From Terriglobales bacterium (GTDB taxonomy: Bacteria > Acidobacteriota > Terriglobia > Terriglobales > Acidobacteriaceae): a DNA stretch of 40,780 nt. Position numbers and translations under genes: made by a program. The stretch is taken from contig DATIGQ010000208.1 of the NCBI GenBank assembly GCA_035454605.1, positions 1 through 40,780 of the forward strand, written 5' to 3'. The notes under the pieces are model-generated. The model was given only the letters and a program-made list of their open reading frames with translations. It was not told where the DNA came from and did no database searches. Below are positions 1-40,780 of this stretch, piece after piece; the first letter of the stretch is position 1; every line of letters begins with the position of its first letter.

Positions 1-1
1 C

Positions 2-184
2 CCGGACGACACCGAGCACGGTGAACCCGTCCTGGCACTCGATGCCGTGGATGCCGGGGTAGGCGACCGCGTCCTGGTGGTGCAGGAAGGCTATTCCGCC
101 ATGAGCGCCGCCGGCCGCGTCAACGCGCCCATCGACATGACCATTGTCGGCGTCGTCGACACAGTGGACATGCTGAAGACGTAG
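2..184 (+). CDS. EutN/CcmL-family microcompartment vertex protein (3' end only)
   Basis: The 5' end lies outside the window; 60 C-terminal residues and a TAG stop remain. The visible part has the family pattern: GEPVLALDAVDAGVGDRVLVV, then a small-residue-rich turn, then APIDMTIVGVVDTVDM. This matches the beta-barrel core and final strand of EutN/CcmL/PduN proteins, which form the pentamers that cap the vertices of bacterial microcompartments. Such genes normally sit among shell (BMC-T/BMC-H) and cargo enzyme genes, which would have to lie to the left of the window. No other shell gene is visible here. It is convergent with the TonB receptor gene. The family call rests on motif recognition over a partial sequence. 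Confidence 0.75.
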   Translation, partial: PDDTEHGEPVLALDAVDAGVGDRVLVVQEGYSAMSAAGRVNAPIDMTIVGVVDTVDMLKT

Positions 185-199
185 CCACGGATTCACACG

Positions 200-268
200 G
201 GATGAACACGGATCGGTTCTAAGTTCGCAGTTCACTGCTCGCAATTCCGTGTCCCTCCGTGTTCATCC
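200..268. repeat. 13-bp inverted repeat between convergent genes
   Basis: GGATGAACACGGA (200-212) is repeated as an exact reverse complement at 256-268, with 43 nt between the arms. It fills the 103-bp gap between the vertex protein gene and the TonB receptor gene. The arms resemble a dispersed phrase (prefixed by CACGGATTCACACGG) rather than a canonical terminator, and no T-tract follows. It may act as a bidirectional transcript end or be an intergenic repeat unit. Confidence 0.4.
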
Positions 269-287
269 GATGGCCAAAGTCTTGCTT

Positions 288-2522
288 CTATTCGCCGCCG
301 ATCCGGAACCGCATGCCGGCGCGCACGTTCACTCCGAGGGCAGGATAGCCTACGACTTCGTTGTACTGGCGATCGAGCAGGTTCTCGAGGTTGGCGTAGA
401 GCGTCACGCGCGGATGTACCGCGTACCACCCGCCCAGGTCCACGCGCGCGTATCCGGCGGCGTGGGTGATAGGCGTGGGCGCAACGAAGAAGTCCGAATC
501 CGGACGCCGCCCCACGAAGCTGCCGCCCAGGTTGCCGCCCCAGCGTCGCGCCAGGTAGGTAAGCCGCAGCGAGCCCAAATGTCGCGGTCGGCGCAGCAGC
601 GGCGAACCTGCCGGATCCGGCCCGAACGGAGCTTCCAGCACCTGGGTGGAAGTGTAGACATAGGCGGCGTCCAGCGTCAGGTCGCGCCGCAGCCGTCCGT
701 GCGCTTCGACTTCCGCGCCGTGCGCGAACGCGCGGTTCACATTCACGTACTGGCTCTGGAAAGTCACCGGATCAATGACGAAGTTGATCTGGTTGCGAAA
801 CAGATTGTGAAAGTAGGTGGCGGCCAGCGTGAAGCGGCCCCCCGCAAAACCCTGCTCGAAGCCGCCCTCCAGCGACCGGTTCTCCTCCGCCTTCAGGTCA
901 GGATTGGGCAACGTAGGAAAGGATCCGGTGAAGCCGAATGATTCCTCGAAGCGCGGCGCTTTGATGCCTTCCCCGTAGGCGAAGCGCAGCCGAGTCCCGG
1001 AGAGCGCCTGGCCTCCATGAAGCGCCAGCACGCTGACCGCGACGCGCGGCACCACCCGGTTGCCAAAGCTCTCGTTATGCGCATAGCGGAAGCCGTAGAC
1101 GGCGGCGATGCGCCCGCGCGTGAACACCTGCTCGGCGTAGAGCGCGTGGTTCCGGCGCAGGCCTCGCGTGTGACTGGTGCCGAGCGCCGGCGTGAACGTT
1201 CCGAAGTCGAGCGTGAGGAACTCCGAATCCAGCGCGCCGTTCTCGTCCTCGAACTCGTAGCCGAAGGTAGTGCGCAGCCAGGCCCGCGGGGCGTACTCGC
1301 CCTGGTAGCTGAAGCCGGCGCGGTTGATGTTGGTGAAGGAGGAAAAGAAGCAATCGGTGAAGTCGAAGGCTGCGACGTCGCAGCCGCGGTCGGCGACATC
1401 ATCCTGGTTCAGCCGCTTGTGGTTGTACTCGTAGCCGCGCAGCCGATGCTGCCAGCGCGCCGGTGCGGCGATGGCCAGCTCGGCCGAGGCCAGAAAGTTC
1501 CTTTGCCGTGCGAACTGGTCGATGTCCGGCGACGCCAGCGGCGCTCCGTTGAACTCCCACGCGCCCTGCACCCCGGAGCGGTTGTTGGAGTGCCGCGCCC
1601 GCAGCCGGAAGAAGACCCGCGGCGAAAGGGTCACGCCGATGTTTCCGCCTTGCGAGGAATTGCCGTACTCGTCGTTCACTCCCTGGCCCTGCGTATGGAA
1701 TTCGTCCGCGAACAGGTTGAAGTCCAGACGGCCGCGCGCGCCCGCCAGCGACGCATACCCATGGGCCGTGGAGAAATGTCCGCCATCAGCGCCGAAGCGC
1801 AGCTCCGGGGTACGCGTGCGGCCGGCGGCGGAGAACACTTCCACCACGCTGGTCATGGCGTCGGAGCCGTAGAGGGTGCCGACTGCACCGCGCACGAACT
1901 CCACCCGTTCGGCTTCCTGCAGCGGGACAACGCCGAAGTCGAACGTTCCTCCGGGCTCGGCGACCGGAACGCCGTCCACCAGGACCTTGTTGTAGCGGGA
2001 GTCGCCGCCGCGCACGAACAGCGACGCGATGCCGCCGCGCCGTCCAGCGGTATTGATGACGGCGCCCGGCAGAAAGCGCAAGGCTTCGCCCTCGGCCGTG
2101 GGCTGCATCACTTCGAGCGTTGCGCGGTCAAGTATCGCAACCGGCGCTCCGGATTCGGCGGCGGGCAAAGGCGTTCCCGATGCCGTAACCACGACGGTCT
2201 CCGCGCGCCCGGCCACCGTCAGTTGCGCTTTGTGCTCGGCATCGCGCGGAATTTCGACCGCGCCTTCGTATGCGGCAAAGGCTGCCGCCAGAACTTCCAC
2301 GCGATAGGCGCCGGCCGTGAGTTGCGCGAACACAGCCGCACCCTGCGCGCTGGTGGCCTGTACGGCTACGGCAGTAGAGCTCTCTTGTTTGTACAGTGCC
2401 ACGCGCGCGCCGCCGACCGCGGCGCCGTGCGGATCGAATACACGAACCGTGAGTTGCTCGGCTGAAGCGCACACCCATGCGCCCAGCAGGATCGGAACCA
2501 GCAGGAAACCACGAAGCGGCAT
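288..2522 (-). CDS. TonB-dependent outer membrane receptor, probably cobalamin (BtuB-like)
   Basis: The protein is 744 aa. It has a signal peptide (residues 1-22, ending ASA), a carboxypeptidase-regulatory-like beta-sandwich domain (about 23-103), a TonB-box-like ETVVVTAS (108-115), a plug domain (about 120-235, with LFVRGGDSRYNKVLVDGVPV and ERVEFVRGAVGTLYGSDA) and a 22-strand-type barrel to the C terminus. It would bind a scarce ligand at the cell surface and import it into the periplasm using TonB-ExbBD energy. The ATG at 2522 is preferred over an upstream in-frame start because AGGAGG lies just before it and the upstream part would run through the riboswitch. The cobalamin riboswitch in its leader is the main argument for B12 or a corrinoid as substrate. 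No btuCDF or cobalamin synthesis genes are in the window. The extra N-terminal domain is common in Bacteroidota and Acidobacteriota receptors but absent from E. coli BtuB. Confidence 0.9.
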   Translation of the reverse strand: MPLRGFLLVPILLGAWVCASAEQLTVRVFDPHGAAVGGARVALYKQESSTAVAVQATSAQGAAVFAQLTAGAYRVEVLAAAFAAYEGAVEIPRDAEHKAQLTVAGRAETVVVTASGTPLPAAESGAPVAILDRATLEVMQPTAEGEALRFLPGAVINTAGRRGGIASLFVRGGDSRYNKVLVDGVPVAEPGGTFDFGVVPLQEAERVEFVRGAVGTLYGSDAMTSVVEVFSAAGRTRTPELRFGADGGHFSTAHGYASLAGARGRLDFNLFADEFHTQGQGVNDEYGNSSQGGNIGVTLSPRVFFRLRARHSNNRSGVQGAWEFNGAPLASPDIDQFARQRNFLASAELAIAAPARWQHRLRGYEYNHKRLNQDDVADRGCDVAAFDFTDCFFSSFTNINRAGFSYQGEYAPRAWLRTTFGYEFEDENGALDSEFLTLDFGTFTPALGTSHTRGLRRNHALYAEQVFTRGRIAAVYGFRYAHNESFGNRVVPRVAVSVLALHGGQALSGTRLRFAYGEGIKAPRFEESFGFTGSFPTLPNPDLKAEENRSLEGGFEQGFAGGRFTLAATYFHNLFRNQINFVIDPVTFQSQYVNVNRAFAHGAEVEAHGRLRRDLTLDAAYVYTSTQVLEAPFGPDPAGSPLLRRPRHLGSLRLTYLARRWGGNLGGSFVGRRPDSDFFVAPTPITHAAGYARVDLGGWYAVHPRVTLYANLENLLDRQYNEVVGYPALGVNVRAGMRFRIGGE

Positions 2523-2527
2523 CGCAT

Positions 2528-2547
2528 CCTCCTTTGCACGCGAAAGG
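2528..2547 (-). promoter_or_regulatory. Shine-Dalgarno site with a sequestering hairpin (riboswitch expression platform)
   Basis: In the transcript, CCTTT (2547-2543) can pair with AAAGG (2535-2531) around a 7-nt loop. AAAGG overlaps the AGGAGG ribosome site (2533-2528) of the receptor gene. The loop side also contains TTCGCG (2544-2539), which can instead pair with the 3' strand of riboswitch helix P1. This arrangement predicts translational control by ligand. Confidence 0.6.
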
Positions 2548-2563
2548 GGTTGATGGTGGCGGC

Positions 2564-2747
2564 TTCGCGCCGGTCTCCTGGCTTTGCGAGTCCGGATGCC
2601 GGGATCGGCACCCGTTCCTGCAGCCGGCCTTCCCATGGATTGAATCTCCACAGTGGCACGGCTGCGACAGCACTCGCTTACAGTTGCGCGGCAGCGCGGG
2701 ATTCTCACCCGCTTCCCAGTCCCCGCCCAGCGGCGGGGACGCGCGAA
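2564..2747 (-). ncRNA. Cobalamin riboswitch aptamer
   Basis: Read on the minus strand, the region contains the cobalamin aptamer landmarks in order: GGGAAGCGGGTGAGAATCCC, then GCTGCCGCGCAACTGTAAGC, then GCCACTGTG, then GGGAAGGCCGGC, then the B12-box-like GCCAGGAGACCGGC (2582-2569). The closing helix P1 is formed by TTCGCGC (2747-2741) and GCGCGAA (2570-2564). It lies in the 302-bp gene-free stretch between the acyltransferase and the TonB receptor, and its promoter is at 2800-2828. In this family, adenosyl- or methyl-cobalamin binding usually shuts off the downstream transporter gene. Confidence 0.95.
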
Positions 2748-2799
2748 TCCGGATTGAGAAAGAGCAGGCGGACGCAGACGGCGTCCGTCAACGCCCTAG

Positions 2800-2828
2800 A
2801 CTGTAGTCCGGGCGGAGAAAGCTGTCAA
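2800..2828 (-). promoter_or_regulatory. Sigma-70-type promoter for the riboswitch and TonB receptor
   Basis: On the minus strand a perfect -35 TTGACA (2828-2823) is followed after 17 nt by TACAGT (2805-2800), a reasonable -10. Transcription would begin near 2792, about 45 nt before P1 of the riboswitch. The -35 overlaps the stop codon of the upstream acyltransferase gene, so the receptor is probably transcribed separately from the ABC-acyltransferase operon. Confidence 0.65.
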
Positions 2829-3547
2829 CGCAGGCGCGCGACGTTCTGCTCCGCGAACGCGCGAATGCGGTCGAGCGTGGCCTGCATCTCGGCATGATAA
2901 CGATCGAGCGCGGGCGAATCAGCGTCCTCCGGCACGTGGATGAGCCGCCCAATGCGCACCAGGGCGCGCGAGAACGGCTTGGGAATCATGAACTGGTCCC
3001 ACGAAGGCAGCACCCACGGATCCTCGAGCGCGATGTGGAAACACATGACGGGTACGCCCGTGTTGCGCGCCAGCAGCACCGGGCCGGGCTTGGCGACGTA
3101 GCGCGGGCCGCGCGGACCGTCGATGGTGAAGGCCACGGTGCGCCCCTCGTCGATCTCGCGGTGCATGCCCAGGAGCGCCCGCACCGCGCCGCGCGAGCTT
3201 GATCCGCGCACCGCGCCGTATCCGAACTTCTCGATGATGCGCGCGATGTACTCGCCGTCGAAGCTCTGGCTGGTCATCACGGCGATGTCACGCTCCCGGA
3301 AATGCCAGGTGGCCACGAACACGCAGCGATGCCAGAACACGTAGATGGCCGGACGGACGTTGCCCTCTGCCGGACCGCCTTCCTCAATGGAAACCGCCCA
3401 GCGCAGCGTCGGAGCAATCACGCGAATGGCGAGCGTACCCGCCCACGTGGCCAGCCAAATCACGAACCTCTGCCACACCGTGAAGCGGACTTCTGTTCGC
3501 GGCTTCTCCTGCGGCGCCGCGCCGGCGGTCACGCGTACTTCGTCCAT
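2825..3547 (-). CDS. DUF374 / lysophospholipid acyltransferase family protein
   Basis: The protein is 240 aa. A hydrophobic N-terminal segment (about 24-46) is followed by acyltransferase blocks of the DUF374 type: FWHR (71-74), TSQSFDGEY (92-100, in place of the usual HX4D), GSSSRGAVRAL (115-125) and TIDGPRGPRY (141-150). Members transfer acyl chains to lipid A or lysophospholipid-type acceptors at the inner membrane; the acceptor here cannot be deduced. The ATG at 3547 lies inside the end of the ABC permease gene (19-nt overlap), so the two are probably translationally coupled. A longer in-frame extension upstream lies wholly within the permease gene and was not used. Confidence 0.85.
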   Translation of the reverse strand: MDEVRVTAGAAPQEKPRTEVRFTVWQRFVIWLATWAGTLAIRVIAPTLRWAVSIEEGGPAEGNVRPAIYVFWHRCVFVATWHFRERDIAVMTSQSFDGEYIARIIEKFGYGAVRGSSSRGAVRALLGMHREIDEGRTVAFTIDGPRGPRYVAKPGPVLLARNTGVPVMCFHIALEDPWVLPSWDQFMIPKPFSRALVRIGRLIHVPEDADSPALDRYHAEMQATLDRIRAFAEQNVARLR

Positions 3548-4782
3548 CGCCACACTTCCGCCAACGTTGGCCGCTTGCCGTACATCAGGATGCCGATGCG
3601 GTAGATACGCGCGCACAACCCCAGCAGCCCCCAGGTGGTGCCGGTCAGCAACCCAAGGCACAGGATGATCTGCCATGCCGGAGGCATCTCCACCAGGATG
3701 CGCACGTACATCAGCAGCGGCGCGAAGAAAGGCACCATGGAGAGCCAGATGGAAGCCGTCGCGTCCGGCCGCCGGATGACGAAGAACACCAGAATGATCG
3801 AGACCAGCAGCGGCAGCATCACCAGGGTCTGCAACTGGTAGGCTTCCTGCTCGGAATTGGTGATGGCCGCCAGCACCGCCCATAGCCCGGCGTACAGCAG
3901 GTATCCCAGCACGAAGAAGACGGGAAAGAAGAGCAGAGTGCTGAGAGGAAGTTGCAGGCCGATGTCCTTCCACTTGGCCATGGCGGGAATCAGCACGGCG
4001 ACCCCCATCAGCGCCCAGATACCCATCTGCGTCATGCCTACCAACCCCACGCCCAGGATCTTGCCGGCCATCAACTGGCGGGAAGAAACGGAAGAAAGAA
4101 GCACTTCGACGATGCGAGACGCTTTCTCCTCCAGCACGGAGCGCATCAGAATGACGCCGTACATCAGCACCACGCCATAGAGCGAGGTCACCAGCAGCAC
4201 GGTCATGACCACCATGCTGCGGCCGCTCCAGCGCCGCTCCGTTCCCTGCTCCACCCGCACCGTCTGCAGATCGAATGGCCGCAGCAGTTCCTGCATATTG
4301 ACGTTGGCAGCGCCATGCCGGCGGAGCTCTTCGCGCATCATGGCCACCTGCAGGGCGACACGCAGGCCGCCCCACTCCATGAAGTCGCCTACGCCGCGCG
4401 AGCTGTAGAGCACTTTGCGTTCGGCCAAAGCGTCGTCGGTCGCCCACAGGTAGCCATCGATGGCGCCTGCGGCAACCTGGGCGCGCAGCGATTCCCGCTC
4501 CGCGTCCGTCGCATGGGTGCTGACGCGCACCTGGAACTTCACCGCCGTGGGGTTGCTCTCATCGACTTCGGTGAGCTGCTGCCGCAGCATCTCGCCGAAC
4601 TCTGCCCGCGACGCCACGACCACGATGCTGCGCCGCACCTCCAGGCGGTAGCTGGCCAGGCGCGCGGGAATCACCAGCAGCACCGAAATCAGCAGGGGCA
4701 TGAGCAGGGTAGTGAACCAGAAGGCGCGGGTGAACACCCATGCCCGGTACTCCCGCTTCAGGATGAGCCATACGTTACGCAT
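3529..4782 (-). CDS. ABC-2 type transporter permease (NatB-like)
   Basis: The protein is about 417 aa. A first membrane segment (roughly 17-40) is followed by a long extracytoplasmic domain (about 45-175) and a cluster of five further membrane segments in the C-terminal half, the ABC-2/NatB exporter layout. The motif MRSVLEEKASRIVEVLLSS, typical of this family, precedes the second membrane segment. With the ATPase encoded upstream it should form an efflux system; the substrate is unknown. The ATG at 4782 overlaps the ATPase stop codon by 8 nt. A TTG at 4797 is also possible, but the Shine-Dalgarno-like GGAGGT touches it directly. Confidence 0.88.
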   Translation of the reverse strand: MRNVWLILKREYRAWVFTRAFWFTTLLMPLLISVLLVIPARLASYRLEVRRSIVVVASRAEFGEMLRQQLTEVDESNPTAVKFQVRVSTHATDAERESLRAQVAAGAIDGYLWATDDALAERKVLYSSRGVGDFMEWGGLRVALQVAMMREELRRHGAANVNMQELLRPFDLQTVRVEQGTERRWSGRSMVVMTVLLVTSLYGVVLMYGVILMRSVLEEKASRIVEVLLSSVSSRQLMAGKILGVGLVGMTQMGIWALMGVAVLIPAMAKWKDIGLQLPLSTLLFFPVFFVLGYLLYAGLWAVLAAITNSEQEAYQLQTLVMLPLLVSIILVFFVIRRPDATASIWLSMVPFFAPLLMYVRILVEMPPAWQIILCLGLLTGTTWGLLGLCARIYRIGILMYGKRPTLAEVWRWTKYA

Positions 4783-5677
4783 CGGCCTTGGCCACAACCT
4801 CCAGGAAGATCTGCTCCAGCGAGGGTTCCACCAGCTCGAAACGGCTCACGCGGCAGGTGGCCGCTACCAGCTTCAGGAATTCGTGTGCGTCGGCGCCCGC
4901 TTTCAGCCGCACTTCGGCGTAATTGCCGTAGTCGTTGAAGGATTCCACTATGCCGTTGCCGGTCAGGAAGGCGGCCGCGCCCTCGTAGCTCACGTGCACC
5001 ATGTTCCGCCCGTAGCCTGCCTTGATGCGCTTGAGGTCGCCCTGCAGCACGGCATGTCCGCGGTGCAACAGACAGATGGTGTCGCAGAGACGCTCGATCT
5101 GCTCCATGCGGTGGGTGGAAAACAGCACGGTGCGACCGGCGTTTTTCAGCTCCACCAGCACATCCTTCAACATGGCGGTGTTCACGGGATCCATGCCCGC
5201 GAAGGGCTCATCCAGGATGACGAACTCCGGGTCGTGGAGCAACGCCGCCACGAACTGCACCTTCTGCTGCATGCCTTTGGAGAGTTCTTCGACCTTGCGT
5301 GGCAGCCAGTCGGCAATGTCCAGCCGTTCGCACCATTGCCGCGCCCGGCGTTCCGCTTCGCTGCCCGCCATTCCCTTGATTTCGCCCAGGAACCGCAGCT
5401 GGTCGAGCACCTTCATGCGCTTGTAAAGGCCGCGCTCCTCCGGCAGGTATCCGATGCGCCGCAGGTGCTGGCGCTGGAAGGGTTCGCCGAACAGCCGAAC
5501 CTCGCCCGCATCCGGCACCAGGATGCCCAGGATCATGCGCAGCGTGGTGGTCTTGCCGGCGCCGTTCGGGCCCAAAAGTCCGAAAATGGTCCCCGGCGAG
5601 ATGGCAAACGAGAGGCTGTCCACTGCCACAAAGTGGTCGTAAGCCTTGCGGACACGGTCCAGGACGACGGTGGCCAT
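4775..5677 (-). CDS. ABC transporter ATP-binding protein (NatA-like)
   Basis: The protein is 300 aa. It has Walker A GPNGAGKTT (36-44), Q-loop region YLPEERGLY (78-85), signature LSKGM (132-136), Walker B FVILDEP (152-158) and switch histidine H189. The C-terminal 80 residues form the extra domain found in NatA-type export ATPases (DUF4162-like), including EPSLEQIFLEVV. It would power the ABC-2 permease encoded immediately downstream, with which it overlaps by 8 nt. It is the second gene after the PilZ protein, separated by 119 bp that contain dispersed repeat units. Confidence 0.92.
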   Translation of the reverse strand: MATVVLDRVRKAYDHFVAVDSLSFAISPGTIFGLLGPNGAGKTTTLRMILGILVPDAGEVRLFGEPFQRQHLRRIGYLPEERGLYKRMKVLDQLRFLGEIKGMAGSEAERRARQWCERLDIADWLPRKVEELSKGMQQKVQFVAALLHDPEFVILDEPFAGMDPVNTAMLKDVLVELKNAGRTVLFSTHRMEQIERLCDTICLLHRGHAVLQGDLKRIKAGYGRNMVHVSYEGAAAFLTGNGIVESFNDYGNYAEVRLKAGADAHEFLKLVAATCRVSRFELVEPSLEQIFLEVVAKADA

Positions 5678-5720
5678 TCCGCTCCGAGTGTAACGCCACC
5701 GGCGGCATTTTGCGTGGAAG

Positions 5721-5775
5721 AGCGGGCTTTAGCCCCGCTTCAGCAGCGCACCGCGAAACGGGCTTTAAGTCCTGG
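5721..5775. repeat. Short palindromic intergenic repeat (two units)
   Basis: AGCGGG-CTTTAGC-CCCGCT (5721-5739) is a 6-bp stem with a 7-nt loop. It is followed by a related, degraded unit, AACGGGCTTTAAGTCCTGG (from 5757). The phrase GCGGGCTTTAGCCCCGC is of a kind seen dispersed between genes in several GC-rich genomes. It lies between the PilZ gene and the ABC ATPase gene, and it may cap the PilZ transcript. Confidence 0.4.
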
Positions 5776-5796
5776 TGACCGAAATGCGAGGTCGCT

Positions 5797-6492
5797 TCAG
5801 CCGATACCCAGATAGGTATCGATCCACTGGCGGACAGCTATCCGGCGTTCATCGCCGGGTTCGAAGCGCAGGCCAATGACGTCCGGATCGCGCCGCCACA
5901 CCACCGTGGCTCCCAGCTTCAGCGGCTTTTCGCCCGGCAGTGTGAAGCCCACCTCCACGTTTTCCCCCAGCGCCATCTTCTCCGGGCAGCGCAGCGACAT
6001 CCCTCCGGCGCTCACTTCCAGGGTGGAGGCGGTGAACTTGCGCCCGGCGCGCTCGATGGCCAGCTCGGTGAATACGGGCACGCGCACGTAGATGCGCAGC
6101 TCGTTGATCACCAGCAGATGCGTGGCGCGCACCACCTTGAGCGCGGATTGCCGGTCCACCGGCTCCTGCAGCATGGCATTGACGCCGTACTTGGAGTAGC
6201 GGATGGCTTCTTCCGGGCCGCGGCTGATGCCGTACACCACGATCCGCCGGTTCGAAGGCGAGCCCCGTGCCGCCTGCAGAATGGCCTCCGCCTCCTCGTT
6301 CAGCCGCAGCACGCAAGCCTCGAACTTCTGCTTATGAAGACGCTCGACCGCGTCGCCCACCACGGCTTCCGTGCGGATGCCAAACTGACGGAAGCAGTCG
6401 CGCAACACACCCGCCGTGGGCTCGTCCAGGGAGAACAGCGCGACGGTCGCGGACTTGCGTTCGTCCGGCGCTGTCTTCGGGGTCGTACTCAT
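5797..6492 (-). CDS. PilZ-domain protein with a degenerate receiver-like N-terminus
   Basis: The protein is 231 aa. Residues about 15-128 resemble a receiver fold (VALFSLDEPTAGVLRDCF at the start, YGVNAMLQEPVD near the end) but lack the usual acidic phospho-acceptor cluster. Residues about 132-228 form a PilZ domain, the cyclic di-GMP-binding module. R133xxxR137 is present, and the second motif reads EVSAGG (159-164), so the usual D/N of the D/NxSxxG signature is a glutamate; binding may be retained but weakened. The likely role is a cyclic di-GMP effector. A diguanylate cyclase is encoded 2 kb away on the same strand. The gene is divergent from the triple phosphatase-like membrane protein. 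Confidence 0.8.
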   Translation of the reverse strand: MSTTPKTAPDERKSATVALFSLDEPTAGVLRDCFRQFGIRTEAVVGDAVERLHKQKFEACVLRLNEEAEAILQAARGSPSNRRIVVYGISRGPEEAIRYSKYGVNAMLQEPVDRQSALKVVRATHLLVINELRIYVRVPVFTELAIERAGRKFTASTLEVSAGGMSLRCPEKMALGENVEVGFTLPGEKPLKLGATVVWRRDPDVIGLRFEPGDERRIAVRQWIDTYLGIG

Positions 6493-6595
6493 GTTGTCGG
6501 CTCTTTCCCTGGGGAAGGGGGAACGGCATTGTTTCGCGTCTCCAGGGACTTTGGCAACTGGTTTCCTGCTGCCTCCGGGGGGCGCATGGCTTCAA

Positions 6596-6625
6596 TTGGC
6601 GTCTCCAGGCCGCCACTTCTAGTAT
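6596..6625 (+). promoter_or_regulatory. Possible promoter of the phosphatase-like membrane protein
   Basis: TTGGCG (6596-6601) and TAGTAT (6620-6625) are separated by 18 nt in the 184-bp divergent gap between the PilZ gene and the 6677 gene. The match is partial, so this is a weak call. Confidence 0.3.
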
Positions 6626-6676
6626 CATGAGGGCCTGATTTGACCGGCGACCCTCCCTCGCGCCGGCTTGAGAAGC

Positions 6677-8170
6677 ATGGCACAGCCTGGCACTGAGTCC
6701 ACCTCCCGCGCCCGACCAAGCGGCCCCACCATCGGCCGCTGGCGCAAATGGCTGATGGCCTTCCTGTTTCTCGCCTGCTTCGGGTTTGCAGGCGGGGCCG
6801 CTTTTCTGCTGTTCGCTCTGGTGCCCCTGGATCATGCTTTGGAGACCCGCGGCTGGGGCCAGGCCGGCATCGACCGGCTGGTGGGATTGCTGGTCTGGGC
6901 CTGGGGTTTGATCGCGCTGGCGGTCACCGCGCTCTACTACCGCCTTACGCTCAGCCGGACCTATCGTCGGCGGCCGGCCCTCGGCCTGCTCCTCTTCATG
7001 ATGGTCGCTGCCGGTGCCACCTTCGCCCTGTTCCTCGACACCGGCATGGGCATCATCGCCGCCCGTCGCTCCCGCGTCGAGCAGCTCTCCCGCAACCTCA
7101 CCTTCGGACCTTACCCGGACCTGGAGGACCTGAAGAGCCTCAAGTTCCAGCAGTACGACGGCGTCATCACGCTGCTGCACCCCGCACTGCCATTTGAGAA
7201 GGTGCTCCTGGACCGCGAAACGCAGGCCGCCGCGGAGGCCGGTATCCCGGTGTACTCCTTCCCCATGCTGCCCTGGATCTCGGAGAACCGGGAGGCGCTC
7301 GAAGCGGTTCAACGGCTGCTGGGCGACGGCAGCAAACGCTACTACGTGCACTGCTACCTGGGCCAGCATCGCGCCAACCTGGTCCGTCAGATGGCCACGC
7401 ATGGCCTGGGGCTGGCGCAAGAATCCGTCGACGAACTGCTGCCGGACAGACTGGAGCGTGGCACGCTGTTCACTTATGAGCAGAAACGCATCGTGCTCGG
7501 ACCGCTTCCCGTCGACCAGGAATGGTTCACCGCGGTCTTGCGCCACGGCGTACGCGAAGTGATCTCTACGCTCGATCCCGCGGACCCCGACAACCAGCCC
7601 TGGATCGAGCAGATCGACAAGGTGGCCGCCGACTACAACCTGAAAATCACCTCCAAGCCGATCGATACGCATGCGCCCGACCCGCTGGCCATCCGCGACC
7701 TGGCCCAGTACGCGCGCAATGCCACCGAGCGCGTCTACATCCTGGGTTACCGCACCGGCCGCTGGGTCTGGCCCCTGGATGCCGCCCTGGGCAGCGGCCA
7801 GTTCACTCCCGTGCCTATCGCGCGAGAGTCCTTCGAGCGCGGACCCCTTTTTAAGTTCAACAAGAAGTACGTGCTCGGACCCTACCCGACCGACGACGAG
7901 ATCGGGACCCTGAAGTTGGCGGGCATCCGCGAAGTCGTCTCTCTAATGGACGGCAGCAAACCCGACAATCAACGCTGGATCCAGCGCGAGCAGCAGTGGA
8001 CCGCCGTCTATGGCTTCCAGTTCACCCACCTCTCCATTCCGTCATCGGGCGACGCCAGCAGCCAGGTCAGCCAGGCCACCGACTACATCCGCGGCCGCCC
8101 CGGCCCGCTCTACATCCACAGCTTCCGCACCGACGAACGCGTGCAGGCCGTGGCCAACCGGCTGCGCTGA
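6677..8170 (+). CDS. Membrane protein with three tandem dual-specificity-phosphatase-like repeats
   Basis: The protein is 497 aa. Three N-terminal membrane segments (about 26-50, 66-90, 100-128) are followed by three repeats, each opening with a GPYP-like turn: LTFGPYPD (141-148), RIVLGPLPVD (271-280) and YVLGPYPTDD (398-407). Repeat 1 contains VHCYLGQHR, an intact HCX5R phosphatase loop (H225, C226, R232). Repeat 2 has ILGYRTGR at the same place (Cys to Leu, Arg362 kept). Repeat 3 has IHSFRTDER (H481, S482, R488), an exact Cys-to-Ser change. Repeat 1 could be a protein or lipid phosphatase; repeats 2 and 3 look like binding or scaffold copies. The ATG at 6677 is preferred to the TTG at 6668. 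No named family is certain; a membrane-anchored tyrosine/dual-specificity-like phosphatase is the closest description. Confidence 0.7.
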   Translation: MAQPGTESTSRARPSGPTIGRWRKWLMAFLFLACFGFAGGAAFLLFALVPLDHALETRGWGQAGIDRLVGLLVWAWGLIALAVTALYYRLTLSRTYRRRPALGLLLFMMVAAGATFALFLDTGMGIIAARRSRVEQLSRNLTFGPYPDLEDLKSLKFQQYDGVITLLHPALPFEKVLLDRETQAAAEAGIPVYSFPMLPWISENREALEAVQRLLGDGSKRYYVHCYLGQHRANLVRQMATHGLGLAQESVDELLPDRLERGTLFTYEQKRIVLGPLPVDQEWFTAVLRHGVREVISTLDPADPDNQPWIEQIDKVAADYNLKITSKPIDTHAPDPLAIRDLAQYARNATERVYILGYRTGRWVWPLDAALGSGQFTPVPIARESFERGPLFKFNKKYVLGPYPTDDEIGTLKLAGIREVVSLMDGSKPDNQRWIQREQQWTAVYGFQFTHLSIPSSGDASSQVSQATDYIRGRPGPLYIHSFRTDERVQAVANRLR

Positions 8171-8236
8171 GCTAGGCCTCGGCCGCGAGCGGGATACTCA
8201 AGCACTTCGCAGGAGCAACTACGAAGGGGAAGCTGC

Positions 8237-9718
8237 CTACCCTTTGCGCACGCCCACGGCGGCCATCACGCGGTTGCGGCCGGCCTGCTTGGCGGCGTAG
8301 AGGGCTTCGTCGGCGGCGCGCACCAGTTCGTCGCGCGTAGTGCCGTTCTCGGGATAGTCGGCCACGCCGGCGCTGATGGTCACTGGTCGCGGCACGCCGG
8401 GGAAGGGCCAGGACTCGACCACGCGGCGCAGCTTCTCGGCCACGCCCATGGCGTTCTCGCCGGTGGTCTCCGGCACCAGGATGGCGAACTCCTCGCCGCC
8501 GTAGCGGCACACCACGTCGGCCTTGCGCAGTTGCTGGGTGAAGATGGCGGACATCTGGCGCAGCACTTCGTCGCCCAGCAGGTGGCCGAACTCGTCGTTC
8601 AGTTTCTTGAAGTGGTCGATATCCACCATGATCACGGCCATCTGCCCGGTGTAGCGGCTGGCGCGCTCCATCTCCTCCACCACGCGCATCTCGAAGTAGC
8701 GCCGGTTGTAGATGGAGGTCAGGCCGTCGAGGTACGCCATCTGCTTCACGCGGTCGAAAAAGCGCGCGTTCTGGATGGCGCCGGCGCAGATGTCGGCCAT
8801 GGACTCCAGCGCCTGCACGTCGGCGGGCTGGAAGGCGTTCTCGGTCGCGTTCTCCAGCGCCAGCACGCCCAGAGTCTGCCCGAAGGAGATCAGCGGCAGG
8901 CACAGCTCGGAGCGGGTCTCGTCGTATCCGGTCACGTAGCCTTCGACCTTGCTCACGTCGTTTTCCACCACCGGGCGACCGCTGGCCAGCGCCCGCCCGC
9001 AGAGGCCGGCGCCCGACGGCAGCCGACCACCAATGCGCATGCGCGGTGTTAACCGGCCCTGCTGCGCCTGGATCACCAGGTCGCCTTCTTCCTCGCGCAG
9101 AAGCACCGCCACCTCGTCTACCGGGAAGGAAGACAGGATCATGGAACAGACCTTGTCCAGCAACTGGCTCAGGTCCAGCATGCCGGTGGTTTCGCGGGCG
9201 ATAGTGTTGATGGCTTCCAGCTGCGTGGAACGCCGGCGCTCCAGCGAATACAGCCGCGCGTTCTCCAGCGCGATAGAGGCCTGGGTGGAGAAGAGCGCGA
9301 GCAGGTCCACCGTCTCCTGGCTGAAGAAGTCCAGTTGGTCGCTCTGGCAGTCCAGGACGCCCACCACGTCGTCGCGCACCATCAGCGGAATCGCCACCTC
9401 GGAGCGCGTGGATTCCATCGCTCTCACATAGCGCGGATCCTTGGAGACGTCGGGGGCATAGATGGGGCGCTTGATCTGGGCCGCCGTTCCGATCAGTCCT
9501 TTGCCCACCGGTATGCGGCTGCCTTCGCTGCCGGCGGCGCGCCCGAAGTGCGCGCGCACGTAAAGTTCATTGTTCGCAGTGTCCAGCAGAAAAATGGTGG
9601 CGTTCTGGAACTGGAAGTAGTCCCGCAGGATGGAAAGGATCCGGTTCAGCACTTCGTCCAGCTCGAAGGTCGAGAGGACGGCCTGGCTGGCGTCGTACAG
9701 GATGGCGATCTTCTGCAT
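8237..9718 (-). CDS. Diguanylate cyclase with two GAF domains
   Basis: The protein is 493 aa. It has GAF domain 1 (about 18-155), GAF domain 2 (about 180-318) and a GGDEF domain (about 328-490). The active-site loop is GGEEF (407-411), and RKAD (398-401) lies five residues before it, the usual position of the RxxD product-inhibition site. The enzyme should therefore make cyclic di-GMP from two GTP and be feedback-controlled. It has no membrane segment, so the GAF domains probably sense a cytoplasmic small molecule or redox signal. The ATG at 9718 is chosen because the protein begins there with the helix leading into GAF1; the frame stays open upstream through moeA only as an antisense shadow. 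It is divergent from moeA across 90 bp. A TAGAAT box sits only 11 nt before the start codon. Confidence 0.93.
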   Translation of the reverse strand: MQKIAILYDASQAVLSTFELDEVLNRILSILRDYFQFQNATIFLLDTANNELYVRAHFGRAAGSEGSRIPVGKGLIGTAAQIKRPIYAPDVSKDPRYVRAMESTRSEVAIPLMVRDDVVGVLDCQSDQLDFFSQETVDLLALFSTQASIALENARLYSLERRRSTQLEAINTIARETTGMLDLSQLLDKVCSMILSSFPVDEVAVLLREEEGDLVIQAQQGRLTPRMRIGGRLPSGAGLCGRALASGRPVVENDVSKVEGYVTGYDETRSELCLPLISFGQTLGVLALENATENAFQPADVQALESMADICAGAIQNARFFDRVKQMAYLDGLTSIYNRRYFEMRVVEEMERASRYTGQMAVIMVDIDHFKKLNDEFGHLLGDEVLRQMSAIFTQQLRKADVVCRYGGEEFAILVPETTGENAMGVAEKLRRVVESWPFPGVPRPVTISAGVADYPENGTTRDELVRAADEALYAAKQAGRNRVMAAVGVRKG

Positions 9719-9729
9719 TCCTGAACCGG

Positions 9730-9735
9730 ATTCTA
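9730..9735 (-). promoter_or_regulatory. -10-like box next to the diguanylate cyclase start
   Basis: TAGAAT on the minus strand ends 11 nt before the ATG at 9718. If it is used, the transcript would start near 9723 and have a leader of only about 5 nt. No good -35 is visible. Confidence 0.4.
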
Positions 9736-9808
9736 CCGTATCGTTTAGCGGAAAACGCGCCAGAAAGGCGGCTTCGCAGGGCACGCTGGTACCATATCGG
9801 GCGGAACC

Positions 9809-11059
9809 ATGGTTACCCCTTCCGCGCCCCCGGTATTGCCTTTTCCGGACGCCCGCCGCGTGGTCGAGGAACGCGCCCGCGAGGCCCGACCGACAGAGAT
9901 CGAGCCGCTTCCGCTTCCCGAAAGCCGCGGCCGGGTGCTGGCCGAAAACGTGCTCTGCGACCGCGACCTGCCGCCCTTTCCCCGAGCCACCCGTGACGGC
10001 TTTGCCGTGCGCGCGGCGGACCTGGCCACCCTCCCGGCGCGACTGCGAGTCGTGGGCGAGATTCGTGCCGGCGGCGGGACGCCCCCGGGTTTCACTTCGC
10101 TGGCCGCAGGGGAGGCCATCGAGATCATGACCGGGGCCGCGGTTCCCGCGGGCGCGGACGCCGTGGTCATGGTGGAGTACACCGCCCGCAAGGGTCCTAT
10201 GGTGGAGGTGACGCGCACCGCCGCGGCCGGTGAGAACGTGGTGCCGCCCGGGAGTGAAGCCCGCGCCGGGGACGTGATCGTAGCCCTCGGCACCCGCCTG
10301 GGCTACGCCCAGATCGGCGCCGCAGCGGCCGCCGGGCGCACCGAGGTGCGCGTGCACAGCCGTCCGCATGTGGCACTGCTGGCGACCGGCGACGAGATCG
10401 TGGACATGGCCGCCGAACCCGGGCCCAACCAGATCCGCAACTCCAACAGCTATTCGCTGGCCGCGCAGGTGGAGGCGGCGGGCGGCGACCCGGCGCGGTT
10501 GCCCATCGCACCCGACGAGCGCGAGGCCCTGCGCCGGCTCATCCAGCAGGGGCTTGGGGCCGACCTGCTGCTCATCACCGGCGGCGTCTCCGTGGGCCGC
10601 TACGACCTGGTGGAGCAAGTGCTGGGCGATTTCGACGCGGAGATCTTTTTCGCCGGCGCCCTCATCCAGCCCGGACGCCCGGTGGTGTTCGGGCGCGCGG
10701 CGCGCCAGCCCAACGCGCGCCCCACGTTTTTTCTGGGCCTGCCGGGGAACCCCATCTCAACCATGGTGACCTTCGAATTGTTCGCGCGCCCGCTGTTGGA
10801 AGCGCTTTCCGGCGCCGCGCCCGAGCCGCTGCATTTCCTGCGCGCGCGATTGAAGTCGGAGGTGAAAACAAAGACCGGCCTGACGCGGTTCTTGCCCGCG
10901 CGGCTCTCCGGCCAGCTCGAGGAAACCGAGGTCGAGCGAGTGCTCTGGCAGGGCTCGGGAGACCTGGCCTCGGCGGCCCGCGCCAACTGCTTCCTGGTGG
11001 TGCCTCCGGACCGCGAGCAGTTAGCCGCGGGGGAGATGGTCGCAGTCCTGTTGCGCTGA
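9809..11059 (+). CDS. moeA: Molybdopterin molybdotransferase MoeA
   Basis: The protein is 416 aa, normal for MoeA. It inserts molybdate into adenylylated molybdopterin in the last step of molybdenum cofactor synthesis. Visible signatures are PPFPRATRDGFAV (55-67), EIMTGAAVPAGADAVV (about 104-119), LLATGDEIV (about 188-196), TGGVSVGRYD (about 256-265) and GLPGNPIST (about 311-319). This is the MoeA N-terminal region, central MoCF/MogA-like domain and C-terminal domain in order. It opens a plus-strand cluster with moaC (30 nt downstream), a response regulator and a mog/moaB gene. The ATG at 9809 is the first start in frame after the divergent promoter region. Confidence 0.95.
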   Translation: MVTPSAPPVLPFPDARRVVEERAREARPTEIEPLPLPESRGRVLAENVLCDRDLPPFPRATRDGFAVRAADLATLPARLRVVGEIRAGGGTPPGFTSLAAGEAIEIMTGAAVPAGADAVVMVEYTARKGPMVEVTRTAAAGENVVPPGSEARAGDVIVALGTRLGYAQIGAAAAAGRTEVRVHSRPHVALLATGDEIVDMAAEPGPNQIRNSNSYSLAAQVEAAGGDPARLPIAPDEREALRRLIQQGLGADLLLITGGVSVGRYDLVEQVLGDFDAEIFFAGALIQPGRPVVFGRAARQPNARPTFFLGLPGNPISTMVTFELFARPLLEALSGAAPEPLHFLRARLKSEVKTKTGLTRFLPARLSGQLEETEVERVLWQGSGDLASAARANCFLVVPPDREQLAAGEMVAVLLR

Positions 11060-11089
11060 GCCACGATGTAAGATAGCCGTCCTCGTTGC

Positions 11090-11569
11090 ATGCCGAAAAA
11101 GCTTTCCCATTTCGATACGCGCGGGCGGGCGCGCATGGTAGATGTTTCGGCCAAGCCGGCCACGCGCCGCGAAGCCGAAGCCACGGCCTTTGTCGCTATG
11201 TCCCGCCGCGTGCTCAAGGCGCTGCCCAGGAATCCCAAGGGGAATCCGCTGGAAGTGGCGCGCTTTGCGGGAATCAGCGCCGCCAAGCGCACCGCCGAGC
11301 TGATTCCCATGTGTCATCCGCTGCCGTTGAGCCACGTTGATGTGACCACACGGCTGTGCGAGAATGGCGTCTCCATCGCCGCCCGCGTGGCCACTACGGC
11401 GCCTACCGGCGTGGAGATGGAAGCGCTGGTGGCCGCCAGCGTTGCCGCTCTGACCGTTTACGACATGTGCAAAGCCCTGGACAAGGGCATGGAGATCCGC
11501 CGGGTCGTGCTCGAGCGCAAGACGGGCGGCAAGAGCGGTGACTACCGGCGTGCGCGCCCGAGGAAATAG
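11090..11569 (+). CDS. moaC: Cyclic pyranopterin monophosphate synthase MoaC
   Basis: The protein is 159 aa, the usual MoaC length. It converts the MoaA product (3',8-cyclo-dihydro-GTP) into cyclic pyranopterin monophosphate in molybdenum cofactor synthesis. The family motifs are [17 protein letters not shown] (64-80), containing the conserved lysine K66 and MCHPL, then [11 protein letters not shown] (124-134), containing the Asp-Lys pair D125/K128, and the C-terminal KTGGKSGD (144-151). moaA, moaD and moaE are not in the window, so the pathway is completed elsewhere. A TAAGAT box (11069-11074) lies 15 nt before the ATG and could give this gene its own short-leader transcript. Confidence 0.95.
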
Positions 11570-11577
11570 CCAGCCCC

Positions 11578-12324
11578 ATGCAGGCCAACGTCAAAGTACT
11601 GCTGGTGGACGACAACCCGATGGTGCTGGAGATGCTGCGCGCCGCCTTGGATCCTTTGGCCCACGTCTCGACCTCCACGGACGGCGCCGACGCCCTGCTC
11701 AAGCTCATCGACGAGCCCCCCGACCTGCTCATCAGCGACTTCCGCATGCCCGGGCTCGACGGCCAGCAGCTCCTGGACAAGATCCGCAGCCGCGCCGCGA
11801 CCGCCAAGATGCCCGTCATCCTGCTGGCCAGCCGCGTCGATATCACCGACAAGCTGCGGGGCTTGCAGTCGGTCGAAGAGCTGGTGGAAAAGCCCTTCTT
11901 CCTGCGCGACGCCACCGCCCGCATCAAGAAGGCCATTGACCGCATCGCGCTGGAGAAGATGGCGCGCGATGCTCCCGGCGAAGGCGTGCTGCGCGGCAGC
12001 CTGGCGCAGATGAACGTCATGGACCTGTTGCAGTCGCTGGAGCTGGGCCACAAGACCTGCAAGCTGGTCCTGAGCAGCGACGGCGAGCGCTGCGAAATGT
12101 ATTTCACCGACGGCCAGATCAACCACGCCGTCTACGGACCCTTGAAGGGCGACGACGCCGTGTACAAGGTCCTGGGCTGGCCGGGTGGCAGCTTCACCAT
12201 CGACTTCACCGGCAAGAGCGCGGAGCAGACCTGCACCCGCTCCACCCAGGGGCTGCTCATGGAAGGCTTGCGCCTGATTGACGAGGCCAACCGCGACGCC
12301 GAAGAGAACATCCTCGAAACCTGA
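11578..12324 (+). CDS. Response regulator: receiver domain plus DUF4388 (PATAN-like)
   Basis: The protein is 248 aa. The receiver domain (about 5-120) has D11/D12, the phospho-acceptor D54 in ISDFRMPGLDG (52-62) and K105 in VEKPF. The position normally held by Thr/Ser is alanine (A84 in ILLAS), so output coupling may be altered. A C-terminal DUF4388 domain (about 132-230, starting GSLAQMNVMDLLQSLELGHKTC) follows; such domains occur in Acidobacteriota, Deinococcota and Myxococcota regulators and probably mediate protein contacts. There is no DNA-binding or enzymatic domain. The gene lies 8 nt after moaC and 1 nt before mog, so it is almost certainly cotranscribed with molybdenum cofactor genes, an unexplained but firm context. 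Confidence 0.85.
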   Translation: MQANVKVLLVDDNPMVLEMLRAALDPLAHVSTSTDGADALLKLIDEPPDLLISDFRMPGLDGQQLLDKIRSRAATAKMPVILLASRVDITDKLRGLQSVEELVEKPFFLRDATARIKKAIDRIALEKMARDAPGEGVLRGSLAQMNVMDLLQSLELGHKTCKLVLSSDGERCEMYFTDGQINHAVYGPLKGDDAVYKVLGWPGGSFTIDFTGKSAEQTCTRSTQGLLMEGLRLIDEANRDAEENILET

Positions 12325-12325
12325 C

Positions 12326-12811
12326 ATGACGGCCGCGGTGCTCACGGTCAGCGACTCGGCGGCACGCGGCGAGCGCCGGGACCTCTCCGGTCCGGCGGTG
12401 GCCGAGGCGCTACGGCGCAAAGGGTTCGAGGTGGTCGCGGTGGAGATCGCGCCCGACGAGCGCACCACCATCGAGAACGCCCTCATGCGCCTGGCGGCGC
12501 GAGTGCGCCTGGTGGTCACCACCGGCGGCACCGGCCTGGCCGAGCGCGACGTTACACCTGAGGCTACGCGCGCCGTCTGCGAGCGTCTGGTGGATGGCCT
12601 CTCCGAACGCATGCGTCTCGAGGGCGCGCGCAAGACGCCCATGGCCGCACTGAGCCGCGGCCTGTGCGGCACGCGCGGGCAGTCGCTCGTGGTCAACCTG
12701 CCCGGCAACCCCGCAGGCGCCACCGACTCCCTGGCCGCCATCGTGGACCTGCTGCCGCACGCCTTGGAACTGCTCGCGGGGGACACCGCCCACCCGGCGG
12801 GCCATGCCTGA
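12326..12811 (+). CDS. Molybdopterin adenylyltransferase (MogA/MoaB family)
   Basis: The protein is 161 aa. It adenylylates molybdopterin before molybdate insertion by MoeA. The signatures are AVLTVSDSAARGERRDLSGP (4-23), TTGGTGLAERDVTPEAT (65-81, with the catalytic-region Asp of the family) and VVNLPGNPAGATDSL near the C terminus. The ATG at 12326 is only 1 nt past the stop of the response regulator and gives the canonical N-terminus; an earlier in-frame start inside the regulator gene adds 16 unlikely residues. A GC-rich hairpin follows the stop codon. MogA and MoaB cannot be told apart from sequence alone. Confidence 0.9.
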   Translation: MTAAVLTVSDSAARGERRDLSGPAVAEALRRKGFEVVAVEIAPDERTTIENALMRLAARVRLVVTTGGTGLAERDVTPEATRAVCERLVDGLSERMRLEGARKTPMAALSRGLCGTRGQSLVVNLPGNPAGATDSLAAIVDLLPHALELLAGDTAHPAGHA

Positions 12812-12812
12812 T

Positions 12813-12838
12813 CGCGCGCCGCCTGGCACCGGCGCGCG
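12813..12838 (+). terminator. Strong GC hairpin at the end of the molybdenum cofactor cluster
   Basis: CGCGCGCCG (12813-12821) pairs exactly with CGGCGCGCG (12830-12838) around an 8-nt loop, 2 nt after the mog/moaB stop codon. Only a weak T-containing stretch (CATCCTTT) follows, so it may pause or end transcription rather than being a classical intrinsic terminator. Confidence 0.5.
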
Positions 12839-12872
12839 CGCTCATCCTTTCGCGTAAAATGAACTAGTCCGT

Positions 12873-13502
12873 TTGGATTTCCTCAAGCACATCCTGGCGA
12901 AGTACACCGCTTTCCTGTGGGGTCTGATGGCGCCGCTGGGCTCGTGGGCGGTGTTCACGATTGCCTTCGTAGACGCCGCCTTCGTGGGCATCCCCATGGA
13001 CCCGCTGGTGGCGGCGTACGTTTACAAGTATCCGCAGCAGTTCTGGCTGTATCCGGTGATGGGCGCCGTGGGCTCGGCGCTGGGCAGCACCATCCTCTAC
13101 GGCATCGGGTGGAAGGGCGGCCAGCTCGTGCTGGCGAAGCGGGTTTCCCCTCAGCGCATGGCCAGCCTGCACAATTCCTTCGAGCGCCACCCTGCATGGG
13201 CGCTGATGCTGCCTTCCATGCTCCCGCCTCCTACTCCCTTTAAGCTGTTCGTGCTGGCTGCCGGGGTCTTCCGCATGCCATTGGGGGAGTTTCTCTTGGC
13301 GATCATCGCCGGGCGCATGGCGCGCTACACGGTCCTCTCCGTTCTGACGGTACTGTTCGGCGAGCGGGTCGTACACACGCTCGGCAACCTGTTCCGCGAT
13401 CACCTCGGCGCCACGATAGGCGTGGTTGGAGTGGTGATCCTGCTGGTGATCCTCTACTACCGGCTGCGCGCCCCGGTTGCGGAACTGGCTACCGACGACT
13501 AG
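12873..13502 (+). CDS. DedA/VTT-domain inner membrane protein
   Basis: The protein is 209 aa with four to five membrane segments and the VTT (SNARE-associated/DedA-like) layout. AFVDAAFVGIPMDPLVA (31-47) forms the first re-entrant region, and AGRMARYTV (146-154) corresponds to the conserved G-R-x-x-R-Y motif in the second. Members are linked to lipid flipping and proton-dependent membrane homeostasis; the substrate here is unknown. The only start giving the full N-terminus is a TTG at 12873, because a TAA in frame lies at 12855. The next ATG, at residue 19, would cut into the first segment. A TAAAAT box (12855-12860) sits 12 nt before the TTG. The gene converges with the DUF6580-like gene, overlapping by 4 nt. 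Confidence 0.8.
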   Translation: MDFLKHILAKYTAFLWGLMAPLGSWAVFTIAFVDAAFVGIPMDPLVAAYVYKYPQQFWLYPVMGAVGSALGSTILYGIGWKGGQLVLAKRVSPQRMASLHNSFERHPAWALMLPSMLPPPTPFKLFVLAAGVFRMPLGEFLLAIIAGRMARYTVLSVLTVLFGERVVHTLGNLFRDHLGATIGVVGVVILLVILYYRLRAPVAELATDD

Positions 13503-14023
13503 GCGGCCGCGCTACGGCCTTCGCCAACAGCGCGGGAGATGGAGGCCACCAGCGCCGGCAATCCGAAGAACGCCGCCGTGAAGACCAGATCGGACGCCAC
13601 CGTGTTGCGGAAGAAGGGCACGGCGGCAGCGTAACAGGCCAGAAGTCCGTCGAGAGTCTTGGGGTACATGCTCCACACCGCCCAGACGGCGAAGTTGCTT
13701 ACCAGGAAGAAAGAGACCGAAGTGGCCAGCGCCGCGCCGGCGATGCGCAGCGGCCGATGGTTCTCGCGCAGCAACCCTCCCATCAGCGCAATGGCCGCGT
13801 ACCACGCCCACGTGATCAGCAAGTCTCCGGTAAACGGATAACCGTACACGAACCGGTTCAGGACCACGTCGGAGGCCGCCAACATGAGCAGCGGAATCCA
13901 CATGCGACGCCGCGGCTGGCGCGCTCCGAAGTAGAGCAGCGACGCCCCCACCGGCGTGAAGTTCAGCATGGGTGGCAGGAAGCGCAGGGCAATGGCAAGG
14001 GCGACGAACAGGTAAGCCAGCAT
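13499..14023 (-). CDS. DUF6580-like integral membrane protein
   Basis: The protein is about 174 aa with six predicted membrane segments and almost no soluble part. It opens with MLAYLFVALAIALRFLPPM and contains NFTPVGASLLYFGA and LASDV-type small-residue helices with ITWAWYAAIALMGG. The pattern fits the DUF6580 group of small membrane proteins, whose function is unknown; a resemblance to substrate-binding membrane subunits of vitamin transporters is possible but unproven. The ATG at 14023 is chosen; a GTG two codons upstream overlaps the GAGGTG that looks like the ribosome site. It is the last gene of a minus-strand run with the YdjM-like and lipid kinase genes. Confidence 0.65.
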   Translation of the reverse strand: MLAYLFVALAIALRFLPPMLNFTPVGASLLYFGARQPRRRMWIPLLMLAASDVVLNRFVYGYPFTGDLLITWAWYAAIALMGGLLRENHRPLRIAGAALATSVSFFLVSNFAVWAVWSMYPKTLDGLLACYAAAVPFFRNTVASDLVFTAAFFGLPALVASISRAVGEGRSAAA

Positions 14024-14077
14024 GTTCACCTCGGGGACTTGCCATTATTCGCGGCAGGGGACGGCCAGTCAAGCCGC

Positions 14078-15118
14078 TCAGCGCAACACTTTGCGCCGCC
14101 CGCTCATCTGTTCGGCCACGGCGCGGAGATCCCGGTCCAGCTCCACCAAAGCCTGCAGCGGCCGCCGGCTGCTGGGCTCGGGGTAGACGTAGCGCAGGTC
14201 GTAGAAGCGCACCAGGTAGCCTCCGCCCTCGGTGGGGCTCAGCGGCTCCACCTCCGTCATGGGATGCCGTGCCCAGTGCATGTACACGCGGCCCATATGC
14301 GAATCCTTCGCCGCCAGTGTGACCGGGGTGTCTTCGCTCTTGTATCGGATTTCCATGCGGTCTTCCGGATCGAGTGCGCCGGTGAACGAGTTCACATGCA
14401 TGGAGGCGTAAAAATCCCTGGTCTCCGCCACCGCGTGCCACAGGAAAGGATTCATGGGATAGGGGAAGGCAGAGACGCGCACCGGGTCCTCGCCCTTGTA
14501 GATGCGCGCTTCCAGCACGGCCACGGCCTTGCGGTGCTGGTAGTCACGTACACCCCAGAAGACGGCGATTGCGATCAGGGCCATCACGGCGCCGCCTCGC
14601 CCGCGCGACACCGTGCGTCGTGACGCCACTTCTTCCTGGATGAGCGCGAACAGCGAGGGCAGCACCAATCCGGCCACCAGGATCACCAGCATCACCGGCT
14701 CGATGATGTAGACAGTGTCCCAGGCGAACCAACGGTCATAGAAAGGCGCGAAGGGACGCACCCCGTAGCTGTTGGTGAAGTCGAGCAGGATGTGGATCAC
14801 GCCACCCAGGCATCCGTATAGGAACAGCAGGCCCCAGCGCGGCGGCGTGGGTGGCGGACGCTTCATCCGCAGTCGCAGCCGGTACCACAACCACACCGCA
14901 GCTAGCGAGAGTGCGCCGACCACCGGAGCGCCCAACAGCGTGTGAGTGAATCCTCGGTGCCCGTCGAAACCCACAGCCGGGCCCCCCAAGCTATACAGCA
15001 GATCCAGGTCCGGCATCTCGGCGCTGGCTACCATCATCGCCGTGGCCAGGGACGTGGTGCGGTTCAGGCCGGCGCGGCTCAGGCACAGGTTAGTCAGGAA
15101 GTGGGTGACAGGTTCCAC
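14078..15118 (-). CDS. YdjM-like membrane-bound metal-dependent hydrolase
   Basis: The protein is 346 aa. The N-terminus, MEPVTHFLTNLCLSRAG, and the motifs AEMPDLDLL (about 33-41), HRGFTHT (about 54-60) and LLDFTNSYG (about 112-120) match the YdjM/DUF457 family of inner-membrane putative metal hydrolases, where the His/Asp residues would bind metal. Four to five membrane segments lie in the first 190 residues, followed by a soluble C-terminal domain of about 150 residues that is longer than in E. coli YdjM. The substrate is unknown. Translation starts at a GTG (15118), the start that yields the canonical MEPVTH. It lies 18 nt after the lipid kinase gene, so the two are in one operon. Confidence 0.8.
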   Translation of the reverse strand: MEPVTHFLTNLCLSRAGLNRTTSLATAMMVASAEMPDLDLLYSLGGPAVGFDGHRGFTHTLLGAPVVGALSLAAVWLWYRLRLRMKRPPPTPPRWGLLFLYGCLGGVIHILLDFTNSYGVRPFAPFYDRWFAWDTVYIIEPVMLVILVAGLVLPSLFALIQEEVASRRTVSRGRGGAVMALIAIAVFWGVRDYQHRKAVAVLEARIYKGEDPVRVSAFPYPMNPFLWHAVAETRDFYASMHVNSFTGALDPEDRMEIRYKSEDTPVTLAAKDSHMGRVYMHWARHPMTEVEPLSPTEGGGYLVRFYDLRYVYPEPSSRRPLQALVELDRDLRAVAEQMSGRRKVLR

Positions 15119-15136
15119 AGCGCGGCTCGGCTCCTC

Positions 15137-16087
15137 TCAGGATGGACGTTGTGGTACCAGTAGCGTAAGCGCGTCCGGCACGATGGAGACTCGCACCGGC
15201 AGGCCGCCCAGCAGCTCGCCATCGGCTTCCGCGTGCACTCGCCGCCGCTCGTCCGGCGATGCGCGGCACACGACTTCGGTCGCGTCCAGGGCTTCGACGC
15301 CGGGCACTCGCCAGTTGATTCCCAGAAACACTCCCAGCAAATAGAAAAAGTAACGCACTTTGACCGGCGAGCGGTAGAGCAGCACGCGCAAACAGTCGCG
15401 GTGGAGGGCTGCGCCCGGCGCCAGCTTCCGCAGCGCACCGCCGAAATAGGAGATGCGCACCGCCATCATCTGGCCGACCTTGAGCGTGCGGTGCGCGCCG
15501 CCGGGTTCCGTCACTTTGGCCTCGAAGGGCGGAAACCTGCGGGTGAGGAACATCCATCCAGCCTGCCAGTAGTAGGCGCTCATGCCGATGCGGCCCTTGG
15601 CGGCCAGGTCCATGGAATGGAGCATGTAGGCATCGGGACCGCAACCCGCCATCACCGTGAACCAGCGCGAGCCGGTGGAGCCGTCGGCCTCGGTGTACTC
15701 CATGCGGCCGAGAGCGATGCGCTCGGTTCCGCCCTGCACCAGGGCCTTCGCGGCTTGCGCGGGATCGCGCGAGAGACCCAGGTCGTTGGCCAGCGCATTG
15801 CCTGTGCCCAGCGGAATGACGCCCAGAGCCGCGCGCGCCCCCGTCGCCACCACCCCCTGCAGGGCTTCGTGGACGGTTCCATCGCCGCCACAGGCGAGGA
15901 TCGCGTCACAACCCGCAGTCACCGCCTCGGCGGCTTGCTCTGCCGCGCTGCCCGCGTGGCGTGTGGGCACCGCTTCGGACTCGATTCCGGCAGCCTGCAG
16001 CACCGTGCGCACGGCTTCCACGTCGGCAGCGCGTCGCTCCCGCCGTACGCCCGATGCCGGGTTGTAGATGAGCGCCGCCCTGCGCAT
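15137..16087 (-). CDS. Diacylglycerol kinase-like lipid kinase (DagK_cat family)
   Basis: The protein is 316 aa. An N-terminal kinase fold with ALIYNPASG (5-13), ACGGDGTVHEAL (65-76, the GGDGT nucleotide motif) and IPLGTGNALAND (91-102) is followed by a C-terminal beta-sandwich domain. Enzymes of this family (YegS/DgkB/BmrU type) phosphorylate diacylglycerol or related lipids using ATP. The neighbouring membrane protein genes in the same transcript fit a role in membrane lipid metabolism. The exact lipid cannot be inferred. The ATG at 16087 gives the standard short lead-in to the first beta strand. Confidence 0.88.
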   Translation of the reverse strand: MRRAALIYNPASGVRRERRAADVEAVRTVLQAAGIESEAVPTRHAGSAAEQAAEAVTAGCDAILACGGDGTVHEALQGVVATGARAALGVIPLGTGNALANDLGLSRDPAQAAKALVQGGTERIALGRMEYTEADGSTGSRWFTVMAGCGPDAYMLHSMDLAAKGRIGMSAYYWQAGWMFLTRRFPPFEAKVTEPGGAHRTLKVGQMMAVRISYFGGALRKLAPGAALHRDCLRVLLYRSPVKVRYFFYLLGVFLGINWRVPGVEALDATEVVCRASPDERRRVHAEADGELLGGLPVRVSIVPDALTLLVPQRPS

Positions 16088-16137
16088 GTCCGTGGCACTC
16101 TTCTATCACGGAGCGTTGGGCGGGAGGAAACCGGGCC

Positions 16138-16761
16138 CTACGGTGCCGATGCAGCGGCGGAAGCTGCCGCCCGAGCCTTGGCGCGCGTGTACTTGATGGT
16201 CATGCCGCGCGCCATGGGCGCGTCGCCCACCGACATGTCGATACCGAATTCGAAGGAGCCCGCCTTGAAGCCACTGTAGGTCATCTTCAGCTTGGTCTTC
16301 TGGCCCTCCATTTCGCTTTCGCCCAGGAAGACCAGGTTGTCGCCCTCCCAGTGGCCGACGGAAACGTCGCAGGTGGGCGTGAAGTTGTCGCACCAGACGC
16401 TGCGGTAGACCTTGTCCTTGGGATCCCAGTAGGTCATGCCGTGGCCGTTGAATTTTCCCAGGGAGCCGCGGGAGTTGTACTGCTCGACCAGGGAGTGCCC
16501 GCCCGGACCCAGAGTCACCTTGAACACGCCCTTGCCGGTGCCGCCCGCAGGGCTGAACGGGCTGGGCTCGTGCTTTTCTGCGCTGGACCACGTGCCCACC
16601 ATCATCTTGGCCAGCTTCTCCATCTCCGGAGCGGGCTTGGGAGCAGCCCAGGCGGTAGCCGGTTCTTGCTCCTGCTTCTTCTCTTTCTCCTGGGCCTCTG
16701 CTACGGGCTGCGCCAGTGCCAGCGCTGTCAAAGCTACGATCGTTACGCCCCATCTCTTCAT
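16138..16761 (-). CDS. DUF1579-like secreted protein
   Basis: The protein is 207 aa with a signal peptide (1-23, cut near AEA) and a lysine/glutamate-rich linker. The following domain begins MEKLAKMMVGTWSS and includes GHSLVEQYNSRG, GMTYWDPKDKVYRSVWCDN and YTRAKA. This pattern is typical of the DUF1579 family, a lipocalin-like beta-barrel of unknown role. The C-terminus ends in an alanine/serine repeat. AGAGGAG lies just before the ATG at 16761. It is divergent from ligA across 74 bp and is followed after 50 bp by the lipid kinase gene. Confidence 0.75.
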   Translation of the reverse strand: MKRWGVTIVALTALALAQPVAEAQEKEKKQEQEPATAWAAPKPAPEMEKLAKMMVGTWSSAEKHEPSPFSPAGGTGKGVFKVTLGPGGHSLVEQYNSRGSLGKFNGHGMTYWDPKDKVYRSVWCDNFTPTCDVSVGHWEGDNLVFLGESEMEGQKTKLKMTYSGFKAGSFEFGIDMSVGDAPMARGMTIKYTRAKARAAASAAASAP

Positions 16762-16790
16762 ACGCGCTCCTCTGAATTGGAATGGAATGA

Positions 16791-18950
<2,160 letters not shown>

Positions 18951-18957
<7 letters not shown>

Positions 18958-19433
18958 TGTAGTTTTCCCTTCACCCTTTCCCAGGTCGTCTCCAGCGTCT
19001 CCGGCAGCACCCTGGTTTCGGCCACGGCGGACATGAAATTCGAGTCCGCCACCCAGCGCGGCAAAATGTGCAGGTGGACGTGCCCGGCCACGCCGGCGCC
19101 GGCGGCTTTGCCGATGTTCATCCCCAGGTTGATGCCGTCCGGTTTGTAGAGTTCGCGCAGCACGCCTTCCATGCGCTGCGAGAGCACCATCATCTCCTGG
19201 GCGGTGGGCGCAGGCAATTTCTGCAATTCGTCGAGATGCTCATACGGCACCACCATCACGTGCCCGGGCGTGTAGGGATAGGCGTTGAGCAGGATGTAGC
19301 AGCGCGGACCGCGGTGCACGATGAGCGCCTTGCGGTCGTCCTTTTCCTTGATCTTCTCGCAGAAGATGCAGCCCGGCGTCTTGTCCGTCTGGGTGACGTA
19401 GGCGTAGCGCCACGGCGTCCACAGGTAATCCAT
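18951..19433 (-). CDS. HIT-family hydrolase (Ap4A phosphorylase/GalT-like branch)
   Basis: The protein is 160 aa. It starts MDYLWTPWRYAYV, typical of the HIT branch that includes mycobacterial Ap4A phosphorylase. CIFC (22-25) supplies half of the zinc site, and HVHLHILPRW (118-127) is the histidine triad with the nucleophilic middle histidine. It should cleave or transfer nucleoside monophosphates from dinucleoside polyphosphates or related nucleotides. The ATG at 19433 gives the canonical N-terminus; a 13-residue in-frame extension upstream looks like untranslated DNA. Its C-terminal codon and stop (GAT TGA) fall in the right arm of a palindromic repeat. Confidence 0.9.
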
Positions 19434-19527
19434 GGTCGGGCAAGGGTACCAGAGTGGGGACGGGCGGCCCAAGCTTAGCGGGCAGCGTGGGGCGCCGTAA
19501 TCGCATCGAAGAATCCGGGGCGCTGGT

Positions 19528-19557
19528 TTGACACCCCAAAAGCGCGGTTGCTATAGT
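19528..19557 (+). promoter_or_regulatory. Sigma-70 promoter of rpsA
   Basis: A perfect TTGACA (19528-19533) and TATAGT (19552-19557) are separated by 18 nt in the 268-bp divergent gap between the HIT gene and rpsA. Transcription would start near 19564 and give rpsA a leader of about 140 nt. Long leaders that bind S1 itself are known for rpsA in other bacteria, but no specific element is recognised here. Confidence 0.75.
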
Positions 19558-19701
19558 TTTTGAGTCCTGTGGCGCGCCTTTCGCGCTGCAGGCCCCGGCC
19601 GCTGGAGTCCCAAGCCCGCTGTCGTCACGACACGGGCGTCTCATTCCAGAGAGCGTTGCGCCAGCAGTCCGCGAATTTTTCTCGAAGGCTCCGCTTTCCG
19701 C

Positions 19702-21573
19702 ATGCGCGAAACGGAGCTTGAACAGGACACGACTTTGTCGAACCCGAACCCGACCCACACCGAAGACAACCCGAACAACCCGGAAGCGACCGCCGAAGCG
19801 CCCGTCGTTGCTGAGACCCAGTCCGTGCCCGAGCCGCCGGCCGCTGCTGCGGCGCCGGTTGCGGCGGCTGCGCCTCCTGAGCCCGCGGGCGAGAAGGAAA
19901 CCGTAGACTTCGCCCAGGCACTCGAAACCTACACGGCCGAAACCGAAGGCAGCGTGCTGGACGACAAGGTCCACACCGGCACTGTGCTCAAGATCACGCC
20001 CACCCACGTCGTGGTGGACGTGGGTTTCAAGTCCGAGGGCCTGGTGCCCATCGCCCAGTTCCAGGACCATGAAGGCAACGTCAAAGTGCAGCCGGGGGAC
20101 GAGATCCCGGTGATGCTGGAGCGCGGAGAGCACGAAGAAGGCTACGTCCTGCTCTCCCACGAGAAAGCCCAGCGGCTGAAGGTGTGGGACGACATCGAGA
20201 AGGCCTACCACGAGAACCGAGCCATCCATGGGCGGGTGGTGGAGCGCGTGAAGGGCGGCCTTTCCGTGGATATCGGCGCGCGCGCCTTCCTCCCTGGCTC
20301 GCAGGCCGACGTCCGCCCGGTGCGCAACCTGGATTCGCTGGTGGGTCAGGAATTCGACGTCCGCATCGTCAAGCTGAACAAGAAGCGCGGCAACATCGTG
20401 GTTTCGCGCAAGCAGCTTCTTGAGGAAGAGGTTGCCGCCAAGCGCTCCAAGACCCTCGAGCATCTGGAAGAAGGTTCGGTGCTCACCGGCACCGTCAAGA
20501 ACCTCACCGACTACGGCGCGTTCATCGACCTGGGCGGCATTGACGGCCTGCTGCACATCACCGACATGTCCTGGGGCCGGCTCACGCATCCCCGCGACCT
20601 GGTCCACGTGGGCGACGAGATCCAGGTGAAAGTCCTCAAGTTCGACAAGGAAAAGCAGCGGGTTTCCCTGGGCTTCAAGCAACTGACCCCGGACCCGTGG
20701 CTGGACGCGGCGCACCGCTATCCGGTGAGCGCTCGCGTGAAGGGCCGCGTCATTTCGGTGACCGATTACGGCGCCTTCATCGAGCTGGAGCAGGGCATCG
20801 AGGGCCTGGTGCACGTCAGCGAGATGACCTGGTCCAAGCGCATGAAGCACCCGTCGAAGATCGTCAAGGTGGGCGATGAGGTCGAAGTCGTGGTGCTCGA
20901 CGTGAATCCCGGCGAACGCCGCATCTCGCTCGGCCTGCGCCAGCTTCTGGCCAATCCCTGGGAATCGCTGCAGGAGCGCTTCCCGGCCGGCACCGTGGTG
21001 GAAGGCCGGGTGCGCAACCTCACCGAGTTCGGCGCCTTCGTGGAGATCGAAGACGGCATCGACGGCCTGGTGCACGTTTCCGACATCAGTTGGACCAAGC
21101 GCGTCAAGCATCCCTCGGAAGTGCTGAAGAAGGGCGACCGGGTGAAGACCGTCATCCTGTCCATCGACAGCAAGAACCGCCGCCTGTCGCTGGGCATCAA
21201 GCAGCTCCAGCCCGACGCCTGGGAAGCGTTCTGCAACAGCCACCATGCCGGCGATGTGGTCCACGGCAAAGTGGTGCGTTCCGCTCCCTTCGGCTTCTTT
21301 GTGGAAGTAGCGGACGGCGTCGAGGGCCTGTGCCACACTTCGGAAGCCGTGGATGAGCACGGCACGCAGACCAAGCTGGAACCCGGCTCCGAGCACAACT
21401 TCCGCATCCTTAAGATGAGCCCGCAGGAGAAAAAGATCGGGCTCAGCCTGCGCACGGCCGGCAAGGAAGGCAGCCGCGCCGAAGTCGAAGCCTACAAGCA
21501 CTCCGCTTCCAGCGCCACCTCGACCATCGAGGAACTGATGTCGCTGAAGCGCGCGGGCAACGGGCAGAACTAG
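19702..21573 (+). CDS. rpsA: 30S ribosomal protein S1
   Basis: The protein is 623 aa with six S1 (OB-fold) RNA-binding repeats, roughly at 88-155, 173-238, 260-330, 345-417, 432-504 and 520-592. Repeats 3-5 carry the strong VTDYGAFIELE...GLVHVSEMTW pattern. S1 brings mRNA to the 30S subunit and unwinds it. The first 75 or so residues are an acidic, proline/alanine-rich and probably disordered extension. The ATG at 19702 has little ribosome-site support. A TTG at codon 12 (19735) is preceded by AGGA at good spacing and would give MSNPNPTHTED, so the true start may be there. A clear promoter lies upstream and an intrinsic-type terminator follows. Confidence 0.96.
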   Translation: MRETELEQDTTLSNPNPTHTEDNPNNPEATAEAPVVAETQSVPEPPAAAAAPVAAAAPPEPAGEKETVDFAQALETYTAETEGSVLDDKVHTGTVLKITPTHVVVDVGFKSEGLVPIAQFQDHEGNVKVQPGDEIPVMLERGEHEEGYVLLSHEKAQRLKVWDDIEKAYHENRAIHGRVVERVKGGLSVDIGARAFLPGSQADVRPVRNLDSLVGQEFDVRIVKLNKKRGNIVVSRKQLLEEEVAAKRSKTLEHLEEGSVLTGTVKNLTDYGAFIDLGGIDGLLHITDMSWGRLTHPRDLVHVGDEIQVKVLKFDKEKQRVSLGFKQLTPDPWLDAAHRYPVSARVKGRVISVTDYGAFIELEQGIEGLVHVSEMTWSKRMKHPSKIVKVGDEVEVVVLDVNPGERRISLGLRQLLANPWESLQERFPAGTVVEGRVRNLTEFGAFVEIEDGIDGLVHVSDISWTKRVKHPSEVLKKGDRVKTVILSIDSKNRRLSLGIKQLQPDAWEAFCNSHHAGDVVHGKVVRSAPFGFFVEVADGVEGLCHTSEAVDEHGTQTKLEPGSEHNFRILKMSPQEKKIGLSLRTAGKEGSRAEVEAYKHSASSATSTIEELMSLKRAGNGQN

Positions 21574-21594
21574 CGGCCGCGTCAAGCAATTGCT

Positions 21595-21617
21595 AAGGCC
21601 GCCCATCGGGCGGCCTT
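21595..21617 (+). terminator. Hairpin terminator after rpsA (possibly bidirectional)
   Basis: AAGGCCGCCC and GGGCGGCCTT form a perfect 10-bp stem with an ATC loop, 21 nt after the rpsA stop. The sequence GTTGCTTGCT follows, which is only moderately T-rich. It lies between rpsA and the convergent gene at 21640 and could serve both. Confidence 0.75.
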
Positions 21618-21639
21618 GTTGCTTGCTCCGAATTCCCGC

Positions 21640-21993
21640 TTACTTCTCGGCGTCGATCTTCAGGTGGATGACGACCTTCTTGCGGCTGTCGAACGAGCTC
21701 AGCGTCTTGGTGTCCGAGCGCTTGCCTTGGTACTCGGCGTAGATCTGGTAATCCACGTTGGGCGAGAGGCCGCCGAAGCGGTAGCCGCCGTCGGCTTCGG
21801 CGATGAAGGTCTTCACTCCCAGCGTCTTCTGGTTCTTCAGGTACACCACAGCGTTGGGCAGCGGGTCATTGTTGGGAGTTATGACCTGCCCGGAGAGCGC
21901 ACGGGTGTTATCCTGCTCGTCGGCCGCAAAGGCCGCCAGAGCAGACCCCATCATCGCGAACAGCACTAACAAAACAAAGGACTTACGGCTCAA
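21640..21993 (-). CDS. Secreted carboxypeptidase-regulatory-like domain protein
   Basis: The protein is about 117 aa. A signal peptide (SFVLLVLFAMMGSALAAFA, cut near residue 24) precedes one beta-sandwich domain with the pattern ALSGQVITPNNDPLPNAVVYLKN...GGYRFGGLSPNVDYQIYAEYQG, typical of CarboxypepD_reg/Cna-B-like domains. These are structural or adhesive modules of exported proteins, and no enzymatic residues are seen. GAGGGG lies 7 nt before a TTG at 21993. A GTG at 22008 overlaps the stop of the upstream gene (TAGTG) and would add five residues. The gene is the last of a three-gene minus-strand group with another regulatory-like domain protein and a zinc ribbon protein. Confidence 0.7.
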   Translation of the reverse strand: MSRKSFVLLVLFAMMGSALAAFAADEQDNTRALSGQVITPNNDPLPNAVVYLKNQKTLGVKTFIAEADGGYRFGGLSPNVDYQIYAEYQGKRSDTKTLSSFDSRKKVVIHLKIDAEK

Positions 21994-22007
21994 GTCGTTA
22001 CCCCTCA

Positions 22008-22427
22008 CTATTCCGTTAGATGCAAGCCGATGTCGGCGCGCTCATCATTTTCGATCTGCACCCGGACCTCCGGTTTGGGTCGGTCCTTGGGGCCTTTCAC
22101 GTCCGCCCAGACCACGTACTCCTGCTTGCCGGCGGGGAGGCGAACTGCGAACTCGCCGCGCCGGTCCGAATACATCTCCCAGCGCGCTTTTTTCTCCTGG
22201 GCGCGGCGGACCTTGACCTTCACTCCCTGCACCGGCCGCGAATCCGGCCCCCAGACAGTCCCAAAGATCAGCGCGTAGGGCTTGCGGGGGTCTTCTTTCG
22301 GTTCGGCGGCCCAACTCGAAGCGCCGCCAGTCGCGCCGGGTTTTGCCGGCGTGCCCCAGGTCACCGCACTGCACACGGCGGCCAGCAGCAGGAAAAGCAG
22401 GGCGCGAACCGCGCTAGGAGTAGTCAC
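22008..22427 (-). CDS. Secreted carboxypeptidase-regulatory-like domain protein (second copy)
   Basis: The protein is 139 aa. An N-terminal signal peptide (RALLFLLLAAVCSAVTWG) is followed by a low-complexity linker and one domain with IFGTVWGPDSRPVQGVKVKVRR...DRRGEFAVRLPAGKQEYVVWADV, again a CarboxypepD_reg-like beta sandwich. It begins at a GTG (22427) that overlaps the end of the zinc ribbon gene by 14 nt, and its stop codon abuts the next gene, suggesting translational coupling across all three. Together with the next gene it may form a small cell-envelope module; the function is unknown. Confidence 0.7.
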   Translation of the reverse strand: MTTPSAVRALLFLLLAAVCSAVTWGTPAKPGATGGASSWAAEPKEDPRKPYALIFGTVWGPDSRPVQGVKVKVRRAQEKKARWEMYSDRRGEFAVRLPAGKQEYVVWADVKGPKDRPKPEVRVQIENDERADIGLHLTE

Positions 22428-22614
22428 CGTCCTCGCTTTCTTCTTCCTCGTGCTCGTCTTCTTCCTCTTCTTCCTCGACCTTCACCAATTGCAGCGGTTC
22501 GGTGCCGACCACCTCGTAGTCGGCGCCACAGTCGGGACAGGAGACGATTTCGCCCTCGTCGACCTCGTCCTCTTCAAAGTCCAGGTTCGCTTCGCATTCC
22601 GGACAAGACACCAT
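22414..22614 (-). CDS. LysW-like small zinc ribbon protein with an acidic tail
   Basis: The protein is 66 aa. Two CxxC pairs (C4/C7 and C26/C29) in MVSCPECEANLDFEED and VSCPDCGADYEVVG, followed by TEPLQLV, match the fold and spacing of LysW/ArgW amino-group carrier proteins. It lacks the C-terminal EDWGE whose last glutamate carries the amino acid intermediate, ending instead in about 20 mostly acidic residues and DGDYS. It is therefore unlikely to be a working carrier and may be a zinc-binding accessory protein. GGAGG lies about 7 nt before the ATG at 22614, which fixes the start. No lysine or arginine biosynthesis gene is nearby. Confidence 0.75.
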   Translation of the reverse strand: MVSCPECEANLDFEEDEVDEGEIVSCPDCGADYEVVGTEPLQLVKVEEEEEEDEHEEEESEDGDYS

Positions 22615-22728
22615 GAGTGCCTCCTCAGGGGATTGGACGCCGGGCGCGGCGCCCCTGTTATATTTAGAGACTCTTCGCGCCAGCGTCAAGTTGCGCGCTC
22701 GCAATCTGAAAATTCCGCAGGAGGACGC

Positions 22729-24129
22729 GTGCACTTCCCAAGCCCTGCCCTTGCTTTCATGCTGCCCCTGGCGCTGGTCGCTGGAGCCGCCGCCCAAGGT
22801 GCTCGGACGACGGCCTCGCCGAACCTAAGTCCCGCTGACCCGCAGATCGCCGCGGCTTTGCGCCAGGTTTCGGCGGCCCGTATCCGCGCCAATATCGAGA
22901 AGCTGGTCAGCTTCGGGACGCGCCACACGCTCTCCGCGGCCGATCCCGAAGGGGTGCGCTCCGGGCGCGGCATCGGCGCCGCCCGGCAATGGATCAAGCA
23001 GGAGTTCGAGGGTTACTCTCGGGCCTGTGGCGGCTGCTTGACGGTGGAGTTCCAGAGCTACACGCAGCCGCCGGCCGACCGCGTGCCGCAACCCACGGAG
23101 ATCGTCAACGTCGTCGCGACGCAACGCGGCACGGATGCAGCCAACGCCGGCCGCATCTATGTGGTGACTGGCCACTACGACTCCCGCAACTCCGATCCAC
23201 TCGACGCTCAGGGCGACGCTCCCGGCGCCAACGACGACGCCAGCGGCACCGCCGTGAGCCTGGAGTGCGCCCGCGTCCTCAGCCAGTACCGTTTCCCGGC
23301 GACCATCGTGTTCATGGCCGTAGCCGGGGAGGAGCAGGGACTGTTCGGAAGCCGCCATTTCGCGCGCACCGCACGCGAGAAGAACCTGGACATCGGCGGC
23401 GTGCTGAACAACGACATCGTGGGTGGCAACCGCACGCCCGGCGACCGGCTGCGCAATCCCAACCTCGTGCGCGTGTTCTCCGAGGGCATCCCCCTGCGCG
23501 CCGGCGAACAGGAGCTGCGTCTGATCCGCGCCACCGGCGGCGAGAACGACTCCGGCTCGCGCCAGCTCGCGCGTTACGTCCACGACATCGCGCGCCAGTA
23601 CCTGCGCGGACCGTTCGGTCCCCTGCCGGTCTTCCGCCGCGACCGCTACCTGCGCGGCGGCGACCACACTTCCTTCAACGAGTTCGGCTACGCCGCCGTG
23701 CGCTTCACCGAGTTTCGCGAAGACTACAACCACCAGCACCAGAACATCCGCACGGAAAACGGCGTCGAGTACGGCGACCTGCCCAAGTTCGTGGACTACG
23801 AGTACGTGGCCAACGTCGCGCGCTTGAACGCCGCTGCCCTGGCATCGCTCGCTTCTGCGCCCGCGCCCCCGGCCAATGTCCGCCTGCTGACCAAGGAACT
23901 GGAGAACGATTCGACCATCGTCTGGGAGCCTTCTCCCGGCGGCCTGGCCACCGGCTACGAAGTGCTGTGGCGCTCCACCACCGCGGCCTACTGGGAAAAC
24001 GTGAAACCGGTGGGCAACGTCACGCGCGCCACGCTCAACATGTCCAAGGACAACGTCGTCTTCGCGGTGCGCGCCTTGGACGCCAAAGGCCACCGCAGTC
24101 TGACCGTCGTGCCGGTGCCGGAGCGGTGA
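22729..24129 (+). CDS. Secreted M28-family metallopeptidase with C-terminal fibronectin-like domain
   Basis: The protein is 466 aa. A signal peptide (about 1-23, ending AAA) is followed by an M28 aminopeptidase-type domain with the zinc ligands in order: H149 (VTGHYDS), the Asp of GANDDASG (169/170), the catalytic/metal pair E201-E202 (AGEEQG), D229 (NNDIVG) and H313 (GGDHTSF). Residues about 385-466 form a fibronectin type III-like domain (PPANVRLL...TIVWEPSPGG...GYEVLWRST). It should release N-terminal amino acids or cleave peptides outside the cytoplasm. The start is a GTG at 22729 preceded by GGAGG; the frame is open further upstream, but only antisense to the zinc ribbon gene. Confidence 0.88.
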   Translation: MHFPSPALAFMLPLALVAGAAAQGARTTASPNLSPADPQIAAALRQVSAARIRANIEKLVSFGTRHTLSAADPEGVRSGRGIGAARQWIKQEFEGYSRACGGCLTVEFQSYTQPPADRVPQPTEIVNVVATQRGTDAANAGRIYVVTGHYDSRNSDPLDAQGDAPGANDDASGTAVSLECARVLSQYRFPATIVFMAVAGEEQGLFGSRHFARTAREKNLDIGGVLNNDIVGGNRTPGDRLRNPNLVRVFSEGIPLRAGEQELRLIRATGGENDSGSRQLARYVHDIARQYLRGPFGPLPVFRRDRYLRGGDHTSFNEFGYAAVRFTEFREDYNHQHQNIRTENGVEYGDLPKFVDYEYVANVARLNAAALASLASAPAPPANVRLLTKELENDSTIVWEPSPGGLATGYEVLWRSTTAAYWENVKPVGNVTRATLNMSKDNVVFAVRALDAKGHRSLTVVPVPER

Positions 24130-24190
24130 CCGTTCACGCTGCTGCAACAAACCTGTTACTCTGACCACTGGTCACTGGCCACTGCTTTCC

Positions 24191-25015
24191 ATGCCTCGCG
24201 GATACGAAGTCACGCTCAGTTTTCCGCCCTTCACTCGCACGATGAAGTGGCTGGTATTCGGCAACGCTGCCATCTTCTTGCTCACGCTGCTGGCAGGATT
24301 CGCCTCGCCGCGGCTGGCTGCGAGCTTCGTGTACACATTCGGCCTGGTGCCTGGCCTGGTGGTGAAGGGCTGGATCTGGCAACTGGTGACGTACGCCTTC
24401 CTGCACGGTGGCTTCTTCCACCTGCTGTACAACATGCTCATCCTGTGGATGTTCGGCACCGACCTGGAACTGGCCTGGGGACGCCGCCGCTTCCTCGATC
24501 TTTACTTCCTCAGCCTGACGGGCGCTGCCGCGGTCACGGTGCTGATGGCGCTCGCCGGCGTGCTGGTAAGCATGCAGGCTCCCACCATCGGCGCCTCCGG
24601 CGGCGTATACGGCATCCTGGGCGCTTTTGCCACCATCTACGGCGACCGCCGCATCATCATCTTGCCCATCCCCATCCCGCTGAAAGCGCGCTATTGGGTG
24701 GGCTTCCTGGTGGTCATCTCGGTGATCGGGGCGCTGCAAGAGCGCAGCGGGATCGCGCACCTGGCTCACCTGGGTGGGCTGTTGTTCGGGGTCCTGTACG
24801 CCCGCCAGTTGATGCGCGGCCGCATAAGCGGAGGCTTGAGTGAAGCCTGGTACGGGCTGCGCAATGCCTGGCATCGCTGGAGGCGCCGCCAAGCTGCCCG
24901 CCAGTTCGAGGTCTACATGCGCGACTATGAACGCAAGAGCGCGCATGATCAAGACTCCGATGCTCCGCCCCCCGGCAAAGGCAACGGCGAGCACCGCGGA
25001 CCCTGGGTCCACTAG
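24191..25015 (+). CDS. Rhomboid family intramembrane serine protease
   Basis: The protein is 274 aa with six membrane segments in residues about 18-210. Catalytic signatures are GASGGVYG (134-141, nucleophile S136) and AHLGGLLFG (192-200, H193), with the FLHGGFFHLLYN motif (70-81, N81) in the second segment. Rhomboids cut membrane proteins within or near their transmembrane helices. The C-terminal 70 residues are a soluble, basic then acidic tail that is longer than in GlpG. It follows the M28 peptidase by 61 bp, a gap made of short direct repeats of CTGGTCACTGGCC type. It converges with pyk. Confidence 0.92.
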   Translation: MPRGYEVTLSFPPFTRTMKWLVFGNAAIFLLTLLAGFASPRLAASFVYTFGLVPGLVVKGWIWQLVTYAFLHGGFFHLLYNMLILWMFGTDLELAWGRRRFLDLYFLSLTGAAAVTVLMALAGVLVSMQAPTIGASGGVYGILGAFATIYGDRRIIILPIPIPLKARYWVGFLVVISVIGALQERSGIAHLAHLGGLLFGVLYARQLMRGRISGGLSEAWYGLRNAWHRWRRRQAARQFEVYMRDYERKSAHDQDSDAPPPGKGNGEHRGPWVH

Positions 25016-25051
25016 CGCGGCTCAGACAATTCTCGCCCGGGTCAGGTCTAT

Positions 25052-26521
25052 TCAACGCTGCGTGCGGCGTTTTCGCTTTGACGGTGGCGTCGAAGGCGCC
25101 CCGAGCAAACTCCCCACCACGTGCAAGCGCATGAAGTTGGTGGACCCCGACGCCATCTGCGTCCCTGCCACCACGCCCACCACCTCGCCCCGCTTGACCA
25201 CGCCCCTCTCCAGCAGCGTTTGCTCGGCGACGCGCGCCATGTCGTCCGACGTGGGCGCCTTTTCGGAATGCATGGGCCGCACGCCCCACAGCAGGTTCAG
25301 CCGGTTGCGCACTTCCGGGCTGGCCGTGAACGCGAAGATGCGCGGCTTGGGACGGTACTTGGAAATCAGGCGCGCGGTGTTGCCGGTTTCGGTGAACACG
25401 GCGATGGCGCGCATGTCCAGGTTCTGCGCCGCGTGGGCCACGGACTCGCAGATGGCCTCGGCGATGGAGAGTCCCGCGTCCTCACGCCGCCGCCGCGGTC
25501 CGGAATCGCCCATGTGGTTCTCGGCCTCGTGGATGATGCGCGCCATGGTCAGCACTGCTTCGCGCGGGTACTTGCCGGAGGCGGTCTCGCCGGAGAGCAT
25601 GGCGGCGTCGGTGCCGTCGAAGATGGCGTTGGCGACGTCGGAAGCTTCGGCCCGCGTGGGCCGCGGATGCTCGATCATGGACTCCAGCATCTGCGTCGCG
25701 GTGATCACCGGTTTGCGCCAGGCCGCGGCACGCTTGATGATGTGCTTCTGGATCACCGGCACCTGCTCGGCGGGCATCTCCACCCCCAGGTCGCCGCGGG
25801 CCACCATAACTCCGTCCGCCGCCTCCAGAATCTCCTCCAGATGGCGGATGGCCTGCGGCTTCTCCAACTTGGCGATCACCGGTACGTCGGAGCCGTGCTC
25901 GGCGATGCGCCGCTTGGCTTCGTTGACGTCGCGCGCCGAACGCACGAACGACACCGCGACCATGTCTACTCCGTGGCGCAGGCCGAACCCCAGGTCGTCC
26001 ACATCCTTTTCCGTGAGCGACGGCACGCGCAGCGCCGTCCCCGGCAGGTTGATGCCCTGGTGCTCGGCCAGCAGGCCGCCGTTCACCACCTCGCACTCGA
26101 CGTCCGCGCCGTGCACCGCCGCCACCCGCAGCTCGATCAGGCCGTCGGCCAGAAGGATGCGCGCTCCCGGGCGTACTTCGCGCGCCAGGGTGGGAAAGGT
26201 GGTGGGGATGCGCGTTGCCGTGCCGGCCACGTCCCGCGGCGTAATGGTGATCCGCGCGCCCTCGCGCAGCACGACCGGCTTCCGGTTCTTCAGGCGTCCG
26301 GTGCGGATCTTCGGACCCTGCAGGTCCTGCAGGATGCACAGCGTGCGTCCTTCCTTTTCCGCCACGGCGCGCAGCAGGCGGATGCGCGCGGCATGCTCGG
26401 CGTGCGTGCCATGCGAAAAATTCAGCCGGGCCACGTCCATGCCCGCACGCACCAGCTCGCGTAGCCCGGCCTCGGACGCGCTCGCCGGTCCGACGGTGCA
26501 GACGATCTTGGCTTTCCTCAT
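25052..26521 (-). CDS. pyk: Pyruvate kinase
   Basis: The protein is 489 aa. It catalyses phosphoenolpyruvate plus ADP to pyruvate plus ATP, the last step of glycolysis. The motifs are KIVCTVGPAS (5-14), MDVARLNFSHG (28-38), DLQGPKIRTG (66-75), VIAKLEKPQA (about 219-228, with the catalytic Lys), VMVARGDLGVE (about 239-249) and TQMLESMIEHPRPTRAE (about 274-290). A C-terminal allosteric-type domain follows. The last 15 residues are a basic tail. Its ATG overlaps the TGA of the upstream yihY-like gene (ATGA at 26518-26521), so translation is coupled. Confidence 0.97.
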   Translation of the reverse strand: MRKAKIVCTVGPASASEAGLRELVRAGMDVARLNFSHGTHAEHAARIRLLRAVAEKEGRTLCILQDLQGPKIRTGRLKNRKPVVLREGARITITPRDVAGTATRIPTTFPTLAREVRPGARILLADGLIELRVAAVHGADVECEVVNGGLLAEHQGINLPGTALRVPSLTEKDVDDLGFGLRHGVDMVAVSFVRSARDVNEAKRRIAEHGSDVPVIAKLEKPQAIRHLEEILEAADGVMVARGDLGVEMPAEQVPVIQKHIIKRAAAWRKPVITATQMLESMIEHPRPTRAEASDVANAIFDGTDAAMLSGETASGKYPREAVLTMARIIHEAENHMGDSGPRRRREDAGLSIAEAICESVAHAAQNLDMRAIAVFTETGNTARLISKYRPKPRIFAFTASPEVRNRLNLLWGVRPMHSEKAPTSDDMARVAEQTLLERGVVKRGEVVGVVAGTQMASGSTNFMRLHVVGSLLGAPSTPPSKRKRRTQR

Positions 26522-27417
26522 GAGTGTGCCTGCTGTACGCTCTCCACCCTCTCTCTCGGCAGATGCGGCCGGGGCGCATGCCGCCGGTCTCCCACCGTGC
26601 GCGGGTAGCGGATGGCGTTGAACTCGGCGCCCACCATGATCACGATGGACACCAGGTACATCCAGACCAGCAGCGCGATGGCTGCGCCCAGCGAGCCGTA
26701 CACCACGCTATAGACCGTGAAGGTCTTCACGTACCACGCGAACAGTGCCGTGGTAAACAGCCACAGAAAAGTCGCTACCACCGCTCCCGGCAGCACCCGG
26801 TGCCAGGGCTGTGTGCGCGGCACCCCGTTGTGGTAGATGAGCGCAATCACCGCGATCGAGGTCAGAATGGCAATCAGCCATCGCACCGCAGTGAAGAACA
26901 GAAAGATGTACTGGCTCAATTGCTTCGTGCTCTGGAACAACATCCAGGTCTCGATCTGGGCCCCGAAGCCCACCAGCATGGTGGCCAGGCTGAGCGGCAC
27001 CAGGGCCAGCAGTACCAGCAACAGAGCGATGGCGCGTTCCTTCCAGAATCCCCAAGTCTTGGGCAGGCGGTAGGCGTTGCGAAAGCCCTCCATCCAGGAA
27101 ATCATGATTCCGCTGGCGGCCAGCAGCGTGAACACGGTCCCGAGGAACAGCGGGCGCATGGGTTGTGGTGCGGCGGTCTCAATCAGATGCCGGGCCGTGG
27201 CCGCAGCGCCGGGCGGCAGCACCCGGCCCACGGCGAACGCGATCTCGCGCAGAAAGGCCTCCGTCTGGCGGGACGCCGCCAGCACCGAGGCCACCAGCAG
27301 CAGCGCCGGAAACAGAGCCAGAATCGAGGAGTAGGCCGAAGCCTTGGCGATGGCGAAGCAGTTGTCCTCGAAGGCGCGCCAGAAGGCCCGCCGCAGCTCG
27401 TTCACGAATTTCAGCAT
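26518..27417 (-). CDS. YihY/virulence factor BrkB family membrane protein
   Basis: The protein is 299 aa. It has six membrane segments and the family patterns KASAYSSILALFPALLLV (25-42), FLGTVFTLLAASGIMISWMEGF (about 91-112), PWHRVLPGAVVATFLWL and YGSLGAAIALLVWMYLVSIVIMVGAEFNA. YihY/BrkB proteins are widespread inner-membrane proteins; some have been proposed as transporters, but the general function is open. It is the first gene of a two-gene operon with pyk. No convincing promoter was found in the GC-rich 194-bp gap upstream, which instead holds palindromic units. Confidence 0.9.
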   Translation of the reverse strand: MLKFVNELRRAFWRAFEDNCFAIAKASAYSSILALFPALLLVASVLAASRQTEAFLREIAFAVGRVLPPGAAATARHLIETAAPQPMRPLFLGTVFTLLAASGIMISWMEGFRNAYRLPKTWGFWKERAIALLLVLLALVPLSLATMLVGFGAQIETWMLFQSTKQLSQYIFLFFTAVRWLIAILTSIAVIALIYHNGVPRTQPWHRVLPGAVVATFLWLFTTALFAWYVKTFTVYSVVYGSLGAAIALLVWMYLVSIVIMVGAEFNAIRYPRTVGDRRHAPRPHLPRERVESVQQAHS

Positions 27418-27507
27418 ATGTGAGTCGGCGGGTCCGGCGTCCCGGGCCCGCCGGCAGTGGCCGTTAGCTTAATGCCCGGGCCGGGCCGGCGCAATGTTGA
27501 GCCGCTT

Positions 27508-27555
27508 AGCGGGCGTGAACCGAGGCGAGTCACGCGAGCCGAGCGAGAGCCCGCT
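27508..27555. repeat. GC-rich palindromic intergenic unit
   Basis: AGCGGGC (27508-27514) and GCCCGCT (27549-27555) bracket an inner inverted repeat (GTGA at 27515-27518, TCAC at 27530-27533) and near-repeats GAACCGAGGCGAG / GAGCCGAGCGAG. It lies in the 194-bp gap between the HTH gene and yihY, both on the minus strand. It may fold when transcribed and could mark the end of the rpoBC-HTH transcript. Confidence 0.4.
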
Positions 27556-27611
27556 GACGATATCCCGAGCGCAGCGAGGGCCTCAGTTTCCAACCGTGAG
27601 CCCAGGCGAGC

Positions 27612-27905
27612 CTACGTCCGCCGGCCACGCATCCATCGGCGGTCGGCGACCACCGTTGCGGGTGTCACTCCATACCAGGAGAGCAATCGCAGCAGGCTTT
27701 GGCCGTAAATCACGGCCAGCGAATACAAGCGGTAGACCGTCGGCTGGGAGCCTCGGTTCTCGATGTCGGAGAGACGGCTGGCCAGCACCATGTAACGGGA
27801 CGACCCCCGCCGCCGCGCCACCAGGCGGCTGGCCGCCTCGACCTCACGCATCGTGAGGCCGAGCCGCCGCCGTATCGCTCGTAGTTTGGCCCCAGGTCCC
27901 CGCAT
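27612..27905 (-). CDS. Small XRE-type helix-turn-helix protein
   Basis: The protein is 97 aa. Residues about 5-75 fit an XRE/Cro-like HTH: KLRAIRRRLGLTMREVEAAS (7-26) for the first two helices, then ASRLSDIENRGSQPTVYRLYSLAVIYG with the SDIE-type segment and closing helices. The loop between helices 2 and 3 is longer than usual (LVARRRGSSRYMV). A similar architecture occurs in small acidobacterial HTH proteins as I remember them. It starts with ATG at 27905, only 25 nt downstream of the rpoC stop, so it may be read through from rpoBC. Its target is unknown. Confidence 0.75.
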   Translation of the reverse strand: MRGPGAKLRAIRRRLGLTMREVEAASRLVARRRGSSRYMVLASRLSDIENRGSQPTVYRLYSLAVIYGQSLLRLLSWYGVTPATVVADRRWMRGRRT

Positions 27906-27930
27906 GCCGCCTGCTGTAAGGCGACTGCAA

Positions 27931-32124
<4,194 letters not shown>

Positions 32125-32192
32125 GTGGTCCTCTGCTTCCTGCGGCGGTCACGCCCGCCGCGACGCGGCTCCCGGTTCCTGGTTTCCGCGCG

Positions 32193-32212
32193 CCCGGAGG
32201 GAGCTCTCCGGG
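32193..32212 (-). other. Hairpin in the rpoB-rpoC intergenic region
   Basis: CCCGGAG (32193-32199) and CTCCGGG (32206-32212) form a perfect 7-bp stem with a 6-nt loop, beginning 17 nt after the rpoB stop codon on the minus strand. No T-tract follows, so it is more likely an mRNA processing or stability element than a terminator. Confidence 0.4.
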
Positions 32213-32228
32213 TAACGCGGCGAAACTC

Positions 32229-36701
<4,473 letters not shown>

Positions 36702-36891
36702 CTTTGCTCCTGCCTGCCCCGCTGCGCCGGGGGCGGCTTAACAAGGACCCGGAGCCGCTACGCCCGGTCCTCGGTGATCGGAAAAGCGCGGCAGCGCTCC
36801 CGGAGAGAAACTTCCCCGTGAGCGCCGTTGGCGGCACTTGCGATGGCCTGAATTGTGACTTGCCGCGCCAGTTCGAAGCTCGTTACCTGAT

Positions 36892-36911
36892 CCCGCCTCC
36901 GAAGAGACGGG
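36892..36911 (-). other. UUCG-tetraloop hairpin in the rplL-rpoB gap (attenuator or processing site)
   Basis: On the minus strand CCCGTCTC and GAGGCGGG form an 8-bp stem (one G-U pair) closed by a TTCG loop, an unusually stable hairpin. It starts about 37 nt after the rplL stop inside the 247-bp gap before rpoB. E. coli has an attenuator and an RNase III site in the equivalent gap; a similar role is likely but not shown. Confidence 0.5.
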
Positions 36912-36948
36912 AGCCTGCGGGTCTGCCCCGCTGCTGGACCGCGCCCGT

Positions 36949-37332
36949 CTACTTCACTTCCACGGTGGCGCCGGCCTCGGTAAACTTCTTCTTGATGTTC
37001 TCTGCCTCTTCTTTGGAGACGCCTTCCTTCACCGCCTTGGGGGCGCCATCCACCAGGTCCTTGGCTTCCTTCAGGCCCAGGCTGGTGACTTCGCGCACCG
37101 CCTTGATGACGTTGATCTTGTTCGCGCCCACATCCTTGAGAACGACGGTGAACTCCGTCTTCTCCTCGGCTGCCGGTGCGCCCGCCGCTGCGGCTCCTCC
37201 GCCGGCCACCACCACCGGCGCCGCCGCCGCTGCCGAAACGCCCAAACGCTCTTCCAGGCGCTTCACCAGCTGCGCCGCGTCCAGCAGCGACAGCCCTACG
37301 ATCTGTTCTTCCAACTGCTGCAAATCAGCCAT
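36949..37332 (-). CDS. rplL: 50S ribosomal protein L7/L12
   Basis: The protein is 127 aa. The N-terminal dimerisation helices ([21 protein letters not shown]) are followed by an alanine/glycine-rich hinge (about 33-53) and the conserved C-terminal domain ([20 protein letters not shown] ... [21 protein letters not shown] ... [10 protein letters not shown]-type ending, here [10 protein letters not shown]). It forms the flexible stalk that recruits translational GTPases. The ATG at 37332 is 44 nt after the rplJ stop. A 16-residue in-frame upstream extension was rejected. Confidence 0.98.
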
Positions 37333-37376
37333 TTCTCTCTCCGCCTTGGTTAAAGGTTTTTCAGTGACTCCGTGAT

Positions 37377-37907
37377 TCACTCAGCAAACTTCTTCTTTTC
37401 CACTCCCTGGCTCACCACCACCGCCAAATCCCTGCCCACGGCATTCATCGCCGTCACCAGCCTCTGCGCCGGCGCGTTGATGAGGAACAGGAGCTTGGAG
37501 AGGACCTCCTCCCGCGAGGGCAGGGTCGCCAGGGCCTCGATCTCCGCCACCGTGATGGCGCGGCCTTCCACCACCGCCGCCTTGAAGCTGTATTCCGGGT
37601 TGTCTTTGGCGTAGCGGGCCAGCGCCTTGGCCAGCACCACCGGATCGCCTTCGGTGTAGGCGATCGACGTCACCCCGGCCAGGTCTTTCATCACCGCTTC
37701 CACCGCGGTTCCCTGTGCCGCCCGCTCGGCCAGCGTGTTCTTCACCACCCGGTAACGGGCCCCGGCTGCGCGCACGCTCTTGCGCAGTTCGAAGTCCTGC
37801 GACACTTTGAGCTTGGAGAAAGTGCCCACGATCATGTGGCTGGCCTTGGCCAGTTCCGCGCTCAGCTTCTCGACCTGCTCGACTTTTCGTGCCTTCGTAA
37901 CCGCCAT
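37377..37907 (-). CDS. rplJ: 50S ribosomal protein L10
   Basis: The protein is 176 aa. The N-terminal RNA-binding domain ([20 protein letters not shown] ... [33 protein letters not shown]) and the C-terminal helix that binds L12 dimers are both present. L10 anchors the L12 stalk and, in other bacteria, regulates its own operon through a leader upstream of rplJ. Here only 36 nt separate it from rplA, too short for the long E. coli-type leader. Confidence 0.97.
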
Positions 37908-37943
37908 CTCTCTTGTCCTTGCTGGAAAACTCGAAACTGGAAG

Positions 37944-38651
37944 CTATGTTTTGGCCGCGGCTTCGGCCGCGGCGGTATCAATCGCAATCCCCGGTCCCAT
38001 GGTCGAGGACAGCGTGACACCCTTGATGTACCTGCCCTTGGCCGTCGTCGGCTTGGCCTTGATGACGCTGGAGATCACGGTGGCTGCGTTTTCCACCAGC
38101 TTCTCCGCTGCAAAACTGATCTTGCCCACCGGCACGTGCACCAGCGCGGTCTTGTCGGTGCGGAACTCAACCTTGCCGGCCTTGATCTCCGCTACCGCCT
38201 TGGCCACGTCGAAGCTCACCGTGCCCGTCTTGGGATTGGGCATCAGGCCGCGCGGGCCCAGGATCTTGCCCAGCCGCCCCACCGCTTTCATCATGTCCGG
38301 GGTGGCGATCACCGAGTCGTAGTCGATCCAGTTCTCCTTCTGGATCTTCTCCACCATCTCCTCGCCGCCCACGAAGTCGGCCCCTGCCTGCTCGGCCTCC
38401 TTCACCTTCTCGCCGCTGGCGATGACCAGCACCTTCTTCGACTTGCCCAGCCCGTGCGGCAGCACCACCGTGCCCCGCACCATCTGGTCGGCGTGCTTGG
38501 GATCGACACCCAGCCGGATGTTCACTTCCACCGTCTCATCGAACTTGGCGTAGCGCACCTTTTGCAGCAGCGGCACCGCGTCTTCCAGCACGTAGGCGCG
38601 CTTCTCCACCGCCGCTCGCGCCTTGGTGATGTTCTTTCCCGCTTTCTTCAT
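37944..38651 (-). CDS. rplA: 50S ribosomal protein L1
   Basis: The protein is 235 aa. The conserved segments are [52 protein letters not shown] and [20 protein letters not shown], with the ending [12 protein letters not shown]1 binds 23S rRNA at the mobile L1 stalk and promotes tRNA release from the E site. It is the translational repressor of the L11-L1 operon in E. coli. The 95-bp gap upstream of it contains short repeats of GCAATTCCGCAGTTCC type. Confidence 0.98.
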
Positions 38652-38702
38652 CTCGTTCCCCGTCTCCTACCGCTCCGCCTCGTCTTCGGCGGGCCGTAGT
38701 GT

Positions 38703-38746
38703 TTGCGACTTCAATTTCGCAATTCCGCAGTTCCGCACTTCGGCAG
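38703..38746. repeat. Short degenerate tandem repeat in the rplK-rplA gap
   Basis: TTCGCAATTCC, GCAGTTCC and GCACTTCGGCAG follow each other as 8-9 nt variants of one word. Related words (TTCGCAGTTCACTGC, TCGCAATTCCG) occur at 224-249. It is an intergenic simple repeat with no recognised function. Confidence 0.35.
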
Positions 38747-39181
38747 TCACGCCACCACTTCGATTCCCATACTCCGCGCCGTGCCCTTGATGCTCTTGAT
38801 GGCGCTCTCCACCGACGCCGCGTTCAGGTCCGGCATCTTCTGCCGCGCGATCTCTTCCACCTGCTTCTCGGTTACCTTGCCCACCTTCTCCTTGTTCGGC
38901 GTTCCCGAACCCTTGGCGATGCCCGCCGCCCGCTTCAGCAGCACCGCCGCGGGAGGCGTCTTGGTGATGAAGGTGAACGAGCGGTCGGTGTAGACCGTGA
39001 TCACCACCGGGATGATCAGCCCGTCCAGTTCCTTGGCGCTGGTGCGCGCGTTGAACTGCTTACAGAACTCCATGATGTTGACCTGCGCCTGGCCCAGCGC
39101 CGGCCCCACTGGAGGCGCCGGCGTCGCCTTCCCCGCCGGTATCTGCAGCTTCACGCTTCCTGAGACTTTTTTCGCCGCCAT
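38747..39181 (-). CDS. rplK: 50S ribosomal protein L11
   Basis: The protein is 144 aa. The canonical motifs are [23 protein letters not shown] (split by the proline-rich turn), [35 protein letters not shown] and a C-terminal rRNA-binding domain ending [12 protein letters not shown]11 forms the GTPase-associated centre with 23S rRNA and is needed for the stringent response. It sits 50 nt downstream of nusG. Confidence 0.98.
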
Positions 39182-39231
39182 GTCCTTGCCTTGCTCCTAA
39201 AAAGTGCCTGCCCGCCGCCGGCTACCGCCTG

Positions 39232-39900
39232 CTAGCTGCTTTTCTCTACTTGCCCGAATTCCAACTCCACCGGCGTGGACCGCCCGAAGATCGTCACCAT
39301 CACCTTCAGCGTTTCCCGGTCCTCGTTCACCTCGTCCACCACTCCGGTGAAGCTGGCGAACGGTCCTTCGATGATCTTGACGGTCTCGTTCTTCTCGAAC
39401 CGTACCTTGAGCTTGGGCTTTTCCCGCCCGGTCTCCACCCGGTAGACGATCTGGTTCACTTCCTCCTCGGAGAGCGGCGTCGGCTCGCTGGCCGTGCCCA
39501 GAAAACCGGTAACCCGGGGCGTGGACTTCACCATGTGCCAGACCTGGTCGCCATCCCCCCCGCTGCGAAACCCGGTCAGGTCCATCTCCACCAGCACGTA
39601 GCCGGGATAGAACATGCGCTCGGTCGTGTACTTCTTTCCCCCGCGCACCTCGGTCACCGGTTCGGTGGGAATCAGCACTCGCCCGATCTTCTCCTCCAGC
39701 TGGAACGCCTTCACCCGCGACTCCAGCGATTCCTTCACCTTGCGCTCGAACCCGCTATAGGTGTGCACGATGTACCACTTCATGTTCGGGTTCACCGGGC
39801 GCTCGGGTAGGACCTGTGGCGCTTCCGCCTCTTCCACCCCGTTGGGGGCGGACGCGGGCGCCGCGTTCTCCGCCTGCTCGGTCTTGTTCTCTTCGTTCAT
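39232..39900 (-). CDS. nusG: Transcription termination/antitermination factor NusG
   Basis: The protein is 222 aa. An N-terminal extension of about 39 residues rich in Glu, Ala and Pro precedes the NGN domain (MKWYIVHTYSGFERKVKESL from residue 40; FYPGYVLVEMDL; VRSTP-like VKSTPRVTGFLG). A C-terminal KOW domain follows (FEKNETVKIIEGPFASFTGVV). NusG binds RNA polymerase and links it to Rho or the ribosome. A shorter start at M40 (39783) is conceivable, but the ATG at 39900 has a GGAG ribosome site and fits the 31-nt spacing from secE. Confidence 0.96.
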   Translation of the reverse strand: MNEENKTEQAENAAPASAPNGVEEAEAPQVLPERPVNPNMKWYIVHTYSGFERKVKESLESRVKAFQLEEKIGRVLIPTEPVTEVRGGKKYTTERMFYPGYVLVEMDLTGFRSGGDGDQVWHMVKSTPRVTGFLGTASEPTPLSEEEVNQIVYRVETGREKPKLKVRFEKNETVKIIEGPFASFTGVVDEVNEDRETLKVMVTIFGRSTPVELEFGQVEKSS

Positions 39901-39931
39901 GCTGCTCCGGGCCTGCCTCGCTTGCCCTTGT

Positions 39932-40189
39932 CTAATGGAAGTAGCGGAACAATTGGTCGATCGCCCGCCCCAAAACGCTGTCGATCACGAAGAAGTAGAC
40001 GCCGAACAGGAACACCGTGATGATCACCACCATGGTGGTCGCCTGGACTTCCTTGCGCGACGGCGTCGAGACCTTCTTCATCTCCGTGCGCACATCGCCG
40101 TAGAAGCCCTTGATCCGCGCCGGCCATGCCTTCACCTTCCCGACGGCCCCGTTCTCTTCCATCAGCCGCACCGCTTCTGACTTCGCCAT
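39932..40189 (-). CDS. secE: Preprotein translocase subunit SecE
   Basis: The protein is 85 aa. An amphipathic cytoplasmic segment with the SecE signature (FYGDVRTEMKKVSTPSRKEVQATT) precedes a single membrane helix (MVVIITVFLFGVYFFVIDSVL). SecE clamps SecY in the translocon. The start at 40189 is supported by AGGGAAG; the frame stays open upstream toward the tRNA gene, but that part is not coding. It lies between tRNA-Trp and nusG, the usual place. Confidence 0.95.
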   Translation of the reverse strand: MAKSEAVRLMEENGAVGKVKAWPARIKGFYGDVRTEMKKVSTPSRKEVQATTMVVIITVFLFGVYFFVIDSVLGRAIDQLFRYFH

Positions 40190-40267
40190 CTTCCCTTTGT
40201 CCTGCTTCCTGCTACTGAAACCTGCGTCCGGCTTCCCTACCCGCCGGGTTCCGCCCGCCCAAAATCC

Positions 40268-40343
40268 TGGCAGGGGCGGAGGGATTCGAACCCCCAAGTC
40301 CGGTTTTGGAGACCGGCAGTTTAACCGTTGAGCTTACGCCCCT
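40268..40343 (-). tRNA. tRNA-Trp (anticodon CCA)
   Basis: The 76-nt gene includes an encoded CCA end. The acceptor stem is AGGGGCG/CGCCCCT with discriminator G. The anticodon stem CCGGT/ACCGG encloses loop CTCCAAA with anticodon CCA (plus-strand TGG at 40307-40309). The T arm has GGTTCGAATCC. It stands between rpmG and secE, a very common position in bacteria, and is probably cotranscribed with secE-nusG. Confidence 0.97.
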
Positions 40344-40364
40344 GAGTTCATTGAGCCATGGAAT

Positions 40365-40448
40365 GATTGAATCATTGAGTCATTGGGAGCTGGGTCAAGG
40401 ATTCGCTTTCCCAAGGATTCAATGACCAAATGATTCAATGATTCAATC
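40365..40448. repeat. Palindromic repeat with 13-bp inverted repeats, copy B
   Basis: GATTGAATCATTG (40365-40377) recurs as its exact reverse complement at 40436-40448, with further permuted words (GAGTCATTGGG, GGATTCAATGACC) between. It is the same family as 18848-18957. It fills the 108-bp gap between rpmG and tRNA-Trp and would form a long hairpin in the transcript, possibly helping separate the mRNA from the tRNA precursor. Confidence 0.7.
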
Positions 40449-40451
40449 TCT

Positions 40452-40601
40452 TCATTTCGCTTCCTTGTGCGGCGTGTGCTTACGGCACTTGCGACAGAAC
40501 TTGCTGAACTCCAGCCGGTCCGTGGTCGTCTTCCGGTTCTTGGTCGTCGAATAATTCCGGTCTTTGCACACCGTGCACTGCAGGGTCACGATCTCTCGCA
40601 T
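40452..40601 (-). CDS. rpmG: 50S ribosomal protein L33
   Basis: The protein is 49 aa. The sequence begins [20 protein letters not shown] and ends [15 protein letters not shown]. It keeps both CxxC pairs (CTVC and CRKC), so this is the zinc-binding C+ form of L33. It lies between tuf and tRNA-Trp and is transcribed with them; its stop codon is 4 nt from a palindromic repeat. Confidence 0.95.
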
Positions 40602-40608
40602 AACTCCC

Positions 40609-40780
40609 CTATTTCACGATCTCGGTGAGGGTGCCGGCGCCCACGGTGCGGCCGCCCTCGCGGATAGCGAACCGCAGCCCCTTCTCCATCGCCACCGGCG
40701 TGATCAGCTCCACTTCCAGGTTCACGTTGTCCCCCGGCATCACCATCTCCGTGCCCCCGGGCAGCTCCGCCACCCCGGTC
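40609..40780 (-). CDS. tuf: Elongation factor Tu (C-terminal end only)
   Basis: About 56 residues of the C-terminus are present, including [20 protein letters not shown] and [23 protein letters not shown], the universally conserved end of EF-Tu domain 3. The rest lies beyond the right edge. It is 7 nt upstream of rpmG in transcription order, giving tuf-rpmG-tRNA-Trp-secE-nusG. Confidence 0.97.

Follow-up and report, generated by a model that had tools for sequence, protein, structure and literature searches.

The window, namely the whole 40,780-nucleotide stretch of Terriglobales DNA analyzed here, carries near its beginning, on the minus strand, a gene for a TonB-dependent receptor that starts at position 2522 and is preceded by a leader containing a cobalamin riboswitch aptamer. 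Listed in the order in which they would be transcribed, the features of this region are:

2828-2800, minus strand: sigma-70-like promoter of the leader (TTGACA-N17-TACAGT), upstream of the aptamer
2761-2551, minus strand: cobalamin riboswitch aptamer, RF00174 (Rfam match, 89.4 bits)
2747-2741, minus strand: 5' strand of P1, TTCGCGC (from sequence; covaries with 2570-2564)
2691-2687, minus strand: loop L5, CCGCG, which is proposed to kiss L13 (CGCG conservation; covariation with L13 under a post hoc rule)
2570-2564, minus strand: 3' strand of P1, GCGCGAA (from sequence; P1 covariation)
2549-2543, minus strand: 5' arm of P13, CCCCTTT, anti-Shine-Dalgarno (from sequence and pair counts; the CCTTT of the earlier, sequence-only reading is 2547-2543)
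2544-2539, minus strand: TTCGCG segment of the sequence-only reading (from sequence)
2542-2536, minus strand: L13 loop CGCGTGC, of which CGCG (2542-2539) and G2537 can pair with L5, with U2538 bulged
2535-2528, minus strand: 3' arm of P13, AAAGGAGG, including the ribosome site AGGAGG at 2533-2528 (from sequence and pair counts)
2535-2531, minus strand: AAAGG segment of the sequence-only reading (from sequence)
2522-288, minus strand: TonB-dependent receptor of 744 residues, nearest to BtuB (Pfam PF00593/PF07715, NCBIfam and PDB matches)

The top NCBIfam family for the receptor was TIGR01779 (TonB-B12), with a score of 192.5 bits. As the cut-off of that family (599.7) is not reached, the protein is termed only BtuB-like here. 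The top PDB matches were to E. coli BtuB (E 1.6e-29). The earlier suggestion that B12 or another corrinoid is the likely ligand of the receptor is supported. Given that five B12-binding domains above cut-off and one periplasmic binding protein of PF01497, the family that includes BtuF, were found in the genome, it is plausible that the source organism uses and takes up corrinoids. In a second genome of the same genus (L037), sequences encoding three EutN/CcmL-type vertex proteins and a BMC shell protein, oriented towards the receptor gene, lie just beyond that gene (positions 4041-5230). A bacterial microcompartment locus hence adjoins the B12-controlled receptor in that genome, while the contig of the window stops short of this point.

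The presence of a cobalamin riboswitch, first proposed from the letters of the window, was confirmed with the Rfam covariance model. RF00174 was matched over its full length (1-189) with 89.4 bits, as compared to a cut-off of 31.5 (E 5.5e-21), and no copy other than that at 2761-2551 was found in the 3.29-Mb genome. In addition, each of the segments named in the sequence-only reading was found on the minus strand where that reading had placed it. A 271-nt stretch of the leader folded better than each of 200 dinucleotide shuffles (z -3.9), and 119 of 127 orthologous leaders have a TTGAC-type promoter ahead of the aptamer, versus 8 of 2,540 base-shuffled stretches. In agreement with the sequence-only reading, no terminator-like hairpin was found from the aptamer to the start codon. 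One terminator-like site, in which a GC-rich hairpin, CGGACGCCGTCTGCGTCCG, is followed by CCTGCTCTTT, lies in the interval between promoter and aptamer (2787-2769, minus strand); it may reflect chance, with shuffles containing an average of 0.5 such sites.

Orthologs of the receptor were identified in 132 of 398 genomes of the Acidobacteriaceae, spanning 47 of 79 genera, with the named relatives being Acidobacteria and Terriglobia assemblies. Cobalamin riboswitches were detected in 193 of 200 genomes of the family (1-8 copies listed), and no paper on cobalamin riboswitches of the Acidobacteriaceae was found among the open-licence papers searched. Two of the 132 orthologs, whose matches begin inside the gene, were left out, as were three leaders cut by contig ends (L057, L090, and L128) and four duplicates of loci already in the set (L002-L005). 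The analysis covered 127 non-redundant leaders, with that of the window being counted in. In 126 of these, both the platform and a full, L5-bearing aptamer were readable. L096, which presents a B12 box and a platform, with no recognisable aptamer in the preceding 230 bases, was dropped. The platform sequence, CCCCTTTCGCGTGNAAAGGAGG, is little changed across the leaders. Four leaders (L043, L054, L073, and L133) are misaligned in P1, such that counts of P1 pairs refer to 122 leaders without them or to 126 with them. Finally, an alignment of 40 leaders was assembled with one leader for each distinct P1/platform combination among the 122, a choice that gives variable combinations more weight.

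According to the sequence-only reading, the 3' strand of P1 changes partners. Without ligand, GCGCGAA would leave P1, pair with UUCGCG(U) at 2544-2538 and so free the ribosome site, while with ligand, P1 would form and P13 would hide that site. In the leader of the window, complementarity for such an exchange is complete (seven pairs, one being G-U), and the two pairings do exclude each other, since CCTTT and TTCGCG overlap by two bases (2544-2543). As that reading had required of homologous leaders, TTCGCG and CCTTT proved to be nearly invariant, and judged by this requirement the proposal survives. Of the 122 aligned leaders, 74 allow all seven pairs of the alternative, anti-P1 helix and 103 allow six or more; for P1, the corresponding numbers are 92 and 120. 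When the four misaligned rows are included, the numbers become 75 and 106 of 126 for the alternative helix and 92 and 120 of 126 for P1.

Covariation, however, distinguished the two helices. Among the 40 representatives, P1 was paired in 92.5% of cells and included 30 doubly changed cells, a value reached by none of 500 shuffles, as expected of a member of RF00174. By contrast, the alternative helix was paired in 83.2% of cells and included no doubly changed cells, with all 500 of 500 shuffles scoring as high, such that the covariation in a second helix expected of a strand-exchange riboswitch was not seen. Likewise, permuting the partners among distinct pairs lowered P1 from 6.41 to 5.65 pairs (0 of 2,000 permutations as high), whereas the alternative helix presented 5.70 pairs with its own partners and 5.71 with permuted ones (1,356 of 2,000 as high). 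When the 3' strand of P1 mutates, the 5' strand follows, while UUCGCG does not. In leaders such as L130, L159, and L164, a change in the 3' strand is matched in the 5' strand, which preserves P1 at the expense of anti-P1. At the G-C pair adjoining the A-U pairs, the alternative pair is impossible in 16 of the 40 representatives, as compared to 4 of 40 in which the P1 pair fails. The P1 change from C-G to U-A (or U-G) was encountered in five genera (L045, L094, L126, L168, and many loci of genus g7), in all of which the L13 C at the corresponding place is kept. Selection therefore maintains P1 and CGCG but not pairing between the two, and the strand swap, with no double changes and a score no better than that of shuffles, was rejected as a conserved mechanism. 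Since its four GCGC-end pairs can still form in 115-122 of 122 leaders, a short form of the alternative helix is conceivable.

Folding energies were also considered. With the transcript ending at 2525, the ensemble in which P1 was forced (-129.2 kcal/mol, ribosome site mostly paired) and that in which anti-P1 was forced (-129.6 kcal/mol, ribosome site partly free) were nearly equal, and the anti-P1 hairpin of the window's leader was calculated at -8.0 kcal/mol, versus -5.6 kcal/mol for P13. The swap is thus predicted to be energetically possible in the source genome. Across 122 leaders, however, the anti-P1 hairpin was more stable than P13 in 74 and less stable in 48. Moreover, when the 3' end was placed at 2500 or 2400, such that the transcript runs into the gene, other folds won and anti-P1 was unpopulated; once the coding region is included, the unconstrained fold prefers coding-region pairs. 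With P1 forced at these longer lengths, the ribosome site was only partly hidden unless P13 was forced as well. P1 did not form in unconstrained folding of the whole leader by models that can score neither a kissing loop nor a ligand. Considered together, these results make it unlikely that exchange of the P1 3' strand operates here, be it alone or along with a kissing loop.

In the 40 orthologous-gene leaders, P13 (CCCCUUU with AAAGG-A-GG) was paired in 93.2% of cells, with two of its seven pairs having changed on both sides. The conserved hairpin contains AGGAGG, which supports the proposal that CCUUU:AAAGG hides this site, as it would in the ligand-bound fold. The earlier assignment of a translational platform is supported as well. 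By itself, P13 is calculated at between -8.2 and -2.8 kcal/mol (median, -5.6). In general, ribosomes are able to unfold hairpins of such stability. The arms of P13 differ in L094, L097, and L105, and in L094 another stem covers the ribosome site. In two members of the family without the orthologous receptor (L267 and L275), the hairpin that follows P1, ATTCCGAGGGGAAT, lies directly before the ATG, and the ribosome site seems to be the kissing loop itself, as described for env8; platform designs vary within this single family.

The loop in GGGTGNNAATCCC was first taken as L5, yet the two bases at its middle are freely variable and mismatch CGCG, such that its pairing with L13 was rejected. Based on the L5 consensus given in the available portion of PMC10653944, L5 was instead assigned to the next loop, CCGCG. 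This sequence is found in 123 of 126 leaders, with the last four bases reading CGCG in all 126, and L13 starts with CGCG in 125 of 126. In the window's leader, only four contiguous pairs are possible (G2687-C2542, C2688-G2541, G2689-C2540, and C2690-G2539), to which C2691-G2537 can be added across the bulged U2538. Across the 40 leaders, L5 and L13 pair in 98.5% of cells, the complementarity of L5 to the loop of the post-P1 hairpin being what membership in this class entails. CGCG is kept in L13 while the 3' strand of P1 varies (GCGTAAA, GCGCATT, GCGCGCT, and GCTCGCA) and is kept in L094, L097, and L105, although the P13 stem is rebuilt there (CCCACTCGCGTGCNCAGGAGG). As such, the invariant CGCG of the platform is better read as L13 pairing with L5, a partner absent from the sequence-only reading, than as the product of a strand swap.

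As both loops are almost invariant in the orthologous set, little L5/L13 covariation is found within it. Still, in the three leaders with an L5 starting with A or U, the sixth base of L13 is C and not G, whereas among the 123 leaders with an L5 starting with C, this base is other than G in one. The pattern fits the bulged L5-L13 pairing, which predicts it, with the qualification that two of the three leaders have near-identical platforms and may represent one event. Covariation was seen across 108 distinct elements from the family and the phylum (136 minus 21 in which L5 was not placeable and minus seven lost to the CG filter or as duplicates). Here, a rule that allows for a bulge was applied, whereby the loop of the post-P1 hairpin comprises CG, 0-3 bases and then the complement of its own L5. 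An L13-like loop matching its own L5 was found in 89 of 108 elements, versus a permuted mean of 67 (0 of 5,000 as high); with at most six elements per L5 type, 22-23 of 34 matched, versus about 11 upon permutation (1, 0, and 0 of 5,000 as high in three draws). The rule was formed post hoc, after the test for contiguous pairs had been inspected, a bulge being known for the L5-L13 helix. That simpler test, requiring four contiguous pairs, gave a weak signal, with 60 of 113 elements matching, versus 55.4 upon permutation (301 of 3,000 as high); for the mean run, 36 of 3,000 permutations were as high, and with at most six elements per L5 type, 1,295 and 293 of 3,000 were. Extraction of L5 by a loose pattern misplaced many loops.

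These findings, namely the aptamer, the covariation of P1, the conserved P13 over the ribosome site and the L5/L13 complementarity with phylum-wide covariation, were obtained from the analysis itself, and the leader is accordingly best described, with good probability, as a cobalamin (corrinoid) riboswitch of the L5-L13 kissing-loop type that represses translation of a BtuB-like receptor. The identity of the ligand, the direction of the switch and docking upon ligand binding we infer from the family. Upon ligand binding by the aptamer, L5 (CCGCG, 2691-2687) would dock on L13 (CGCG-U-G, 2542-2537, with one bulged U) and keep P13 (CCCCUUU/AAAGG-A-GG) closed; as the 3' arm of P13 is the ribosome site, translation would stop. 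Without ligand, the P13 hairpin by itself, at about -5 to -6 kcal/mol, would be weak enough for the ribosome to open. In the source genome, the anti-P1 helix may assist in this opening. It is conceivable, if doubtful, that the self-complementary CGCG serves as a four-base hub, with L13 pairing with L5 (off) or with the 3' strand of P1 (on), so coupling docking to strand exchange. Were this so, some genera would have kept the anti-P1 arm and others lost it, a natural series for gauging the contribution of each layer. That CGCG is conserved as a binding site for a protein or small RNA rather than as the partner of L5 is very improbable, for while segment CTTTCGCGTG roughly equals the B12 box in conservation and only 4-5 pairs would make up the kissing helix, L5 is equally invariant, the two loops covary across the phylum (under the post hoc rule), position 6 of L13 tracks position 1 of L5, and the location is that of the known L13.

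According to the available portion of PMC10653944, it is unknown how corrinoid riboswitches couple ligand binding to folding of the platform. The present set comprises more than 120 natural leaders in which L5, L13 and the ribosome site are constant and P1 is variable, with a subset being without full anti-P1 pairing, such that the kissing-loop and strand-exchange models could be separated in a reporter test. It also illustrates that selection need not maintain a strand swap, however complete that swap may look in a single sequence.

The kind of riboswitch is one already known, with a conserved platform, the P13 stem as ribosome site and L13 as kissing loop. L5-L13 docking is a known link (PMC10653944 and PMC9600662, in the portions available), and a one- or two-base bulge renders the helix ligand-dependent, according to the accessible text of PMC10907184. 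Like strand-exchange riboswitches, the window's leader has a P1 3' strand complementary to the platform; unlike them, the second helix does not covary in relatives. With E. coli btuB, the leader shares the aptamer family, the kind of gene and a post-aptamer hairpin loop in which CGCGT faces an L5 containing CGCG (ACGCG in E. coli, as placed from its sequence, and CCGCG here). The two differ in that the E. coli kissing loop has five pairs, as reported in the portion of PMC10653944 at hand, whereas here four contiguous pairs and one across a bulge are predicted, and in that a separate helix, P14, controls the E. coli ribosome site, according to the available part of PMC11162775, while here that site is the 3' arm of P13. 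Finally, env8HyCbl likewise has its ribosome site directly on P13 and a bulged L5-L13 helix, going by the available parts of PMC10907184 and PMC10653944. In the former account, however, that site lies in the terminal loop of P13, whereas here it lies in the stem, with the loop holding the kissing bases only.

Follow-up and report, generated by a model that had tools for sequence, protein, structure and literature searches.

The gene at positions 6677..8170 (+) of the 40,780-nucleotide stretch of DNA analysed here (the window) is an open reading frame of 497 aa that encodes a membrane protein with three TM segments and three DSP-like repeats (R1 to R3). The protein is conserved across distant bacteria and usually occurs in the company of machinery for an extracellular polysaccharide; its probable function is therefore that of an accessory phosphatase which faces outward and serves this machinery. 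The reading preferred here, with a probability of about 0.55, is that the phosphatase works outside the cytoplasm as an accessory to an exopolysaccharide module, with R2 and R3 as putative docking domains.

The codon-position GC content of the gene (66/46/85%) and its gene-wide dN/dS of 0.13, calculated against the orthologue of a sister species, indicate a real coding gene under purifying selection. This orthologue is full-length and 87% identical, and relatives from a different genus within the family are 43-48% identical to the window protein. A long reverse ORF which overlaps the gene (6332-7672) is, judging by its position and composition, probably a by-product of high-GC sequence. Homologues of the protein span at least three phyla (20 R1 domains compared) and differ in the number of repeats. 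The Rubrobacter proteins end after R2, R3 is present in the window protein, in the sister species (L002) and in L003 of genome G060, and the Bacillota proteins carry extra repeat-like stretches at the C-terminus. A search of viral contigs and plasmids found no relative. Likewise, none of the Pfam and NCBIfam models matched the window protein at cutoff (with the whole protein, PTP-SAK and Tc-R-P of Pfam scored 14.3 and 12.2 bits against a gathering score of 27), and a PDB search with the single window sequence returned nothing relevant. The sub-cutoff Pfam matches of MFS_1 and DUF6057 fall in the TM region and were taken as chance hydrophobic matches.

Several of the related loci have features of their own. 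The DSP gene of G363 (L031/L035, G363:C2:950594-951822) is split over two frames, by either a mutation or a sequencing error. The protein of L014, on a contig labelled Lentisphaerae, is near-identical to one of Syntrophomonas with a different end, which may reflect a chimeric contig or a transfer. G060, of the same family as the window genome, has two paralogues, L003 and L006, and the latter runs off its contig. A genome of this family has a strong match to TIGR03436 (acidobact_VWFA, E 1.5e-68) at L016:16415-17506 (+), which points to Acidobacteriota as the probable source of the window.

The membrane region comprises TM segment 1 (residues 31-49; 6767..6823, +), which holds the hydropathy maximum of 2.30 and corresponds to helix 21-57 in the model, and TM segments 2 (residues 68-86; 6878..6934, +) and 3 (residues 102-120; 6980..7036, +), both placed by hydropathy. 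The N-terminal flank of the first segment has a charge of +5/-1. The loop between TM2 and TM3 has +5/-0 and is therefore cytoplasmic by the positive-inside rule. The N-tail and this loop are positive in most of the family members, and the short single-TM members agree. By the same charge rule, residues 121-497, with all of the repeats, are likely to lie outside the cytoplasm. A first-pass annotation of this DNA had missed this likely orientation, and also the association with the GT2/HEAT module for exopolysaccharide described below.

Each of the three repeats is ~110 aa in length. They lie at residues 131-250 (R1; 7067..7426, +), 262-376 (R2; 7460..7804, +) and 387-497 (R3; 7835..8167, +), with the GPYP/GPLP/GPYP turns of the first-pass annotation located at 144, 275 and 401. 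Their origin by internal duplication, as proposed there, is borne out by the comparison of the repeats. R2 and R3 align locally with a score of 137 (z 23.5, 1000 shuffles) and R1 and R3 with a score of 60 (z 8.4, 1000 shuffles). R1 and R2 are weakly similar as single sequences (46 vs 50 for the best shuffle), and match as profiles (hhalign P about 1e-14). In a repeat tree that sampled the phylum of the window genome, Bacillota and Actinomycetota, 16/16 R1 domains fall on one side of a branch with support of 100/100, and R2 and R3 on the other. This split across the phyla implies that the R1-R2 duplication is old rather than a recent event in the window gene, and the separation of R1 from R2 predates the acquisition of the gene by the sampled phyla. 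Both R2 and R3 are under purifying selection against the sister species, with dN/dS of 0.083 and 0.069, the value of R3 being the lowest among the segments.

Structure prediction gave models which match DSPs for R1 and R3, and not the unrelated fold that would have told against the first-pass annotation. AlphaFold2 with a nine-sequence alignment reached a pLDDT of about 83 in R1 and about 82 in R2, and stayed below 50 in R3. The best match of the R1 model by VIA-align is DUF442 3gxg (Z 12.9, rmsd 4.0, 134 aligned), followed closely by 3gxh_B (Z 12.8, rmsd 2.3, 113 aligned). DUSP26 is matched with Z 11.7, and about 50 DSP entries with Z 10-13, which places R1 in the DSP fold. R3 was folded alone because MAFFT had put the R2R3 rows of the shifted-register alignment in true register. 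With R1/R2 rows as its alignment it gave a pLDDT of 93.7, a pTM of 0.87 and a match to 3gxg (Z 12.7, rmsd 2.5, 107 aligned), a fold possibly guided by those rows. R1 and R3 are thus predicted to fold as DSPs, in the case of R3 with confidence, and for R2 the putative DSP fold rests on its profile homology to R1 and its R1-like order of strands and helices.

The three repeats differ sharply in their active-site loops. The catalytic loop of R1, HCYLGQHR (7349..7372, +), has H225, C226 and R232 as first reported, and its CX5R pattern with the preceding His, HC[YF]LGx[HD]R, is invariant in 20/20 R1 domains. The homologue comparison therefore upholds C226 as a conserved residue, and with it the earlier view that a single intact cysteine-phosphatase domain is followed by inactive copies in a protein anchored to the membrane. 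The putative general-acid position of R1, after PMLPW[IV][SG], is E or D in 15/17 domains and Q or G in the other two; its role comes from the alignment. The loop Arg is mostly followed by Ala or Val, and in two cases by Thr, rather than consistently by Ser/Thr. A Ser or Thr at this place is common in the DSP superfamily and is not strictly required, as PRL and LSF2 have Ala. Together, these two deviations weaken the case for catalysis by R1.

The corresponding loop of R2, LGYRTGRW (7742..7765, +), had been read as having Leu for Cys with the Arg kept. This register is off by one: in the repeat alignment L356 takes the His position, G357 the Cys position and W363 the Arg position, and R362 comes one residue early. 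The Cys position of R2 is Gly in the window protein, L002, L003, L006, L010, L012, L014 and L026, Asp in L007, L008 and L011, Asn in L009 and L013, and Ala in L027-L030, and neither Cys nor Ser was found there in any of the 17 homologues. The loop of R3, HSFRTDER (8117..8140, +), contains H481, S482 and R488 as claimed at first. Its Cys position is Ser in the window protein. A change of one base (AGC to GGC) makes it Gly in L002 of the sister species, and it is Thr in L003 of G060, which belongs to another genus; there the loop is HTFRSDN and the Arg position is lost too. Cys thus occurs at this position in 0/3. R2 and R3 are accordingly pseudophosphatase domains, of a DSP fold that lacks the catalytic Cys, with the fold of R2 assigned by homology. 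As no other segment has a dN/dS as low as that of R3 and S482 varies, R3 is presumably kept for its structure and not for the Ser.

The link to polysaccharide synthesis comes from the gene neighbourhood. The DSP gene is accompanied by genes for a GT2 and a HEAT-repeat membrane protein in Rubrobacter (L007, L051), in Bacillota (L049, L009, L013) and in other classes of the phylum of the window genome (L044-L048, L017). For example, the gene order in G106 is HEAT, GT2, TPR, DSP and TPR/large protein, where the start of the DSP gene overlaps the stop of the gene before it, and in L017 the DSP gene overlaps the TPR gene upstream of it. The best NCBIfam match of the partner GT2 is PgaC/IcaA, below the PgaC cutoff. 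TPR and/or beta-barrel proteins are often present in the DSP/GT2 clusters, where the partner beta-barrel is YaiO. In the window genome, and likewise in G001 and G060, the DSP gene is at a locus apart from the HEAT/GT2/TPR cluster. The GT2 of the window genome is split across contigs C164 and C51, and the association here is by co-occurrence only. Among 150 relatives, 36 have a GT2 profile match with E 1e-60 or better, and these include 5/5 genomes with a strong DSP match (hypergeometric 6e-4); at the same threshold, 63 of the 297 phylum members have the GT2, including 8/8 with a strong DSP match (hypergeometric 3e-6). Both values serve as guides, as related genomes are non-independent and some of the GT2 sequences are in both the profile and the count. 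By shared locus or by co-occurrence with the synthase, the DSP protein is thus associated with the GT2 exopolysaccharide module. Most of the GT2-bearing genomes are without the DSP protein, which is therefore optional. No GT2 match was found in G608, where the DSP match is weak, or in the MAG G633 (2.4 Mb, L012), where the DSP is present.

Other genes and fusions were observed at these loci. In the window, a PilZ-domain gene lies upstream and divergent (5797-6492, -) and a GAF-GAF-GGDEF gene downstream and convergent (8237-9700, -), both being c-di-GMP-type neighbours. An uncharacterised protein of about 360 aa adjoins the DSP gene in Bacillota operons (L049:3031-4122, -; L013:836-1912, +); against Pfam, the L013 copy gave nothing above cutoff and the L049 copy no match. 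In Rubrobacter marinus, HEAT and GT2 form a single frame of 935 aa (L051:9985-12789, -), and are separate genes in other Rubrobacter. In one subclade, a membrane domain is either fused to the C-terminus of the DSP, as in L026:1411-3693 (+), or encoded next to it as a stand-alone protein, as in L045:5166-5909 (-).

DSPs and pseudophosphatases are known kinds of domains, and it is their arrangement and context which appear to be new, as judged by Pfam/NCBIfam cutoffs. The best fold match of both R1 and R3 (Z 12.9 and 12.7) is the DUF442/Blh N-terminal phosphatase-like domain (3gxg/3gxh; NF040641). NF040641 matches 8/11 members weakly, the window protein with 17.8 bits against a curated cutoff of 625 bits, and the DUF442/Blh family as modelled lacks the TM region, the repeats and the GT2 link of the window protein. 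TpbA of P. aeruginosa is a periplasmic DSP which represses Pel exopolysaccharide via a GGDEF protein (PMC2691606). It matches the window protein in fold and, with the location that the charge rule predicts for the latter, would also resemble it as an extracytoplasmic DSP tied to exopolysaccharide control, but it differs in being a single soluble domain with a signal peptide, a CKHGNNRT loop and no pseudophosphatase repeats, and it is not encoded with a synthase. The PFA-DSPs (Siw14, AtPFA-DSP1) share the fold and the GKHR end of the P-loop with many members (HCxRGKHR vs HCYLGKHR). However, they are cytosolic eukaryotic enzymes, and Pfam Y_phosphatase2 matches only at E 0.032, in 3/18 members. 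Pseudophosphatases of the STYX type (2r0b in the fold list) have a DSP fold in which another residue takes the place of the catalytic Cys, but are separate eukaryotic proteins, whereas the window protein has its dead domains in cis with a live one. The PgaC/IcaA-type GT2 systems (pga, bcs) are similar in the partner GT2, which is nearest to PgaC/IcaA, and in export by TPR and beta-barrel proteins, but have neither a HEAT-repeat membrane partner nor a DSP protein. The xag/Zetaproteobacteria stalk cluster was considered as a relative of the GT2 module and rejected: Sfz2 there is a T2SS-E-like/GT2 fusion, the arrangement is another one and no phosphatase is mentioned.

Phosphotyrosine protein, lipid or polyprenyl phosphate and phosphoglycan are all candidate substrates, and the corresponding explanations are compatible with an accessory role, not exclusive of it. 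A periplasmic signalling protein-tyrosine phosphatase like TpbA, which would dephosphorylate the outer part of a membrane regulator and lower polymer synthesis, is possible, though less likely than not. The TpbA structures 4r0s/4r0t are among the matches of the R1 and R3 models, the window gene is flanked by the PilZ and GGDEF genes, a Sporosarcina operon includes a response-regulator gene, and there is the precedent of periplasmic TpbA repressing Pel through a GGDEF protein (PMC2691606). Nevertheless, the match to TpbA is one of fold only, neither a tyrosine kinase nor a phosphorylated partner was identified, and for the GAF-GGDEF protein encoded next door no periplasmic part is predicted, as far as tested. 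A phosphoglycan phosphatase acting on a putatively phosphorylated exported polymer, similar to plant LSF2/SEX4 or laforin, would fit a genomic link that is to polysaccharide. In the PDB, the R1 profile matches LSF2 best (4kyq, E 0.002), and LSF2/SEX4/laforin are among the fold matches. This explanation is unlikely, given that LSF2 is matched weakly and no better than many other DSPs, and that the DSP protein is without a carbohydrate-binding module.

The DSP might instead serve the module by dephosphorylating a lipid phosphate or polyprenyl phosphate, as the counterpart of a membrane kinase, which we consider doubtful though worth some weight. The C-terminal membrane domain fused to the DSP in L026 presumably resembles dolichol/phytol kinases by motif, its stand-alone homologue comes after the DSP gene in L045, L046 and L048 (59% identity), and in L047 the DSP gene is directly followed by one for a lipid kinase of the YegS type (DAGK_cat E 2e-22). 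Yet the kinase-like protein had no match in Pfam, NCBIfam or plasmids, and it is absent from the window genome and most of the others tested. The first-pass annotation had taken R3 for a natural C-to-S substrate trap which binds the substrate of R1. The 'exact Cys-to-Ser copy' is literally present in the window protein, an HSX5R with both His and Arg, but it is not conserved, as one base change makes it Gly in the sister species and G060 has Thr with the Arg position lost. R1 and R3 also fall in deeply separated tree groups, and R2 has Gly, Asp, Asn or Ala where the Cys would be. Free variation at S482 was what the annotation itself had named as counting against it, so that its Cys-to-Ser part is refuted, a trap is highly improbable and the label of 'sensor' is left without support.

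As an accessory phosphatase, the protein would be held in the inner membrane by its three TM helices, presenting one putatively live DSP (R1) and two pseudophosphatases on the outer face. The partner machinery would be a synthase-dependent exopolysaccharide module, made of the HEAT-repeat membrane protein, the PgaC-like GT2 and TPR/beta-barrel export. R1 may perform Cys-phosphate chemistry on an extracytoplasmic phosphoryl group, with R2 and R3 providing docking surfaces that position it on its partner, and the most likely role would be to take a phosphate off one of the module's components or products, by which polymer output is tuned. A bolder view is that of an undescribed and widespread class, in which an outward-facing live DSP with variable dead copies that grip the substrate or partner acts as a regulatory subunit of the HEAT/GT2 synthase, some of them fused to a membrane lipid kinase, or encoded next to one, which generates the phosphate to be removed. 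It is speculative and on balance improbable.

There are few known cases of exopolysaccharide synthesis being controlled by a phosphatase from outside the membrane, TpbA being one. If the accessory role is true, the family would offer a case, from prokaryotes, of a single chain that combines live and dead DSP domains. It would also tie a DSP with cis pseudophosphatases to a synthase module across several phyla, and such control would become testable.
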